A stretch of 64,000 bases of DNA from a virus, in the IMG/VR virus record IMGVR_UViG_3300044801_000206, positions 1 to 64,000 of that record. The stretch is one strand, 5' to 3'. This document shows positions 1 through 64,000 of this stretch, piece by piece (position 1 is the stretch's first letter; each line of letters begins with the position of its first letter). The notes under the pieces were generated by a model. The model had not been told where the DNA came from and searched no databases. It was given only the letters and a program-made list of their open reading frames with translations. The position numbers and the translations under genes were made by a program.

Positions 1-194
1 CGCGTGGGACCAGTCAAACATGTACGTGCGGGGCGCGCGTGCCGAAAGCCCTGGCGGATCGCTGGCACGATTGCCCGGCTTGCGGATTGTCGGCTAGTCG
101 CGATCATGTGTCAGCTCAGGTAATTCTTCAAAGATCGGGGTGGAATGCCCCGTCAAGCGCCAACGTAGAGGTTGTAGTCTCATGCGTAGCTTGA
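1..194 (+). pseudogene. tnpB: TnpB 3' end, cut by window edge
   Basis: Reading from base 3, the frame gives the C-terminal end of an IS200/IS605 TnpB nuclease: the zinc-ribbon cysteine pairs (C-x-C and C-P-A-C) and the last RuvC motif with S-R-D-H, then a TGA at 192-194. It closely matches the C-terminus of the intact TnpB at 33319-34443, so the two belong to the same family. The 5' part lies outside the window, so it cannot be said whether the gene is intact. The reading frame itself is undamaged. Confidence 0.85.
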
Positions 195-213
195 GAAGCG
201 AACGGTAGTTCAC
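1..213 (+). mobile_element. Right end of an IS200/IS605-type element (edge fragment)
   Basis: The element continues past the tnpB stop to GGTAGTTCAC at 204-213, the same terminal sequence as the element ending at 34475. Compared with that copy it lacks part of the subterminal hairpin (CCGTCGCG-TTCA-CGCGACGG is reduced to GCGAACGG). The boundary is inferred from that alignment. Bases after 213 would be the guide segment if this end makes an omega RNA. Confidence 0.75.
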
Positions 214-227
214 AGAAACCGAATAGC

Positions 228-1613
228 ATGCCTGATCCCCAATCGCCGCTCCAAAAAGGTTTACCTACCAACGTAGAGGCGGAGCGGTTCGTCCTTGGCG
301 CCATACTCCTAGATGACTCGCTGTACTTCGAAGCGGCCGGCATGTTGGAGGCGGACGATTTCAGCCTGGACAAGCACCGCAGGATCTTCCGGCGCATGGG
401 GGAAATGAAGGATCGCGGCGAGACAATTGACCGCATCACCATCGCCAATGAGCTGATGAAATTCGGAGAGTTGGAAACCTGCGATGGCATCACCTACTTG
501 GTCTCGCTCGACAACGGCATCCCCATGCCACCCAACCTGGGAGCGTATGCCCGCATCGTCAAAGATAAAGCTCTCCTTCGCCGTATCATTTTCACTTCCC
601 AGCACATGATGAACCGGGCGCTGTTGGCCGAGGAGTCTCCCAAAGAGATCCTCAACGGAGCCAGAGACACGCTGCTCTCTATGGGCGTGGACGACAGCGA
701 AGGCGGCCCACAAAACCCCGAACAGATTATCCAGGACATGGGCGGCATCAGCAAATTCCTCGGTCCGCAAGAGCAGGGGTTATACACCGGCTTCTCGCGC
801 TACGACGAGATGACCGGTGGTTTACACGCTGGAGAATCCACAATCATTGCCGCCCGCCCTGGTGCTGGCAAGAGCGCTATGGCTTTGAATATCGCACAGC
901 ACGTCACCCTCAAACTTGAAAAGACTGTGATGTTCTTTTCGCTGGAAATGTCCAAGGCCCAGTTGCTTAGGCGGTTGGTCTGCGCTACGGCGCGTGTCGA
1001 TAGCCAGCGGGTGCGGATGAACTATTTGAACCAGGAGGAGCGGCGGAAACTCGCCTCCGCCACCAGCGCGATCGCCACGGCCAAACTGTACGTTGATGAC
1101 AAGAGCGCTGCCACCGTGGCGGATTTATATGCACGGATCCGCCGGCAGAACGCTCGCGGTCCAGTTGACTTGGTAATTGTGGACTACCTTCAGCTCATGT
1201 CCGCCGGCCGGAAATTCGAGAACCGCAATCAGGAGGTCACGTACATCAGCCGCCGCCTGAAGCTGATGACTTCTGAAATCGGCATACCGGTCATTGCGCT
1301 CTCGCAATTGAATCGTGCCACCGAAGCCCGTAAAGGGAACAACCGGCCGCAATTGTCCGATCTGCGCGAGAGCGGATCGATTGAACAGGACGCCGACAAT
1401 GTGGCGTTCATCTTCCGCGAGGAAATGTATACGAAAGACCGTGAGGATTTGCGTGGGCTGGCGGAACTCATTATTGCAAAACAGCGCAGCGGGCCGACCG
1501 GCGTAGTCAAGTTGGTTTTCCTGCATCAATTAACCAAGTTTGAGAACAGGACGGAGGACGTAGGACAGTTCGATACCGTGGAACCCTTATCGTTTGGGAG
1601 CAAAGATCTATGA
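228..1613 (+). CDS. dnaB: Replicative DNA helicase, DnaB family
   Basis: A 461-residue DnaB-type hexameric helicase that would unwind phage DNA at the fork. The N-terminal all-helical domain covers about residues 10-120 (T-N-V-E-A-E-R-F-V-L-G-A start). The RecA-like domain carries Walker A A-R-P-G-A-G-K-S at 209-216, a Walker B with I-V-D-Y-L-Q-L-M, the A-L-S-Q-L-N-R sensor and the L-R-E-S-G-S-I-E-Q-D-A-D block. Length is normal for the family. The ATG lies only 14 bp after the end of the upstream transposon fragment and has no clear Shine-Dalgarno sequence. The stop overlaps the next ATG (ATGA). It heads the + strand replication/accessory operon. Confidence 0.95.
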   Translation: MPDPQSPLQKGLPTNVEAERFVLGAILLDDSLYFEAAGMLEADDFSLDKHRRIFRRMGEMKDRGETIDRITIANELMKFGELETCDGITYLVSLDNGIPMPPNLGAYARIVKDKALLRRIIFTSQHMMNRALLAEESPKEILNGARDTLLSMGVDDSEGGPQNPEQIIQDMGGISKFLGPQEQGLYTGFSRYDEMTGGLHAGESTIIAARPGAGKSAMALNIAQHVTLKLEKTVMFFSLEMSKAQLLRRLVCATARVDSQRVRMNYLNQEERRKLASATSAIATAKLYVDDKSAATVADLYARIRRQNARGPVDLVIVDYLQLMSAGRKFENRNQEVTYISRRLKLMTSEIGIPVIALSQLNRATEARKGNNRPQLSDLRESGSIEQDADNVAFIFREEMYTKDREDLRGLAELIIAKQRSGPTGVVKLVFLHQLTKFENRTEDVGQFDTVEPLSFGSKDL

Positions 1614-2425
1614 CGCCACCGATTGAAACAGCCGAAACCGAAGTGATTACGGACGCTCACGTTGTTGAACGAGAACGTACGCACCTCAACGAGAATGAGC
1701 ATTCTCTCATTAAAGAACTGCTCCGGCCCGGCGCTTCAATCGAAGCCGTCATCCCAGCCGATGCCACCGCAGAAAAACTCTGGGACACCCTGGATGCCTG
1801 CGTGCGTGGGTTTGGCCTGCTGGAAACACGCATGCTCCGGCTCAAGCCGATCATCGGGAAAATCTTGCTGATCTTCGAGAACAAACCATCGCTCTACAAA
1901 GCGCTGGGCTATGACACCTTCAGCGATTTCATGCGCCGCGGCGTAGAAGAAACGCTCGGAGCGCACCACACCTGGGCCTACGAAGGCCATAAGCTGGCCA
2001 AGCATTGGGAGCAAGTGACGCCCGATCAGTACGCGAAGATTGGGCCGAAGAAGATGAACACGCTTAGCAAGTTCTGTACCGGCAGGTCCCGCAATGCGGA
2101 GGAATGGCTGGCTGCGGCCGAGACGATGAAGGTGAGCGAGTTCAATTCGTTCGTGGAACAGCGTGGGTTCCTTTCCCAAGGCGAATCGACCGGCGCCACG
2201 ATCATCATTCCCACCAACCGGAATATACTCGCGCACTGGAAAGAGTTCTGTAAGGACAAGCAGATCCAAGAGGGTGCTGGATCAAAACAGCAGGATGGAA
2301 TTTTAGAAGCACTCATGCAAATCGGTGAGGCAGAATTAAGGGCAACAGCAGAAGGGAAAGGGAGGCAAAAAATTGAGACTACAAAACGAACTGGTCCTCA
2401 ACCAAGCACGCTTGGTGGGGTGTAA
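1610..2425 (+). CDS. Hypothetical protein, replication operon
   Basis: A 271-residue protein not recognised with confidence. It starts at an ATG overlapping the dnaB stop (ATGA), so it is translationally coupled. Residues about 25-190 look helical and soluble, with several Trp and Lys-rich segments (for example H-H-T-W-A-Y-E-G-H-K-L). The tail is polar and disordered. No signal peptide, membrane segment or catalytic motif is visible. Its place after dnaB suggests a helper in replication or recombination, such as a loader, but this is position-based inference only. Confidence 0.8.
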   Translation: MTPPIETAETEVITDAHVVERERTHLNENEHSLIKELLRPGASIEAVIPADATAEKLWDTLDACVRGFGLLETRMLRLKPIIGKILLIFENKPSLYKALGYDTFSDFMRRGVEETLGAHHTWAYEGHKLAKHWEQVTPDQYAKIGPKKMNTLSKFCTGRSRNAEEWLAAAETMKVSEFNSFVEQRGFLSQGESTGATIIIPTNRNILAHWKEFCKDKQIQEGAGSKQQDGILEALMQIGEAELRATAEGKGRQKIETTKRTGPQPSTLGGV

Positions 2426-2930
2426 TTTACTGCCAACCAAGGAAGACCCGAAGGTAACCTTGGCATTCAGGGCAAGTCTAACCCGCGAGGTCGCAGAAGC
2501 CTTTGGCTGTCGGGATATCATCTACGCTGGCGACTGCCCCCGGAGCGGCGTCGAAAAGATCTCTCTGGAAGGCGAAGAGATCGATTGCGGAATTCACTTC
2601 AAGCATGACAGCTTTGCCTTCCATGCGGTGGCAAACTCGTTGGGCCATTATGTGGCAAAGATGGAAGGCACCGGGCCAACGCTGCTGTTCTCGGTCAAAC
2701 TTACTGGGTACGCAGAGGTCGCAGCGCAGTTCGTCTGCGCGGTTCACATTGATCCGCTCGACATCACGTTGAAGCCGACGCAGCAACCGTTGGACCTACA
2801 AGAAGAGGCGCAGCCTGCGGAGGCTGAAGACAGCGAGCGGTTGATCTCGAAAGAGCAAGCGGCCGATACTGCGGCGGAAGATGCCACTGATTTCATGGCA
2901 GAAGTCGGTATACCGGAGGCCGTGGAATGA
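2373..2930 (+). CDS. Hypothetical acidic protein, replication operon
   Basis: A 185-residue protein of unknown function. The chosen start is a TTG at 2373, preceded by GGGAGG at a good distance; it overlaps the previous gene by 53 bp. Residues 1-130 look like a mixed alpha/beta domain. The last 50 residues are very acidic and Glu/Ala-rich. Acidic tails are typical of single-strand-binding and other DNA-mimic replication proteins, so an SSB-like or recombination-partner role is possible, but no family signature is seen. Confidence 0.75.
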   Translation: MRLQNELVLNQARLVGCNLLPTKEDPKVTLAFRASLTREVAEAFGCRDIIYAGDCPRSGVEKISLEGEEIDCGIHFKHDSFAFHAVANSLGHYVAKMEGTGPTLLFSVKLTGYAEVAAQFVCAVHIDPLDITLKPTQQPLDLQEEAQPAEAEDSERLISKEQAADTAAEDATDFMAEVGIPEAVE

Positions 2931-3136
2931 TCTGCCCCAACGAACCACTTTACGGCCTTCACAAGCACCCTATCCTGCTGATACCCCGCAAGGTGGCTTT
3001 CATTTGTGAGATCTGCCACGAGCCAGGGATAGGCCAGCCAGGGCAGATCGTCCACTCGGGGGAATGCAGAACGGAACGAGGCCGGCAAAGAGCCAGACGG
3101 GCAGCCGGGAAGCACCGGAAGGCAGCGAAAGCATGA
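2927..3136 (+). CDS. Small Cys-containing basic protein
   Basis: A 69-residue protein coupled on both sides: its ATG overlaps the stop of the gene before, and its TGA overlaps the ATG of the resolvase gene after. It carries C-E-I-C-H followed by a later C, a possible zinc knuckle, and ends in an Arg/Lys/Ala-rich tail (positions 45-69) that could bind nucleic acid. No family recognised. Confidence 0.7.
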   Translation: MICPNEPLYGLHKHPILLIPRKVAFICEICHEPGIGQPGQIVHSGECRTERGRQRARRAAGKHRKAAKA

Positions 3137-3573
3137 GCGAACACATTCAGTTCTTTGTGCCAGGGATACCACGTCCTGGTGGCAGCAAGAAGGGGTTCTA
3201 CAACAAACGGCTTGGCCGGGTAATGATGGTTGAGGCCGGCAAGCACACTGCGAACTGGCGGGCATCGGTTTCGCAAGCCGGGTCCGAAGCGGTGACGGAA
3301 CTCCTTACCGGCCCGTTGCGCGTAAGATTCGACTTCGTATTCACGAGGCCGAAATCGCACTACGGGAGCGGAAAGAATAGCACCACATTGAAGGCAGGCG
3401 CCCCGCCATATCCAGCCAGCAAGCCCGATTGCCTGAAATGTGGGCGATCCACGGAAGACGCGCTTACAGGTATCCTCTGGCGAGACGATGCGCAAATTGT
3501 AACAGAGGCCCTTACCAAGCGCTACGGCGAACAAGCTGGCTGTCTGATCAGGGTAGCCCCGGAGAAAGCGTAG
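3133..3573 (+). CDS. rusA: RusA-family Holliday junction resolvase
   Basis: A 146-residue RusA-like endonuclease that would resolve recombination intermediates by paired cuts. The ATG at 3133 is chosen over the longer frame starting at 3064 because it sits in an ATGA overlap with the upstream gene and the protein then begins directly with the beta strand F-F-V-P-G-I-P-R-P. Family signs are R-P-K-S-H-Y, K-P-D-C, and D-A-L-T-G-I-L-W-R-D-D-A-Q-I with the acidic residues expected for metal binding, then K-R-Y-G near the end. It fits with the DnaB helicase and small genes upstream in a replication/recombination operon. Confidence 0.88.
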   Translation: MSEHIQFFVPGIPRPGGSKKGFYNKRLGRVMMVEAGKHTANWRASVSQAGSEAVTELLTGPLRVRFDFVFTRPKSHYGSGKNSTTLKAGAPPYPASKPDCLKCGRSTEDALTGILWRDDAQIVTEALTKRYGEQAGCLIRVAPEKA

Positions 3574-3574
3574 G

Positions 3575-4120
3575 GTGCCTGGCAAGCAGGGCAAGAGAGA
3601 TCGTATCAACCGTGCCAGGGCCAAGCGCGTAATTTGGGCAGCCTTGACTGGCGTAAGCTATGAGGTCATAGCCAAGCGTGAAGGCATAACGGTGAAAAAA
3701 CTACATGATTATATTGGCTGCTACACCAAGTGGTTCTGGAATGCGTACGACAAGTGGGAAGCCGCAGAGTCCCGCTGCCGTGTGATGGCCATGGAATTAA
3801 ATCTTCTCCGGATCGGGAAAGAGGCACCGCGCGATCGACCGCTGGAGAGCCTGCACCCGCCGGAATTATGGATGAAGTGGTTCAAAATAGCTGGCATTGA
3901 AACGGTAAACCAACTGCGCTCAGTTGACAGCAAAACGCTTCTGGACCGGCCGAGGTTTGCTACCGGGGCAATTGAGTGGGCGATCCTGAAATTGGGCAAA
4001 GCAGGGTTATCGCACAGGCTGACTGCCCCGCAACGGCCGAAGTATATGAAAAGTCCAAGGAGCATTTCGCTCAAGAACCGAGCGCTATGGGGCAATGTTT
4101 GGCAAGCGGGCAGAGAGTAG
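3575..4120 (+). CDS. HTH protein with an RNA polymerase alpha-CTD-like domain
   Basis: A 181-residue protein starting at GTG 3575, with GGAG about 10 bases upstream, directly after rusA. Residues 27-48 form a helix-turn-helix (Y-E-V-I-A-K-R-E-G-I-T-V-K-K-L-H). Residues about 88-149 resemble the C-terminal domain of the RNA polymerase alpha subunit: R-P-L-E-S-L-H opening, G-I-E-T-V-N-Q-L-R helix, L-L-D-R-P-R-F, then A-I-E-W-A-I-L-K-L-G-K-A-G-L. This pairing suggests a DNA-binding transcription factor that imitates or replaces alpha-CTD contacts at promoters. The assignment is from motif resemblance only. Confidence 0.7.
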   Translation: MPGKQGKRDRINRARAKRVIWAALTGVSYEVIAKREGITVKKLHDYIGCYTKWFWNAYDKWEAAESRCRVMAMELNLLRIGKEAPRDRPLESLHPPELWMKWFKIAGIETVNQLRSVDSKTLLDRPRFATGAIEWAILKLGKAGLSHRLTAPQRPKYMKSPRSISLKNRALWGNVWQAGRE

Positions 4121-4129
4121 GAGGCAAAG

Positions 4130-5131
4130 TTGAGCAAGACTTCAATCGAGTGGACCCAGCACACATGGAACCCGACGCGCGGCTGTTCCCGTGTCTCGCG
4201 CGGCTGCGAAAATTGCTATGCGGAACGGATGGCGGGGCGATTTTGCGGGCCAAAATTAATGGACAGCGACAAGGCCCCATTTGAAGGATTTGTGAAAATA
4301 ACCGGCGCCGGGCCGCGTTGGACCGGCAAGGTGGAGCTGATCGAGTCCAAATTGGAGGAACCGATCCACTGGCGGAAGCCGCGCCTAGTCTTTGTAAATT
4401 CGATGAGCGATCTATTTCACGAGGCGCTGTCTCTCCGCGACAAGGAGCGAATTTTCCGCGTGATGCTGAGCAGCCCGAGGCACACGTTCCAGATCCTAAC
4501 CAAACGGGCGAAGTTGATGTCTGAACAGGTCCCGCAGATTATGTACCGCATCTTCGGCCCCCACTGGACCATGCCCGGATTCATTCACCTAGGCGTCTCC
4601 GTCGAAGACCAGGAGACCGCCGACGAGCGCATCCCGCACTTGCTGCGGACGCCGGCGGCGGTACGGTTCGTCAGTTACGAGCCGGCGCTCGGGCCGGTGG
4701 ATTTCCGCAAATGGTTTGACGAAGGCCTGGAGTGCAATTACTGCGAGATGTGGCGCGGCACGGAAGCGGAGGCGAAGCTTGACGGCAACGAGGAAGATCC
4801 TGGATTTCTGTGCCCAAATTGCGGTGAGTCGTGCGCCCACTTGCCGGTGGACGAGCGTTTAGACCAAGTGATCATTGGTGGTGAATCCGGAGCAGGAGGC
4901 CGCCCGTTCGATTTGCAGTGGGCACGGAACACCATTGCGCAGTGCAAGGCGGCGGGAATTTTGTGTTTTTTTAAGCAGGCAGGGTCAAACGCAATGCTTA
5001 ACAATAAACGTCTACTCCTTCATGATAGAAAAGGCGGAGAACTATCTGAACTGCCCGCCGATTTGAATGTTAGGGAGATTCCGAATGCCCTACAAAGATC
5101 CACAGAAGGCAAAGGAAAATCAACGTCATGA
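4130..5131 (+). CDS. Phage Gp37/Gp68 family protein (radical-SAM-like)
   Basis: A 333-residue protein with the hallmark opening of the phage Gp37/Gp68 (DUF5131) family: I-E-W-T-x-x-T-W-N-P followed by cysteines 19, 26 and 29 (C-x6-C-x2-C) and then Y-A-E. The start is a TTG at 4130 with a strong AGGAGG upstream. A zinc-ribbon insertion (C-x2-C ... C-x2-C-x3-C) lies around residues 203-240. The biochemical function of this family is not settled. The stop codon TGA lies where the end of the decayed TnpB element begins, so the natural C-terminus has probably been replaced by the insertion. Confidence 0.85.
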   Translation: MSKTSIEWTQHTWNPTRGCSRVSRGCENCYAERMAGRFCGPKLMDSDKAPFEGFVKITGAGPRWTGKVELIESKLEEPIHWRKPRLVFVNSMSDLFHEALSLRDKERIFRVMLSSPRHTFQILTKRAKLMSEQVPQIMYRIFGPHWTMPGFIHLGVSVEDQETADERIPHLLRTPAAVRFVSYEPALGPVDFRKWFDEGLECNYCEMWRGTEAEAKLDGNEEDPGFLCPNCGESCAHLPVDERLDQVIIGGESGAGGRPFDLQWARNTIAQCKAAGILCFFKQAGSNAMLNNKRLLLHDRKGGELSELPADLNVREIPNALQRSTEGKGKSTS

Positions 5132-6010
5132 CCCCACGGCTAAAGCCGGGGGCTTGTAACTGAGCCATGCGATACAACTGCACAACCCGCTACGTTCGGG
5201 CACATGACGGCGCCCCTGCCCGCTATTACCCTGGCAGCGTTGATATCCGCGTGCTCGGCGTATCCGCACGCCAAACACCGGAAGGTCGATTGGTTGGGAC
5301 GATTGCGCTTGTCAGTGTACCCGCAAGCGGAGCATTCCCGGCTGGTATTTCTCGGATCAACGGCGAACAGCGGGACACCCGCCAACGCCGCCTTGTACTC
5401 CGTAAACGCCCTCAACTGTGCGAATGCCCAACTATGCAGAACTGCTCGTTGCGGTTTCCTAGCCCTGATCCTGGCCCGAATCCCCGTCAGTTCCTCGACG
5501 GCGATCCCGCGCCAGGTGCGTTCGGCTTTAGCAACGATCTGCTTGGAAATACAGTGGTTCATGTCTTTGGCGAAGCGCGTCTCTTTGCCTGCCAACTTTT
5601 TCAATCGGCGGTTAGCCGATTTCGTTTGTCGCTTCTGAAGTGCGGAGCGCAGTCGCTGATGCCGATGTCGAATCGACTTCAATTTGGAGCCAGAGTACTG
5701 CGTACCGTCGCTATCGCTGGCGATCTGCGCGATACCAAGATCCACCCCCAGAAATTCGGACACATCGGATGGTAGGCGATCTTCTGGATAGCGAATGCCT
5801 GGAATACCTTCTTCTCCCAGGCGAGGACGCTGATCCAATTGCAGGCGGCATTGGCCCTTGCCATCGTCTCCATGAGGGCGGCATGGGGGATCTGGTTCGC
5901 TACCAGTTTTACCTTGGCCGTCAGTTTCATAAACACAGTATAGCACAAAATCGTCTTAACAATACAGGAGGCGGCGCTTCCTCCCCACGCCTGAAGGCGG
6001 GAGCTTCCGC
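5126..6010 (-). mobile_element. Decayed IS200/IS605-type element (tnpB only)
   Basis: The right end is a hairpin of the CCCCACGGCTAAAGCCGGGG type around 5133-5153. The left end has a similar GC-rich stem around 5980-6005 (CTCCCCACGCCTGAAGGCGGGAG). Between them lies a broken tnpB. The right-end hairpin resembles that of the intact element ending at 10002. Boundaries are approximate. Confidence 0.7.
5140..5930 (-). pseudogene. tnpB: TnpB pseudogene, internal deletion and frameshift
   Basis: The N-terminus (M-K-L-T-A-K-V-K-L, start at 5930) is in one frame up to about residue 55. The rest continues in another frame from about 5780 down. Most of the wedge/REC region between them is missing, so the total is about 265 codons instead of 370-400. 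The RuvC parts remain: L-G-V-D-L-G, the I-A-V-E-E-L glutamate, the zinc ribbon C-S-A-C ... C-L-A-C, and H-A-D-I-N-A-A. Nuclease function is probably lost, while the 3' end that would form the RNA scaffold is intact. Confidence 0.8.
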
Positions 6011-6123
6011 GCACGCCGATGAGCCCCGCCGGCTCGCAGGGCAGGGAGGACAGCGGTGAATTGAGGGATAAAGAGGGATTCAGCGGGAGTTGCTTACGAG
6101 GGAGCCGGCGGCGGTTAATGAAT

Positions 6124-6372
6124 TCATTTTTGGTCGCTCACTGATAGCGACCCGTCAATACAGCGATGCGACAGGTTGAGTTTAGGTGGCGAAGTCAGGA
6201 TGCAGTACGATCCGCAATCCCACGTCACAATTGTATAAGTAGACAGGCACCGAGAGATGCCCCCGGTACGCCGCTGCACGCTGACTCGTGGCGCACTGCA
6301 ATGCGGGCAAGCATTGGTCGGTATCACCGGATCATCTGCGGTGCTCTCGGTCTGGATCGGTTGTGCAGCCAT
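6124..6372 (-). CDS. Small zinc-ribbon-like protein
   Basis: An 82-residue protein starting 5 bp after the stop of the deoxyhypusine-synthase-like gene, so probably co-transcribed with it. C-P-H-C near residue 22 and a later D-C-G-S-Y-C form a possible zinc ribbon. The last codons overlap a 7-bp stem hairpin (GGTCGCT ... AGCGACC, 6131-6153) without a U-tract. Function unknown. Confidence 0.55.
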   Translation of the reverse strand: MAAQPIQTESTADDPVIPTNACPHCSAPRVSVQRRTGGISRCLSTYTIVTWDCGSYCILTSPPKLNLSHRCIDGSLSVSDQK

Positions 6373-6377
6373 ATAAG

Positions 6378-8048
6378 TTAAGCTTTCGTTTCGAGCAGAG
6401 CCTTTACCAGCAGCGGGAAGACAAGCGTGTAATCACCCACGACTTCCGCGTTCATCCCGACAATCTCGCCTTTAGCTCCACCCTCTTTCTCTGGTGGCCA
6501 GAATTTTCCCCACGAGCGCCCCTCCGAGTTTTTTAGAATCAGCGAGTTGGCGGCGAAATTGTGGGTGCCGGCAACCGTCATGTCGAACGTTTCGTCTTCT
6601 CCCCAGTACTCCACTGACTCGACAATGTGATTAGCCTCTCGTTGCTCCTTGTAGGCTACGTTGAACGGCATCAGCCTATCGGCCGGCTTTAGTTCGGATA
6701 GCTTTTTATATGAGCCGTCGCGCATTAGAAATTGGTGATCGGCCGAGGCAATCACTTCTCCCGTGCATCTTCTGGATCGCTTAGTCTCGTTTCCTTTAGA
6801 TACCCAGGAGTACTTCACTTTGTAAAGCGTCTTCTTGCCGGACGGGAATACGGCCGATACATTCGACAGGACAATCCGCTTCTTTTCGCGGTCGTATGAA
6901 TAAACTGGGAACCCACTCTTGCCGACCAGTTCTCGGATTGGAATTCCGCGTGGATACATCTTTAGATTGCGGGGCGTCTCAATTAGGGTATCCCCGTGAA
7001 GGCAGTAGCTGCAACCGCTAAGTCCTGCATTTGTACCAGATGCGTCACAGATCCGCACGGCATATTTGAACCGCATAATCAACGATTTAGGTTCTGCTCC
7101 GTACTCTGTCAGGATGTCGAACGAGGGCCCGACCTGTTGCGCCCAATTCCTCGGAACTCCACCGCCCAAGGTGACGACTCCGCACGATTCCTTATGCTGC
7201 TTGATGAGATCCGCGTATCGTTCCCAATCCCCGAACGCATCGAACATAAGCGTGGGCTTGTCCGCCTTCTCGCGCAGCACATTCTGCGCGTAGAAATCCA
7301 AGCCAATCTCGGAGTCGCTGAAGGACGGTATGAAAATTGGGATGCCGTTTCTTTGAGCAGCGTGCAGCAAGCCATTCTCTTTTGGGAAGTCCTTGTTCAA
7401 CCGCTCACCGAGCAACTCCGTAATGTCGGCGCTCGTTATCAGCGTGTCGGGGTCCAACGAATCGGTGATCTCCCGCAGGATGTCGAACCCTTCGTTCAGC
7501 GAGTCTTCCAGTTCAATGCAATCGTAAATCCGGTTGTAGCCTTTAGCGTAAAACCAATTGTCGTCAACCGCTTCGGGGTCATCAACTTGGAACATCGGTC
7601 GGCCGCGCTCAACGCTGAAGCTGTGGGTGATGACGGAGCCGGTGCTGACAATGCAATGCACCAACTCGTGGTCAATGAGGTCGGCAATTAGAGGACTCAG
7701 CGGCGTGGCATTCCCTGAGAGCGTCAAGACCGTAAAGCATTTCTTGTCCTTTGCCATTGCTTGAAGGACTTCGAGCGCTTTGCCAACATCCCGACCGCCG
7801 GCTGTCGTCCCGCCCATTGCCTCCGCCAACCCGCTGAACGTGTGGATCTCATCGGCGTGGGGGAAGGCGATAGCTTGCATGCCATGCTCTTTGCCGTGGC
7901 CCAACTTGCGTTCATGAGGTTTCGGTAGCCGCGTCACCGGCGGAGCGATAGCCTGCTGCGGAGAGTCCACAGTCTTTCCTGCTTCAGCCTTCGGCTTGGC
8001 CGGCGCGGCTTTAGGCGGTTCTGGCGGAGGAGCGGTTTTCGGCGGCAT
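6378..8048 (-). CDS. Deoxyhypusine synthase family enzyme interrupted by a mini-intein
   Basis: A 556-residue precursor; the start at 8048 is chosen because the longer frame to 8096 runs into the gene before it. Residues 1-45 are a Pro/Ala/Lys-rich leader. The enzyme part has the family blocks: L-T-L-S-G-N-A near 110, V-S-T-G-S-V-I-T-H near 134, P-S-F-S-D-S-E-I-G, L-G-G-G-V-P-R-N-W, and S-E-G-R-S-W-G-K with the catalytic lysine at 515. The family (NAD-dependent) makes deoxyhypusine on eIF5A in eukaryotes and archaea, or homospermidine-type polyamines in bacteria. An intein occupies residues 349-507, just before the catalytic block. After splicing the enzyme would be about 397 residues. Which substrate it uses is unknown. 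Confidence 0.85.
   Translation of the reverse strand: MPPKTAPPPEPPKAAPAKPKAEAGKTVDSPQQAIAPPVTRLPKPHERKLGHGKEHGMQAIAFPHADEIHTFSGLAEAMGGTTAGGRDVGKALEVLQAMAKDKKCFTVLTLSGNATPLSPLIADLIDHELVHCIVSTGSVITHSFSVERGRPMFQVDDPEAVDDNWFYAKGYNRIYDCIELEDSLNEGFDILREITDSLDPDTLITSADITELLGERLNKDFPKENGLLHAAQRNGIPIFIPSFSDSEIGLDFYAQNVLREKADKPTLMFDAFGDWERYADLIKQHKESCGVVTLGGGVPRNWAQQVGPSFDILTEYGAEPKSLIMRFKYAVRICDASGTNAGLSGCSYCLHGDTLIETPRNLKMYPRGIPIRELVGKSGFPVYSYDREKKRIVLSNVSAVFPSGKKTLYKVKYSWVSKGNETKRSRRCTGEVIASADHQFLMRDGSYKKLSELKPADRLMPFNVAYKEQREANHIVESVEYWGEDETFDMTVAGTHNFAANSLILKNSEGRSWGKFWPPEKEGGAKGEIVGMNAEVVGDYTLVFPLLVKALLETKA
6528..7004 (-). other. Mini-intein in the deoxyhypusine-synthase-like gene
   Basis: A 159-residue intein begins with Cys (C-L-H-G-D-T-L-I, block A). 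Block B is A-S-A-D-H-Q-F-L; block F is M-T-V-A-G-T-H-N-F-A-A-N; the end is L-I-L-K-N followed by Ser as first residue of the C-extein. No homing endonuclease domain fits in this length. The penultimate residue is Lys where His is usual. It splits the exteins at G-C-S-Y / S-E-G-R-S-W-G-K, inside the most conserved part of the enzyme. Confidence 0.85.
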
Positions 8049-8058
8049 CGCCTTTATT

Positions 8059-8256
8059 CTACCGCCGCCCGCGAGTTGATACGCGACGAACTGCACGGCT
8101 AGCTGAAGCGCGTACAGGCAAAGCCCTCATCTTCATGCCGCGGTTCTCCGCTAGCATCTTGTGCGCTTTGGCAGGGCTGGGGGCGCCGGGACGTTTAACG
8201 CGGCCAGAGGCAGCCGCACCGAGAAAAGCTGCCTGTTTTTGGCTGACGATTTTCAT
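8059..8256 (-). CDS. Small basic hypothetical protein
   Basis: A 65-residue Arg/Lys/Ala-rich protein with a strong AAAGGAGG before its ATG (about 8262-8270). It opens M-K-I-V-S-Q-K-Q-A-A-F-L-G-A and contains S-P-A-K-A-H-K-M-L-A-E-N-R-G, a style common in small phage proteins of unknown role. It lies just upstream of the deoxyhypusine-synthase-like gene. The left end of the transposon at 8283 lies immediately beyond its ribosome binding site, so its native promoter may have been displaced. Confidence 0.65.
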   Translation of the reverse strand: MKIVSQKQAAFLGAAASGRVKRPGAPSPAKAHKMLAENRGMKMRALPVRASASRAVRRVSTRGRR

Positions 8257-8382
8257 GACAGACCTCCTTTACCAAGATCTCCGTAAAGCCCCTAGCTTCA
8301 GACATGGGGATATAAGGAGATTCGGCCTTTGGCCGACTGATTTTGCTTGTATTAGATTGCGCATGGCTGTATAATTTGATGA

Positions 8383-8781
8383 GTGGACTACAAGAGCAAC
8401 AACAACGTGGTTTATTCGTGCAAGTACCACGTCATCTGGTGCCCGAAATACAGGCGTTCCGTGCTTGTGAAGCCGGTCGATGCGCGGCTGAAAACACTCA
8501 TCCGCGAAACAGCCGCCGCGCGACGATGCGAAGTCATCGAGTTGGAAGTGATGCCCGATCATGTCCATCTGCTGGTCGAGGTAGATCCACAGTACGGCGT
8601 GCATCGACTCATCCGCGAGATCAAAGGCAGAAGTTCCCATGCGCTGCGCAAGGAGTTCCCTTCTCTCGCTACTCGCCTGCCAACCTTGTGGACCAATTCG
8701 TATTTTGTTTCGACGGTTGGCGGTTCACCGCTGGCCATCGTCAAGCAATACATCGAGAACCAGAAGCGGAGCGAACGTTGA
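8383..8781 (+). CDS. tnpA: IS200/IS605 transposase TnpA (HUH, Y1)
   Basis: A 132-residue single-strand DNA transposase starting at GTG 8383, preceded by a TATAAT-like box (8370-8375). It has the family signature [10 protein letters not shown] near the start, the metal-binding H-V-H-L-L (HUH) around residue 64 and the catalytic tyrosine in Q-Y-I-E-N-Q near the end. Length is normal and no damage is visible. It cuts and joins the hairpin ends of the element. Its TGA overlaps the TTG start of tnpB. Confidence 0.93.
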
Positions 8782-9971
8782 AACAGCTTCGCAAGGTGTA
8801 CCGATTCCGCATGGAGCCGAACGGCGCGCAACGCGAGGCGCTGTCGCGCATGGCGGGCGCCCGCCGATTTGTGTGGAACTGGGCGCTGGCACAGCGCAAG
8901 GCGCACTACCTTGAGATTGGCAAGGGACTTCCGGCCGCCGAGCTTTCGAGCCGATTCACCGGGTTGAAGCAGCAACCGGAAACCGCGTGGCTTCAGGATG
9001 TGGACTCGCAGGCCATGCAACAGGTGCTTGCCGATCTTCAGCGAGCCTACCGGAACTTCTTTGAGAAGCGGGCGCGATTTCCGCGTTTTAAGAGCCGGAA
9101 GCGGGATCAGGCGCGGTTTCGGATTCCGCAGCGTGTCAAGATTGCGGATGGCCGGGTCTATGTGCCCAAGGTTGGATCGGTTGGGATTCGCCAGTCTCAA
9201 TCTATCGACGGTGCGACCAAGAGCGCGACGTTCAAGCGAGATGTCACCGGCAACTGGGATGTGACGCTGGTGACTGAGTTCACGATGCCCGATACGGCGT
9301 TGCCGCCTGCCGATCCGGCCCGCGTGGTGGGCGTGGACCTCGGGCTGAAAGACTTCGCCGTGCTGTCGGACGGCGAACAGGTTCCGGTACCGCAGTTCTT
9401 CCGCAAGTCGGAACGGAAGTTGCACAAGGCGCAGCGCGTGTTCAGCCGCCGCGAGAAGGGCAGCAAGCGGAGGCTGCGTGCGAAGCGGAATGTATCGCTG
9501 GTCCACCGCAAGGTGGCGAACCAGAGGAAGGATTTCGTTCACAAGTTCACCACCGGATTGGTGGAGAAGTACGATGGGATCTGCATCGAGGATCTGTGTG
9601 TGAAGGGCCTTGCGAAAACCAAGCTGGCTGGACACGCGAAATCGGTCCTCGATGCTGCATTCGGAGAGACGCGGCGGCAACTTGAATACAAGACCGTGTG
9701 GAACCGTAAACATCTCGCGGTGATCGACCGCTGGTATCCATCCAGCAAGACCTGTCACGTGTGCGGCGCGGTCAACGCGGCGCTCACGCTGGCGGATCGA
9801 AGTTGGACGTGTTCGGGTTGCGGTGCTCATCTCGATAGGGATCGGAATGCGTCTCTCAACATAAAAACCGAAGGGCTAATCATTCTCGTCGCGGGGCACG
9901 CGAAGAGTTTAAACGCACAGGGAGCCGGTGTAAGACCTCCGCAGTTGGAGGCAGTCGGTGTTGAACTGTGA
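8778..9971 (+). CDS. tnpB: RNA-guided nuclease TnpB
   Basis: A 397-residue TnpB starting at TTG 8778 inside the tnpA stop (TTGA overlap), which fits the N-terminus [10 protein letters not shown]. The RuvC triad is complete: V-D-L-G-L (Asp), C-I-E-D-L (Glu) and D-R-D-R-N-A (Asp). The zinc ribbon is C-H-V-C ... C-S-G-C. TnpB proteins cut DNA matching the guide at the end of their omega RNA, which comes from the 3' part of the gene and the right end of the element. The gene looks intact. Confidence 0.93.
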
Positions 9972-10002
9972 ATCCCCCGGCTTCAGCCGTGGGGAGTGTC
10001 AA
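9885..10002 (+). ncRNA. Predicted omega RNA region of the 8283-10002 element
   Basis: The last 118 bp of the element, running from inside the tnpB 3' end to the right boundary. It contains an inverted repeat (CCTCCGCAGTTGGAGG) and the terminal hairpin. The same 118 bp exists detached at 48439-48556, which delimits the unit. The guide would be the flank after 10002. Transcription is inferred from what is known of TnpB systems. Confidence 0.6.
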
Positions 10003-10712
10003 TTCCACCGGTAACTCATGGTGCCCATGAACTCGGGCTGAATGGAACTGCCGGCTACTGCGGCTTCCCTCACCCCTCCGACGATGCCAAACCCGGCGGG
10101 GATCGCATGACCAAAAATTTTCAGGCCGCCCAAGTCCCCGCGAATACGTAGTCCCCCACCGAGATTCCCCAGGGCAATGCTTTGGGCGGCGGCCGCAGCG
10201 CTGGCCTGGGTAACTCCAAAGGTCGCGCCGGCATCCATAGTGGCAAAGAGCGAAACGCGGCCCGCTTTCTTGATAAGATATCCGAATCCGCTGCGCACCG
10301 TGGAAAGGTGCGACTGCATCTCGACTGTCGTAATCGAGCACACCTTTGAGCCGCATACCCCGAGTTCGAGAATGGCCGCCGCGAAAGACGGGCTCGAATA
10401 GCGGTTGTACTCCCCGCCAAGGCCCACGAAGACCGATGTCGTAGACGGCGCCGCGACGATGATGATGCAGGTGGCCCCTTCCACTACGAAGGTGTAGGTG
10501 CCCGCAAGGGTGGGCGTTCCCACGATCGCACCACTGGAGGCATTGAGCGTCAAACCGTTCGGGAGCGTCCCTCCGCTCAGTGTATAAGGCGTGGTGCCGC
10601 CCAGCATACCGGAACTGTACGCTGCGCCAGTCGTTGCGGTATTGGTGGGACAGGTTTGCCCGAAGGCGCAGAACGCGACGGACAGAAGCACTAACCCAAA
10701 TCGGTAAACCAT
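9999..10712 (-). CDS. Secreted protein with Ig-like domain and probable beta-barrel
   Basis: A 237-residue protein starting at ATG 10712 with AAGGAGA eight bases upstream; the longer frame to 10766 is rejected. The signal peptide is M-V-Y-R-F-G-L-V-L-L-S-V-A-F-C-A-F-G-Q. Residues about 30-90 form a putative Ig/He_PIG domain (L-P-N-G-L-T-L-N-A-S-S-G, I-V-G-T-P-T-L-A-G-T-Y). The rest alternates Gly and hydrophobic residues like an outer-membrane barrel (G-L-G-G-E-Y-N-R-Y opening, S-Y-R-W-N end). The stop comes from the transposon right end, so the true C-terminus has probably been cut or changed. Possible surface or exclusion protein; function not known. Confidence 0.72.
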   Translation of the reverse strand: MVYRFGLVLLSVAFCAFGQTCPTNTATTGAAYSSGMLGGTTPYTLSGGTLPNGLTLNASSGAIVGTPTLAGTYTFVVEGATCIIIVAAPSTTSVFVGLGGEYNRYSSPSFAAAILELGVCGSKVCSITTVEMQSHLSTVRSGFGYLIKKAGRVSLFATMDAGATFGVTQASAAAAAQSIALGNLGGGLRIRGDLGGLKIFGHAIPAGFGIVGGVREAAVAGSSIQPEFMGTMSYRWN

Positions 10713-10725
10713 CGTAAATCTCCTT

Positions 10726-10911
10726 CTATTTCTTATCATGATACTCCCCCTGGAGGTCCGGCCCACCCGCTGCCAAGGCGATCTTCTCCAGACGTTTCAT
10801 CTCGTTGTCGGCTTCGATCTCCTCCGCAGCGTCGATCAGATCAGGCTGCCGGCTGTCCTCGCTCGGCGTGTCAAGAGCCGGCGGGATTTTAGGCTTAAGT
10901 TGAATGCCCAT
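10726..10911 (-). CDS. Small acidic hypothetical protein
   Basis: A 61-residue charged protein whose ATG follows directly on the stop of the membrane protein gene (10912-11670), so the two are coupled. It opens M-G-I-Q-L-K-P-K-I-P-P and contains a Glu/Asp-rich helix (D-A-A-E-E-I-E-A-D-N-E). No family recognised. Confidence 0.65.
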   Translation of the reverse strand: MGIQLKPKIPPALDTPSEDSRQPDLIDAAEEIEADNEMKRLEKIALAAGGPDLQGEYHDKK

Positions 10912-11670
10912 TTATTTAAACCAGCCTAGCAGCGAACCTGCCGCAACCGTGGCGGCGCCCATCTGCGCCACCGGGGGGCCGACTCCCAAGGCAATCCGAA
11001 GCCACGTTGGTAATGGCTTTGACGCAGCGGCGAAATTCTCCATGGTATGTTGAGTGGCCACAAACGACTTGGCGCCGGCGTCGCTCATCACGTTGACATG
11101 CTGGCTGATCTGGTCCCAGTTAGAAATGAAGGCGGGGGTCGCGGTCTGGATATCCCGCATGGTCAACGCCGCCTGTCCCATGGTCACTTTGGAGGCCGCG
11201 ATCAGTCCCAGGAATTGCGGGTGAAGATCCGTGACGGTCTTGTCGGTATGTTCCAAAGTGGACTGGGCGGCGGCAAGAACGGGATTAACTTGGGACTGAA
11301 GGGTAGTCACTTTTGCCTGGAGTGCATCCAGTTGGCCATTGAGCATCACAAGGGCGGTCCCGACTTGCCGGTTCAGGTCATCACGGGTCGCATCGAGCGT
11401 ACCCTCAATCTTCGTGGCGTGCTTGTCGATCAATCCTGTGGCCAGCGACGGGACTTCACCGATGGTCTGAGAAAGCTGCCTCAGGACCGGTGTGACGTTC
11501 TTCGTCAACCATTGGCGTGTCAAGTCGCCTTGCTTCTCCACCTCTCGCGGGATTGCTCCCACGTTCTGACGTTCTGCGTCAATCAGGCGATAGGTTGGGA
11601 TCGTCAACGCGATCAGACACAACCCGATTACGCCGTGGAGGCTGAAAACGCGAATGAGAAAACTGCGCAT
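10912..11670 (-). CDS. Membrane-anchored coiled-coil protein
   Basis: A 252-residue protein with an N-terminal transmembrane segment (residues about 12-27, H-G-V-I-G-L-C-L-I-A-L-T-I). Residues 35-215 are a long helical coiled-coil region, and the end is hydrophobic and Gly/Ala-rich (V-A-Q-M-G-A-A-T-V-A-A-G). The layout resembles holin-associated or inner-membrane channel proteins of phages, but no family is recognised. A promoter-like repeat lies 80-115 bp upstream, so this gene probably heads its own transcript. Confidence 0.75.
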   Translation of the reverse strand: MRSFLIRVFSLHGVIGLCLIALTIPTYRLIDAERQNVGAIPREVEKQGDLTRQWLTKNVTPVLRQLSQTIGEVPSLATGLIDKHATKIEGTLDATRDDLNRQVGTALVMLNGQLDALQAKVTTLQSQVNPVLAAAQSTLEHTDKTVTDLHPQFLGLIAASKVTMGQAALTMRDIQTATPAFISNWDQISQHVNVMSDAGAKSFVATQHTMENFAAASKPLPTWLRIALGVGPPVAQMGAATVAAGSLLGWFK

Positions 11671-11751
11671 GCGTTACTTCTTTTTGGCCGCCGATCCACA
11701 GGGGACGATCTTGCCGTCTGCCGCGATGCAGGCTAGCTCGTTAGGGACAGG

Positions 11752-11786
11752 ATGCTCTAAGCACGGTAGTCAACTATATAATTCCC
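11752..11786 (-). promoter_or_regulatory. Repeated 35-bp promoter-like sequence, copy 1
   Basis: On the - strand this reads GGGAATTATATAGTTGACTACC... and matches 21803-21837 with one difference in 35. A -10-like TATATA and a TTGGAG box 17 bases before it (just beyond the repeat) suggest a promoter for the gene starting at 11670. The stretch 11671-11822 holds no gene. Confidence 0.5.
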
Positions 11787-11822
11787 CTTGTATTCTACTC
11801 CAAAACACTTGCCTTTCCACCA

Positions 11823-14800
11823 TCATTGTGGCGGGATCTGAATCTTCGAGCCCGTCGCCGCCACCGGGGTTACCACTACTGGTGGAGGCTGAACAGTCGC
11901 CGGCCTGCCTCGCGGGCGCTTGATCGCTTCGCCGGCTGCCAATTGCTGCTCTGCCAGCTTGACGGCTTCGAGCTTGGCAGCCGTCAGGGTGGAGGTTTTG
12001 CGCATCAGCTTATTGCCGATGTAAACCTGGAGGAATCGGCTGCCTTGTGCCTTACGAATGAATATGTTAGTCTCTCCACCATCCTTCGGAGTGACGATCC
12101 AGGCACCTTCGCCTTTGTCGGCCACGGTGAACTGCGACTCTTCGGGAACCTTTGTGCGGCGCTGCACTGGCTTTGCCCCGGTATCGACAATTGGCAGATT
12201 AGCCGGCAATGGGGCAGGGGATTTAGCAGGAGCCGGTAGGCCTTCAGCCACCCTACGACGAGCTACGGCCTCGGAAATGATGCGTGTAATCGCATTCGTG
12301 TCAAGCGGCTGCCCGCCGGTGATGGCCGTTACTCCTTCAGCCAGCCGCTCTGGGATAGGCGAGCGCTCCTCCGGAGGCATAGCCTGCTCAGCCTGACTGC
12401 GCATGGTGGCGTTCAAGATGATGCGCTGCAACTCAGCCGTAGTCGGGGCGCCGCGGGTCGATCGCTCTAGATTGCGTACCGCTTCAACGATAGCATCGGA
12501 AGTCTGCGCCGCAGTAGGGGCTCCAGGTGGCGTAGCGGTGGCGATCCGGCTAGTATCAAACGGTGGCGCCCCAGCAGCCGATCGGGATATCCGTTGGCTC
12601 TGGCGGAGCGGCAACTCGCGCTGCTCTACATTGCCAAGATAGTCCAATAACGCCTTGTCCCCAGTCCCATGGCTGGTTTGTTTGGTACCGTCGCTATAAC
12701 GCTTTGTGGCAACGAACTCCCCGCTGGTCCCGTTGCGGTGGATTTCAATTGTCCCATCTTGAACAGGCTTAGACCAGGATTCGCTGGCCTGTTGTCCGCT
12801 TGGGAGGATAGGCAATACCGTTTGATTGAGAACGTAATCCGGACCACTTTTAGTATTTACCCGCTGGAAAACTCTTTCTTTTCCTACGAATCCGGCTGCC
12901 TTGATGCGTTGAACGGTCGGATCATCTGGCAGATCTTCTTCTGATGGATTCTCAAGCCCTGCCTCTTTGAGCGCTTCGTGGAATTGGGCGCTCAAGCTCA
13001 CTGGGGTTGCCCTGCCCATCAGAGAGAAAGAGGGTGGTGCCTCTGGCGGCTGAACACCCGGCGGCATCGGCGGCAATTTCCCGCTTGGATTCTGTATGGC
13101 AGTCGGAGCGCCATGGTATTCCAACTCGCTGATCGGAATCGGCAATGGGTGTTGTAGCGGTCCCTGTATCCGTGGCTCCATCGCAGCGTTGGCTCGCCTT
13201 TCGATTTCTTCCGGCAGCATGCCGGAGGACCGGACGGATTGTAGCCATTGTTCCCAACTTGCCGCGCCAAGAGGCGGGGGAATATCAGGCGGTGCCGGAG
13301 TGGCTGGGCCTTTGCCTGCATGCAGGGCATCCCACCGCAGAGGGGGTGGCTGCGACGGGGGCAAGGCCGCCGCAGCCGGAGGCGCCGTCTCCGGAGGCGT
13401 GAGCGCAGCGCCAATCGGGCGGGCCTGCGTAACCTGCTGCCAGATCGGCATCAGATGGGCTTCTACCCATGGCCCGAAAGTGTTTACCATCTCGTCTCGC
13501 CAACCCTGAAAGGTGTTCCCTGCCCGGTCAAAGGCGTCGCGACCAAGGTCATAAAGGTCGCGGAAGATCTCACTTGGCGGCTGTTCGCCGGGCTCAGTCG
13601 GCCGGCGCCAATCGTAATACTGTGTGCCTTCCGTGCCCTTACCGAGATTCGTAGCCCAGTTCTTGATGTTTTGAATCTTGGCGGCTCTCTGTTCGGCGGT
13701 CAGAGGGCCGGCGGGTGTGACTGATTCAGCGGCAAGTGGATCTGTCCGCCCGGCGGATACTGGTTCTGTTGGCGCAGCCGGAGGCGCCCCTGCCGGCTCA
13801 TGCTTCATCACTTCGGCGGCGGCCAATTGATCGGCAGTCACTGTAGGCGGCGGAGCAGTATTCTGCGCGACCATGGCCTGCTGACGCACTTGAGGGACAG
13901 TGGCCTGCCCAATAGATTGCGGAGTAGGTGGCCCTACATCCACGGTCGGCACCTGCGCAGGTGGCGGCATTACTCGTAGTGCCGGAGTGCCGGCAGGGGT
14001 CGGTGGCGTAGCCAGATCAACAGTCGGTACCTGCGACGGCGCAGCCGTAGGCACAACTTGCGGAGTTGGCCTGACGACTTTGGACGGCAAACCGGCAGCA
14101 CGGGTTTGCGCAGCGCGAGCATTGTGTTCCGATACGGATAGCGCTGGCGCAGCCGGTGGGGCAGCAGTCGCAGCAGTCGCGGCAGTCGCGGCAGGCAGGA
14201 TCTCGCGAGATGAATTGATAAACCCATGCTTTTTTAACTGTCCCAGTATCCGATTGGCATCAGCATCGCTCAATGTCTGATCCATGGACGCAGCAATGAG
14301 TTGAATCCGCTTGGCGTCTGCCAGCTTCTTTGAGCCAGCAGCGGCCTCTTTCCGAAATTCTTCCCCAACATCAGAGACAACCTTTGGAGGCTTAGCCGGC
14401 TCTAGAGTGGACGGCGGACTTGAAGGTGGCTGAGGTGGCGTAGGCGGAGCGGCAGCCTCCGATGGCGCTGGCGCAGTTTCTGGTATGGCAGCCGCCGGTT
14501 CCGGCGGCGGGGCCGTGCGCGCCTCTGTAGGGACGGCTCTGCCTTTTGCTGCGTGTCGGCCTGCCATGCCAGCCATGCCAACACCAAGCGTCATTTGGGT
14601 AAGCGTCTGTCTGACTGTAGGCCAGTCCTGTTTATCCCACGCTTCGCGCAAAGCCGGGATCTGTTGGTAGGCATCCCTCAACATCTTGGCTGAGAACCCA
14701 GCCGATACCAGCCGGCTCACCAAGCCCTTACCAAGCTGCCCTTCCAGCGAACCCAGCCCACCAGTCCCGGCCATCAACAGCAGGTTCTCCGGTGTGGTCA

Positions 14801-15257
14801 ACCCACTGGCGAATTGCAAGGCTCCGCGTACAGCACCCGGTCCTACGTCCGGGGCAGCGGATTCCATTCGCAGCACAGGGTTGCTTGGATCTTGCTCTAG
14901 CGAAGGCACTGTTTCCGAACTGACATGGAATGCCCGCCCAAAGGCGCCTTCTCGGAGTGGCGCTGCAATCCGTTCAAGTACGCTCGGATGATACGCCCCC
15001 ATAGTAACGCCACCGGGCGCTGGGGTTGGAGCCGTCTCTGGCACCAGCCGGAATGCCTTCAGGAAACTATCACCGTGCTTGCCCTTCGTCACCTCGTCCC
15101 ACAATTGCCGGTCACTGATACCATTAGGGTTTTTGGCATAGATATCGTCAAGGTCCTCATGGTAGGCAGCATGTGATGGGTTGTTATCAGCGGCTTTCTC
15201 ATACCACTTGTCCGCGAATTCTTTGACTGTGATTGGAGATTGCTGGCCTTGTGGCAT
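11823..15257 (-). CDS. Large Pro/Ala-rich virion-type protein
   Basis: A 1144-residue protein; its ATG overlaps the stop of the gene before it (TAATG). The N-terminal 100 residues form a compact charged domain (F-A-D-K-W-Y-E-K-A). Residues 100-230 include Gly/Ala-rich, membrane-active-looking stretches. Residues 240-700 are low-complexity Pro/Ala/Thr with repeated T-P-P and V-P-T-V-D units, and one copy of the 17-bp palindrome is read in frame as S-A-G-R-T-D. A basic C-terminal part follows. Size and position after the other ejection-type proteins suggest an internal virion or DNA-ejection protein. No enzymatic motif is seen. Confidence 0.75.
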   Translation of the reverse strand: MPQGQQSPITVKEFADKWYEKAADNNPSHAAYHEDLDDIYAKNPNGISDRQLWDEVTKGKHGDSFLKAFRLVPETAPTPAPGGVTMGAYHPSVLERIAAPLREGAFGRAFHVSSETVPSLEQDPSNPVLRMESAAPDVGPGAVRGALQFASGLTTPENLLLMAGTGGLGSLEGQLGKGLVSRLVSAGFSAKMLRDAYQQIPALREAWDKQDWPTVRQTLTQMTLGVGMAGMAGRHAAKGRAVPTEARTAPPPEPAAAIPETAPAPSEAAAPPTPPQPPSSPPSTLEPAKPPKVVSDVGEEFRKEAAAGSKKLADAKRIQLIAASMDQTLSDADANRILGQLKKHGFINSSREILPAATAATAATAAPPAAPALSVSEHNARAAQTRAAGLPSKVVRPTPQVVPTAAPSQVPTVDLATPPTPAGTPALRVMPPPAQVPTVDVGPPTPQSIGQATVPQVRQQAMVAQNTAPPPTVTADQLAAAEVMKHEPAGAPPAAPTEPVSAGRTDPLAAESVTPAGPLTAEQRAAKIQNIKNWATNLGKGTEGTQYYDWRRPTEPGEQPPSEIFRDLYDLGRDAFDRAGNTFQGWRDEMVNTFGPWVEAHLMPIWQQVTQARPIGAALTPPETAPPAAAALPPSQPPPLRWDALHAGKGPATPAPPDIPPPLGAASWEQWLQSVRSSGMLPEEIERRANAAMEPRIQGPLQHPLPIPISELEYHGAPTAIQNPSGKLPPMPPGVQPPEAPPSFSLMGRATPVSLSAQFHEALKEAGLENPSEEDLPDDPTVQRIKAAGFVGKERVFQRVNTKSGPDYVLNQTVLPILPSGQQASESWSKPVQDGTIEIHRNGTSGEFVATKRYSDGTKQTSHGTGDKALLDYLGNVEQRELPLRQSQRISRSAAGAPPFDTSRIATATPPGAPTAAQTSDAIVEAVRNLERSTRGAPTTAELQRIILNATMRSQAEQAMPPEERSPIPERLAEGVTAITGGQPLDTNAITRIISEAVARRRVAEGLPAPAKSPAPLPANLPIVDTGAKPVQRRTKVPEESQFTVADKGEGAWIVTPKDGGETNIFIRKAQGSRFLQVYIGNKLMRKTSTLTAAKLEAVKLAEQQLAAGEAIKRPRGRPATVQPPPVVVTPVAATGSKIQIPPQ
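13743..13759. repeat. 17-bp palindrome, copy 1 (one mismatch)
   Basis: TGTCCGCCCGGCGGATA differs by one base from the consensus TGTCCGCC[C/G]GGCGGACA. Inside the 1144-residue gene, read in frame as S-A-G-R-T-D. Confidence 0.8.
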
Positions 15258-18200
15258 TATTTCTTTACCCCGTAGATCTTGTCCATCGCGTCGCCTAGCG
15301 GATCCGGCGGCTTCGCCAATTCGTGCGGCACTCCGTAAATCCTATCCATCACATCACCGATTGGGTCTTGTGATGGCGGTGTCCGCCCGGCGGACATTCG
15401 CTCGTAAGTGTCCACTGTTTGCTTCGCCAACTCAACGCTTAAATCTCCAATGTCGGCGAACCTCTGCAATAGCCGAACGCGGCTGGGACCGTCAGGTAGA
15501 TAATTAAGTGCATCCGCCAGCACTGCGGCCTTGGCCTCTGTTGATAACGAGTGGATATATTTCTCGTAGGATGTACGCCCCTTGACCCCCACACGCATCT
15601 CGCTATAGAGTTTCTCAAATGTTGGGTAGTCTAATTTCCCGGCGGAGACTTGGCTTTGTAGAAACTCAAAACGCTTTTCGGCCGGGGCCTCCATCATATC
15701 GAGGTAAATCTGTTCGGATGTGCGATCACGTTCCAAATTCACGTCTGCGGCGGCCTGCGCTATAGGCCTTGCTTCTTGAATCCTCCGTTGGTCTTCTCCT
15801 CCACCTCGCGCTCCCATGAGAACGCGCTTTACTGGTCCCCAGGCAGTTCGTTCTGCCACTTCATCCTTGCCACGCGGGACATCTCCAGCGATCAGCCTCC
15901 CTGCTCCTCCCAATGTCGTCTCCATGAAATTCTGCGCCATGACTGGGCTGACGTGCAGAAAACTCGGTAATGCCTGAGTTCCCTTGACGACCCAACGCGG
16001 AGTGTCGCTCGTGTAGCGTTTCTTTGGAGAACCCTTTAATTGTTCTTCGGTCGCAATCTGGCGCCCTGTGAACATATTGCGATTGGCGATCGGCTCAATA
16101 ATTCCACCCTTGAGAATCGGTGGCAGAGACTCGGTTAGTGCCGGCCAAGAGAAACTGCCGCGGTCGGCAAACCTGACTGGGCTAGCATCACTGGTGCGGT
16201 CCATCAGAACGCCTTCGGCGAAATCCCTGAAGCTCTGCGGGTTTGTGCTGCGGTGCCACTCCAAGAAATCCTCAATGGGATTCCAAAAAAAGCGCCCAAC
16301 GTTTTCTTTGGGGATTTTGAATACCTTCGTGTAGTTCCCATCTTTATCTTTATCGTCCCCAAGGATCACTAAGAAGTTGTTGTCTTTCTCGCGCTGCGAG
16401 ATGTCTTGCCACACCTGCGGGTACTGAGTTGTATTGTGGACATAACTAAAGAGCCCTGGCAAGCCAACTATCGCAGTGAGGGCTAGAGCCGATTTCACTG
16501 GATAGTTCTTGACAGCGCCGGATACTGTGAGCGCTCCTTGTAGCCGGGTATTGATGAAGGGCACCCACATATTTACCTCCTTCATCTTGGCACCCATGCG
16601 GCTGTAATCTACTCCAGCATCGCGCGTCATCATGCCGGCGGTTTCCAATGGCACCCCAGCTTCCAATGCTTTCTGAAGATATCCTACGCGCGGGGCCAAC
16701 TCGACGGTTTGTGCGGCAATCCGCATAGCCTCCCACGGCATCAGGTTGCGAACGACTCGTTGCCATTGTGGTTCGATCACGCGAGCCATAGTCTTCGGGA
16801 TATTCGCCTGCCGCTCAAAGAATCCAGAGAATCCAGCCCCGCTCTGCATGTAGGCGTCGTAGTAAGGGCCGCCTGTGACCGTCTGAGAAAATCCTTTCAA
16901 CCAATCCCAAGGGGTGAAGGGAGTGGCTCCATACGGCGCTAATTCCGCAGCTCGCAATGTCGCTGCCTGATAAGATCTAAGTGTGTTTCCGATAAGGAAC
17001 GGCGGGTTGAACCGCGTGCTTCCCAAAACCATAGATCGACTGGTTTGCTTGACCCAACTACTCAACTTGTCTATATCTGAAACATTCAACCCTGAGACGG
17101 AATCCGCCAATGGCTTTGGGACAGCGTATGCTGTTTTTGTCCCATCTACAAAGGCGGTCACAAGTCCTTCTCCGGGCTCAGGCTTCTCGTTCTTGCCTAA
17201 CGGCCGGATGACATCTTTTAATACAGGGTCATCTATATACGAAGCTAGGCGGAGTGTCACCTTATTCTTCTCGGCCAAAGTGATCATCTTAACGGCATTG
17301 CGGAGAAATCCCTCTGTTGGAGGCAATACCTCTTTCGTGCTGCCTTCGCGTCCATATACCACTGATTGCTTGCCAACATTGAAGCTCCTACCGCCAACTG
17401 GGAGCTTGTCGGCGTCTTCTGGGAAAAATGCTAGGCGCTGCAACGGAGCGTAGAGTTGTCTGCCCTTATCCATCGCCGCTAAGGCCTCATCACTAATCAA
17501 GCCCGCATCGTGGTATATCTGCAAGAAATTGCGGCCATACATCCGCATCTGTCGCGCTGCCAGGTCTACCTGCGCCATTTTTTCTGGTCCTAATTGTGCC
17601 CGTTGAGCAGCCAATTCTGCATCAACCTGTTCTGCCGTTAAACCTCCAGGTGCCTTATAATTTGGCTTGTTCGCGAAGTCTTCTTTGACCGTCTCCAGCA
17701 TCAAGGCTTTGTCGAGTTCCGGTTTGAGGCCTTTTTTGGCTATTGGGTATAAAATCCTCCGTGCATCACCCATTGCGGACGCTATTTTGACGGAGTGAGC
17801 GGCGAACTGGCGCGCTGCGGTGTACGCCTTATCCTCCTTTGGAGTCGCTGCCATCTTTTCAAAGTCGCGGATTGGGCTAAACTGATCGATCCAATCTGTT
17901 TCCACAGATTTCAAGTTAAGCGGAGGCAACCGCAGGGAGCCCGCTTCAGGGGATAGCGCTGGCATCCCATCAGGAGCTTGCGGCGGTGGCGCAGTTTTCC
18001 GCGAAGCTGCGATCACCAGATCCGGCACTGCCCTGTTGAAGGTACTCGCAGCATGCGCTGTAGCAGCGGCCGCGAACACCCCGTCTACAACTGCCCGGCC
18101 GCCGCTCTTGAACATCGTGTAGTAGTCGCCACGATTATAGGCATCTAACATTTCAGGGGCTTGTTGAATGGCGGCTTTCCCGGCTTGACTGCCAAAATAA

Positions 18201-18682
18201 GCGGATGCCCCAGCCTGAATTGCCCTTGCCGCCGTCTTGACTGCCACGTTAGAAGCGGCCTCCTCGACAGAAGAGACCCCGCCGGTGAGTGCCGCAAGTC
18301 CCACATTCATCGGACTCGCCAGTCCCATCGCTGCGTCGATAGCCGTCCGGTGGAACCAGTCAAATGGGCCAACAAGGAATGTCCCTAATTCATCCCCGAT
18401 TTCCTTGGTTGGCAAGAGCGGCTTAGTGAATGTCTGTGCAACGCTTTCTGGTGGAGGCGGGGTTAGGTCTACCTTGCGAGGCGGCATCGGGCCAACGAAT
18501 CCTTGAGGACGCTGTACCGGTGGGCCTGTGTAGATTTGCGTGCCAGGTGTGCGGCTGTAGATATCCATCATCGGAACGAATGATGATTTGGGCTCCTCCG
18601 CAAGGATATGAGGGACAGGCTGCCTCGGCCCTACAAAGCGATTTGGAGGGTTGGGCGGCGCGGATGTTTGAGGGTCCGGCAT
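15257..18682 (-). CDS. Large internal virion / ejection-type protein (LPD38-like region)
   Basis: A 1141-residue protein. The section around residues 690-1000 (N-M-W-V-P-F-I-N-T-R-L-Q-G, then F-W-N-P-I-E-D-F-L-E-W and a run with I-I-E-P-I-A-N-R-N-M-F-T-G) resembles the large polyvalent-protein-associated domain LPD38 found in phage ejection proteins. Residues about 115-200 are Ala/Gly-rich and may cross membranes. One in-frame copy of the 17-bp palindrome encodes S-A-G-R-T-P near residue 1100. Likely carried in the capsid and injected with DNA; this is inference from family resemblance and neighbours. Confidence 0.75.
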   Translation of the reverse strand: MPDPQTSAPPNPPNRFVGPRQPVPHILAEEPKSSFVPMMDIYSRTPGTQIYTGPPVQRPQGFVGPMPPRKVDLTPPPPESVAQTFTKPLLPTKEIGDELGTFLVGPFDWFHRTAIDAAMGLASPMNVGLAALTGGVSSVEEAASNVAVKTAARAIQAGASAYFGSQAGKAAIQQAPEMLDAYNRGDYYTMFKSGGRAVVDGVFAAAATAHAASTFNRAVPDLVIAASRKTAPPPQAPDGMPALSPEAGSLRLPPLNLKSVETDWIDQFSPIRDFEKMAATPKEDKAYTAARQFAAHSVKIASAMGDARRILYPIAKKGLKPELDKALMLETVKEDFANKPNYKAPGGLTAEQVDAELAAQRAQLGPEKMAQVDLAARQMRMYGRNFLQIYHDAGLISDEALAAMDKGRQLYAPLQRLAFFPEDADKLPVGGRSFNVGKQSVVYGREGSTKEVLPPTEGFLRNAVKMITLAEKNKVTLRLASYIDDPVLKDVIRPLGKNEKPEPGEGLVTAFVDGTKTAYAVPKPLADSVSGLNVSDIDKLSSWVKQTSRSMVLGSTRFNPPFLIGNTLRSYQAATLRAAELAPYGATPFTPWDWLKGFSQTVTGGPYYDAYMQSGAGFSGFFERQANIPKTMARVIEPQWQRVVRNLMPWEAMRIAAQTVELAPRVGYLQKALEAGVPLETAGMMTRDAGVDYSRMGAKMKEVNMWVPFINTRLQGALTVSGAVKNYPVKSALALTAIVGLPGLFSYVHNTTQYPQVWQDISQREKDNNFLVILGDDKDKDGNYTKVFKIPKENVGRFFWNPIEDFLEWHRSTNPQSFRDFAEGVLMDRTSDASPVRFADRGSFSWPALTESLPPILKGGIIEPIANRNMFTGRQIATEEQLKGSPKKRYTSDTPRWVVKGTQALPSFLHVSPVMAQNFMETTLGGAGRLIAGDVPRGKDEVAERTAWGPVKRVLMGARGGGEDQRRIQEARPIAQAAADVNLERDRTSEQIYLDMMEAPAEKRFEFLQSQVSAGKLDYPTFEKLYSEMRVGVKGRTSYEKYIHSLSTEAKAAVLADALNYLPDGPSRVRLLQRFADIGDLSVELAKQTVDTYERMSAGRTPPSQDPIGDVMDRIYGVPHELAKPPDPLGDAMDKIYGVKK
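15380..15396. repeat. 17-bp palindrome, copy 2
   Basis: Exact TGTCCGCCCGGCGGACA inside the 1141-residue gene, read in frame as S-A-G-R-T. Confidence 0.85.
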
Positions 18683-18691
18683 GTGTGCCCT

Positions 18692-20464
18692 CTACTGATT
18701 GTTCGGCCGGTTTTTTCGCAGGTTTGTCACTTTCTGCGCCGGTGTCAGAGCAGGCGGCGATCCAGTCTCCTTCTTTGGCGGAGCAGCCGTTCTTTTCTTG
18801 GCTGGTGCCACAGAAGGCGCAATAGTAGCTGAAGCGGCCGGCCCTTGACCGCTGGGTTTAGGAATCAGCCTATTGAACTCGTCCTTTAGAAGATCTTTAG
18901 AGGCTGCCTCGTGTAGCCCTTTTTTCGCGAGGGAGCGTACTCCATCAGGCACTCCTTCCTTCCTGTCAATGTAGTCGCTCTGCCTTTCTATGTCCCCCGG
19001 ATATACCCGCTCAGCCTCACCCGCCAAGTCCTCGGCTGCTCGGTCACGCGCATCTTTTTCCGCCACGGCTGCCGTCTGCCGCGGCAGCGGTACAGGCTGG
19101 CCAACTGCTTGGCTGCTCGGCACGCGAATAACTGATCCATTGGGGCCGGCAACTTCGTCCAAGCCAATCACTCCATACAGAGGTTGGCCATCCTTAGTAA
19201 CCGGCTCTGGCACACCGGTTCTGCGGTTGACACGGAAGATTTGTCTGGGACCACTTGGGGTCAAGGATGCTGACACAAAGGCTTCCTGCGCTACGGCCGG
19301 CATTTTTAACTGATCATGAGGCACAAATCCTTGTTCTTGTGCTGGGATTGGCTGCATTGTGCTTTCTTCTAGCCATTGGCCGCTAACCGGGTCTCTGATC
19401 ACGTTAGCGTGCCACTGCTCAAGATTGGCCGGATTATAAACTGTTGTTGCCTCCCCAATCTTGTAACCCATACGAGTAAGCAGTTGGCGATCAACCGGGT
19501 TCCGTAAATCCATCGTGGGCGGAGCGGCCGTAACTGGCGGCGCTCCTGTGTCCGCCGGGCGGACAGCCGCAGAAGGCGGCGGTGCAGTGGCCGGCATCCC
19601 TTGTGTGAGCGACTGTTGGCCACCCATTGATGGAAGCGCTGGCGGGTTGACGGCAGGTTGCGCGCCTTGTGGTGGCGCCGGTGGAGCGGCAGTGCTGCCT
19701 CCCAATTGCTGTAACCGCTGCATCTCCATACGCTGCAACGCCTCTTGTACTGGGTCCGTAGGAGCTATCCCGCCAGCGCTTGCGATCCATTGGCCGGCTC
19801 CGTCTTGGCCAAGATGAGACTGGAGATCCATCGACTGAGCAATCTGGGCGGCGGCTCTCTGAACTTGTGGGGCGCTTGCGCTTGGTCCCATGGACGCTGT
19901 AGCAGCAGCCAACTGTTTATTCGCCTCTCCCCGCCAGTAGGACTTCAAATTCTGCGGGGCAGTCGATGCGTCAGCCATGTGGGCAATCGCTCCCGTCTCT
20001 GATTGGAAGTCAATCGGCTGGCGTACTTTGATGGGGCCGCCCGTGGCGTGAATAAGCAGATTCTTAAAGAACCCCCCAATTCCATCCTTCGGCACATCAC
20101 GCACCTCGTACTGCGCGTGTTGAGCCATCACGCTCTGCGCTTGCTGGTAGATCTGCTGTTTGGCCGCATCCGTCAATTCCGGGTTCTGCAACATCATGCT
20201 TACCTGATTGCGGTAGGCATTCATTTGTGACTCGGTATTTTGATCTTCCTGCGCGGCCTGTGCTAAACGGTTCTGCCGCACGCCGCGGAGGAACCCCAAG
20301 GCGATGTCGGCGCCGGCCACTGCGTGCGGATGCGCCTCCCACCCGGTAGCCTGCGGCATCTCAGGGATCTGCTGTTGTTGTTGAATCGGATTGAGATAGG
20401 CGGAAAATGGGCCTTTAGATTGAGCCCCGGCAATCTCTCCAAAGGTATCGGCTGCTGACGGCAT
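18692..20464 (-). CDS. Gln/Pro-rich virion-type protein
   Basis: A 590-residue protein lying between the 217-residue gene and the two ejection-type proteins. The N-terminus has Gln runs (Q-Q-Q-Q-Q-I). The middle (residues 250-310) is Pro/Ala-rich and contains the 17-bp palindrome in frame as V-R-P-A-D. The tail is Lys/Pro-rich. Residues 380-450 look folded (V-I-G-L-D-E-V-A-G-P-N-G). Part of the internal virion group by position; no family recognised. Confidence 0.7.
   Translation of the reverse strand: MPSAADTFGEIAGAQSKGPFSAYLNPIQQQQQIPEMPQATGWEAHPHAVAGADIALGFLRGVRQNRLAQAAQEDQNTESQMNAYRNQVSMMLQNPELTDAAKQQIYQQAQSVMAQHAQYEVRDVPKDGIGGFFKNLLIHATGGPIKVRQPIDFQSETGAIAHMADASTAPQNLKSYWRGEANKQLAAATASMGPSASAPQVQRAAAQIAQSMDLQSHLGQDGAGQWIASAGGIAPTDPVQEALQRMEMQRLQQLGGSTAAPPAPPQGAQPAVNPPALPSMGGQQSLTQGMPATAPPPSAAVRPADTGAPPVTAAPPTMDLRNPVDRQLLTRMGYKIGEATTVYNPANLEQWHANVIRDPVSGQWLEESTMQPIPAQEQGFVPHDQLKMPAVAQEAFVSASLTPSGPRQIFRVNRRTGVPEPVTKDGQPLYGVIGLDEVAGPNGSVIRVPSSQAVGQPVPLPRQTAAVAEKDARDRAAEDLAGEAERVYPGDIERQSDYIDRKEGVPDGVRSLAKKGLHEAASKDLLKDEFNRLIPKPSGQGPAASATIAPSVAPAKKRTAAPPKKETGSPPALTPAQKVTNLRKNRPNNQ
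19549..19565. repeat. 17-bp palindrome, copy 3
   Basis: Exact TGTCCGCCGGGCGGACA inside the 590-residue gene, read in frame as V-R-P-A-D. Confidence 0.85.
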
Positions 20465-20537
20465 ACGCAGTTATCCTCTGCTTAAGGATAGCCTAACGTT
20501 GCAGATTATTGAATGTAAACGTATTGGCGGTTTAATT

Positions 20538-21191
20538 CTATTGGTTCGTGCCCCCAGGGAACCAAACTGGATTTCGATTTTGGCTGGGTAAGTTCTCTAG
20601 TTGGCTAAAGCTGACGCTATTGGGGGTGGCGGCGGATCCAAATAACCCGCCAGTGGCAAGGTTGCCGGCTGTCCCTGCGAGGCTTGAGAAGAAGTTAAGC
20701 ATGCTCTGCTGCTGCTGTTGAGCCAGCTGACCGGCCGCTATATTTGTTTGAGAACCACCTGATAAACCAGAGAGTTGCGCCCCAAGTTCTTGCAGGCTCA
20801 TCCCGCCAAGCCCTTGGCCAAGGGCCGCAAGCTGTGCTGGCGCCTGTTGAACCATATTGGCCTGCGCTGTAGCGATCCCGCCGGCCGACTGAGTTTGCAG
20901 ATTCGCAAGCGCAGTATCACGAGCCGCACCCGGCGGCAAAGTGTTCATAATCTGCTGCTTAGATGCATTAAACCCACCGGAGATCTGAGAGATCACCGGC
21001 ATGGCCGCAGACAAAGCCTGCTGGCGGTTGCCTGAAGCTAAAGAAGTTAGCTGAGAAGTAAGCGGGGCAATGTCCTGTTGGAACTGATTGTATAATTGAG
21101 ATTGCTGCTGCCCAGCCTGAGAGGCTACGCCTAACTGCTGCCCGGAAATCGAATTTGCATTACTGATGTTTTGGCTAGGCCCCGGTCCCAT
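20538..21191 (-). CDS. Gln/Ala-rich hypothetical virion protein
   Basis: A 217-residue, helix-prone protein rich in Gln, Ala, Ser and Gly (for example Q-A-G-Q-Q-Q-S-Q-L-Y). Such proteins often sit beside ejection proteins in podophage-like genomes. It starts 2 bp after the stop of the acetyltransferase gene, so the two are co-translated. No signal peptide or known motif. Confidence 0.7.
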   Translation of the reverse strand: MGPGPSQNISNANSISGQQLGVASQAGQQQSQLYNQFQQDIAPLTSQLTSLASGNRQQALSAAMPVISQISGGFNASKQQIMNTLPPGAARDTALANLQTQSAGGIATAQANMVQQAPAQLAALGQGLGGMSLQELGAQLSGLSGGSQTNIAAGQLAQQQQQSMLNFFSSLAGTAGNLATGGLFGSAATPNSVSFSQLENLPSQNRNPVWFPGGTNQ

Positions 21192-21193
21192 AG

Positions 21194-21748
21194 CTATACC
21201 GCCTCTCCCTGAAAGGTATTAAACTGCCAAGTCTTTTTATCCAGCGTGGTTACAACGCAGTCTGCCGGCACATCTTCACCCCACGGCAGACAATCGGTGA
21301 GTTTCATCCCACAGTACTGTGTGATCAGCCTGGCGGCACGGTTCTCGCTGGCGCTCACCCCGTAGATGGCGGCAAAGCCGCGCTCTGTAAAGGCGTGCTC
21401 CAGGAACAGATCAAGTGCGCGGTGCCATACCGATTCCGGCGTGCCGGCGAAGAAGGCGGCGCCCACTTCCGCGAGTACTGCATGCCCAACCTGTCGGGCT
21501 TGGCAGATCCACCCAATCCCCACCAATTTGTCCCCTACGTAGCACCCGACCGGCTCTGAAGTCGGCCGGTAATTCCAGCTCAGGAATTCGAGCATGGTCA
21601 TGCCCGGCGTTCTGTAAAAGATTGATCCAAATAGGCCTTGACCCTTCCAGATGCAGTATGCAGCCATCAGCGCGGGGTATTCCATGCCAAGTTGCAGGCG
21701 GACCGCATCGACCGGTCGGACAGTCTCAGGTAGGGTTGGGCAAGACAT
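21194..21748 (-). CDS. GNAT-like N-acetyltransferase
   Basis: A 184-residue protein with features of the GNAT fold: the strand G-C-Y-V-G-D-K-L-V-G-I-G-W, a following strand with V-G-H-A-V-L-A-E-V-G, and the late block Y-G-V-S-A-S-E-N-R-A-A-R-L-I-T-Q-Y-C-G-M-K, which resembles the acetyl-CoA-binding end of the fold. Phage-borne GNATs near tail genes are common; the substrate is unknown. A promoter-like repeat and the omega-RNA fragment lie upstream. Confidence 0.72.
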   Translation of the reverse strand: MSCPTLPETVRPVDAVRLQLGMEYPALMAAYCIWKGQGLFGSIFYRTPGMTMLEFLSWNYRPTSEPVGCYVGDKLVGIGWICQARQVGHAVLAEVGAAFFAGTPESVWHRALDLFLEHAFTERGFAAIYGVSASENRAARLITQYCGMKLTDCLPWGEDVPADCVVTTLDKKTWQFNTFQGEAV

Positions 21749-21802
21749 TCCACCCCAAGGATGGCACGGTTCGCCCTTGCATGTGAATGTTTACTATTTG
21801 GA

Positions 21803-21837
21803 ATGCTCTAAGCATGGTAGTCAACTATATAATTCCC
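21803..21837 (-). promoter_or_regulatory. Repeated 35-bp promoter-like sequence, copy 2
   Basis: This copy matches 11752-11786 with one difference and lies 55-90 bp before the acetyltransferase start. The place where a -35 box would be (beyond 21837) is now occupied by the detached transposon end starting at 21842, so the promoter may have been cut or re-wired. Confidence 0.5.
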
Positions 21838-21841
21838 TACT

Positions 21842-21959
21842 ATGTATCGGCCCTCGTAATTCTTTCCAGAGCCCGGTGCGGGCTTTCAGGAGCCAACGTA
21901 GAGGATGTCGTCTCATGCGTTTCCTGAGAAGCCGTCGCGTTCACGCGACGGTAGTTCAC
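21842..21959 (+). ncRNA. Detached TnpB right end / solo omega-RNA-like locus
   Basis: 118 bp identical to 34358-34475, the 3' end of the intact tnpB element there. It includes the tnpB tail and the hairpin CCGTCGCG-TTCA-CGCGACGG, ending in GGTAGTTCAC. No left end or remaining tnpB body is attached. If transcribed, its guide would start with TTCCTGACCAACTTG from the flank. Type ncRNA is inferred from the TnpB literature. Confidence 0.6.
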
Positions 21960-22126
21960 TTCCTGACCAACTTGTCGCCTTCTAAGGACCATTGCCCGTC
22001 CGGCAGTTTCCGGTACCGCAGGATGGTCCGCAGGATCAGATTCAACTGCAATTGCAGTTCATCGGCCTGGAGTTTGATCGTCTCCAGCATGCCCTTTTCG
22101 TCAGCGGTTAGGACGTATTCGTTCAT
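21956..22126 (-). CDS. Small hypothetical protein, end set by a transposon remnant
   Basis: A 56-residue frame starting at ATG 22126 with GGTGGAG upstream. It opens M-N-E-Y-V-L-T-A-D-E-K-G-M-L-E and continues as a charged helix (Q-A-D-E-L-Q-L-Q-L-N-L-I-L) with R-Y-R-K-L-P-D-G-Q-W near the end. The last codons and the TGA come from the end of the detached element at 21842-21959, so the native C-terminus is lost or shortened. Lies between the secreted 146-residue gene and the acetyltransferase. Confidence 0.65.
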   Translation of the reverse strand: MNEYVLTADEKGMLETIKLQADELQLQLNLILRTILRYRKLPDGQWSLEGDKLVRK

Positions 22127-22142
22127 GCTCCACCTTTTGCTT

Positions 22143-22583
22143 TCAAAAGATCACGGATGAATTAACGAAGTCTACCATCAAGGTACCGCTGATTGACTTC
22201 AGTGTAAAATCTCCATTTAGCTGCAAGCAGTAAGCCGTAAAAGAGACTCCCGATGCTGGCGTGATTGTAGTGGTCCCTGGGCTGCCATCGGAAGTGAGAA
22301 CTGTAGACGCAACCGTTCCCGATCCAACGGTTTGAGCCATGGTTTGGGCATTTCCATTGACATCCAAGTACGTGATCGTGAACCGTACCGCAGATCCCAC
22401 TGGCGCGGCGGCAGCTACCCATACAGTGGGTTGGCAGGATTTTACAAAGGGCAGTATGGACATTAAGTTCTGGCACGCCCGGATATTCATATTCTCAATC
22501 AAGACTACCTGGAACCCGGCTTGATTGCTTTGAGCAATTGCACCCCAGGCAAAGAGTAAAACGATAAACAGCAACTTCCTCAT
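22143..22583 (-). CDS. Secreted small protein
   Basis: A 146-residue protein with a clear Sec signal peptide (M-R-K-L-L-F-I-V-L-L-F-A-W-G-A-I-A-Q). The mature part is beta-rich with four cysteines (C-Q-N, C-Q-P, Y-C-L among them), which could form disulfides outside the cytoplasm. It follows the 1014-residue fibre gene by 12 bp with a good AAAGGAGG before its ATG. Function unknown; it belongs to a set of six exported products in this genome. Confidence 0.72.
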   Translation of the reverse strand: MRKLLFIVLLFAWGAIAQSNQAGFQVVLIENMNIRACQNLMSILPFVKSCQPTVWVAAAAPVGSAVRFTITYLDVNGNAQTMAQTVGSGTVASTVLTSDGSPGTTTITPASGVSFTAYCLQLNGDFTLKSISGTLMVDFVNSSVIF

Positions 22584-22595
22584 ATAAGCCTCCTT

Positions 22596-25500
22596 TTAAG
22601 CGGCGTATTTCACACGGTTAGAATCACTAGGATCATACCATAATTGCTTGGTCCCTGATCCCGGATCACTTGATGGCAAACCCTGATGAACAAATGCCGA
22701 TCCATTCAAATTAACAACATGCGTCCCATCGTAAAGATAGAGAATCCCCGAACCCGCATCAACCTTCAAATCGGCGTAAGCAGAGGGAGTGGCCGTCGAG
22801 GAAAGAAGCAGGCGGCCGGCCTGCCCCCCGGAGACAGCATTGGTATATAAGTCTACGGTTTTTGTCGTTGAATATAGCAGGAATAGTTCAAAAGGCCTGA
22901 TGCCAACATAAGCTCCGGTGGAGTTGTCGAGACACTTAAACCCCGCATATCCAGCTCCGTAGCTATCATAATAATTTGCAATGCTTGTCGTGATCCCGTT
23001 CAGGATGAGGCTCAATGTTCCCTGTACGATCGCCACTGACGAAGATGTGATCGTTACGCTACTGCCGCCGCTCGCCAAAGTGATCCCCGATGTGTTCAGG
23101 GTTATATAGGCGGTCCCGTTGTAGACCATCTGGATACTGGACGACGAAATGATCACTGAGTAGTTGTTGGCACCTCCGAAGGAACTGGCGATAGTGATGC
23201 CAGAGCCGGTTAAGCTCATATATGGGCTGCTCACCAACCCGCTCCCGCCTCCAGACGCCGCCGTGCTGTACAGCGTCATGCCGGACGAACTCAGGTCGAT
23301 CAGGGGATTGCCGCTGCCGCGGCTGAAGATCGCGTCTCCTGTGAAGATGGCCGTGCCTTGGGTGACATTGGCCGCCGCGAGCTTGTTCAGCCCCACGCTG
23401 GCGATCAGCGAGTCCACTAGGGCCAGCGCTGCAACCACCGTGGCGGCGTTGCCAGTGGTGATGTTCACCGCAAGTTGGCCGGCGACTGTACTGAGTCCTG
23501 CTCCCATGGCGAGCGTGGTGGTATTCCCGCTCTTGGTCAACGGTGCAGCGACGCCTGATACCAGGAAACTGTTGGTGAAGATGATTGTCGAGGAAGTCCC
23601 GCTCAGCGTGTCAACCGATGCCTGCATACTCACGGCGTTGTTGGGCACGGTACCTGTCAACGAGAACGGTTGCAACGTCGAGGTGAGTAAACTGGTCAAG
23701 TTAAGCGTGGCGGATGACACCACGCCCCCGCTGGCGTTCAAGAAGATCAACCGCATTTCCGTGGTGCCGCTGCCGGCGCCGGCCGTCACTGCCGCCCAGA
23801 TCTCGAAGATGTAATTGTCCGCCGGGCGGACAGTGAAAGTCTGATACAGGCCGGCTACGCCGGAGGCTACAATCTGGAAACACTGAACGGCGAAGCCCAG
23901 ACTGCTGTTCGAGACCGTCGAGTACGTGCCAGTCGAATCCGGCGTCCACCCTACCAACCCCTGAATGGCTGATGGATTGACCAGCATGTTGTTGGAATTG
24001 CCGGTCGGCGGAGGTCCGACATGCAGCAGAAATGTGGAGGTTTGCAGCGTAGCTGTAGAGTCGCCAGTGTAAGGCGGGCTGTTTACGGTGTTGTCACGGC
24101 TCAATCCCCAGATCGAGAACTTTAGATATCCGTCAACCCCTGGCCCCGGATAGTTCCCTTCCAGGGAAGGCTCAACAAAGGTGGCACCAGTGTTGGGGAC
24201 TTCGATGTTCTTGTTGAACCCGCTGGTATTTGAAACCCCTCCAGGGTTAATTGGATTGCCGCTGGAGTCCGTCCACTCCACGCACAACTGGTAGAAGGCG
24301 CAGTTGGGGTCTCCTTGCAGGGGCGTTGTTAGTGAGACCGCAACAGCCCAATACGGATTTCCAAGCCCGTTGGCGCCCATGTAGATGTTGGCTGGGGTAG
24401 GGGAGGAACCGCCGACGTTGGTGACTGTGATCGTGGCACCGCCGGCAATCGGGGAAGCGGCGATCGGCACCGTCAAGATGTTGCTCAGTGTTGCGACCGT
24501 CGCGCCTGGGTTAGCGTATTGATTCGCCCCGTAGGCCCCGACCTGGATAGACTGTGCAGAGGTCTGGACAAGGATCTGGAACAAAACGGTCGTGAGGTAA
24601 TGCGTTCCGTCGTTGTCCACGCGATCAGGGACAACGGTTGGTGAAGACGGGATTGCCGTCCACCCGCCGGTCGCAGTGGCAACCCAAGTGCCGCTCTGGT
24701 TCTGATAGTACTGCGAACTGCTGGTCAGGTAGACATATATCCCCGCTGGATAGTTTGGGTTCGGAAGGCTTGGCAGGGAAGCGACTCGGTTTGTAAGGCT
24801 GAACTCCAGGTTCAGAATCGTGCTCAACACGCCGCTCATCAGTTCCTTGACAACCATTTGAAGAGTAGCGTACGTGGTCTGATTCTGATCGAGTGTGCGT
24901 ATGCCGGTATCCGTCAGAACGATGCTGGATGGTTGTGTCGGTGGGCCATTGATGACGATCGTGCAAGATGCAGTTGTGGCAGTAGCGCTGGCATGGTCCG
25001 TGACTTGGCCGACGAACGTGAAAGTCCCGCTCACCGTTGGATTGCCGGTGATGGCTCCGGTGCTGGCACTGAGCGATAGGCTGGTTGGTAGAGAGCCGCT
25101 GGCGAGAGAATAGGTGTAGGGGGAGACTCCACCGGTTGCGATCAAAGCCCCTTGGTAAGCCAGCCCAATCAACCCAGCGGAGCCGGCAAAAGAGATTTGC
25201 AGGGGCGTGCTGGAAACGGCCGCACTGATGACGATGGTGCAGGAAATCGTGGCGATATTGCCGGCGGTGTCCGTCACGCTCCCGGAGACTGCGTAGGGGC
25301 CGACAGTCGTGGGTGTGCCAAAGATGATGCCAGTGCTCGTATTGAGCGAAAGGCCGGGCGGGAGACCACTGGCAGAATAGATGTAGGGAGGGGACCCACC
25401 AGTTGCCGTGAAAGCTCCACCATAGACCACCCCGATAATCCCTGTGCTCCCGGAGAAGCTGATTGCCAGAGTAGACGTAACCGCCGCAGTAGCTTTCAAG

Positions 25501-25640
25501 GCCTGCTGGGCGGCCTGCTGTGCAGTAATGGCAGTGGATTGAGCAAGGTCCAGCCGCAGGTTCAACCGATAAAGACCTGGGTCCTTCAGATCATTTTGGG
25601 AGACATTGATCTGAGGCGAATTGGTGTTCTCGTTGGCCAT
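22596..25640 (-). CDS. Fibre-like protein with Ig-like domains
   Basis: A 1014-residue protein; its ATG overlaps the stop of the 2382-residue gene (TAATG). After a short helical start there are two putative Ig (He_PIG) domains, about residues 55-140 and 145-230, each with L-P-x-x-L-S-L-x-x-S-T-G-x-I and G-x-P-T. The middle is Ser/Thr/Gly-rich beta structure. The C-terminal 200 residues look like a receptor-binding fibre tip (Y-D-S-Y-G-A-G-Y-A-G-F). One copy of the 17-bp palindrome is in frame as V-R-P-A-D. Probably a tail fibre or virion appendage; it has no signal peptide. Confidence 0.75.
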   Translation of the reverse strand: MANENTNSPQINVSQNDLKDPGLYRLNLRLDLAQSTAITAQQAAQQALKATAAVTSTLAISFSGSTGIIGVVYGGAFTATGGSPPYIYSASGLPPGLSLNTSTGIIFGTPTTVGPYAVSGSVTDTAGNIATISCTIVISAAVSSTPLQISFAGSAGLIGLAYQGALIATGGVSPYTYSLASGSLPTSLSLSASTGAITGNPTVSGTFTFVGQVTDHASATATTASCTIVINGPPTQPSSIVLTDTGIRTLDQNQTTYATLQMVVKELMSGVLSTILNLEFSLTNRVASLPSLPNPNYPAGIYVYLTSSSQYYQNQSGTWVATATGGWTAIPSSPTVVPDRVDNDGTHYLTTVLFQILVQTSAQSIQVGAYGANQYANPGATVATLSNILTVPIAASPIAGGATITVTNVGGSSPTPANIYMGANGLGNPYWAVAVSLTTPLQGDPNCAFYQLCVEWTDSSGNPINPGGVSNTSGFNKNIEVPNTGATFVEPSLEGNYPGPGVDGYLKFSIWGLSRDNTVNSPPYTGDSTATLQTSTFLLHVGPPPTGNSNNMLVNPSAIQGLVGWTPDSTGTYSTVSNSSLGFAVQCFQIVASGVAGLYQTFTVRPADNYIFEIWAAVTAGAGSGTTEMRLIFLNASGGVVSSATLNLTSLLTSTLQPFSLTGTVPNNAVSMQASVDTLSGTSSTIIFTNSFLVSGVAAPLTKSGNTTTLAMGAGLSTVAGQLAVNITTGNAATVVAALALVDSLIASVGLNKLAAANVTQGTAIFTGDAIFSRGSGNPLIDLSSSGMTLYSTAASGGGSGLVSSPYMSLTGSGITIASSFGGANNYSVIISSSSIQMVYNGTAYITLNTSGITLASGGSSVTITSSSVAIVQGTLSLILNGITTSIANYYDSYGAGYAGFKCLDNSTGAYVGIRPFELFLLYSTTKTVDLYTNAVSGGQAGRLLLSSTATPSAYADLKVDAGSGILYLYDGTHVVNLNGSAFVHQGLPSSDPGSGTKQLWYDPSDSNRVKYAA
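23816..23832. repeat. 17-bp palindrome, copy 4
   Basis: Exact copy inside the 1014-residue fibre gene, read in frame as V-R-P-A-D. Confidence 0.85.
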
Positions 25641-28600
25641 TACGCTGCTCCTTCACCGAGGCCCATCAGTTCATTGAAATTCATCTGCCGCAAGCCAGCG
25701 TGCCGGTCGCCACCGCATTCAATCCATTCCAGACCAGACCCTTCAGTATAGAAGGCTAGGGGAGTTGCCGCTGTAATCTGCACTCTGTAGGTTTTGCTTT
25801 TGTTGTACCCACTGCCCCAAACAGAGGGCAACAAGAAGCGTTCTACCGCTCTCGTGGCATGCGCCGGCAAAGTGGCCGTGAATGTGCCTGTATCGGACAA
25901 GATCGTCACCGTGATCTGAGATGCGCAAGTGTACATCCACCAGCCTTGGAAGACGAACTTCCAAAACTTCACCCCAAAGGTCTGTTCATACGAGTCCCAG
26001 ATCGTTACGGCAGCCGGCTCTTTGACATTCTCCACCGTCCAATCCCAGAGCTTGGCGAGACCATTTGTCCCTGGTGTCAACAACAGGCGCCATTGCGTTC
26101 CCGACAGATTCGAATTGCATGGCAGAATCACTCGCCGCGAGGTATACGTGGTGTTCACGCTGAACACCTGCACCGTCCCGGCTTCTTGTGTTTGTAGCGC
26201 AATCGCGCAGGCTACACCGCCAGTGTTGATGGTAAGAATCAGATTACGCGCGAGCTTGGGGTAGGGATAGCCGAGATCAGACCATGGTGTCCAGAGAACT
26301 ACATCCGCCGGGTCAGAGCCGGAAGATTCAGGGATAGGGCTCCAGCGATTAAACGCCCACGAAAATTGCTGGTACTTGCCTCCGTTGCCAGGCGTGATAG
26401 TCAGCCGCCACATTTTGGCGAACACATCCACAGGGATCGGATAGTTATTTTTCCGATTGTCCACCGACCCTGTGTGGTTCACGGTCATCACCGTGCCGTT
26501 TTCATTCTGCAAAATGACGGCCGCTGGCACGCTTTGGGTGTCTGCATCAATGGAGAGCCATGTCGGATTCTTGTCATTTTGGCTCTCCGCGTCCTTCCAG
26601 CCGGTGCTGTAGATGATGTCCGCAGGATACGGGTCAAAATCGAACTTATATTTCCACTGCTTAAAGCCAGCCGGAATGGTGCCGCCGGAGGGGTAAACGC
26701 GGACCATCTTGGCAATTGTGTCCGGCGCCAACGGAAACACGCATTTGCTCCGGCCTCCCGTGAGGGTGAAAGACGCTACTGCGGGCGTCACGGTCTGCCC
26801 GGCAATGCCGCTGAGAGTATCCATCACCAAGTTCACGTTCGATCCGCTGGTGTCGTCCCACTCAATCGTGATTGTCCGAAGGTACTTGTCCCACGGGTGT
26901 CCAAGGTCATCCCAATCAAACGTGTGGCCCACCACTCCTGGGTCGGCAGGCTGAAACTTGAAACTGTGGTTGAATAGCTGAAACTCCCCGCCGCCACTGG
27001 TCAACGCCGGTTGATTCGGGTCCACGAACAGGCGCCACATTTTCCCCTGCAATCCGGTTGGGATAGTGACGTTAATTTTCCGGTTTTCCTCCGTGGCTTT
27101 CGCGTTGAAGATAAAAACCGTCGCCCCGTCAGCCTGCACCTCTACCGTCACATCGACGTTATTGGTGTTGACTTCGATGTCCAACTGGTTCAGGTACTTG
27201 TTATACTCCGAACCGCCATCTTCCCACTTCGTAAAGGCGACGATATCTGGGGGGTATTGCTCGTGCTGGAAATTGTACTTCCAGGATTTGAACCCTATCG
27301 GCAGAGGTGTGGTCTGCGGGTAGAGCCGGATGTCCTTCGCGATCAGCCCGTCAGGGAGCGGGAACGTGCGCTCACTGCGGCCAGCGGTCCCAAGATCGAA
27401 TGTTGCCACTGCGGACTGGACGGTCCCACCGCCAATGCCAGTCAACAGGTCCAGCACCATCACGACATCACTGCCGCTGGTATTGTCCCATTGGATTGTA
27501 ACGGTGTACAGCCGCTTATCGTAGGGATAGCCTAGATCATCCCAATCGAAAGTGTGTTGGACTTCTCCCTTATCCGCCTTCTGGAAAGCAAAGCGATGGT
27601 TGAAAAGCTGCCACATGCCGCCGCCGATGGTCAGAGCCGTTTGAGTGGGATCAACAAAGATACGCCATTTCCTGCCTTTCAGATTTGGCGGTAGCGTAAT
27701 GTTGACCCTGCGATTGGACTCTGTAGTGGTGATGGCGAAGGGCGGCCCGGCATTGGCACCGTCTGTTTGAATCCGAACCGTTACTGCGACGTTGTTGGTG
27801 TTCACCTCGAAGGTAACTTGGTTGGCGTACTTGTCGTACTCGTAGCCGTCATCCTCCCACGGCGTAAAGGCAACGATGTCTGCGGGATAGTCTTCTTTCT
27901 GGAAACTGTACTTCCAGTTCTTGAAGCCAACCGGGATGGCCCCGACGGATGGATAGAGTCGGATCGCTTTGGCAATCAGTCCGTCGAGTAATGGGAATGT
28001 GCGTTCGCTGCGACCGGTGCCGGCACCCAGATCAAACGTCATCACTGCGGAGCGTACCGTGCCACCGCTCACGCCACTCAACAGGTCGAGCACCATGACC
28101 ACATCTGCACCGCCGGTGTTGTCCCATTGCAGCGTGACGGTATACAACCGCTTGTCGAACTGATGGCCCAAGTCGTCCCAGTCAAATGTATGCTGGACTT
28201 CTCCCTTATCGGCCTTTTGGAAGGCAAAGCGATGCGAAAACAACTGCCACATACCGCCGCCCGAAGTCAATGCCGTTTGGGTAGGGTCAACAAACAAACG
28301 CCACTTTTTACCCTTGAGGCTGGTAGGCACGGTGATATTGACGCGCCGGTTTGACTCAGTAGTTTGCGCAGTCCCAGTGAAAACCGTAGCGCCGTCTGTC
28401 TGTACCAGAAAAGTGACGCTCACGTTGTTTGTGTTCACTTCCAAATCGATTTGATTCAAATACTTGTCGTACTCATACCCACCGTCTTCCCAAGGCGTAA
28501 AGGCCACAATGTCAGCGGGATAGTCTTCTTTTTGAAAACTATATTTCCACCCTTTGAAGGTGACCGGCAGGGTGGTTTGTGGGTATAGCCGGATTGCCTT

Positions 28601-31600
28601 TGCGATCAATCCGTCCGGCAAGGCAAAAGTCTTTTCACTGCGGCCGGCAGTCCCGAGGATAAACGTGGCGACTGCTGACTGGACCGTTCCACCACTCACC
28701 CCGCTGAGGAGGTCCAGTACCATTGTGACGGAAGCCCCGCCCGTGTTGTCCCACCGCAAGGTCACAGTGTAGAGCTTCTTATCGAAGGGATAGTCTAAAT
28801 CGTCCCAGTCGAAAGTATGCTGGACCTCCCCGAGATCAGCCTTCTGGAAGGCAAAGCGGTGGTTGAAGAGTTGCCACATGCCGCCGCCCGACACCAGAGC
28901 AGTCTGGGTTGGGTCAATGAACAGGCGCCACTTTTTACCCTTCAGCGCCGTTGGAGTAGTGATGTTGACACGACGATTAGATTCCGTGGTTTGGGCGGTT
29001 CCCGTGAAAACAGTAGTCCCGTCCGCTTGGGCCTGGAACGTCACTGCCACATTGTTGGTATTGACCTCCAGATCAAGCTGATTCAAATACTTGTCGTATT
29101 CGTAATTGCCGTCCTCCCAAGGGGTAAAAGCCACAATGTCAGCCGGGTATTCTTCCTTCTGGAAGGTGTACTTCCAGCTTTTGAATCCAAGCGGCAGTGG
29201 AGTCGTTTGCGGATACAACCGCACTGCTTTGGCGATCAGTCCGTCGGGCAATGGGAATGTTTTCTCGCTCCGGCCCGCCGTGCCAAGCACAAATGTTGCC
29301 ACTGCGGACTGGACCGTTCCGCCACTCACGCCGCTCAGCAGGTCTAAAACCATCGTCACCGAGGCGCCACCCGTATTGTCCCATTGGATGGTCACGGTAT
29401 AGAGCCGCTTATCGAACTGGTATCCCAGGTCATCCCAGTCAAAGGTGTGCTGCACTTCGCCCAGGTCCGCTTTCTGAAACGCAAATCGATGGTTGAAAAG
29501 CTGCCACATGCCGGTGCCGCTGGCGATCGCCGACTGAGCTGGGTCTACAAAGATGCGCCACTTCTTGCCCTTTAGCCCAGGCGGGAGCGTGATGTTCACT
29601 CGGCGATTCGATTCCGTGGCCGTCACGGTGAAGGTGGGTCCGGCGTTCGCGCCATCTGCCTGGATCTGCACGGTGACGGCGACGTTGTTTGTATTAACTT
29701 CAAAATCGATCTGGTTAGCGTACTTGTCGTACTCGTAGCCGCCGTCTTCCCAAGGCGTCACGGTGCAAATGTCGGGCGGATAGTTCTCTGATTCCGGGAA
29801 AGTTACCTCAAAGATCCGGAAGAGATCAGCCGACGATTGAGGCGCGCCGCCTACCTCCGTCGCAGAGGAATACGGTCGCACCCGGAACAGCTTCCCGATT
29901 GTCGGATCTGATAGCGGGAAGGTTTTCATGCACCGACCCGAACTAAGGCCGGTCGGGCCGGTCAACGTGAACACCTGCGCGGTCCCGTTCGTCAGGCAGT
30001 CCCGGCCGCCGCGCGTTTCCAAAACAATTTGGCGATTTGTGCCAGCAGTATCGAATACCACCGTCATCTGGTATAGCCGCTTGTCGTGCCGGTTCCCCAA
30101 ATCCAGCCAGTCCGTGGCGCTGCCGGCGGTCAACAGACCGGTCTCCTGGTACTGGAAGATCAGCCGGTCAAGCGTGCATTGCACCGGCAATGCCGTCCCG
30201 GATAAGACAAACGAAATTGCACGGGCCTCCCGACCATAGGACTGATAAGTGCTCCCGCTCACCAAACTCATGTTGGGAAGTAGGGATACAAGTTGGCGCC
30301 CGACGAAAGAACTGCCTGTGGGGATGGCGATATTGAACGTATCTACGACCGTATCTGAATAATTCAAGAGCACTTGCACTGTGATGGTGGAGCCGCTGGC
30401 GGTATAAAGCTGTGGGTCCGCATCAAGCCACACCTCCTCCCACAGTTTGTTTATCGCCGGAGTGCCGAGATCAAACCACGGCAATTTCACCGACCAAGAG
30501 ATCCCCGCGCCGTCTTGCCCGACTCCCGCCGCAGTCCACCAGTCGCTGGTGTAATTGATCCCACCGCTGATGTACACCGCATCCGCAATCCCAAATACGG
30601 CACCAGCCGAAGTGCCTACCGCCAAGATCAATGACTCCGTGTCCGGCTCACGATAAAGCGTAGTGATGGTGTTGAACGATCCTCCACCGGCCGGTTGATT
30701 TTCGTTGAGTTGATACCAGCGACTGCCATAACGTGGTTCACAAGCCAGCGTCCATATATTCCCATCCGTCGCTGTGTAGACCAACCGCACCACCCCGCGC
30801 CGGTATTCCATTCTGGCACCAGCCAATGCGGCGGCAGCGGAATAGTTCAACGGGGCAATGCCGTTGAAGTACTGATTGTGGAAAATCGGGTCGATCGCTT
30901 CGGTGCGTTTGGTGAGGGTGCCCCCGTCCCAAGAGTAGACCCCATCGTTCGACAGGAACCACAATTCGCTCTCCGTCTTGCACCATGCCGATTGAGCAAC
31001 TAAGCCTTTCTTAGCTACTTCTGCTGCTTGGTAAAGTGACCCGTTGATGACGGGGACTTCAAACAGTGAGCTTAGATTCATGCAGGCTACTTGCCCGCGG
31101 AATTCGCAGAGGTTCACAATGCCATTCGAAGGCGTTCCGACTCCCTGGCTGGTGATGGCGCCGGCCGCGTCTATGCCGACAGGGAACGCTTGTGGAGACC
31201 CGGCTTTGCTCTTGTAGAGCATGTGCGGGTTGTTGGGATCGCCGGCCACCAGGAGTTGATCGCCGATCGAGGCCGCCAAATTGCATGGCTGCCCCATGAT
31301 GGTATCCACTTCCACCGGCGTGCCAGAGGCATGGGCAAACTGGAAGTACGCCGTAAGGCTGTTCGATGTCACCGACACTGCTACAACATCTTCTGGCGTA
31401 GTCGAATCCAGGATGTGGACTGTACTGCCTGGCGTGACGGAGGTGAAAACGCCAGCCGTCACGGTTATTGTGGCTGTCTGATATTGTGGGTTGCTAGGGA
31501 TGGCCGCGATCGTGCCACTGATTGGCGTTTTCACGGTGCTGGGCACGGGAGGGTCATTGTCCGTCTCTACGATGGCTTGGTAGACTAAATCGGCATCAGC

Positions 31601-32788
31601 CGTGTTGTCGGTGAAGGTTACATAATTGCCATACCCCGGATTCGCTACGTTCGCCACCAACCGGTAGAGCATGTCTGTCAACGTGCCGCCGCGGCGGTAC
31701 ACATTGACCGTGGGGAATCGCGTATTGTCTGCGACTCCCCAGATCAGGACGTAGGCTTGCCCGCCATTCACTGCGACAGGGACGCCTAAATAGATCACGC
31801 TGCTAACCGTCTTTGTCGTAGTGGAGTTAGCCGACATCGACTGTGAAGGGTTGCCCTGATCCTGTGTGGCCGCTTCCAAATAGCAACAAACCCAATCGTA
31901 AGGCTGAGTGCCATTGGGGCTGCTGACCGCTCCGCCATTCAGGTTCCCGGCGGAGGCAATGCCGGTAACGGTAACGCCTGCGCTGAACGCGCCTGTAGGC
32001 GCCACTCCTTGACCGTTTGAATCGTATAAACCGAATACTGCGCCTTGCCCATAGCCGGCATAATATGGATCGGCGGCTGAATTGCTGTACCCGACCACTT
32101 TCGCGTAGTACTTACCGTCTCCGGTCGGACAAGTGGCATCGACAATCCATCCAGACGGGACCCCGGAAAATGTCACCACGTCGGCATCAGCAATGCCGGT
32201 AGCATCGGCTAGGTAGATACGGACTGGGGTGATTGCATCAGCCCCCGTAACCGACACAGGTCCGGTCATTACCGCTGCCATCGGAACACCGTGCGCCGGT
32301 TGAATCCCCCACTTGGGGAGAGTCGAATAGGGATTCAGGCCACTGTCTTTCAACATGGCGTTAGGGCAAGCGAGGTAAGCCCACGGAGACCCGGTATCCC
32401 CCGCAGCGTAATCGGCCATCTCCCAGTGGGCTTTGTAGTCCGTGTCCACCGCAGTCGCCACCAGCGTTGCGGTATTGTAGTCCAGAGTCCGGTAAAGATC
32501 GCGAGTTGAAACTCCCTGGATGCCGAGATAGCGCGGGTTGGTTGAAGGCGTCAGCGGGTCTTCTCCGCCAGCGATGCGTAGCTTCCGGATGTGGTAGCAA
32601 TATAATTGCGCTGAGGTAAGATTGCCAACTTTCTTCGGGCCAGTGCGACTGCTGAGAGAACCTTCTTGATTGCTGCCAACATTGAGCGCGGACCTGTACT
32701 GGCCGTCTTTCAGAAGGTCAGGAGCGGCCTTCGAGAAGATACCTGCAAGCCCGAATCGAAACTCTGCGCTCTTGGGAGGGGTGGCCAT
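25640..32788 (-). CDS. Giant tail/fibre protein with tandem repeats
   Basis: A 2382-residue protein, the largest in the window. Residues 1-1000 are a mixed structural region (opening F-R-F-G-L-A-G-I-F-S-K-A-A-P-D). Residues about 1000-2050 hold five tandem units of about 209 residues, each starting Y-P-x-D-I-V-A-F-T-P-W-E-D-G and including T-F-D-W-D-D-L-G and A-G-R-S-E-K-T-F. More diverged half-units follow. Repeats of this kind suggest an extended shaft or adhesin. It has no signal peptide. The start at 32788 lies just inside the transposon at 32798-34475, which has entered the gap between this gene and the 1825-residue gene. Confidence 0.78.
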   Translation of the reverse strand: MATPPKSAEFRFGLAGIFSKAAPDLLKDGQYRSALNVGSNQEGSLSSRTGPKKVGNLTSAQLYCYHIRKLRIAGGEDPLTPSTNPRYLGIQGVSTRDLYRTLDYNTATLVATAVDTDYKAHWEMADYAAGDTGSPWAYLACPNAMLKDSGLNPYSTLPKWGIQPAHGVPMAAVMTGPVSVTGADAITPVRIYLADATGIADADVVTFSGVPSGWIVDATCPTGDGKYYAKVVGYSNSAADPYYAGYGQGAVFGLYDSNGQGVAPTGAFSAGVTVTGIASAGNLNGGAVSSPNGTQPYDWVCCYLEAATQDQGNPSQSMSANSTTTKTVSSVIYLGVPVAVNGGQAYVLIWGVADNTRFPTVNVYRRGGTLTDMLYRLVANVANPGYGNYVTFTDNTADADLVYQAIVETDNDPPVPSTVKTPISGTIAAIPSNPQYQTATITVTAGVFTSVTPGSTVHILDSTTPEDVVAVSVTSNSLTAYFQFAHASGTPVEVDTIMGQPCNLAASIGDQLLVAGDPNNPHMLYKSKAGSPQAFPVGIDAAGAITSQGVGTPSNGIVNLCEFRGQVACMNLSSLFEVPVINGSLYQAAEVAKKGLVAQSAWCKTESELWFLSNDGVYSWDGGTLTKRTEAIDPIFHNQYFNGIAPLNYSAAAALAGARMEYRRGVVRLVYTATDGNIWTLACEPRYGSRWYQLNENQPAGGGSFNTITTLYREPDTESLILAVGTSAGAVFGIADAVYISGGINYTSDWWTAAGVGQDGAGISWSVKLPWFDLGTPAINKLWEEVWLDADPQLYTASGSTITVQVLLNYSDTVVDTFNIAIPTGSSFVGRQLVSLLPNMSLVSGSTYQSYGREARAISFVLSGTALPVQCTLDRLIFQYQETGLLTAGSATDWLDLGNRHDKRLYQMTVVFDTAGTNRQIVLETRGGRDCLTNGTAQVFTLTGPTGLSSGRCMKTFPLSDPTIGKLFRVRPYSSATEVGGAPQSSADLFRIFEVTFPESENYPPDICTVTPWEDGGYEYDKYANQIDFEVNTNNVAVTVQIQADGANAGPTFTVTATESNRRVNITLPPGLKGKKWRIFVDPAQSAIASGTGMWQLFNHRFAFQKADLGEVQHTFDWDDLGYQFDKRLYTVTIQWDNTGGASVTMVLDLLSGVSGGTVQSAVATFVLGTAGRSEKTFPLPDGLIAKAVRLYPQTTPLPLGFKSWKYTFQKEEYPADIVAFTPWEDGNYEYDKYLNQLDLEVNTNNVAVTFQAQADGTTVFTGTAQTTESNRRVNITTPTALKGKKWRLFIDPTQTALVSGGGMWQLFNHRFAFQKADLGEVQHTFDWDDLDYPFDKKLYTVTLRWDNTGGASVTMVLDLLSGVSGGTVQSAVATFILGTAGRSEKTFALPDGLIAKAIRLYPQTTLPVTFKGWKYSFQKEDYPADIVAFTPWEDGGYEYDKYLNQIDLEVNTNNVSVTFLVQTDGATVFTGTAQTTESNRRVNITVPTSLKGKKWRLFVDPTQTALTSGGGMWQLFSHRFAFQKADKGEVQHTFDWDDLGHQFDKRLYTVTLQWDNTGGADVVMVLDLLSGVSGGTVRSAVMTFDLGAGTGRSERTFPLLDGLIAKAIRLYPSVGAIPVGFKNWKYSFQKEDYPADIVAFTPWEDDGYEYDKYANQVTFEVNTNNVAVTVRIQTDGANAGPPFAITTTESNRRVNITLPPNLKGRKWRIFVDPTQTALTIGGGMWQLFNHRFAFQKADKGEVQHTFDWDDLGYPYDKRLYTVTIQWDNTSGSDVVMVLDLLTGIGGGTVQSAVATFDLGTAGRSERTFPLPDGLIAKDIRLYPQTTPLPIGFKSWKYNFQHEQYPPDIVAFTKWEDGGSEYNKYLNQLDIEVNTNNVDVTVEVQADGATVFIFNAKATEENRKINVTIPTGLQGKMWRLFVDPNQPALTSGGGEFQLFNHSFKFQPADPGVVGHTFDWDDLGHPWDKYLRTITIEWDDTSGSNVNLVMDTLSGIAGQTVTPAVASFTLTGGRSKCVFPLAPDTIAKMVRVYPSGGTIPAGFKQWKYKFDFDPYPADIIYSTGWKDAESQNDKNPTWLSIDADTQSVPAAVILQNENGTVMTVNHTGSVDNRKNNYPIPVDVFAKMWRLTITPGNGGKYQQFSWAFNRWSPIPESSGSDPADVVLWTPWSDLGYPYPKLARNLILTINTGGVACAIALQTQEAGTVQVFSVNTTYTSRRVILPCNSNLSGTQWRLLLTPGTNGLAKLWDWTVENVKEPAAVTIWDSYEQTFGVKFWKFVFQGWWMYTCASQITVTILSDTGTFTATLPAHATRAVERFLLPSVWGSGYNKSKTYRVQITAATPLAFYTEGSGLEWIECGGDRHAGLRQMNFNELMGLGEGAA
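26633..29782 (-). repeat. Tandem coding repeats of about 630 bp, five units
   Basis: Five consecutive units, each about 630 bp, inside the 2382-residue gene. Each starts with the codons for Y-P-A/P-D-I. The units differ by scattered substitutions rather than being exact copies, and the outermost ones are the most diverged. Amino acids are kept better than bases, pointing to selection on the protein. Confidence 0.85.
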
Positions 32789-32919
32789 AGAATTTAAGCC
32801 TCGGGGACTGTTGCCTTCAGGCGACAGCGGAAGAGGCTTTCGGCGCTAGCCGACTGCCTTTCCCGGTTTAGTACTCCTGGGTCTTGCATTAACTGTCCGT
32901 CAGGTGCATACTCGCATAA

Positions 32920-33318
32920 GTGAGCGAGCGATACGCTAAAAATGCCGGAGCGGTTTTCAGTCTCAAGTACCACGTCGTGTGGTGTCCGAAGTACCGCCGC
33001 TCCGTGCTGGTCAAGCCGGTTGACATTCGATTGAAGGCGCTGCTTCGGCAGAAGGCCGAAGAGTTGGGGTTGACGATTCACACGATGGAGGTCATGCCCG
33101 ATCACGTACATCTGTTCGTGGAGGGTGGCCCTACGATCTGCGTTGCCGAGATCGTCAACAGGCTGAAGGGCTTCACGTCGCACGCGCTGCGCGAGGAGTT
33201 CCCGTTTCTTAAGTCGCGGCTGCCGACGCTCTGGAGTCGGAGCTACTACGCCGGTTCGATTGGCTCCGTCAGTGAAGCCGTGGTCCGAAAATACATCGAA
33301 GGGCAGAAGGGGAAGTAG
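32920..33318 (+). CDS. tnpA: IS200/IS605 transposase TnpA (HUH, Y1)
   Basis: A 132-residue transposase starting at GTG 32920. It shows L-K-Y-H-V-V-W-C-P-K-Y-R-R, the HUH motif H-V-H-L-F near residue 64 and the tyrosine in K-Y-I-E-G-Q near the C-terminus. It is related to the TnpA at 8383 but clearly different in sequence. The stop codon is followed at once by the tnpB ATG. The gene appears intact. Confidence 0.92.
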   Translation: MSERYAKNAGAVFSLKYHVVWCPKYRRSVLVKPVDIRLKALLRQKAEELGLTIHTMEVMPDHVHLFVEGGPTICVAEIVNRLKGFTSHALREEFPFLKSRLPTLWSRSYYAGSIGSVSEAVVRKYIEGQKGK

Positions 33319-34443
33319 ATGCGGCTCACCTACAAATACCGGCTGATCCCCACGAAGGCGCAGGCAGTCTTCCTGTCCGGCGAGCTTCGCGATGCCTGTT
33401 CGCTCTACAACGCCGCTCTCGAGGAGCGCATCGGGGCCTGGAGAACATGCCGCAAGAGCATCAACTACTACGACCAGGCGAACCAGTTGAAGGCGATGCG
33501 CGCCGACGGCTGCCTGACACTGGCGAATTTCTCGTGCTGCCAGGATGTGTTGCGCCGGGTCGATAAGACGTACAAGGCGTTCTACGCTCGCGTGAGGCGT
33601 GGTGAGACGCCAGGCTTCCCGCGCTATCGTCCCGCCCGCAGGTACGACAGCATCACCTTCCCGTCCTATGGCGACGGATGCCGTCTGCTGCCTAACGGTA
33701 AGCTGCGCATCCAGGGCGCGGGGCACATCAAGGTCAAATTGCACAGGCCGCTGGAGGGAGCCGTCAAGACCGTGACAGTTAAACGTGAGGCTGGCCGGTG
33801 GTTCGTAATCTTCAGTGTGGAGCGGGATGCCGCTCCGCTTCCGGTCAGTAATCGCGCTACGGGAATCGATGTCGGACTGAACAATTTCGCCGTACTGGCA
33901 GACGGCACGGAGATTCAGAACCCGTGCTACTACCGAAAGGCACAGGCCCGGTTGCGCTGTGCTCAGCGGAAGGTGGACCGGCGGAAGAAAGGCGGCATCC
34001 GGCGGCGCAAAGCTGTACGGTTGCTCCAGCGGGCGCATGTCCATGTCGGCAACCAGCGGCGTGACTTCCAGCACAAGCTGTCGCGCCAATTGGTCAACGA
34101 ATACGGTGTGATCGCCGTCGAGGACTTGAACGTGAAGGGGCTCGCTGGTGGGATGCTGGCGAAGTCCGTCCACGATGCCGGATGGTCGATGTTCCTGGGA
34201 ATGATCGCGTACAAGGCTGCGAGCGCCGGACGCGAAGTCATCCAGGTTGACCCGCGTGGCACGAGCCAGACGTGCGTCTGTGGGCAGCGCGTGGCCAAGA
34301 CTCTCGCGGATCGGTGGCACGATTGCCCGGTTTGCGGATTGTCGGCTAGCCGCGATCATGTATCGGCCCTCGTAATTCTTTCCAGAGCCCGGTGCGGGCT
34401 TTCAGGAGCCAACGTAGAGGATGTCGTCTCATGCGTTTCCTGA
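33319..34443 (+). CDS. tnpB: RNA-guided nuclease TnpB
   Basis: A 374-residue TnpB directly after the tnpA stop. The RuvC residues are complete: G-I-D-V-G-L (Asp), A-V-E-D-L (Glu), S-R-D-H (Asp). The zinc ribbon is C-V-C ... C-P-V-C. It is the same family as the edge fragment at 1-194. A detached copy of its last 118 bp of element sequence sits at 21842-21959. Confidence 0.92.
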   Translation: MRLTYKYRLIPTKAQAVFLSGELRDACSLYNAALEERIGAWRTCRKSINYYDQANQLKAMRADGCLTLANFSCCQDVLRRVDKTYKAFYARVRRGETPGFPRYRPARRYDSITFPSYGDGCRLLPNGKLRIQGAGHIKVKLHRPLEGAVKTVTVKREAGRWFVIFSVERDAAPLPVSNRATGIDVGLNNFAVLADGTEIQNPCYYRKAQARLRCAQRKVDRRKKGGIRRRKAVRLLQRAHVHVGNQRRDFQHKLSRQLVNEYGVIAVEDLNVKGLAGGMLAKSVHDAGWSMFLGMIAYKAASAGREVIQVDPRGTSQTCVCGQRVAKTLADRWHDCPVCGLSASRDHVSALVILSRARCGLSGANVEDVVSCVS

Positions 34444-34475
34444 GAAGCCGTCGCGTTCACGCGACGGTAGTTCAC
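34358..34475 (+). ncRNA. Predicted omega RNA region of the 32798-34475 element
   Basis: The 3' tail of tnpB plus the right end, 118 bp, including the terminal 8-bp hairpin. Delimited by its exact duplicate at 21842-21959. The guide in this copy would begin AAACTCACTATTTATTGCC. Confidence 0.6.
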
Positions 34476-34486
34476 AAACTCACTAT

Positions 34487-37400
34487 TTATTGCCACTCGA
34501 CCCAGAAAACGACCGACCCGCCACTGCTGAGGACTTCGTAATAATTACCAGGAAGCACCCAGAAAGAGACTGCAAAATCCGCGGCAGCGCTAATACTCAG
34601 GTTACTCGTGATTGCGGTTTCCGGACCACTAGTCGGCGTGGCCGAGGAATTCGAATATACCTGGATGATGTTGTTTGACGTCACGTCGACGGTCACCGAG
34701 GCGTAGATCGCGCAGCCCGTGTTGTTTTGGTAGACCGTGCTCAGCGCGCGCGAAGACGTTGGCGTGCCAAACCAGGGATTTGCCTGTGTCTGCTGGCTGA
34801 TGCCCGCACACGAAGTAGAACTGGATAGCGTGCCCGAGGAATTGGCCTGCAAGAAGCGGGAGCCGCTGCCCGCCAGTTGGCCAACCGTGACGGAACCGGT
34901 AGCCGAAATAACTACAGGTGAGCCGCCAGCGAACAGACCGCCAACTAGATTAAGTGCCCCGGTACTGTCTCCCCAAATCCCGGTGTAATGAAGGCTCCCT
35001 CCAGTGTCTCTAGCGGTGAACCAAATTGGCTGAGAAATTCCGTTGTTTCCATCGCAATAGCCGCCTGATACCAATGTGCATGGTCCGGCATTGTCCAATT
35101 GAATACCAGCGACCGCTACTCCTTCTAGAGAGTGGAAGCCCCATGTCCAGGGAAGCGTATGCCATCCAGTCTTGGTCGCTGGCTGTGTTCCTCCGTCCGC
35201 AGCACCGACCGTATACCCAGAAATATTATTCATGAAGCTCTGGATACCGCCATACGCGAAGAAAGCGCCCATGTTGTTGGTGTGGTTTGGGTCGAATCCA
35301 TTAGAGATGTCCGATTCGATTCCAATGCCGCCGCCGCCTGAATAATAGTTTGAGGTGCCGTTATAGATCGTGTAATTTGAAATACTAGCGGGAGTTGAGG
35401 AGCCGGTACATCCAGAGCAAAGAGTCCATCCGCCAGACACGGTGGCTACTTTGGTAGAGCCGTTATAGGCCGTCACAGTGCCGGTTGAAGAAACCTGGGT
35501 GGTGCCGTTGTCCCAGGTCGCTAGGATGGTCATACCATTGTAGATATTGGTCGTCGCACTGTCATAGGTAGCGAGTGTCAGGCTCGTGCTGGCGCTGGCC
35601 TGTGATACTCCATTGGTAGCACCAGTGGCTTGACCATTGAAGACTTGCGTTACAATTCCCCAACCTTTAGAGTTGTTGGCTCCCATACTCGCGGAAGGCT
35701 GGAAAGCTGTGGCCGTGCTGCTTCCTGAAAGGGAGATGGCGACCACTCCGATACATGGATATCCAAACCCGTTTGAAGTGCTTGATGGGACCACGCACAA
35801 CGCTTGCAGCGCTGAGGATTGAGGATCATTGGATGATGTCGTCCCAAACATGCCATGAAATGCGTTTGCATAAGAGGAATACCAACTCGCCGGGGTTCCA
35901 TAGTTGATTTGCAGCGCGAAATTATCGGTAGTCCACGTTCCAGCCGAAGACAAAGTCGCTGGCGCGCTCAGCCCCGTTATAGATTGGCACCCTATTAAAT
36001 GGGATGTTTGGTTATATGAAAGAGCGTGCGACCCATCCCCGCAATTGCTGCCACCATTAATTTGATAATACCCTACCGTGTTTGAGGAGGTTAGGATCGG
36101 TAGAGAATCAAAACTGGCCGCTGTATTTGGATACGAGACCCCGTTAACTTTCAGGTTTGTGACGCTGTTCGAACCGCTGGTCTGCGCATCGCCGGATAAT
36201 TCCGCCGCTGTGAATGTTGAGGCACCGCCACGGAGGAGGCCCGTCAAAGTGGATTTTGTGCCGGTCCCGCCTTGGTTCACCGGCAAAGCGTTTGTCAAGG
36301 TCGTTGAAACCACCGTGAAGTTCGGGCTGGAAAACGTCACATCACCGCCAGCCGTGAAGCCTGCCAGCGAGCCGCTGCTATTGACTTGGATCTGGCCGCT
36401 GCTCCCTGCGGCGCCTCCAACCGGCGTGGTCCAGGAGGGAACGCCTGAAGCTGTTTCTTGTAACCATTGCGTTCCGCTATTGTTGCCCGACAAGTGGGTC
36501 CAGGTCGAACCATTCCAATAAACGACATCGCCTGCCCGAGTTGCGGTAGGGAATAGGCTTGTGAGTGCCGCCGAAGCAGTGATTGCGGCCGTGCCTCCCT
36601 GTGCAATTGGCAAGGCGGAGGCTAAATGCGTCACCGTGACTTGGCTTGATGTGTTGATGTCCGTCCCGGTCAAGGCAATTGAGTTGTTCACGTAGGCTGA
36701 GGTGATGGTGCTACAGGTTGGCGCCGCAATGCCTGAAATCGCCGTGACAGCTTGGCTAGAGCAAGTGGTGGCTGTATTCCCAGATCCCACGACTGCAACC
36801 GCTCCCACCATAGTTGAAGTGTTGTTGTAGCCCCATACCAAAGTGTGAACGGCAGTCGGCCCGGTGAAAGCCAGGTATCCATCACCGGTAGGTCCGGCCG
36901 CCGCGCCGGTGGGTAAGCGAAATCCGTTGCTGGTCGAGGCATTGATCATATTAAGGATTCCCGAACTGCCGGCAATCACGCTATGGGCCGAGGCGTTGAA
37001 CGTGAAATCGGATCCCATATCCGACACGGCGCTTCCGGTTGTCGCGTAATATGCCAAGTGGTTAGCTGTCCCAGGGTTCACCCCGCCGCCTCCGCCTCCG
37101 CCGCATGTCACGGTCGCGTCGATGAAATTCCCATTCGCATCGATCTGAACACAATCGCCTAATGTCAATGCCCCTGTAGTTGTGACAAACGTGGTGGTGT
37201 TGCCGCTCACCGTTCCCACGGAAGGCGCCGTGCCCGCCCCTCCTCCGATGACAGGCATATTGGCCGTCAAGGCACCGGAACTGGCCCAAGCGGTCGCGCT
37301 AGAGAAATACGGGATACCGCCGGACGTTCCGGCCACCGTGATTGCAGGGGTTGTGGTGGGCGTTGCAACGGTCAGAAGCCCCCCGGTAAACCCGACAGTA

Positions 37401-39964
37401 GTCACCGTCCCGGTGGTAGTTGAGAGCGTGCCGGAGGTGGGGAAGGTCACCGCCGTGTTGCCGCTCAGAGTGATTCCCAGCGTGTAATTGCCGGTGAACG
37501 TGATGGTATTGCTGACACCGTTAGCTACCCCGGTGCCCCCATAGACTGGCCCCACCACAGATCCATTCCAGGTGCCCCCGGTGATGACGCCCATCGCGGA
37601 GAGGGGCAGATAAGAGGAACTGAGAGACGAGCATGTCGGCGCCGCAACTCCCGAGACCGCCGTCACGACTTGGTTGGAGCATGTCGTTGCTGAGTTAGTG
37701 CCGGTAGCCGCCGCCGCACTGACGATCGTAGTGCCGTTCGAGCCATGCACCAGGGCGTGGGTTGTGATGTTGAATGCCAGGAAATCATCAGCCGTCGGAG
37801 CCGCGCCGGCCGCCGCTGGGATCTTTAACCCCGCAGTGGGAGAGGCCGCGCTCATATCGAAGATGGCCGAACTCACGCCACTCAAGGTATGCGTATTGAA
37901 TGTGAAATCCGTACCCATGTCGGCCAATTGCGTTGAACTGCTGGCGTAAATCAAATGGCCGCCCGTCAACGAGGTCGGATAGGCGATAGTGGAGAATCCC
38001 GGATTGGCCGAGGCGCCGGCACCGAGGAGCGGCATGTTGGCCGCCCCAGGCCCCACTCCGGTCATCGTCGTCCCGGAAGCCCACACGCCGACTTGGTATT
38101 GCGCCGGGCTGCCGGAGGTGGACATATTGCCGCCGCTACCGGTGTTGGTTAATGTGCCGGCGGAGAAGTTCAGGCCTGTCCCAACCGTCACATTCGAGAA
38201 TCCCCCTGCGCCGTTTCCATAAAGGATTGCTGCACCGGAAGTGGCTGGTGCATAGTCGGTGCCGGAACCGGCCGTGGACGGGGTTGCTACACTCCCAGAG
38301 ACCGTGATCTTGACCAATCCGGTAGAGAGCAGTCCAAGGTTTACGGCATTCGCCGGAGCGTTCGCGCTGCTAGCCGTCCAGTAGGTCCCGAGAGCATTGG
38401 CGCCGCTGCCACCGGTACCGCAGGGTGATCCCACGTCGATCAGACCCACTGCCCCCCAAGCAACGCAGTTGCCGGAAGTGCCGAGGGCGGATGCAGCAAC
38501 CGGCCTTGTCCCGCTGCCCCACACATTCAAGGTAATGGTGTTCGACGTATTGACCAGAGGCGTCGTGAACGTCAGCGCCGGCCCATAAGAAGTCGCATCA
38601 AAACTCCACGCCGAGCCAGTGTACCGCAGGTTGCCGGCGGCCAATACAGGCAGCGCCACACCTTTTAGCCCATTAATCGTTAACGATGGGCTGATGCTGG
38701 TTGTGCCATTGGCGGTTCCGGAGGCATCCCCTCCGGCTGTCCAGGTGATGCTCTGATTCGCTGTCAAATATGTAGCCGAATCAAAGGTCCAAGCGCCCCC
38801 GGTATACCGCAGGTTGCCTGTAGCCAGCGATGGCAATGAAACTCCCTTAATCCCTGCCACAGTGAACGATGGAGAAATGCTGGTTGTCCCGGAAGCTGAT
38901 CCGGAAAGATCCCCGCCAGCCGTAAAAGTGATTGACTGGTTGGCCGTGATGTATCCCGGCCCGTTCGTGAAACTTGAAAGGTTCGTTGGGAATGTGGCCA
39001 AAGTCAGATCCCCGCGGAAGTACTGCGCCGTAGTCCCGGTCGTAATCAATGTCTGATAAGCAGTCCCATCGAGTGCCCAAGCAGACCCGCTGTATCGTAG
39101 ATTGCCTGCCGTCAAATTCGGTAGCGCCACACCCTTTAACCCCGTCACAGTTAAAGACGGGCTGATCGAAGTTGTCCCCGAAGCTGAACCGGAAGCATCC
39201 CCTCCCGCAGTCCACGTAATTGACTGATTCGCAGTGAGGTAACCAGGGCCATTCGTGAAGCTGGATAGGCTCGTTGGGAAAGTCGCCAGCGATAAATCCC
39301 CGCGGAAATATTGCGCAGTCGTGCCGGTTGTGATCGGAGATTGATAGAGCCCTGACATAGCTGCTTGGGCGCGGGAACCTGTAAAGTAAAGATTCGACCC
39401 TTCCGGAACATTCGTAGTATTGATCGTCGGCAAGTCAGCCAGAACCATAGACCGCAGTGCTGCGGTTGCAGTGGAACTGCCACTGGGATTCGTCGCCAGG
39501 ATGAGGTTCGGGAGTCCGCTTGGCAACCCACCACCACCACCTCCACCGGAGCCTGGATTCAAATACAGCCCATTCTGTGCGGTGTACGTTCCAACAGCAC
39601 TCCCCGTGATGACGATCTGTATAAACTGCGCTGGAGAGAACGGCGGGTCCGTGGCAATCGCGACTGCCGGGCTGCTGCCCTGGTTGATCGAAGCCCCTGA
39701 TCCATAACTGCTCCAAGGGCCGGTGCAAGAAGTATTCGAATACTGGAGTGTCACCGTCCACGAGCCGGAGCCCTGCGCGGCGAATGCGTGATAAGTGTTT
39801 TGGCGTAGAAATTGACTGCGGTTATCAACCGTATTTGCGCCGCATTCGCCGGCCCAAGAACTGCTGATGCCGGCGATATTCGTAATTAGCAGACCTTGCG
39901 GACTCGTCTGTGCCAGCACAGTGCTGGCCAAAACAAGCCCTGCGAATACCTTCCACAGTTTCAA
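34487..39964 (-). CDS. Very large secreted fibre-like protein
   Basis: A 1825-residue protein starting at TTG 39964, overlapping the lysozyme stop. It begins with a Sec signal peptide (M-K-L-W-K-V-F-A-G-L-V-L-A-S-T-V-L-A-Q). The rest is Gly/Ser/Thr/Asn-rich beta structure with near-repeats such as T-A-Q-Y-F-R-G-D-L and S-F-T-N-G-P-G-Y-L-T-A-N-Q-S-I (about residues 205-440). Such sequence is typical of phage fibres, but a signal peptide is not. The C-terminal 350 residues are less repetitive and may be a binding head. Confidence 0.75.
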   Translation of the reverse strand: MKLWKVFAGLVLASTVLAQTSPQGLLITNIAGISSSWAGECGANTVDNRSQFLRQNTYHAFAAQGSGSWTVTLQYSNTSCTGPWSSYGSGASINQGSSPAVAIATDPPFSPAQFIQIVITGSAVGTYTAQNGLYLNPGSGGGGGGGLPSGLPNLILATNPSGSSTATAALRSMVLADLPTINTTNVPEGSNLYFTGSRAQAAMSGLYQSPITTGTTAQYFRGDLSLATFPTSLSSFTNGPGYLTANQSITWTAGGDASGSASGTTSISPSLTVTGLKGVALPNLTAGNLRYSGSAWALDGTAYQTLITTGTTAQYFRGDLTLATFPTNLSSFTNGPGYITANQSITFTAGGDLSGSASGTTSISPSFTVAGIKGVSLPSLATGNLRYTGGAWTFDSATYLTANQSITWTAGGDASGTANGTTSISPSLTINGLKGVALPVLAAGNLRYTGSAWSFDATSYGPALTFTTPLVNTSNTITLNVWGSGTRPVAASALGTSGNCVAWGAVGLIDVGSPCGTGGSGANALGTYWTASSANAPANAVNLGLLSTGLVKITVSGSVATPSTAGSGTDYAPATSGAAILYGNGAGGFSNVTVGTGLNFSAGTLTNTGSGGNMSTSGSPAQYQVGVWASGTTMTGVGPGAANMPLLGAGASANPGFSTIAYPTSLTGGHLIYASSSTQLADMGTDFTFNTHTLSGVSSAIFDMSAASPTAGLKIPAAAGAAPTADDFLAFNITTHALVHGSNGTTIVSAAAATGTNSATTCSNQVVTAVSGVAAPTCSSLSSSYLPLSAMGVITGGTWNGSVVGPVYGGTGVANGVSNTITFTGNYTLGITLSGNTAVTFPTSGTLSTTTGTVTTVGFTGGLLTVATPTTTPAITVAGTSGGIPYFSSATAWASSGALTANMPVIGGGAGTAPSVGTVSGNTTTFVTTTGALTLGDCVQIDANGNFIDATVTCGGGGGGGVNPGTANHLAYYATTGSAVSDMGSDFTFNASAHSVIAGSSGILNMINASTSNGFRLPTGAAAGPTGDGYLAFTGPTAVHTLVWGYNNTSTMVGAVAVVGSGNTATTCSSQAVTAISGIAAPTCSTITSAYVNNSIALTGTDINTSSQVTVTHLASALPIAQGGTAAITASAALTSLFPTATRAGDVVYWNGSTWTHLSGNNSGTQWLQETASGVPSWTTPVGGAAGSSGQIQVNSSGSLAGFTAGGDVTFSSPNFTVVSTTLTNALPVNQGGTGTKSTLTGLLRGGASTFTAAELSGDAQTSGSNSVTNLKVNGVSYPNTAASFDSLPILTSSNTVGYYQINGGSNCGDGSHALSYNQTSHLIGCQSITGLSAPATLSSAGTWTTDNFALQINYGTPASWYSSYANAFHGMFGTTSSNDPQSSALQALCVVPSSTSNGFGYPCIGVVAISLSGSSTATAFQPSASMGANNSKGWGIVTQVFNGQATGATNGVSQASASTSLTLATYDSATTNIYNGMTILATWDNGTTQVSSTGTVTAYNGSTKVATVSGGWTLCSGCTGSSTPASISNYTIYNGTSNYYSGGGGIGIESDISNGFDPNHTNNMGAFFAYGGIQSFMNNISGYTVGAADGGTQPATKTGWHTLPWTWGFHSLEGVAVAGIQLDNAGPCTLVSGGYCDGNNGISQPIWFTARDTGGSLHYTGIWGDSTGALNLVGGLFAGGSPVVISATGSVTVGQLAGSGSRFLQANSSGTLSSSTSCAGISQQTQANPWFGTPTSSRALSTVYQNNTGCAIYASVTVDVTSNNIIQVYSNSSATPTSGPETAITSNLSISAAADFAVSFWVLPGNYYEVLSSGGSVVFWVEWQ

Positions 39965-40446
39965 GCGGCCTCCTCGTATACGGGAGTATTGAATAACGCA
40001 GCCTCTGCGATGCGCCGCGCTTTTAGCCCTGGCAACTCAACCACACTGCCGTTCACCAGGGCATGGTCCATGTCCAGGAACTGCACGGCGGCATCCTGTA
40101 AATTCCCACTCACCAAATCTTTCCACATCTTCGGCGCCTTCCGAGGCAATGCGCGTGCTCCCCCCAAAAGGTTGAAGGATAAAGAGGCTAACGAATCAAA
40201 TTGATTCTGGTTGATCGGAGCCCCGCTAGGCAGTATCGAAATGAGCGTGTTCGCCACATAGCTAAGGTCCTCTTGCAAGAACGCTTCGGCTTGGTCTTCC
40301 GTGATCTGCTGGCCTTGCCGTACCATGTCGGTGTGGCCCCATCCGATTGTCCAGCAACCGGCCGGGCAGAGATAGGCGGTTAGATAGAGTCCTTCAAATC
40401 TCTTCACCAGTGCAACGCAGGCATCGGAATAGCTGCTAATCGTCAT
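39961..40446 (-). CDS. Endolysin, phage lysozyme (GH24 type)
   Basis: A 161-residue muramidase that would cut peptidoglycan glycan strands at lysis. The start is ATG 40446 with GAGGAG ten bases upstream, inside the end of the previous gene; a TTG two codons earlier is possible. The catalytic pattern is seen early: K-R-F-E-G (Glu), then Y-L-C-P-A-G-x-W-T-I-G-W-G-H-T. Later blocks N-Q-N-Q-F-D-S-L-A-S-L-S-F-N and R-R-x-A-E-A-A-L-F fit the family. No signal peptide, so it would need the holin. Confidence 0.92.
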   Translation of the reverse strand: MTISSYSDACVALVKRFEGLYLTAYLCPAGCWTIGWGHTDMVRQGQQITEDQAEAFLQEDLSYVANTLISILPSGAPINQNQFDSLASLSFNLLGGARALPRKAPKMWKDLVSGNLQDAAVQFLDMDHALVNGSVVELPGLKARRIAEAALFNTPVYEEAA

Positions 40447-41146
40447 CTTCAAGAAGCTCCTCGCGAGCGATGGAATCTGCCAAACTCATCGCTTCCAACC
40501 ACCTGGCGCGACAATAGGCTGCTCTTTGCAAATCCCTGCATTCGGAATCTGCGCTAAAAACCTGTTCCAACACGCCATAGACCAGATAGTGAGAAAAACT
40601 GTCTGGCACGCATTGCAACAGCACTGGGTTACCGAAGCCATCCAGGATAGTCCAAGCGGTGATGTCCGGTGCCGCCGGTCCTACCATGGTCAAATTCCGA
40701 TCAGCCGGGAAGAAGTCATCGTACTGGCCAATCGGCGGCGTGCTCCCTGAATAGATCACCCCGTTATAGTCCGGCATCGGGAACATTTCGACCATCTTCG
40801 GCGCAAGGTTGTCTTCATGCCACTGCTTGGGGCACCCTTGTCGCTTGCGCCACTCAAAGTGCCCAGTTGTGAGATCTGCCTCAGCGACCTTCTCAATGAG
40901 TTTCCCGCTGACGAAACAAAGTTCCGGCTTCATCACATCATCGGGGACTGCATACTGGGGGGCCCCGGCCTTGAGTGGCGTTGTGAATATATTCTTGTAG
41001 AGCGCTGCGCGCTGAGTGAAGTCCAAGATGACAACTCCCAGGATGTCCAGGAACTGCTGTTGAGTGAACAAGCCGAGGGTGAAACCGTTGTCCTCTAAAA
41101 GTGCGAGGCAGCACTGCGAATAGATCGTCCCTACGCTGACACTCAT
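40436..41146 (-). CDS. Head-tail connector-like protein
   Basis: A 236-residue protein. Its ATG overlaps the stop of the upstream gene (ATGA). The opening S-V-G-T-I-Y-S-Q-C-C-L-A-L-L-E-D-N-G-F-T and the middle F-T-Q-R-A-A-L-Y-K-N-I-F look like a helical adaptor domain. The C-terminus is Asp/Glu-rich and runs into the lysozyme start. Position between capsid and lysis genes suggests a role in neck assembly; the family is not recognised. Confidence 0.7.
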   Translation of the reverse strand: MSVSVGTIYSQCCLALLEDNGFTLGLFTQQQFLDILGVVILDFTQRAALYKNIFTTPLKAGAPQYAVPDDVMKPELCFVSGKLIEKVAEADLTTGHFEWRKRQGCPKQWHEDNLAPKMVEMFPMPDYNGVIYSGSTPPIGQYDDFFPADRNLTMVGPAAPDITAWTILDGFGNPVLLQCVPDSFSHYLVYGVLEQVFSADSECRDLQRAAYCRARWLEAMSLADSIAREELLEDDD

Positions 41147-41814
41147 GGCGCCACCTGCTGTACCGGTGGTGCCTGTTGGCGCGGCCCGAGAAGCGCATAC
41201 TTGGGAGCCTTGAAACTTTCGTAACGCAGCCGCTGACGAACCTTATCGTAGAACTCGTTCAGTTCGATTGAGCCATCGGCGAAGATTTTGCCCCCGACTT
41301 TCAGCGGCATCCGGTGAGCGCAGTACGCCGTAATCAGTTCCACGTACTCGTTCTCAATCACCAAAACGTCGGTGGGGTTGACCAGAAGCGGTGGCTCACC
41401 AAGGCCCGTAATTGTGAGATCGTTCCCTCCAACTGAGTCGATCGGGTTGATGACGAACTGGCCGATCCCGATAGACGCCCAATAGTCCACCCGTCCATAC
41501 GAAAGCGTAGTCGCTGTAGCCCAATTGCGGCGCTGCCGGGCCAAGTTTCTCAGGGTAGTTTTCTGAAGCTGCCGCCCTTCGAATGAAATCAGGATAGGCA
41601 CCAACATGCCCGCAGGCGTGTTGTAGACGAGTTTATCGGCTACGGTAAAGCCAGCAAGATGTAAAGTGTTGCGAAAGAATCCCGTGAACAGCGAAGTGGT
41701 GCGCACTGCCTCGTTGATTACGTAGTCAACTTCAGGCAGCGTATACAGACTTGTGTTCTGGTCAAGCCTGTCGAGAGCCATCTGTCGAAGCGTACTGAGA
41801 GTAAAACTCGGCAT
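41143..41814 (-). CDS. Head-tail connector-like protein
   Basis: A 223-residue protein that opens F-T-L-S-T-L-R-Q-M-A-L-D-R-L-D, followed by E-V-D-Y-V-I-N-E-A-V, a pattern often seen in phage neck/adaptor proteins that start with two helices. The C-terminal half has N-E-F-Y-D-K-V-R-Q-R-L-R-Y-E. It lies next to a 236-residue protein of similar kind and is coupled to it by an ATGA overlap. Structural role inferred. Confidence 0.7.
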   Translation of the reverse strand: MPSFTLSTLRQMALDRLDQNTSLYTLPEVDYVINEAVRTTSLFTGFFRNTLHLAGFTVADKLVYNTPAGMLVPILISFEGRQLQKTTLRNLARQRRNWATATTLSYGRVDYWASIGIGQFVINPIDSVGGNDLTITGLGEPPLLVNPTDVLVIENEYVELITAYCAHRMPLKVGGKIFADGSIELNEFYDKVRQRLRYESFKAPKYALLGPRQQAPPVQQVAP

Positions 41815-41861
41815 GCGCTATTCACTTTTCAAATCATTCTGCCGGCGGTAACTGGTTGTTG

Positions 41862-43003
41862 GGTAGTGGGTCACTTTGGCCCTTCTGCCGAAACGCCGAC
41901 AACGCTCCTACCGAGCGCGTTCTCGCCTAAAGCGAGAATATTGATGGCCGCGTTGTGATCACGGTTCAAGGATAACCCGCAATGCGGGCATTCATGCCAG
42001 CGATCCGCTAGTCCCTTCGGAACTGTCTCACCACATCGGCTACATCTCTGCGTCGTACCCCTGGGATTCACTGCCACAACATAGCGCCCGGCGCGTTCGG
42101 CCTTGTACGCAAGGTGGAACAGGAGTTGCCCCCAAGCAGCATCTAAAATACTTTTGGCAAGGTATCCCTTCACCATGTTCGAAATCTTCAAATCTTCATG
42201 CGCGATTAGGTCGTAGCGTGCTACCAGAGCCTTCGAAACGTGGTGGCAGAAGTTCTTACGAGCGTCGGCCATCCGCTGATACGCGCGGCGCGTTTGCTCT
42301 TTAGCACGGAGCCGATTCTTACTGCCGCGTTTCTTCCGCGCCAGATTCTTTTGCGCCCGCGCGATCCGCTGTACATGCTGCCGGATGAAGCGCGGATTGG
42401 GAATCTCGCTACCATCCGATAATGTGGCAAAGGTGGTCAACCCAACGTCAATGCCTACAGGATGCGACACAACACATTTCCCTGGCGCTGGGCCAATGTC
42501 GCACGTCACACGCCCCACCCATTTCTTGCCAACCAGTTTGATTGTGGCCTGCTTGATAGTTCCTTTTATCTCCTGGTGCGCCTTGAATCGCACATGGCCC
42601 AGATTCGGAACCAGCACTGCGTCACCGTGAATTCGTGGGCTATGCCACGCGAATGATGTGTAGCGGTCCACCGACCGGAAACGCGGGAATCCAGGATCCT
42701 CACCGCTTTTGCAACGGCGGAAGAACGCTTTGAATGCCCGGTCGATCCGCCGTAGAGGTTCACGTTGAATGTCTGATGCGATCACGGAAAACTGTGGATC
42801 TTCACGTAGACGCGCCAATTCCGCGCACTGGTCGTATAGGCTGATGCTTTTGTGTTGAAGTTTCCAAGCGTCCCGGCGTTCCTGGAGAGCCGCGTTGTAC
42901 GTTTCCTGCGAGTCCAACAGAATACGCGCGAACGCTTCCTTCTGCTTCCGCGTCGGCTTCAATCGCAACTCGTAAGATCGCATCATTCAAACTGACCCAC
43001 TAC
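41862..43003 (-). mobile_element. tnpB-only element with inverted ends and flanking direct repeats
   Basis: A very compact element: about 17 bp before the tnpB ATG and about 10 bp after its stop. The two ends form a 15-bp inverted repeat with one mismatch (41863-41877 and 42989-43003, core GTAGTGGGTCA). ACTGGTTGTTG occurs on both sides (41851-41861 and 43002-43012), so the insertion has an 11-bp flanking direct repeat. It sits in the last codons of the holin-like gene: removing it restores a frame ending N-N-Q-L-P-P-A-E. Confidence 0.8.
41871..42986 (-). CDS. tnpB: RNA-guided nuclease TnpB (solo)
   Basis: A 371-residue TnpB from a third family, without a tnpA. RuvC residues are complete: G-I-D-V-G-L (Asp), A-H-E-D-L (Glu), L-N-R-D-H-N (Asp). 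The zinc ribbon is C-S-R-C ... C-P-H-C. ATG 42986 is used (a second ATG follows at once). The last 70 bp contain the hairpin TTCTCGC-CTAAA-GCGAGAA, probably part of the omega RNA. A detached copy of this end is at 48569-48650. It needs a TnpA in trans to move. Confidence 0.92.
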   Translation of the reverse strand: MMRSYELRLKPTRKQKEAFARILLDSQETYNAALQERRDAWKLQHKSISLYDQCAELARLREDPQFSVIASDIQREPLRRIDRAFKAFFRRCKSGEDPGFPRFRSVDRYTSFAWHSPRIHGDAVLVPNLGHVRFKAHQEIKGTIKQATIKLVGKKWVGRVTCDIGPAPGKCVVSHPVGIDVGLTTFATLSDGSEIPNPRFIRQHVQRIARAQKNLARKKRGSKNRLRAKEQTRRAYQRMADARKNFCHHVSKALVARYDLIAHEDLKISNMVKGYLAKSILDAAWGQLLFHLAYKAERAGRYVVAVNPRGTTQRCSRCGETVPKGLADRWHECPHCGLSLNRDHNAAINILALGENALGRSVVGVSAEGPK

Positions 43004-43212
43004 TGGTTGTTGCCGGGAGGAAGATCCGGAGGCTTTGGAGTATGGCTTGTAATCTTCAACAACAATGCTCCGCTAATCCCTGTTGTCAGCCCAGCGACCG
43101 TCTGGTAAAACTGGCCATCAGTTTTGAACCACCACTCCGCGAAGAATAGAGCGACTGTGAAGAATATCAGCAGAGCCGCCAACAAAACCACCATCGGGTC
43201 GATCTTCTGCAC
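43000..43212 (-). CDS. Holin-like small membrane protein, 3' end hit by transposon
   Basis: A 70-residue protein with two hydrophobic segments (about residues 7-25, V-V-L-L-A-A-L-L-I-F-F-T-V-A-L-F-F, and about 38-53, V-A-G-L-T-T-G-I-S-G-A-L-L-L) and a polar Pro-rich tail. Size, topology and nearness to the lysozyme suggest a holin that forms membrane lesions. The TAG stop is formed at the junction with the tnpB element. In the uninterrupted sequence the protein would have five more residues. Confidence 0.65.
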   Translation of the reverse strand: MQKIDPMVVLLAALLIFFTVALFFAEWWFKTDGQFYQTVAGLTTGISGALLLKITSHTPKPPDLPPGNNQ

Positions 43213-43221
43213 AAACCCTCC

Positions 43222-43425
43222 TTACCGGCTGCCCCGCTTTGATACGCGAGAGGCCTTTTTGCGGCCAGCCGATGCCATGCGCTGAAACTCGCGTTTTCCG
43301 TACTTGTTTCTACCAATATTCGCAGCAACCGCTCCTGGATTCGACACTCCGCCTTTGCTGGCCAACTTCGCCTTGAGCGCCGCAAAGCGCCCGCCGCCAC
43401 CAACCGCCATACTCTTGTGCGCCAT
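43222..43425 (-). CDS. Small basic hypothetical protein
   Basis: A 67-residue protein rich in Gly, Lys and Arg (opening M-A-H-K-S-M-A-V-G-G-G-G-R). The block N-I-G-R-N-K-Y-G-K-R-E-F-Q-R-M-A resembles short basic phage proteins of unknown function that lie near lysis or neck genes. AAGGAG lies just before the ATG. Confidence 0.65.
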   Translation of the reverse strand: MAHKSMAVGGGGRFAALKAKLASKGGVSNPGAVAANIGRNKYGKREFQRMASAGRKKASRVSKRGSR

Positions 43426-43426
43426 C

Positions 43427-43705
43427 TTACTTCTCCTTTCTGCTTACGAACGCATCGCCGGGTTCGAAAGTCCGGGCTCCCATCCCTCCTAAAAGATTTT
43501 GGCCACGCTGAATGTCCGCGTGGTCCTCGTCACGTTGCGCCCAATCATCCGGGCCGATCTCGCCAGGATGATCTTCTCGCCATTTGCAGCGAGCCTCGCA
43601 CCGGTCCTGCGCCTCCGACATCGCCTGTAATGCAGGCTGACCTCCAGCGTGGTCCGGCTTCGTGTTCGGGCTTCCGTACGGCCCGCTGTCTGGTAGAATT
43701 GCCAT
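43427..43705 (-). CDS. Small charged hypothetical protein
   Basis: A 92-residue hydrophilic protein (opening M-A-I-L-P-D-S-G-P-Y-G), with a Cys/Arg/Glu-rich middle (D-R-C-E-A-R-C-K-W-R-E-D-H) and an acidic stretch. It ends one base before the next ATG, so translation is coupled. No family recognised. Confidence 0.65.
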   Translation of the reverse strand: MAILPDSGPYGSPNTKPDHAGGQPALQAMSEAQDRCEARCKWREDHPGEIGPDDWAQRDEDHADIQRGQNLLGGMGARTFEPGDAFVSRKEK

Positions 43706-43724
43706 CGTTAATCTCCTCTCTTAA

Positions 43725-44516
43725 TCAATACGCCCCGCAACTGAACACCATCACATCTCCACTCGTAGTTGTGATTGTTGGGAAGGTTGCTGAAGTCGCC
43801 GTGCTGGACAGATTCATGTAGCTAGCCCCAGTGCCAACGTTATGGTCTGAAACCAAGCAGGCATAACCATTAGTGGCAGCCGGAAGTGCCGTAAGGACAG
43901 GCGTGCAGCTTGTAGCGCCGCTGGTGAATGTCCCGTAAATGGCCCCGCCAACTTGAGTGGCAATCGTCCCACAGCCCGTCACCGTGGGCTTTGTGCCGGC
44001 CGAGATGAACCCCCCGGTGACAGTACCGCCTGCCGCATTCACCATGCCGGTAGAATTCACCGTTGGCGCCGTCGTGCTGTCGCCGGTCCATCCGTAGTCA
44101 TTTACGCTCGCGAGGCACCCGATATTCGTGCTTACAGCGGCTTTGCCTGTGCTCGTTGGCGGCCCCGCCCCTGTCACCGTCCGCCACACTGTCCAACTGG
44201 AAGCGTTTGCTGCACAAACGTGGCTGATCATGTTGAATTGGGTGGCGTTCAAAAATACCGGGCCTGCTGTGGCCGAACCTGTTGCACTGCCAGCATTGCT
44301 GGTGCCATCCGGCAGGTTGTCGGCAACCACGTAGGACCAAGTGTGCGAACACCCGCTGAAGCATACCGGCGTGATAGTCGGTGTAGCGGCCGGACTAGCG
44401 AGTGCAGTGGCAGTGATTGACCCCACTTTCAGCGCCATACTTGGCTGATTCTGGTAATTGGGGGGCTGCGCCAAAGCAGCCGCTGCACATAACGCGATGA
44501 TCGCTAACAGTCTCAT
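43725..44516 (-). CDS. Secreted hypothetical protein
   Basis: A 263-residue protein starting at ATG 44516, with GGAGAG upstream. The longer frame to 44546 is rejected because it only reads through the 17-bp palindrome. It has a Sec signal peptide (M-R-L-L-A-I-I-A-L-C-A-A-A-A-L-A-Q). The mature part is Thr/Gly/Ala-rich beta structure with several cysteines (C-F-S-G-C, C-A-A, C-L-A). No enzyme motif. It lies between connector genes, an odd place for an exported protein. Confidence 0.72.
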   Translation of the reverse strand: MRLLAIIALCAAAALAQPPNYQNQPSMALKVGSITATALASPAATPTITPVCFSGCSHTWSYVVADNLPDGTSNAGSATGSATAGPVFLNATQFNMISHVCAANASSWTVWRTVTGAGPPTSTGKAAVSTNIGCLASVNDYGWTGDSTTAPTVNSTGMVNAAGGTVTGGFISAGTKPTVTGCGTIATQVGGAIYGTFTSGATSCTPVLTALPAATNGYACLVSDHNVGTGASYMNLSSTATSATFPTITTTSGDVMVFSCGAY

Positions 44517-44528
44517 GTAAGCTCTCCG

Positions 44529-44545
44529 TGTCCGCCCGGCGGACA
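44529..44545. repeat. 17-bp palindrome, copy 5
   Basis: Exact copy in the short gap between the 44553-45737 gene and the secreted protein gene starting at 44516, just before its ribosome site. Confidence 0.85.
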
Positions 44546-44552
44546 ATCAAAA

Positions 44553-45737
44553 TCAATATGGCCCGGACCCCCAAAACGCGCCGAGTTGGGGATCATTCAA
44601 CTGCCATGTATCAAAGTTTCCAGGCACGCCGTTCCACCAGTTGCCTTTCATGGCTTGCAGCACCTTGGCTTCGTCAGCGTTACGCGCCTCCTGTAAAGCC
44701 ACTTGGAATTTTCCCTCGTAGTATTTCGCCCCTTCTGGGTCGTAATAAGGGTCATCTTTTCTGGTGCGCGACATCTTGGCATCCGCCACAGCGCCATAGT
44801 ACAGGATCGACGGGTTGATAAACGGTGGCGGCCTGTCGGTGTCTTTGATCATTTCTGGCCATTGCTTCCAGTAAGCGTAACTGAACTGCCGTTGATTAGG
44901 CGGAGCCGGCCATAACTCGTACATTGCGTTGCCCTGATCGTTAGCTCCCCAATCCACCAGGCTGTACCAGGGGTTCCCAGCCACTATTGTCCGCTGCGGA
45001 TCCCGGAAGTCAGCCTCTTGTAGAGCAACGTGCAATCGAACAGGATACCCGGTGGCCTCATCCTTCATGGCGATGATGGCCTTCAAATCGCTGGCCAGTG
45101 TAACGTACATGAGTTGGATCTTGTACGCAACGTTGGTGAGCGGCGGTCCACCCCATGGCAGGGTCAAGATCAGCGTGCCATTACCGGATCCACCTGGGTC
45201 AAGATAAGTCACCGCTGCGACGGTAAACGTCGGGTAGGATTCGCCGGGCCGGAACTGCTGATTCGCCAAAGAAGACTGCGTAATCGTGCAGGGGCCATTG
45301 TGCATTTTGGTGAAGTTGGCGATGAAGCTGGTGCGGTTCAATTGAACTACCGACACGATCTCCGGGGTGCCACCCGCGTCCACGTACAACCGGCTGTCTG
45401 CGGTAAGCCCCTGCATGGACGCTGGCGTGACTTCCACATACCCGAACTCCGGCACGCCCGCTGCGATAACCGTATTTACTACGTCAGCGACTGGCCAGAA
45501 ACTGCCTGTGCCAGCAACTGTCGCGCTGCCGGTGGTAGTGCTCATCGTGCCGGTCATGGTCGCGCCGGGGAATGACAAGATCCCGAAGGTCAACAAGTCG
45601 GCCCAAAACGTACGATTATCCATGATCTGCCGCAAACGATCGCTGATAGCGTTGTTGACAAAATCCGGGGTGACTTCAGGGCGAGTATTGAGAACTCTGC
45701 CGCGGATCCGAAAAAGATCGTCTCGAAATTGGCTCAC
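44553..45737 (-). CDS. Large connector or neck structural protein
   Basis: A 394-residue protein just downstream of a strong terminator. It opens F-R-D-D-L-F-R-I-R-G-R-V-L with a helical domain. The middle (residues 60-200) is beta-rich, with T-G-T-M-S-T-T-T-G-S-A-T-V-A-G-T-G-S-F, a form often seen in phage neck and tail-completion proteins. The end is helical (Y-Y-E-G-K-F-Q-V-A-L-Q-E-A). Position between capsid and connector genes supports a structural role. Confidence 0.7.
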   Translation of the reverse strand: MSQFRDDLFRIRGRVLNTRPEVTPDFVNNAISDRLRQIMDNRTFWADLLTFGILSFPGATMTGTMSTTTGSATVAGTGSFWPVADVVNTVIAAGVPEFGYVEVTPASMQGLTADSRLYVDAGGTPEIVSVVQLNRTSFIANFTKMHNGPCTITQSSLANQQFRPGESYPTFTVAAVTYLDPGGSGNGTLILTLPWGGPPLTNVAYKIQLMYVTLASDLKAIIAMKDEATGYPVRLHVALQEADFRDPQRTIVAGNPWYSLVDWGANDQGNAMYELWPAPPNQRQFSYAYWKQWPEMIKDTDRPPPFINPSILYYGAVADAKMSRTRKDDPYYDPEGAKYYEGKFQVALQEARNADEAKVLQAMKGNWWNGVPGNFDTWQLNDPQLGAFWGSGPY

Positions 45738-45751
45738 GTTTTTGCCCTATA

Positions 45752-45795
45752 ATAAAAACCCCGTGCGGAGGTGCCGGAACTCCTCTCGCACGGGG
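45752..45795 (-). terminator. Rho-independent terminator
   Basis: On the - strand a perfect GC-rich stem (CCCCGTGCG ... CGCACGGGG, with an inner GAGG/CCTC-type pairing) is followed by TTTTTATTA. It lies between the small gene at 45840-46079 and the gene at 44553-45737, closing the capsid transcript. Confidence 0.85.
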
Positions 45796-45839
45796 CGATG
45801 TCTCCGCAATCCGCGAAGCCTAAATTGTCTCAGCCGTCT

Positions 45840-46079
45840 TCAGGTCTGAAGCAGACCGTAGCCCTTCCAGGTACTAGTACTTCCGTCGGCGCCTGCCGTT
45901 GTACAAATCCAACCAAGGTAGGACGCACCGCCTGCGGCCGGCGCCGTGTTCCAAACGATGTCGCCGATCTTGTAGGGTCCTGTATCTGTGGCCGCCGAAG
46001 GAGCCGCTGTGCCCCAGTATTCGACCAGATTGAGGTCATTGCGATACTGTCGATGTTGCCGATATGGTTCGAGAGCCAT
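45840..46079 (-). CDS. Small structural-type protein
   Basis: A 79-residue protein starting at ATG 46079 with AAGGAG 9 bases upstream. Aromatic and Gly-rich (opening M-A-L-E-P-Y-R-Q-H-R-Q-Y; middle Y-K-I-G-D-I-V-W-N). The G-D-x-V-x-x-x-x-x ... Y-x-G-W-I-C-T-T-A-G pattern is like short carbohydrate-binding or capsid-decoration domains. It ends just before the terminator at 45752-45795 and follows the solitary CRISPR-like repeat. Confidence 0.7.
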   Translation of the reverse strand: MALEPYRQHRQYRNDLNLVEYWGTAAPSAATDTGPYKIGDIVWNTAPAAGGASYLGWICTTAGADGSTSTWKGYGLLQT

Positions 46080-46104
46080 AAGCGTTTCTCCTTACGTGCC
46101 GTTT

Positions 46105-46137
46105 GTTTCAATCCACGCGCCCAACGGAGGGCGTGAC
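46105..46137 (-). CRISPR. Solitary CRISPR-repeat-like unit (type I-C-like), candidate RNA anti-CRISPR
   Basis: On the - strand this 33-nt unit starts GTCACGCCC and ends GCGTGGATTGAAAC, with a CGCCC/GGGCG stem. The terminal GTGGATTGAAAC is a hallmark of type I-C (and some related) CRISPR repeats. There is one copy only: no spacers, no second repeat, no cas gene. It lies in the 62-bp gap between two - strand genes and would be co-transcribed with them. TTACGTGCCG is duplicated on both sides (46092-46101 and 46142-46151). Confidence 0.72.
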
Positions 46138-46141
46138 TTCG

Positions 46142-46600
46142 TTACGTGCCGAGGTATCCGCCGCCGGCCGTGCCCACCAAGTTCTCCATGAGCAGCATTT
46201 CCACGTCGATGAACAACGTGCCAGCGGTCAGGCCGCTGAGGTTGTTGGTGGTCGAGGTGAAGAATGCCTGAAGAGTGTCGGCCGCATAGGTCGCTGCCAA
46301 CGCAGCAGCGGCTGCCGCGAGGAATTGAGTGTCTCCTACGGCGTGGAACACATCGGTAGTCGCCGAGAAGGTGGTTGCCGAACCAGCCGCACAGCCGATC
46401 GAACAGGTGACTGCCGTTTCGCCGCCACCCGTGAAGGCCACGTTGGTTTTCATCCGGACGCTTTTGACGAGCGAACCGATGGGCAACGTGTCCAGGGCGA
46501 CGGTAGCAGTCTTGGCCGCTGCCGTTGCATCGGTGAAGGTCACGGTGTACCGCATCAGGACGGAGCCGGGGCCCATGGTCATCAATTGAGTCTTTGTCAT
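46142..46600 (-). CDS. Capsid-associated hypothetical protein
   Basis: A 152-residue protein starting at ATG 46600 (M-T-K-T-Q-L-M), with GGGAGAAAG upstream; the longer frame to 46813 is a read-through of the capsid gene region. It is Ala/Thr-rich and beta-prone. It directly follows the major capsid gene, which suits a decoration or head-stabilising protein. Its TAA stop lies in the left copy of the 10-bp repeat that flanks the CRISPR-like unit. Confidence 0.7.
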   Translation of the reverse strand: MTKTQLMTMGPGSVLMRYTVTFTDATAAAKTATVALDTLPIGSLVKSVRMKTNVAFTGGGETAVTCSIGCAAGSATTFSATTDVFHAVGDTQFLAAAAAALAATYAADTLQAFFTSTTNNLSGLTAGTLFIDVEMLLMENLVGTAGGGYLGT

Positions 46601-46626
46601 AGTCTTTCTCCCTTTCGGTCTCCTCC

Positions 46627-47601
46627 TTAGAACAGCGTTGTGCTCGTCAGTTTGAAGCAGGTACGGGCGCCCGGCACCAGCAGCGTGGTTCCTGCGAGGA
46701 ACTGTCCAGCGGTGTCGATGCCCAACTGGGTTCCTTTGAACCCGGTGAACCCGAAGTTGAACAACGGGTTGGCTGAGAAAAACCACTCGATGCCCTCGGA
46801 GCAGAGGCCCCACATGCGGCCGGCGGTCCCGGTTGGCGCGTAGGGGTCCATGACCACTTCGGCCTGATTGACCCGGACGGTAGCAAAGCCAGCTTGCGCC
46901 ACGTCGGAAACCGTGTCCACATGCTGCTGCATCGGTTGCAGCGAATTCCAGACCAGATCCCAGCCGTTACGAGTTGCGGCTACTAGATCCACATGCTTGG
47001 TCCCAACCCAAGCCTGCGTGCAGGCCTTGTTGAGATCCTTCAATGTGAAGCCGGTGAGCGCCGCCGTGTAGGCATTCATGCCGAGGATCACGCCGGCTGC
47101 GGCGATATCTGCTCGGGTGATGCCGCCAATGGTGGTGAAGAGAGTGCCATCATCCACCCACTCTTCGAGGCCCGTCAGGTTGCGGTTGCGGCCTAACGTC
47201 GAAGACGTGAGGTACAAGTCCTGCGCCAGCAACTCAGCCATTTCGGCGGAGGCGTTGGCAAACTTCAAGTCCACTTCGTTGAACACTGCCATGTCGCCGT
47301 CGTTGTTCATGGCGTTGAAGCCAACCAACGGCACATTGACCAGATAGAGACGCATGGGAACTTGCAGAGCAGTTTCCGTCGTCACGATCTGGGAAGGGGC
47401 ACCCTCGCCGGGCCCAACCGCAGCGCCGGCCAGCTTGCCGATGATGAGCGGGCGCTGGACCAGAAGTCCGCCACGGAAGGTGTTGCGCCGCTGCTTTGAC
47501 AACCGTACGAATACGGGGCTTGATTGGTACACCGTGTCGGTGGCCTTCCCCACAATCAGGTTGTGCGTGTAAGCGTTAATGCCCGGAATCGGGACTGCCA
47601 T
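46627..47601 (-). CDS. Major capsid protein
   Basis: A 324-residue protein identified by size, composition and position after the scaffold gene. Features fit the HK97-type fold: a long N-terminal part, L-V-Q-R-P-L-I-I, a spine-helix-like block (M-A-V-F-N-E-V-D-L-K-F-A-N-A-S-A-E-M-A) and a beta-rich C-terminus with K-G-T-Q-L-G-I-D. A clear GGAGAGAC precedes the ATG. No family motif is decisive, so the call rests mainly on the neighbours. Confidence 0.8.
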   Translation of the reverse strand: MAVPIPGINAYTHNLIVGKATDTVYQSSPVFVRLSKQRRNTFRGGLLVQRPLIIGKLAGAAVGPGEGAPSQIVTTETALQVPMRLYLVNVPLVGFNAMNNDGDMAVFNEVDLKFANASAEMAELLAQDLYLTSSTLGRNRNLTGLEEWVDDGTLFTTIGGITRADIAAAGVILGMNAYTAALTGFTLKDLNKACTQAWVGTKHVDLVAATRNGWDLVWNSLQPMQQHVDTVSDVAQAGFATVRVNQAEVVMDPYAPTGTAGRMWGLCSEGIEWFFSANPLFNFGFTGFKGTQLGIDTAGQFLAGTTLLVPGARTCFKLTSTTLF

Positions 47602-47626
47602 AGCTGTCTCTCCTTAAACCCGCGTT

Positions 47627-48424
47627 CTACTGCACTGGACCGAAATCACCGCGTCGGTACGCCTCGTATCCAAGCGCTGCCAACTCACCGGTCCCAGGTT
47701 TTGCCGAGGCGATTTTCGCCTTGAACTCATCCGAGACCTTTGCCGGCGCTCCCACATGGGCCGTAATCCCGGCGATGCCTCCGGTTTGATCCGTTGGCAA
47801 CACGCCATTGGGCCCCATTGCTCTTTCCTGGGCTGCTTTGGCGTAGCCCCTTTGCTCTGCGGCTGCAAGATCTGCCGCAGTCTTTGTTTCCAATTCTTTC
47901 TGTGCGTTCGCCGCGATCTCCGCCCGCTTCTCGGCGACCATCTTGTCGTAGGCCACATCCGGGTCCTGGATGCCGGTATTGACGATGACTTCTCTCAACT
48001 TGGCGGGATCAAGGCTTTCACCGAACTCCTTCTGGTGCGCGAAGGCTTTCTTCGTCACAGCCTCATAGAAGTAGTTCATCCCGTTGATCTTGTCCTGGAA
48101 ATCCTTCGCGGTGGACTTCTTGATATCGTCCAGCCGGGCCTGGAGTTTCGTGTCCAACTGCTGGTCGTCTACCGTGCCGACGCCGGCCGCCAGGCGGGCT
48201 TGTGCAGCGTCGAGATCAGCGCGCAACTGCTTCTCCACCTTGGTCATGCCAGCCTGCGGGTCCCAGTTTTCCTTCTGCCAGTTCACCCACGATCCGGCAA
48301 AGTTAGCTGTGGTCGCGAGATCGGATTCCATCTTGGCTACCGATGCCTGCAACTCTGGGTACTTCTTCAGAACTGCTTGATCTTCCGTCGGAACTTTTGC
48401 TAAGAATTCGTCAAAAAAACTCAC
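47627..48424 (-). CDS. Scaffolding-type protein
   Basis: A 265-residue acidic, Ala/Lys/Glu-rich, mostly helical protein (Q-L-R-A-D-L-D-A-A-Q-A-R-L), as expected for a capsid scaffold. It lies directly before the major capsid gene. The start is GTG 48424 (V-S-F-F-D-E-F), chosen because AAGGAGGA lies at the right distance; the longer frame runs back into the transposon remnant. The detached TnpB right end at 48439-48556 finishes right at its ribosome binding site. Confidence 0.82.
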   Translation of the reverse strand: MSFFDEFLAKVPTEDQAVLKKYPELQASVAKMESDLATTANFAGSWVNWQKENWDPQAGMTKVEKQLRADLDAAQARLAAGVGTVDDQQLDTKLQARLDDIKKSTAKDFQDKINGMNYFYEAVTKKAFAHQKEFGESLDPAKLREVIVNTGIQDPDVAYDKMVAEKRAEIAANAQKELETKTAADLAAAEQRGYAKAAQERAMGPNGVLPTDQTGGIAGITAHVGAPAKVSDEFKAKIASAKPGTGELAALGYEAYRRGDFGPVQ

Positions 48425-48438
48425 GGTCAAATTCCTCC

Positions 48439-48556
48439 TTGACACTCCCCACGGCTGAAGCCGGGGGATTCACAGTTCAACACCGACTGCCTCCAACTGC
48501 GGAGGTCTTACACCGGCTCCCTGTGCGTTTAAACTCTTCGCGTGCCCCGCGACGAG
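48439..48556 (-). ncRNA. Detached TnpB right end / solo omega-RNA-like locus (first family)
   Basis: 118 bp identical (in reverse) to 9885-10002. It includes the CCTCCGCAGTTGGAGG inverted repeat and the terminal hairpin. It has no left end or tnpB body. If transcribed, the guide would start GGAGGAATTTGACC, i.e. the ribosome binding site of the scaffold gene. Confidence 0.6.
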
Positions 48557-48568
48557 GGTAATCCGACC

Positions 48569-48650
48569 TTGGGTAGTGGGTCACTTTGGCCCTTCTGCCG
48601 AAACGCCGACAACGCTCCTACCGAGCGCGTTCTCGCCTAAAGCGAGAATA
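48569..48650 (-). ncRNA. Detached TnpB right end / solo omega-RNA-like locus (third family)
   Basis: 82 bp identical to 41859-41940, the 3' end of the solo tnpB at 41871-42986, including the hairpin TTCTCGC-CTAAA-GCGAGAA. It lies 12 bp upstream (in transcription direction) of the other detached end. The region 48557-48722 otherwise shows no gene. Confidence 0.6.
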
Positions 48651-48722
48651 CTGGCTTGATGGTTAAAGCCATCCAATACCTTCTGTCCTTCTCCGAGTTG
48701 GGAAAAGTATCGTAGCATCACG

Positions 48723-49082
48723 TTACATCGCCGGCTGTGCCCCTGGAATGTTGCCAGGGAGATTTGGCGGCACCGACCCGACCACCTGTGGACTCGGGTT
48801 AGCGGTTCGTTGTCTTAAGTTTGCAATTTCCGATTGCATAGCCTTGCCTGCTTGGGCAATCGGTACCATGAGAGTCCCCAGCGCTGGGTTGACCTGAGTA
48901 AGCAGTGGCGCGGTTTCGGCCGCCCACTGTTCCAGTTGCGCCATCTTCCCTTCCAAAACAGAGATCGGGTCCGGGAGTGAAGCACCCATTTGCCCGAACA
49001 TTGGCGCCGCGGATTGCTGCTGTTGGGCCTGGACTTGCGGCGGAAGCGGTGGGATTGCCGTCATTTGACCGGCTAGTGCCAT
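48723..49082 (-). CDS. Gln/Pro-rich hypothetical protein
   Basis: A 119-residue protein with an N-terminal Pro/Gln-rich segment (P-P-L-P-P-Q-V-Q-A-Q-Q-Q-Q), a helical middle (L-E-G-K-M-A-Q-L-E-Q-W) and a Pro-rich tail. Found between the 86-residue gene and the scaffold region; such proteins often assist head assembly. No family recognised. Confidence 0.65.
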   Translation of the reverse strand: MALAGQMTAIPPLPPQVQAQQQQSAAPMFGQMGASLPDPISVLEGKMAQLEQWAAETAPLLTQVNPALGTLMVPIAQAGKAMQSEIANLRQRTANPSPQVVGSVPPNLPGNIPGAQPAM

Positions 49083-49093
49083 GTCAGGAATCC

Positions 49094-49354
49094 TCAGACC
49101 TCACCCTTGTCGGTCGGATACGTGCTCCCGTAGGGCGTGACGTGCTTGTCCTTAATGAGCCCCTGCTCGCCGATCATGTCAATGCCGCTCATGCCCTTCC
49201 CGCTTTGCTCGGACGGTTCGGGGGCGTGCTTCATCTCCAAGTGCGACCCGCCGTACATCTCGATGTCTCCTTCGGAGCCACCTTTTTGTACGTGCCCTTC
49301 CTCGGATTTGCTCATCGACAAGCCGGAACCGCCAAGCATTTCAATGTCGGCCAT
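49094..49354 (-). CDS. Small Gly/Met-rich hypothetical protein
   Basis: An 86-residue protein with an internal repeat of the type D-I-E-M-x-G-G-S (M-A-D-I-E-M-L-G-G-S at the start, D-I-E-M-Y-G-G-S near residue 30, and a weaker G-I-D-M-I-G-E later). Highly hydrophilic. A promoter-like motif lies 26-60 bp upstream. Function unknown. Confidence 0.65.
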   Translation of the reverse strand: MADIEMLGGSGLSMSKSEEGHVQKGGSEGDIEMYGGSHLEMKHAPEPSEQSGKGMSGIDMIGEQGLIKDKHVTPYGSTYPTDKGEV

Positions 49355-49380
49355 AAACTGCCCTCGCCTTAAAGATTAGC

Positions 49381-49413
49381 CGGATGCTATTGAATCGTCT
49401 ATGTTTACCTTTT
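49381..49413 (-). promoter_or_regulatory. Repeated upstream motif AAAAGGTAAAC-N16-CATCCG
   Basis: On the - strand AAAAGGTAAAC is followed after exactly 16 bases by CATCCG, 26 bp before the start at 49354. The same pattern with TATCCG occurs at 56900-56932, before the gene starting at 56867. Two boxes at fixed spacing upstream of two genes suggest a promoter or operator; the recognising factor is unknown. The rest of 49355-49554 holds only the 17-bp palindrome at 49507. Confidence 0.45.
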
Positions 49414-49506
49414 CCATAGACAGTTCAACCGATGAATTGGTATACGGCATGGCTGCGATTGTGGCCGTGCCGCTTGCAGATGGGCGTATAGGCTGTAAAC
49501 TTTATC

Positions 49507-49523
49507 TGTCCGCCGGGCGGACA
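49507..49523. repeat. 17-bp palindrome, copy 6
   Basis: Exact copy in the gap between the glycoside hydrolase gene and the 86-residue gene, 31 bp after the stop of the former. Confidence 0.85.
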
Positions 49524-49554
49524 TTCAGTGAACCATCGCCAAGGGCTTGCTGTT

Positions 49555-51975
49555 TCAGTGCCACACCCCGCTGAATAGCCCCATGATGACCGTCAGGACG
49601 GGTCCACCGCCTGCGCCAATTGTGGTCCAAATACCGGCGAGCGCGGCCGCGATGGGGGTAATGGCGTTGCCATTGCTGCCTGAAGCCCACGTGTACGTCT
49701 CACCGCCGCAGGTGTACGCGTTGATCGGCGCAGAGCACGCTACCGCGCCACTCACGTTCTCGTGCCCGTCGTAAGCGTTATCCAGCGGTGAGACGAGGCC
49801 GTAGTTCGTATTCTCGCCCGTAGTATCCGGGTAGGCCCAGAACTTGATCCCCATGATTTGATAAGAAGTTCCACCAGTGCCACGATTCGCGATAGCCCCT
49901 GTTATTTCCGATGCCATCGTCGCGCCGCGAAGTGGCTGGGTGGGAAACTGCTGACTAGCCTCGGCATCGCCAGCGCCACTAGACGCAAACGGTGAATCTG
50001 GGTTGGCCGTCACCCCCTCCCAGGCGTCCATGATGGGCTTGTCGCTCAAGCCCCACGTCACCAGCAGATTAAGAAGAGGCTGCGTAATCTGACTGAACGT
50101 CAGGAAATCTGCGTGGGCCGCCATGCCTTGTACGAGTTGTTTACGCGGGCATCCTTGGTGACCACCGGCCCCGGACTCCTGCCCGATAATCAGCTTGCCG
50201 GGGAAATAGGGCCGAATCGCCTCAATAGTGTTCGTGTAATACGCATCGGCATAGTTGTAGAGCCAGTTGCTCAAGTCGGTCCAAACGTTGGCATTGGCTG
50301 CCGGAAGACCAGCCGCATTTCCCGGCTTGGCGAGCATACCATCTGTTGTCCCCAACCATCCGGTATGCGAACCGTTTTCGTCGGCAAGGGTGGTGCCAAC
50401 TGCAAACCCGTTCACATCGTAGTCAACCGTCACCGTGTGCGTTCCCGGAAACGGGGTAGTGTAATAATATTGAAATTGGATCCAGTAAGAAGATGGAATT
50501 GCCGGGGTAATCGTGAGGGACGTAATTGTCCCAGCAGAGTAGTTGATTGTACCTGTGACACTGTACGGGCTGTTGGGGCAGGTGGTGGTGTAGACTTCCC
50601 AGGAATTCCCTGCTCCTGCGTCGTCAGTAATACGGCAGTCAGGAGCGGAATTTCCGCTACTTCCTTCTAGCCGTATCTCTATCGTTCCTGGAACTACATT
50701 GGCATTTCCAAAATTGATTGTTCCCCAGGACGTGCTGCCGGTACCTTGTAAGTTGAACTGTCCGTAGTTGGTAGGCGACAGCGTGAGATTTCCATTGGAG
50801 TAGTTGATTGTCCCGTGGATTCCGGTCACCCCATCCGGCCACTGGCCTACGATGGCACCCGTCGATGGATTTGGATCGGTCATCATTGGAACACCGTCTA
50901 CTTTAATAAGCAGGGATTCAGGCGAGATGCCGGAATGAGCCAACGTATGGGAAAGGCTCGTCACCGTGTTATTCGTTGTTCCGACTGTCTCTCCCGTATA
51001 GCGCGTGGCAGCCGTGTTGAAGGCGGTGTAACTGCTTCCCCATGCAGCGTTCAAGGCCGCGATGGTGGTGTACTTGGTCTGGAGATATGAGACCAAATTG
51101 TTCTTTGCGTAGACTTCTGGATTCGTGAAGATCCAGTTCAGGCCATTGTAAACGTTAGTGGTGTCCTGCCACTGAGCATAGAAATTCAAAGGAGACGCCA
51201 ACGCAATCCAGCCGATGTGGGAATGGTAATCGGCATCCGGGGTCACGCAGTCGTCCGGCCCCGGCCCGAATCCATACATATAGTCGGCGTCACTAATCGA
51301 CATCGCGACAAGATAAGCATTTACGTATGCCTGTCCGTAGGGGTCATATTGCAAATTGCCGGGAGCTAGCCGAGCCGCTACGAAACCCGTCAAGTAGGGA
51401 GCGAGGTTGGGGTCAAAGCCGTCGGCCACATTCGCATGCCACCCCGTGTAGTAGCCTGCTGCTTGATCCAAATCCTTCACCGCGTCGGTGGGGAGGATTT
51501 GACTACTAATCATGGCGCGCCTGCCAATGGCGTCGTAGGGAAAGTTCTCACCATCAAAGTACGGGATATGCTCGTTTAGTGACCCTGTGTTCATATCCGC
51601 CAAGAGGCCGATGTCATAATCTTCGCCCATGCAGTTAAATCCCCAGCCAGTGTAACGGTCCAGGGCGGCTTTCTCCCAGTTCAATTCGGTTCCATACTTT
51701 ACCGTCACGTTCAGACTGGTAGGCTTGGTAAGACCGAATTGAGTCGCGCACCAAAGCCCGTGCCCAGCCGGTGTGGTGAACATCCAGCGCTGCCCTCCGT
51801 TGATGGTGTACTTCTCAACGCCCCATTTTCCACTGATGCTGCCGGGGGACGGATATGCCTTCACTCCGCCGTAGATGTCACAGCCGCCGTTCGCAGTCGC
51901 CCACGACGAGCATGGAGCAACGACTTGAGTGCTGCCAAGACTCGCAAACAAAAGCAATAAAGCAAAAGGCTTCAT
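49555..51975 (-). CDS. Secreted glycoside-hydrolase-like protein
   Basis: An 806-residue protein with a Sec signal peptide (M-K-P-F-A-L-L-L-L-F-A-S-L-G-S-T-Q). The first 320 residues resemble a clan-A glycoside hydrolase barrel: R-Y-T-G-W-G-F-N-C-M-G, a N-P-E motif near 285, and Y-L-Q-T-K-Y-T-T-I-A-A-L-N-A-A-W-G, typical of agarase/beta-galactosidase-like enzymes. A Gly/Thr/Asn-rich insertion (about 320-540) separates this from a C-terminal barrel part with I-M-D-A-W-E-G, whose Glu could be the nucleophile. Likely acts on a host or environmental polysaccharide; the substrate is unknown. Confidence 0.68.
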   Translation of the reverse strand: MKPFALLLLFASLGSTQVVAPCSSWATANGGCDIYGGVKAYPSPGSISGKWGVEKYTINGGQRWMFTTPAGHGLWCATQFGLTKPTSLNVTVKYGTELNWEKAALDRYTGWGFNCMGEDYDIGLLADMNTGSLNEHIPYFDGENFPYDAIGRRAMISSQILPTDAVKDLDQAAGYYTGWHANVADGFDPNLAPYLTGFVAARLAPGNLQYDPYGQAYVNAYLVAMSISDADYMYGFGPGPDDCVTPDADYHSHIGWIALASPLNFYAQWQDTTNVYNGLNWIFTNPEVYAKNNLVSYLQTKYTTIAALNAAWGSSYTAFNTAATRYTGETVGTTNNTVTSLSHTLAHSGISPESLLIKVDGVPMMTDPNPSTGAIVGQWPDGVTGIHGTINYSNGNLTLSPTNYGQFNLQGTGSTSWGTINFGNANVVPGTIEIRLEGSSGNSAPDCRITDDAGAGNSWEVYTTTCPNSPYSVTGTINYSAGTITSLTITPAIPSSYWIQFQYYYTTPFPGTHTVTVDYDVNGFAVGTTLADENGSHTGWLGTTDGMLAKPGNAAGLPAANANVWTDLSNWLYNYADAYYTNTIEAIRPYFPGKLIIGQESGAGGHQGCPRKQLVQGMAAHADFLTFSQITQPLLNLLVTWGLSDKPIMDAWEGVTANPDSPFASSGAGDAEASQQFPTQPLRGATMASEITGAIANRGTGGTSYQIMGIKFWAYPDTTGENTNYGLVSPLDNAYDGHENVSGAVACSAPINAYTCGGETYTWASGSNGNAITPIAAALAGIWTTIGAGGGPVLTVIMGLFSGVWH

Positions 51976-51979
51976 GGTG

Positions 51980-54900
51980 TTAGTTGTTAAAGCTCACCGC
52001 ATTTACGTGAATGGTTGCCGCACTCGTGGTATTGGTTTTAGCTTCAAATACAGGGCTTACCCCGTTGCTGGTTAAAATATGGGCGGTCGATGAGCCAACT
52101 GATACCCCGTCAAAATAAAAAGTCACCGTTGACGATGTGACAGTAATTTTGATAACGTGCCAAGACAGATCAGCAGTCTGCGTGGGACTCAGCGATACAT
52201 CTTGTGTGCCTCCACCGTCACTTGTGTGACACGCCCAGATTCCCGCCGATCCTGTGTTAGTCACATCACACCACATAGCCTCCGAAGAAATTATCGTTGA
52301 TCCTCCATATAACCCATTAAATCTGCGCAGTCCAACGCCAAAGTAGTTATTCGCTGCCGCTCCCAAAGCAAAGCGCCCCTGAAATGTGTATACGGTGGTG
52401 CTGGCAGCCGGATAAATACCATTGGCGTTATCGACAAACACATCCAGCGTAGAGTCGTTGCCACTTATTGCCCCGCTACTTATACCCACTGAACCTATGT
52501 AATTGGCGCTAAAATCGTCGTCTGCGATTCCGCCTGTTCCATTTGGATTGGCGAGGCGCCAACTGTAATTAGCAGTAAGATAGTCTCCATTGCTGTCATT
52601 GTCATCGCCGTGGGTGAAGTAGTCAATAAGGGACACTCCAGTGGCTCCTAACGTGGGCGTACCTCCCCCGCCTGTCGCCACGCAGGACCAGCTATGGGTC
52701 GATGTGTTGTATAAGTCCGCGCCTGTGGCACACGTTGGCATCGCCTGTGCCGCCGGAGGCCCACTGGCCCCCACGTTCATCAACACCGTGTCTTGCGCCT
52801 GAGCCGGAAAGTCTTGCAAGGCCAACGCCGACGCCGATACCACATGCGACGCATTCTGGTGCAGGAGTTGGGTGCCGCTCGTGTTGACCGTCCCGCCCGC
52901 GCTGGAGAGGTTCACGTTCGTTCCGCCGTAGGCTAAGCCCTTGGTGGTGGTCGTGGTGTCCAGCGTACCTGCCGGGATGGTGGTGGTCTGATTGTCGGCT
53001 GCTGGCGTGATGGTCCAAGCGGTCGTCGGAGGCGTCAGCGTGACTTTCGACCATTGCGACAAGCCAGCCGTAGAGGTGCTGGTGCGGATCAAATTGGCGG
53101 TAGCGGTGGTGGGTCCCAGTTCTACGTCAGTGTCGGCAGCCACATCGGGAATCGTGTAGATCCGCGCCGCTGCACTGGTGCCGGTCAACTTAATGTTGTT
53201 GGTGGCAGCGCCTCCGATAAAGAGCGCACCAAATGGGTGTCCGGCGACGCCCACGGTTGCTGTTCCGGAAGTCCCTGAATCCGCAATGCTCGTCGTGACG
53301 GTCGGTGTCGTCAGAACTGCGTTGGTTGCAGTGGCCCCCGATGGCAGGGCAAGCACGCCAGTGGCGCTCGCGGTGATAGCTGCACTACCGGAGGTCCCGC
53401 CATTGAGGGTCACGGTTCCAGAGGTCCCGCTGGTGCCAGCGACAGTAAGGGCACCCGCTGTAGTGCCCTGGATTCCCAGGGTAGGCGTGACTGAGTAGGC
53501 TGGGACTGTCGTCAGCCCGGCGCTGACGAGGAATTGTCCAGCAGCCACGGCGGTAATGAACCCGGTCGTGTTCGCCGCGCTTTGATAGTCTAATGCCCCT
53601 GCGGTGCCGGCCGCCACGCCCGCCGCATAGCCAGTGATATTGTCCGCTGTTCGAGCCAGAGTACCTGTAGTAGCTGGCAGGGTGAGCGTCACAGCCGCCG
53701 CGTTCGCGCCGGGCTGAACCGTCGCCGGGTAAGCGTTCGCTCCACCAATATTCAACAGCAATTTCCCTGGAGTCGAAGCGTTATCACCCGCGATGGTCAA
53801 GCTGCCATTTGCGCTTGCGGTATTTTGCACGCCCAGTGTAGGGGTGATTGTCCAGGACGATGCCGAGGTGCTTGACGTGTTCGGGACGGCCCCGGCGACA
53901 GCGGAGGTCGCGTTCGTACCGCCTTTGGCAATCGTAACGGTTGGCAGATCTGCCGCCACAATCGCGGCTACGTTCTGCGTTCCGGTGGCGTCAATGTAGG
54001 TCAGGAATTCATTGGCTGTCCGTGAGGCTGCGGGCACAACTTCCGTCGCAACCACGGTAGTTCCCCCCGAAGCCTCAAACTGCGGAACATGGGCACTGGA
54101 ACTGAAAAACAGCGAATCAGCCGCCGCTGCAATGGTCGAAGTCAGAACCGCTGGACCCGTGCAGGTCAGCGTGCCGTTGCTCACAGTAGCGGCGGTCGGA
54201 GCGCTCGTGAAGCCAATCCCAGCGAGCAGAATCGTGATAGCCCCAGGGGTATTAACGGTGACTGCGATTGATGCGGTGGCCCCAGACCCACCGCCATTGC
54301 TGAAAGTCAGCAAGCAGGTGCCGGTCCCGGTAGCGCTTATGCCGCTCGTGTAGGTAGCCGCCGTGACACCGTTCGCGCTGCCCACCTCGCCACCAGACGC
54401 GCCGAAGGTCGACCCACCGCTGAATCCCCCAGGAGCCGTGATTTTGGCCCCGCTGACGAGCGTGACATTCCCAGAGCTATCCAATGTAGGTGCGTTGGTT
54501 TCCGTTTGTGAGGTCGTCGTCCCACCGCCCGTCATAAACGTGTGGTTGACCAATGCCCCGCTGCTGACGACGGTGACCGTGCCGCTGCCCGCTGGACTGG
54601 CACAATTATTGGAACCTGAGGAAAGCCCCTGCGAAAACTGCCCCCCTGAACAGACCGTTGGGTAGCTGGCCAAGTTGGTGGCTGTCCCGGCGTTGCCAGT
54701 GATGGCGAAGCCCCCGGTGCCGGTCATGTTCGTGACCGCCAGGTCCGGGGCGTTCGCCTGAAACGGTATGCCCTGCATCCGGCCATGCGTGCCGTCCCAC
54801 CAATAAGAGCAGGTGGTGACTACGTTGTACGTTGCGGATACTGGGCAGGCGTCAAAGTTCGTTGGCATCGCTACGGTGTAACTCGCGGCCGCAGCCTGCG

Positions 54901-56485
54901 TGAATGTGAAGTTGAGCGCCTGACCTGGCGTGCATCCGCTCAGAGTCGATGACGTAACGCTGGCGCTCAACGCAGTTGATAGAGTGAAGTCATCCACAGT
55001 CCCGCGCGTCGAGGAATTACAGGAGAAGGTGGGCGTGGCTGAGAAGGTGACCGCGTGTGGAACCGCCACGTTTCCAAGCCCATGCCCGCCCTCGTCCGTA
55101 CCGGTTTGGATCAGGGTTCCATCGCTGTTGAGCAAGCCATTACCAGCGGCCCAAAGGGCCGTAATGTCGGCCAGCGCCGCAGGCTCCAGCAGACTGGGGA
55201 TTGACGCCGATCCCTTCAGCAACCCTATAGTGGAGGTGTAAATCGGGCCAGTGATGGATGCGCCGCCGCTTGTGTCGGCTGGCGTGGAGTTTGCGTCGCC
55301 CGCGCCCCCCTTGTCATCATAGAACCCACCATCCTTGCAGGACGCGATAGTTCCAATCTTGCCCGATCTTGCCGTGCAGGAATCACAGTAAACGTCGCAT
55401 GCGCCTACCGGATTGATATACGGTGGAGTCGTAGTGAACCCGCCTACGCTAACGCGATTGTAGTTGGTGCCATCCAGCGAGGAATGGCCGGTCGCAGTGG
55501 CCCCACACATCCGCCGCGGATTACCAGAAGGGTCAAACGCTATCACGCAGTACCCGTAGACCGTGCTGCCGCCAGTGCCTTCATTTGCCACGCCGACTGC
55601 CGGGTAGTTTGGCCCTTGCATGAGCGCCCCGCCAGGAATACTCGATCCGGGCGTCCATGTGTTCAGCGCGGAGCAGTACTTCCGCAATCCAGACGTGGTA
55701 TTGAAGATGTCTGCTGTGACTCCAGCCGTGCATGTGGCCGGATCTGAAGCGACGGAATGGGCTATGCCGTTTACGATAGTCGCGCCACCCGTCGCGGTCG
55801 AAGTCGCGTCCCCCGAAAGCGCATTGAACGCCCCAGAACCCCCGTTGAGTTGCGCCCAACCCCCAGTCGTTATGGAGGTACATGCCGGGGCGGTGGTCCC
55901 GGACGGGGCATTGCACCAGTAGTCGTTGTGGTTGGTTGTATCTGAATAGAAGTCGCCGGGCAGGTTGCCTGCTACTGAGCCTGGAGCGGCTGTGCCAAAA
56001 AACTTCTGCGCCGCAGGAGCCACGCCCCAAGTGGGCGTCGTGGATGCGCCAGAGAGCAATGGGAGCCCGGCCGTCGCCGTGCCATTTAGAATGCCAAGCG
56101 CACTCCCTCCACTGTAGAGGATGCCCCCGTTGCTGGCCGTCAGATTGGACGCAGTACCGCCATACGCTAAACCGAGCGGCAAGGACAGCGTGGTCCCCCA
56201 AGAAGCCCCGGAAGAGACAATTGTTAACCCGGACCCGGTTGGGTAACTGAATGTCCCGCTGCCACCCTGCGCTTGATACACTCCTCCGATGCAGTAGTAA
56301 ATCGCCCCCCCGGACGGTGCATCCGTCGCAATCCAAACATCTCGGTTGGAAGTGCAAGAGACAGGGATGTTGGCCCGTGGACTGGCGCCGCGGGTTTGCC
56401 AGCGGGGATCAGGAGGGCTACTACCAGGCTGCCCCCAAATAGCCGCTGCTGAGATCAAGAACAGTGCAACGATAGCACGTTTCAT
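51980..56485 (-). CDS. Very large secreted fibre-like protein
   Basis: A 1501-residue protein starting at ATG 56485 (M-K-R-A-I-V-A-L-F-L-I-S-A-A-A-I-W-G-Q signal peptide) with GAGGGG upstream; the frame to 56506 is longer but has no gain. The body is Gly/Ser/Thr/Ala-rich beta structure with many low-complexity repeats, like the 1825-residue protein. The last 200 residues look like a concanavalin/LamG-type sandwich (F-Q-G-R-F-A-L-G, W-H-V-I-K-I-T-V, F-Y-F-D-G-V-S-V-G) and may bind sugars. Ends 4 bp before the glycoside hydrolase gene. Confidence 0.75.
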   Translation of the reverse strand: MKRAIVALFLISAAAIWGQPGSSPPDPRWQTRGASPRANIPVSCTSNRDVWIATDAPSGGAIYYCIGGVYQAQGGSGTFSYPTGSGLTIVSSGASWGTTLSLPLGLAYGGTASNLTASNGGILYSGGSALGILNGTATAGLPLLSGASTTPTWGVAPAAQKFFGTAAPGSVAGNLPGDFYSDTTNHNDYWCNAPSGTTAPACTSITTGGWAQLNGGSGAFNALSGDATSTATGGATIVNGIAHSVASDPATCTAGVTADIFNTTSGLRKYCSALNTWTPGSSIPGGALMQGPNYPAVGVANEGTGGSTVYGYCVIAFDPSGNPRRMCGATATGHSSLDGTNYNRVSVGGFTTTPPYINPVGACDVYCDSCTARSGKIGTIASCKDGGFYDDKGGAGDANSTPADTSGGASITGPIYTSTIGLLKGSASIPSLLEPAALADITALWAAGNGLLNSDGTLIQTGTDEGGHGLGNVAVPHAVTFSATPTFSCNSSTRGTVDDFTLSTALSASVTSSTLSGCTPGQALNFTFTQAAAASYTVAMPTNFDACPVSATYNVVTTCSYWWDGTHGRMQGIPFQANAPDLAVTNMTGTGGFAITGNAGTATNLASYPTVCSGGQFSQGLSSGSNNCASPAGSGTVTVVSSGALVNHTFMTGGGTTTSQTETNAPTLDSSGNVTLVSGAKITAPGGFSGGSTFGASGGEVGSANGVTAATYTSGISATGTGTCLLTFSNGGGSGATASIAVTVNTPGAITILLAGIGFTSAPTAATVSNGTLTCTGPAVLTSTIAAAADSLFFSSSAHVPQFEASGGTTVVATEVVPAASRTANEFLTYIDATGTQNVAAIVAADLPTVTIAKGGTNATSAVAGAVPNTSSTSASSWTITPTLGVQNTASANGSLTIAGDNASTPGKLLLNIGGANAYPATVQPGANAAAVTLTLPATTGTLARTADNITGYAAGVAAGTAGALDYQSAANTTGFITAVAAGQFLVSAGLTTVPAYSVTPTLGIQGTTAGALTVAGTSGTSGTVTLNGGTSGSAAITASATGVLALPSGATATNAVLTTPTVTTSIADSGTSGTATVGVAGHPFGALFIGGAATNNIKLTGTSAAARIYTIPDVAADTDVELGPTTATANLIRTSTSTAGLSQWSKVTLTPPTTAWTITPAADNQTTTIPAGTLDTTTTTKGLAYGGTNVNLSSAGGTVNTSGTQLLHQNASHVVSASALALQDFPAQAQDTVLMNVGASGPPAAQAMPTCATGADLYNTSTHSWSCVATGGGGTPTLGATGVSLIDYFTHGDDNDSNGDYLTANYSWRLANPNGTGGIADDDFSANYIGSVGISSGAISGNDSTLDVFVDNANGIYPAASTTVYTFQGRFALGAAANNYFGVGLRRFNGLYGGSTIISSEAMWCDVTNTGSAGIWACHTSDGGGTQDVSLSPTQTADLSWHVIKITVTSSTVTFYFDGVSVGSSTAHILTSNGVSPVFEAKTNTTSAATIHVNAVSFNN

Positions 56486-56492
56486 AGTCCCC

Positions 56493-56867
56493 TCAGAACT
56501 GATCAATGCTCACGATCGCAAAATCCGTGGCGTTATCGGCCCCAATAAACAGGCCGGTGATGTCGCGGTTGTTGGCCCATTCCTTCCCGCGCGGGTACCA
56601 AGCACCGGGTGACAGTATCCCAAGCACGTTGGTATAGGCCGTCTCATCCGGGTTGGCCGCACTGCTGCACACGTAAATGTTGCCGGCGTTGTTCGGGTTT
56701 GCTTGGATAAAGATCCCGTTGAATTGGTTGTCTGGGGTGAGATCAATATTCACGGGCTGGATGTTCTGGGTGAGAGGCGCCGATACGGTGGCATAGCTGG
56801 CACCGGGATAAACCTTGCCCAATGGCCATGGAAATTTCACTGTACCCGTCTTTACGTTGGTGGGCAT
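56493..56867 (-). CDS. Hypothetical head/decoration-type protein
   Basis: A 124-residue beta-rich protein (opening M-P-T-N-V-K-T-G-T-V-K-F-P-W-P-L; middle G-I-F-I-Q-A-N-P-N-N-A-G-N-I-Y-V). The N-A-G-N-I-Y-V-C pattern is common in small phage surface proteins. It has its own upstream motif (56900-56932) and a TATTATAAAG box. Lies between the + strand island and the secreted fibre gene. Confidence 0.68.
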   Translation of the reverse strand: MPTNVKTGTVKFPWPLGKVYPGASYATVSAPLTQNIQPVNIDLTPDNQFNGIFIQANPNNAGNIYVCSSAANPDETAYTNVLGILSPGAWYPRGKEWANNRDITGLFIGADNATDFAIVSIDQF

Positions 56868-56899
56868 AGAGATACCTGTCCTCGCCCTTTATAATAAAG

Positions 56900-56932
56900 C
56901 GGATACCCCTGATTTGGCTCCGTTTACCTTTT
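56900..56932 (-). promoter_or_regulatory. Repeated upstream motif AAAAGGTAAAC-N16-TATCCG
   Basis: Second copy of the two-box motif at 49381-49413, with the same 16-base spacing, 32 bp before the start at 56867. It is followed by TTTATTATAAAG (- strand), a fair -10-like box. Confidence 0.45.
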
Positions 56933-56968
56933 CATACTGACGTACAATAAGACGACGGGCACTAAACC

Positions 56969-57307
56969 ATGCCATGGTTTTGCAAATTTCGCATCCTGAA
57001 AAGGATTGCATCTCTGGAGAAACAAATGGGAACACAGGCATCAGACATCGCATCCATTGCAGCCGCCTTGACGGCTGCTCAAGCAGATTTGACCACCACG
57101 ACCACGACGCTCACCAATATCGCTACCGACATTGTGAGCTTGCGCGCCACCATCACAACCCTGCAAAATCAACTTGCAAATAACCAGCCGATCGAGGCGC
57201 TGGACATCCTGGTAACCCAGGCTAACGCCTTGAAAGCGCAGGCTGATGCTGTTCTGGCGCAGGCTGGGACCACTGATCCGCAACCAACCCCAGCGCCGGC
57301 CGGATAG
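56969..57307 (+). CDS. Small coiled-coil protein on the + strand
   Basis: A 112-residue protein, the only non-transposon + strand gene right of 5131. It is Ala/Thr/Leu/Gln-rich with heptad-like spacing (I-A-S-L-E-K-Q, then I-A-T-D-I-V-S-L-R-A-T-I-T-T-L-Q-N-Q-L) and a Pro-rich end. ATG 56969 has no good ribosome site; ATG 57026 has TGGAGA seven bases upstream and may be the true start. A terminator follows at 57335-57364. Small coiled-coil proteins of this kind are common in phages; role unknown. Confidence 0.65.
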   Translation: MPWFCKFRILKRIASLEKQMGTQASDIASIAAALTAAQADLTTTTTTLTNIATDIVSLRATITTLQNQLANNQPIEALDILVTQANALKAQADAVLAQAGTTDPQPTPAPAG

Positions 57308-57334
57308 TAAAGACTGTCGAACAGACCAAACCGG

Positions 57335-57364
57335 GCCGGGAGCCGAAAGGCTTCCGGCCTTTTC
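57335..57364 (+). terminator. Rho-independent terminator after the + strand gene
   Basis: GCCGGGAGCC-GAAA-GGCTTCCGGC, a 10-bp stem with one mismatch and a GAAA tetraloop, is followed by CTTTTCC. It lies 28 bp after the stop at 57307. Confidence 0.78.
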
Positions 57365-57366
57365 CT

Positions 57367-57383
57367 TGTCCGCCGGGCGGACA
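57367..57383. repeat. 17-bp palindrome, copy 7
   Basis: Exact copy between the terminator at 57335-57364 and the tRNA-Pro gene. Confidence 0.85.
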
Positions 57384-57410
57384 GAGGCGGGGTGATCGCA
57401 CTCAACTTGT

Positions 57411-57487
57411 CGGGGCGTAGCGCAGCCCGGTAGCGCGCTTGCCTTGGGCGCAAGAGGCCGTTGGTTCAAATCCAACCGCCCCGACCA
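57411..57487 (+). tRNA. tRNA-Pro (TGG), CCA encoded
   Basis: The 77-nt sequence folds as a cloverleaf: acceptor stem CGGGGCG/CGCCCCG, D-arm GCGC/GCGC, anticodon stem CTTGC/GCAAG with loop CTTGGGC (anticodon TGG), T-arm GTTGG-TTCAAAT-CCAAC. Discriminator A and CCA are encoded (57484-57487). It lies between the terminator and the portal gene on the strand opposite to both neighbours on the right. It may read proline CCA codons or mark a former integration site; no att duplicate was seen. Confidence 0.93.
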
Positions 57488-57492
57488 CTTCC

Positions 57493-59418
57493 TCAATATG
57501 GATTGCCTACTCGTTGTCCACGCGTGAGTCGCGGGCTGGCGCCTTTGCCTACGCCGTGAGGCGGTTCGACCGGCGCTTCTTGAGCTTGCTGTGCGATCCG
57601 CTCCATCACTTGAGCTACATTTGGGAAGTCTAGGATTTCCAACAGCGTCTGCCGGTCAATCGCATTGAGGCGAAATAAGGAAATCGCTGTCTGTTTGTCC
57701 CGATCCTTTTTGCCGCCGTGCATACTCCCAGCGGCGATCCTGACCGGGAATTGCCGGAAATGGTCCTCCTTCGGCGCATACCAAGGGACCATCGTACCGG
57801 GGTCGTAATCGAAATCTTCCCAAGTAATCCCGTCCTTGCCGAGCATCCACATGCGTTGCCGACGGCCGTAGAACTGGAAGTAGTTCGAAACGAACTGCGT
57901 TCCCGCGGCGCGCATGAATGGTTCGATATGTCGTGAGTCAAGCCTGAAGATTGAGCCGGCGTTGTCGCGGAATTGTTCTACCGTATCCCCGCCGGGCACT
58001 TGCCCTTTCCTCATCATGCCGGCTGTATCAAGCGCTCCGGATTGCCGGTCAAATGCTTTGTCTACCCGGTCCATAAACACGGCTACGTAGGCCGGCAGGT
58101 TGGCTGGATCAATGTATTTGGCATTGACTCCCCATTGAGCTTGCGGGTTCATCTTCAATGTCCCGCCATGGCGGTCTGGGAAGAAGTTGCGATAACTGGT
58201 GTCATCCAAAGCGCCATCACTGAAAGCCATTTGCGGGTCAACCGCTCTCTCGCAGAGATCCAACGTACCGGCGCCCACTTTGTTCATGGCGATCTGAAGT
58301 GGAGTCAGGTTTCGGTAGGCACTGATCCCGCCCATGCGCCATACCGCTGGCCGAAGCGTCAATTGAGCGAATGGATAGAGCCCATGCCAGTACGGTGCAG
58401 GCCCATCATACAAAATCTTCGACCCGGCCCAGACCATCAGCCGTTTCCGAGGGAATAGCCGCTCACCCGGCGGTACGCGGTAGTGATAATTGTGCTCCTC
58501 CAAGCGTAGCCGCGGATCTTTGATCTGCACTTCGACCGGAGAGTCGTTGATGGTGGGGTCGTCAATCCAGTACTCTTCCACTTCTACCGCAGCGAATGGC
58601 CCGGATTCGCTGGCCATGCTGATACCCGCCCGCCCCGCCGGCGCCATGCGGGTAGTCGGGCTCATTGCCGAAGCGGAATAGTCTGGGATTAGACTGTCTG
58701 GATAAGATCCTCCGATGAATTGAAGGAAACTCCCTGTGATTTCCCTCTCAATGCCTTCGGCGGATTGGCCGAAACCCTGTTTCACCCGGTGGAGCGGTTT
58801 GAACACCCGGTAGAGTATTGCGGTGGAGTTTTGGATATCCGGCCCTGGTTGGATTGGCAATACCATATCGAGGCCACATGGCATGACCAGCATGCGGGCT
58901 GGCACGCTGTCCGTTGCCATGGTCGCACTAATCTTCCAATAGCCGGTCGAGAGCAAGGAGTGATCGACTACGGCTTCAGTCTTGAGATCCAAATCATCCG
59001 TGTCCCAAGTGGATTTAATCAGCTTAATTAGAATCTCCGACTGCTTCTGATACTGCGGGATGTTCGATTGGGAAGAAACTTCCATCGCCGGCCGAATGTC
59101 AGTCAACGCACAGAGGGAGCCCAACCTAGCTTCGGCCATCCGGTTGTCAAAGAATTGGCTGCGATACCGGGGGCGGCGGTTGTTGTAGAACCGGCCTTCC
59201 AGCATGTCCGTGTACGGCTTGATGAAGTCCCGCTCAGGGTTCAGTTTCAACGTTTCAATAGCTTCGAGCCGCGCCGCCTGCCGCCACGCCTGCATGCTTG
59301 ATTTATAATTGTCGGGGAAATCGAGCGTGCCGCTTTTCTGGTTGTAAACCAGGGGTGATCGCGGGGCAATGCTGTCCCACTGCGGGCCGCCCGGCATCTG
59401 GATCACGTTCGAACTCAT
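57493..59418 (-). CDS. Portal protein
   Basis: A 641-residue protein two small genes downstream of the terminase. Size and composition fit a portal: a helical start (M-Q-A-W-R-Q-A-A-R-L-E-A-I), the stretch L-L-S-T-G-Y-W-K-I, a beta wing with V-E-V-E-E-Y-W-I-D-D, and a long helical stem (P-L-Q-I-A-M-N-K-V-G-A-G-T-L). The C-terminus is Gln/Ala/Glu-rich with a basic end. It would form the dodecameric ring through which DNA enters. The family is assigned by position and overall look. Confidence 0.78.
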   Translation of the reverse strand: MSSNVIQMPGGPQWDSIAPRSPLVYNQKSGTLDFPDNYKSSMQAWRQAARLEAIETLKLNPERDFIKPYTDMLEGRFYNNRRPRYRSQFFDNRMAEARLGSLCALTDIRPAMEVSSQSNIPQYQKQSEILIKLIKSTWDTDDLDLKTEAVVDHSLLSTGYWKISATMATDSVPARMLVMPCGLDMVLPIQPGPDIQNSTAILYRVFKPLHRVKQGFGQSAEGIEREITGSFLQFIGGSYPDSLIPDYSASAMSPTTRMAPAGRAGISMASESGPFAAVEVEEYWIDDPTINDSPVEVQIKDPRLRLEEHNYHYRVPPGERLFPRKRLMVWAGSKILYDGPAPYWHGLYPFAQLTLRPAVWRMGGISAYRNLTPLQIAMNKVGAGTLDLCERAVDPQMAFSDGALDDTSYRNFFPDRHGGTLKMNPQAQWGVNAKYIDPANLPAYVAVFMDRVDKAFDRQSGALDTAGMMRKGQVPGGDTVEQFRDNAGSIFRLDSRHIEPFMRAAGTQFVSNYFQFYGRRQRMWMLGKDGITWEDFDYDPGTMVPWYAPKEDHFRQFPVRIAAGSMHGGKKDRDKQTAISLFRLNAIDRQTLLEILDFPNVAQVMERIAQQAQEAPVEPPHGVGKGASPRLTRGQRVGNPY

Positions 59419-59429
59419 GCGCTACTCCT

Positions 59430-59446
59430 TGTCCGCCCGGCGGACA
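59430..59446. repeat. 17-bp palindrome, copy 8
   Basis: Exact copy 11 bp upstream of the portal start (59418), in the 128-bp gap after the zinc-ribbon gene. No other feature is seen in that gap. Confidence 0.85.
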
Positions 59447-59546
59447 GAATTGGTGGGAGCAGGGGGTGCGGTGGGCCAGCCAAGGGGAAAATTAAGGCGG
59501 TACCCCGCCACTTTGGGTCTGGCTCTGCGCTCTGCTCCCATAAGCT

Positions 59547-60095
59547 TTATCCACTCCCCTCCGCCGCCGTGATTGTCTCCATCATCTTGGCGTCAACTGC
59601 CTGTACGGTACATGGCGGCCCACTCGCTACCGGCTCTGGGTTTTTGCCCTTCAGAGAGGTCAATGATTTCGTCATCTCCCACACCCCGCTCGGCACAGAC
59701 ATTGAGTTCACCCATTGCCCTGGCATGCCGGCGCTCTGGAGGCGCTTACCGTCCGCAGAGATTGTGGCATTGGTAGGAACCTCGCCAGGGGCTGACAAGC
59801 CTTCGGCTTTATTGAAGGCCTTCAACTCTGCCATTGAGGATATGAATGTGGCTTCCGGCTGGCCACTAATAGACGACAACTTGCGATAGGCCCAAAAGCC
59901 GTCCATTTCAGCACCTTCTTTGCGCGGGTCCGTGTACTTGTGCAGGGAGCCGCTGAAGACTACGCCAAAGCGGGACATCAGCCGCTCTCTACCGCCACCG
60001 CACTGCGGGCACGGCGGATCAGCCACATCCCACCGGGAGAGGTAACAGTCCTCAGTCACCTCACAAGACCGGCAAGCCAGTTCGAAAATCGGCAT
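59547..60095 (-). CDS. Zinc-ribbon protein between terminase and portal
   Basis: A 182-residue protein. Its first 40 residues resemble the FmdB-type zinc ribbon: M-P-I-F-E-L-A-C-x-x-C, then C-P-Q-C-G-G-G. The rest is polar with S-S-I-S-G-Q-P-E-A and K-A-F-N-K-A-E-G. ATG 60095 lies one base after the previous stop. Genes like this are often found beside phage terminase genes, with unknown role. Confidence 0.72.
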   Translation of the reverse strand: MPIFELACRSCEVTEDCYLSRWDVADPPCPQCGGGRERLMSRFGVVFSGSLHKYTDPRKEGAEMDGFWAYRKLSSISGQPEATFISSMAELKAFNKAEGLSAPGEVPTNATISADGKRLQSAGMPGQWVNSMSVPSGVWEMTKSLTSLKGKNPEPVASGPPCTVQAVDAKMMETITAAEGSG

Positions 60096-60096
60096 G

Positions 60097-60681
60097 TCAA
60101 CCCTTCAACGAATCCAGCACCAGATCACTGCCTTCCTCCGGCGCGAATGCCCGATCAAACGCCACGTTCAGCCGGGCCATCACGTCCTGGCCGGTCACAA
60201 TGTCTTTCGAGAACATCTGCTGAAGGTCGCGGTATTGCTGCGCATCCAACAAAATCTTGAATGCGTCTGGCGCCGCTACCCCAAACCATCCTTGCTCGTA
60301 AGCATAATCCATGAGCGCTTTCAGCTCATGCGCCAACGTAACGCCATTGCTGTCAGCCAATTGCTGGTAGAACGCTATCTGTGTAGGGTCCACCACCCAC
60401 TGAACCACCGTAGCGTCTCCCCGGCGGTCTACCGATTTTTCCACCACCGCCACAATGGCTGGCGCGTCAGTGGTCCCGATCGCCGTGCTGATCCGCTCTG
60501 CCCATTCCGGTGCGATCATTATCCCGCCTTTGGCGAGATCCCGCAAAAGCCCGGTGGCCACAGTCGAGAGTTTGGACTCTATCGAGCCGTTGTCCTGAAC
60601 ATGCGCTGCGATTGCATTAGCGTCAGCAACGCTCAAAGGCACTGCTACGCCGTAGAGGTAGAGTCCGTCATTCTTGCCCAT
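60097..60681 (-). CDS. Hypothetical protein after the terminase gene
   Basis: A 194-residue protein overlapping the terminase stop by 14 bp, so translation is coupled. It is helical and acidic, with E-W-A-E-R-I-S-T-A-I-G and L-M-D-Y-A-Y-E-Q-G-W-F-G-V-A blocks. No motif is recognised. By position it could be a portal- or packaging-associated factor. Confidence 0.72.
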   Translation of the reverse strand: MGKNDGLYLYGVAVPLSVADANAIAAHVQDNGSIESKLSTVATGLLRDLAKGGIMIAPEWAERISTAIGTTDAPAIVAVVEKSVDRRGDATVVQWVVDPTQIAFYQQLADSNGVTLAHELKALMDYAYEQGWFGVAAPDAFKILLDAQQYRDLQQMFSKDIVTGQDVMARLNVAFDRAFAPEEGSDLVLDSLKG

Positions 60682-63600
60682 AGAATCCTTTCAAATCTCC
60701 AGTTCCAAAGGAGAATTCGTCGCTTGCCCCGTAGCGATCGCGCGCTGCTCCTGGAGGCGACATCATGTCGTCCCACTTGAACCCCAAGATCGCGTTCGGA
60801 CCAACTCCTGGTTTGCCTTCCATTTTAGGCATCCGCCACTTCAACCATATACTACCGCAATAAGGGCAGCGATCGCGTTCGCAAGGGGCCTGCGCATCGA
60901 AGTCTTTGCCGCACTTTGAACAGGTGCCCTTCCACTCGCCAGGGCCGCGTAACCCATCCGATTGGGGAACGCCAAAATCAGCCGACCGGTGTGGGTCCTG
61001 TTGGTGGCAGGCAATGACGAGTTGTATTGCGGCCATCACGCAATCATCATGCACCTTCTCGAAATCGTCTCCGAGCCCGTCATCATCTTTGCTGTCCGGA
61101 GCGCCCAAACTACCGTCAGGCATCCGCTGGAAGTGTCGCAGTTCCTTGGCGAGTACCGGGTCCTTGACAATGAACGAATGATCTCTCAACCAGCCATCGA
61201 GAACAGCCCAGCCAGCCTCTTTGTTCTTATTGTTCCAGACCCAGTGCCAGCGGTTACTGTTTTGCTTGACGGCATCAGGATTGACCCATTGATAAATGTT
61301 CGGATAGCGGAAATAGTTCAACAGGCGATCGCCAGTGGTCTGCTGGTTTGTATAATCAACCACCGCCAAAGCGTTGTTGTACCAGCGACCAAGCGCGTTC
61401 ACAAGGTCCGCCAAGTGCCATGGGCTAATCGTGTTGCAGCGATATTGTGCCACTTGAATATCCAGTTGAGGGAGTCGGCCTAATTTGAAAATCAAAATCA
61501 CCGCGTAGTCCCGGCCGCCACCTAAGCCACCAGATGGGTCCACGGACATGCCGTACTTACAGCCACTCATTGGCGGCTGCCAAATTTTCAAGTAGCGATC
61601 GCCCTCCCCGGTATGGTTCTGCTTACAGCCATGGGCCCAACAGATCGCGCTCTCTTCACCGTACTGGCGCCGCGGAGCGTGGAACGTACCATCGCTCGCC
61701 ATATAGCCGCGCGCCAAACATTCCCCGCGCGTGGTCTGCGCCACCCAATCACGAGCCTGCTTGGAAAATACGGTCTCTGTAACGCTGGCAAAGGCCTCCT
61801 GCGGGTTTGTCGCGAGAGACTGCTGCATCTCCATGACGGCATTTTCACCCATCTTCTCCGCGTTTTTCCTGGTGAGTTGTAGCCAGCGCATCTGACCATC
61901 TTGTAGGACATACGGGGCGTACGTGCCTTCCTTACACTCCCGGCAAGGAATGCCCGCCATTGACTCACCTCCGAAATTCACTGGCCGGATTTGCCCGCAC
62001 TGGTCACAGGCGCACCATTCTTCGGCAGCTCGCTCTTTTACGGCCAACTCCGGAGCCTCTGGTTGCCAGCCATTTTGCGGCGCGATGAAGTGGGACTTGT
62101 CAAAATAGATCGGGATAAACAGCGGATACCAGTCGGCATCGTCGCCTAGTTCAACCATCGCTTCCCATAGCCGTTCCGCAAATTTACTAGCCTTCTGCAC
62201 GCGGGTTTCCAGAATGGCCGTCGTGCCAGGAGCGTCAGGTAGCGCCCAGCGAAAATCACCCATGATGATCTTGCGAGCTTTGTTTGGATCATACGAGCCA
62301 AACTCTGAATTCTTCACGCAACATTGGACGGTGCAAAAATCATGTTCAGGGGCGTCTACTTCCAGGTCATAGAATGACTCCGAGAAGCCGACCTGATTAG
62401 ACTCTACTTGGGCATAAACAAATTTGCGATCTTCGCTATACGCCCAATGGGTTGGCTCCATCGGCGGGTTCTCCGCCGTGTCCGCCCATCCAAGGTCTTC
62501 CTTGCATCGTTTGGCTGTTTCAGAAATTAAGTGCCAACTCCATTGAGCCCGGCAATTACGATTATAGAACACGCCCGCTTGGCGGAAATGTATGCTCGAC
62601 CACCCATATCCTAAAGAGGCGGCCAGATCTCTCATCTGTATGGTTATAGCCGGTCTTACGGAAGAGGCGGTGATGACATTAAGCCCTGGGGCTATATGCC
62701 CATCGCCTTGAAGATAGCCTGCTACGATCCCTCGGCAGAAATCTCTGCCTGCATCCCACGCCCAATCTGGGACATGCTTAGTGTCTGTGTGCCCAAACCC
62801 TTGTTCAATGAATCTCGCAAAACCTGCCCATGAGACCCGCAAAACGCTTGTCCGGCTATTTTTGCTCCGATAGTTCCCGATGTGCCGATCAGAGCCGATA
62901 ACTTTAACCAGCCCTGCGCGAACGACATCTTCTTCGTCTCGGTCTATCCCAAACGTAACCTCCGTATACCCAGTAGCGGCAGGACCTCTCTTGACTGAGC
63001 CTTCAGCCAAATACATCCCACAGACCCATCCCCAATCAAAATCCATCTCGATTCCCCTGGCCGTCTGGCGCCGCTTAGCCGGGACTCTCCCTACTGCATA
63101 TTCAATAAACTCCCTAGTCTTTTGGGTCTCTGTGATCGGACGGACCGGCCGACATACATAGTCTCCAGCTTCAATATCTTTCGCTTCTCTAAGCCCTTCG
63201 GGACATAGTATCTTGTGGTCCCTCGTCACGGAAAGTGGGGCAAATTCTCCCCACACCCAAAGCTCAGTACTGAGTTCATTTGTGCGCGGGCTTTTCCAAA
63301 CTTTTTTTACCCTCTCTATGGTGCCGCGAGAGGTGATCACCGTATCCCCTTCTCGCACGTCCACGATAGGCTTCGGGACCCCATTGGCCGTCTGTATCAA
63401 AGTGTGCGGGGCTAGACAAATATGCGCTGTATTTACAGTTTCACCTTCGGCAACGCCTACGCTTTGATTAGCACCTTGAACTGTAATCCTGCTATTCAGC
63501 CCCGGTTCCAGTCGCCGCAATTCCGAGTCCGGGTTGATCAGGTGGATGCCTTCCTCGTATTTGCGAGATCCGATCATCGGCCGAAGCCACCATGGCAATT

Positions 63601-64000
63601 GATCATAAATGTGGAGGATTACGCCAAACAGTTTGCCAGCATGCGCTTCGCTGTAAGAAACGAGAAGCCCTCGGTTGTTAGGGTTGAATTGGGTTTCGTA
63701 GGCCATCAGGCCTTCGCAGAAGTAGGATACGTAGAGTTGGCGGCCTTTAATGATGAGCACTTTCACGCCGCGACTGGCTGTCCTATTACGAATTCTTAGC
63801 CAGCGGATGGTCTCCCAGACCATCTCCTGCGTCTCTTTGAATCGCAATAGGGTGTCACCGCCTCCGGCAATGTCTTTCGAGGTAATCCAGTAGTAGTTCC
63901 GCGCTATATAGGGATACCCAGAATCAGGGTCAGCGCAGCGCCCGATTTCATCATGGAGTATTTTGGATTCTTTGTCGCTCAGTAAGTGCCACGCACAGCG
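60668..64000 (-). CDS. terL: Terminase large subunit with intein, 5' end beyond window
   Basis: The frame is open from the right edge to 60668; the 51 codons from 64000 to 63848 contain no stop and read H-D-E-I-G-R-C ... R-N-Y-Y-W-I-T, so the start lies outside. From 63847 on: a deviant P-loop region K-G-R-Q-L-Y-V-S-Y, then the Walker B region T-A-H-I / S-E-F, split by an intein. The nuclease part has V-D-P-S-G-G, V-V-D-Y-T-N and H-D-D-C-V-M-A. There are two zinc ribbons (C-D-Q-C ... C-R-E-C, and C-S-K-C ... C-P-Y-C near the end). The enzyme packages DNA and cuts it to length. Confidence 0.9.
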   Translation of the reverse strand, partial: RCAWHLLSDKESKILHDEIGRCADPDSGYPYIARNYYWITSKDIAGGGDTLLRFKETQEMVWETIRWLRIRNRTASRGVKVLIIKGRQLYVSYFCEGLMAYETQFNPNNRGLLVSYSEAHAGKLFGVILHIYDQLPWWLRPMIGSRKYEEGIHLINPDSELRRLEPGLNSRITVQGANQSVGVAEGETVNTAHICLAPHTLIQTANGVPKPIVDVREGDTVITSRGTIERVKKVWKSPRTNELSTELWVWGEFAPLSVTRDHKILCPEGLREAKDIEAGDYVCRPVRPITETQKTREFIEYAVGRVPAKRRQTARGIEMDFDWGWVCGMYLAEGSVKRGPAATGYTEVTFGIDRDEEDVVRAGLVKVIGSDRHIGNYRSKNSRTSVLRVSWAGFARFIEQGFGHTDTKHVPDWAWDAGRDFCRGIVAGYLQGDGHIAPGLNVITASSVRPAITIQMRDLAASLGYGWSSIHFRQAGVFYNRNCRAQWSWHLISETAKRCKEDLGWADTAENPPMEPTHWAYSEDRKFVYAQVESNQVGFSESFYDLEVDAPEHDFCTVQCCVKNSEFGSYDPNKARKIIMGDFRWALPDAPGTTAILETRVQKASKFAERLWEAMVELGDDADWYPLFIPIYFDKSHFIAPQNGWQPEAPELAVKERAAEEWCACDQCGQIRPVNFGGESMAGIPCRECKEGTYAPYVLQDGQMRWLQLTRKNAEKMGENAVMEMQQSLATNPQEAFASVTETVFSKQARDWVAQTTRGECLARGYMASDGTFHAPRRQYGEESAICWAHGCKQNHTGEGDRYLKIWQPPMSGCKYGMSVDPSGGLGGGRDYAVILIFKLGRLPQLDIQVAQYRCNTISPWHLADLVNALGRWYNNALAVVDYTNQQTTGDRLLNYFRYPNIYQWVNPDAVKQNSNRWHWVWNNKNKEAGWAVLDGWLRDHSFIVKDPVLAKELRHFQRMPDGSLGAPDSKDDDGLGDDFEKVHDDCVMAAIQLVIACHQQDPHRSADFGVPQSDGLRGPGEWKGTCSKCGKDFDAQAPCERDRCPYCGSIWLKWRMPKMEGKPGVGPNAILGFKWDDMMSPPGAARDRYGASDEFSFGTGDLKGFYGQE
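62309..63418 (-). other. Intein with LAGLIDADG homing endonuclease in terL
   Basis: A 370-residue intein, from Cys (C-L-A-P-H-T-L-I) to Asn in C-C-V-K-N, followed by Ser. The splicing blocks are visible: S-V-T-R-D-H (block B) and D-L-E-V-D-A-P-E-H-D-F (block F). Two LAGLIDADG-type motifs, W-V-C-G-M-Y-L-A-E-G-S-V and I-V-A-G-Y-L-Q-G-D-G-H-I, show a homing endonuclease. The penultimate residue is Lys instead of His, as in the other intein of this window. Confidence 0.88.

Follow-up and report, generated by a model that had tools for sequence, protein, structure and literature searches.

A solitary type I-C CRISPR repeat unit in the head operon of an uncultivated phage, a candidate RNA anti-CRISPR decoy

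Introduction

What is a single CRISPR repeat doing between two head genes of a phage, with neither an array nor cas genes around it? The question is raised by a stretch of 64,000 nt (positions 1 to 64,000 of the 66,605-bp virus record IMGVR_UViG_3300044801_000206), hereafter the window, in which a sequence-only reading had singled out a 33-nt unit as a solitary type I-C repeat and a candidate RNA anti-CRISPR. The precedent it invoked, solitary repeats acting as RNA anti-CRISPRs, is documented: RacrIC1, a solitary I-C repeat on a bicistronic mRNA, blocks type I-C immunity and restores phage growth (PMC10651486). The SRUFinder set of that study, with a library of 17,823 repeats, comprises 2,103 solitary units on viral sequences, and 83% of prophage units match the CRISPR subtype of the host (PMC10651486). 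A recent review describes it as an enigma that viruses have widely taken up pieces of CRISPR RNA as inhibitors but, apparently, no Cas proteins (PMC11656645).

Classification and features

The unit and the genes around it are as follows (coordinates are those of the window).

46105..46137, minus strand: solitary type I-C CRISPR repeat unit, 33 nt, GTCACGCCCTCCGTTGGGCGCGTGGATTGAAAC
46116..46135, minus strand: stem-loop of the unit, with C3-G22, mismatch A4.C21, C5-G20 to C9-G16 and loop TCCGTT
46142..46600, minus strand: upstream gene, head-region protein of 152 aa, no family match, about 43% identical in three related phages
45840..46079, minus strand: downstream gene, 79 aa, with homologs at 46-49% identity in two related phages and weak matches to families of head-decoration and tail-fibre proteins
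46627..47601, minus strand: major capsid protein, 324 aa (phrog_9953; NCBIfam capsid_maj_Podo)

The unit was located on the minus strand at 46105-46137, as had been claimed, and is present as a single copy in the window, even when 3 mismatches are allowed (0 expected from shuffles), and as one copy in the whole record. A record-wide search at one mismatch gave no similar tail elsewhere, and no full or partial repeat lies within 100 bp of the unit, which bears out the reported absence of an array. Rfam gave no match at the unit. It is intergenic and occupies a gap of 62 bp, as the sequence-only reading had it, bounded by the stop codon of the upstream gene (46142-46144) and the ATG of the downstream gene (46079). 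Both genes lie on the same strand and have homologs in related phages, and the orientation of the unit is sense relative to the operon.

An architecture score was built from a GTC head, a 6-bp stem, a loop of 4-7 nt and an GTGGATTGAAAC tail, with a maximum of 21. The unit scores 20 and the second-best place in the window 17; the peak in 40 Markov-simulated windows was 16-17, and scores of at least 20 are expected by chance about 7e-5 times per window. The unit was compared with repeats collected from plasmid loci, at most of which I-C cas5c, cas8c and cas7c are annotated (one member of this panel, L010, is an array contig without annotation). Array repeats from eight panel loci agree with the unit in the GTC head and in the stem layout, and end in the GTGGATTGAAAC tail or in a version of it that differs by one base; other repeat classes were found at the I-C loci of Deinococcus, Thermus and Streptomyces. 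The match of head, stem layout and tail to array repeats beside annotated I-C cas genes upholds the assignment to type I-C. Judged on its sequence, the unit is a genuine solitary type I-C repeat and chance is excluded as its source; it is an addition to a class of solitary I-C repeats that was already described.

Among the repeats compared, the closest array-borne ones are 29/33 identical to the unit (about 88%), and one such array (L050) adjoins genes 51-52% identical to I-C cas7c and cas1c. The closest solitary viral units are 30/33 identical. The I-C array repeats of Legionella, Pseudomonas aeruginosa and Chlorobium have the same base as the unit at 26 of 27 non-loop positions, the only difference being A4 for G4; they have a loop of 5 nt and stand in arrays, whereas the unit has a 6-nt loop, the A4.C21 mismatch and no array. 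The exact 33-mer had no match in viral collections or in about 85,000 species genomes, nor had an exact-stem pattern, which was poorly chosen because it fixed the unusual A4/C21. Searches of INPHARED with I-C repeats returned fecal contigs with arrays, and matches that were mostly partial and lay within annotated genes, with no clear solitary unit in a phage of known host. Like the solitary viral units of the SRUFinder set, the unit is intergenic, consists of one full repeat and has no partial repeats nearby; the cut-off of that set is 90% identity / 41.1 bits, and the best array repeat compared here falls just under the identity threshold (PMC10651486).

The unit keeps the 12-nt tail and the 3-nt head perfectly. 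Of the I-C 3' end and central stem that had been reported for it, the tail is as described and the stem is imperfect: at its base C3-G22 is kept and the next pair is broken, with A4 opposite C21, where canonical I-C repeats carry G-C or A-U. The canonical fold of the unit was computed at -10.2 kcal/mol and a near-equal shifted register, in which TCACGC pairs with GCGTGG, at -11.1 kcal/mol. Other intact I-C units fold at -10.5 to -18.1 kcal/mol, most at -12 or below, and the unit with G4 in place of A4 would reach -15.6 kcal/mol. The A4.C21 combination recurs in one other solitary viral unit (L074), whose locus has no protein similarity to the window.

Genome properties of the phage

The genes run in the same direction in the order major capsid protein, 152-aa protein, 79-aa protein and 394-aa protein, and this order is kept in related phages, which were found by way of the major capsid protein. 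No promoter-like site was detected near the unit in a sigma-70 scan, and transcription of the gap is inferred from its position. The reported lack of cas genes is corroborated: tblastn with the I-C proteins Cas5c, Cas8c, Cas7c, Cas1c and Cas3 gave no match, and a PADLOC scan of 32 likely proteins of the window gave only two candidate-defence families, PDC-M41B and PDC-M30B.

The phage has an unusual load of TnpB-family genes, three of them full-length (41871-42986, minus strand; 33319-34443, plus strand; 8343-9971, plus strand) and three present as remnants (3-152, 5212-5763 and 48584-48664). A relation of the unit to these genes was rejected, no copy or near copy being present near any of them. 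The window also encodes a 572-aa protein in which an intein splicing domain comes after a deoxyhypusine synthase domain (6378-8096, minus strand) and a DUF5131 gene of the phage Gp37/Gp68 family (4130-5131, plus strand). Relatives of the TnpB and DUF5131 proteins were uninformative as to the host.

Insertion of the unit

A 13-nt direct repeat around the unit, missed by the earlier reading, marks it as an insertion, with the following features.

46139..46151, minus strand: upstream copy of a 13-nt flanking direct repeat (CGGCACGTAACGA), containing the stop codon of the upstream gene
46089..46101, minus strand: downstream copy of the 13-nt repeat (CGGCACGTAAGGA), overlapping the Shine-Dalgarno of the downstream gene
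46102..46138, minus strand: inserted 37 nt between the direct repeats, consisting of A, the 33-nt unit and AAA

The two copies of the direct repeat, CGGCACGTAA(C/G)GA, agree at 12/13 positions; 1 nt separates the upstream copy from the unit, and 3 nt separate the unit from the downstream copy. When the downstream flank was shuffled 2,000 times, a similarity this high never arose. In two related phages, whose major capsid proteins are 70-72% identical, the same gap is 21 nt long and lacks the unit, and no unit is present anywhere in their records. The reading frames on both sides and the ribosome site are intact despite the insertion, and nothing was replaced. The simplest reading is that an ancestral gap of about 12 nt received an insert of 37 nt and that 13 nt were duplicated in the process, an outcome expected of template switching; the insertion looks recent.

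Flanking duplications are not general among solitary units. Of the first 29 examined, only those of the window and of locus L055 stand out, the latter with a duplication of 9 nt. This duplication has the stop codon of the upstream reading frame at its end, as has the exact 10-nt core of the window's duplication. When 60-nt flanks were taken, L080 and, more weakly, L061 joined them, so that 4 of 35 score at least 9, against 0.4 expected.

Two other modes of entry were rejected for this unit. A staggered cut by Cas1-Cas2 should duplicate about one repeat length (about 32 nt), not the 13 nt seen, which speaks against off-target insertion by these proteins. Integration of a repeat-spacer circle with duplication of a full spacer fits L080; it does not fit the window, where the duplication is 13 nt and no TTC lies at 33-36 nt.

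Other solitary I-C units

IMG/VR was scanned for I-C repeats whose stems are canonical, which gave 35 and 19 stretches, most with a single unit and no second repeat within 200 bp; in 28 of the 33 records searched whole, exactly one tail motif was found. About 37 solitary I-C units were collected, nearly all in IMG/VR contigs. Some phages have two or three scattered units: IMGVR_UViG_3300031673_000079 has three (L041:6125, L043:358 and L043:955), two of which share the upstream sequence gtgatatcttcaRtatctgcg, and IMGVR_UViG_3300020195_000003 has two (L053:1026 and 1604). Outside viruses, a single I-C repeat is present on an Azospirillum oryzae plasmid (NZ_CP054618.1, L006:3001-3030), in a 6-kb stretch with no annotated cas genes and no second repeat.

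Placement in a capsid or head operon recurs among the units, whether or not it is enriched: one has a head protease/major head gene on one side and a decoration gene on the other (L047), one precedes a neck or minor head gene (L059), and one follows a portal gene (L064). At L059:1775-1825 two further copies of the unit's 8-nt tail, ATTGAAAC, follow in tandem and extend into the beginning of the next gene.

Function of the unit

The explanation that we consider likeliest, at roughly an even chance and by analogy with RacrIC1, is that a solitary I-C repeat was taken up by the phage and acts as an RNA anti-CRISPR decoy. In type I-C systems, Cas5c cuts the repeat, leaves an 11-nt 5' handle and remains on the 3' hairpin (PMC5965380). 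The mRNA of the head operon would carry the hairpin of the unit, and Cas5c of the host would bind it and, by analogy with this handle, cut about 11 nt before the 3' end of the unit, after position 22, between 46116 and 46115. The enzyme would then remain attached to the upstream fragment, whose end carries the hairpin, so that Cas5c (and Cas7) would be tied up on phage mRNA without a useful guide, and the predicted cut would spare the ribosome site of the 79-aa gene. Self-targeting through the RNA of the unit would not be expected, since what comes before the stretch that could pair is the repeat handle and no TTC PAM, which is also the case in a host array.

A decoy function is made plausible by RacrIC1 itself, which comes from a Bifidobacterium pseudocatenulatum prophage. 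Both are solitary I-C repeats in a mobile element without cas genes, and both have the I-C stem-loop and tail. RacrIC1 lies in a polycistronic transcript and the unit within an operon. RacrIC1 adjoins acrIC5 and has a mapped transcript and a demonstrated inhibitory effect (PMC10651486); the unit differs in its head-operon setting, its broken stem pair and its flanking duplication. The decoy is also favored by the near-maximal architecture score, rarely reached by chance, in a layout common to I-C array repeats, by the units in head operons of other phages (L047, L059 and L064), and by the intact neighboring frames and ribosome site. Several points argue against it. The A4.C21 mismatch weakens the stem near its base, and a mutation of the stem base abolished RacrIF1 (PMC10651486). 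There is no promoter-like site near the unit by the sigma-70 scan, and a late operon, which would be expressed once the CRISPR attack of the host has begun, is an odd place for an early defense blocker. No relative carries the unit, and no known anti-CRISPR gene was recognized beside it.

The main rival, somewhat unlikely in our estimate, is a passive scar: a repeat of a host array captured by template switching or recombination, tolerated, without function and already decaying. The flanking duplication, the absence of the unit from relatives and the broken A4.C21 pair would all be expected of such a scar, and solitary I-C units elsewhere show signs of array recombination (see below). A decaying scar is less easily reconciled with the perfectly kept tail and head, and the presence of units in many unrelated viral contigs, some with two or three scattered copies, suggests usefulness.

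It is improbable that the unit is a cis-acting site, at which, in hosts with type I-C, binding or cutting of the head-operon mRNA by Cas5c between the two genes would shift their relative expression, as a sensor or processing site. The sense orientation and the position directly before a ribosome site agree with it, and 7 of 27 solitary units, the window's included, precede a Shine-Dalgarno and start codon on the same strand, against 4% of random places in the same contigs; intergenic placement alone raises this count, however, the same- and opposite-strand numbers are 7 and 3, and some solitary units are antisense to their operons. We know of no precedent for such a site.

A mini-array, in which the unit and the following 35 nt or so would serve as a guide against competing phages, is contradicted and was rejected as highly improbable. 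Virus-borne mini-CRISPR arrays do exist (PMC6858448); they resemble the unit in having a host-type repeat in a virus without cas genes, but contain two or more repeats with a spacer between them, mostly directed against related viruses. Here there is one repeat, no second one, full or partial, was found, and the next 35 nt consist of the phage's own duplicated sequence, the ribosome site and the start of the next gene. Least likely of all is chance or a non-CRISPR hairpin such as a translation or mRNA-stability element, with which the unexceptional fold energy (z -1.16) would agree, and against which stand the low chance expectation, the joint fit of head, stem layout and tail to I-C repeats, and the same gap in relatives without the unit.

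Origin of solitary units

One solitary unit retains what may be a trace of its origin.

8764-8795, minus strand, IMGVR_UViG_3300032053_000217: solitary I-C unit of locus L080

Around this unit lies an exact direct repeat of 34 nt, a spacer length, giving the order spacer-repeat-spacer, and the left copy is directly preceded by TTC, the I-C PAM. The duplicated sequence is part of a broken transposase gene, which we take from its translation to be of the IS3 type. Such a structure is what recombination of a spacer-repeat unit of an array with its protospacer would leave.

The spacing recurs. In 10 of 37 solitary units (L041, L045, L046, L048, L051, L061, L067, L080, L085 and L088) the upstream sequence has a TTC that ends at a distance of 33-36 nt, where 2.5 are expected, about a fourfold excess (p about 2e-5 by shifting the range of distances), in a small sample and in a test framed after L080 had been seen. 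Leaving out L080 gives 9/36 (p about 1e-4), and leaving out the related loci L041 and L043 as well gives 8/33 (p about 7e-4). TTC is the most enriched of the 64 trinucleotides at this distance (5.0-fold, the next being 2.8-fold). AAC, the end that a lost upstream repeat would have left, is found there in 0 of 37 and shows no enrichment, which argues against decayed arrays.

The TTC spacing together with L080 suggests array recombination as the origin of some solitary units. Targeted protospacer DNA would recombine with the spacer-repeat of the host array that matches it, or be repaired on that template, and the event would leave a repeat one spacer length downstream of the PAM. More tentatively, and at less than an even chance, the solitary repeats of phages, possibly including that of the window, are by-products of CRISPR attack that could later serve as RNA anti-CRISPRs. 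No TTC lies 33-36 nt upstream of the window's unit: the insertion with its flanking duplication fits such an origin, the PAM does not, and because it is absent array recombination is only a possible origin here.

Conclusion

With this unit a well-supported I-C repeat mimic is known from an uncultivated phage lineage, and it is clear that head operons can harbor such mimics. The wider pattern of PAM spacing matters more than this single unit. If the proposed origin is true, the PAM-spaced position and the exact spacer-repeat-spacer case would give solitary repeats a simple and testable source, and the phage would owe its decoy to the immune attack itself.
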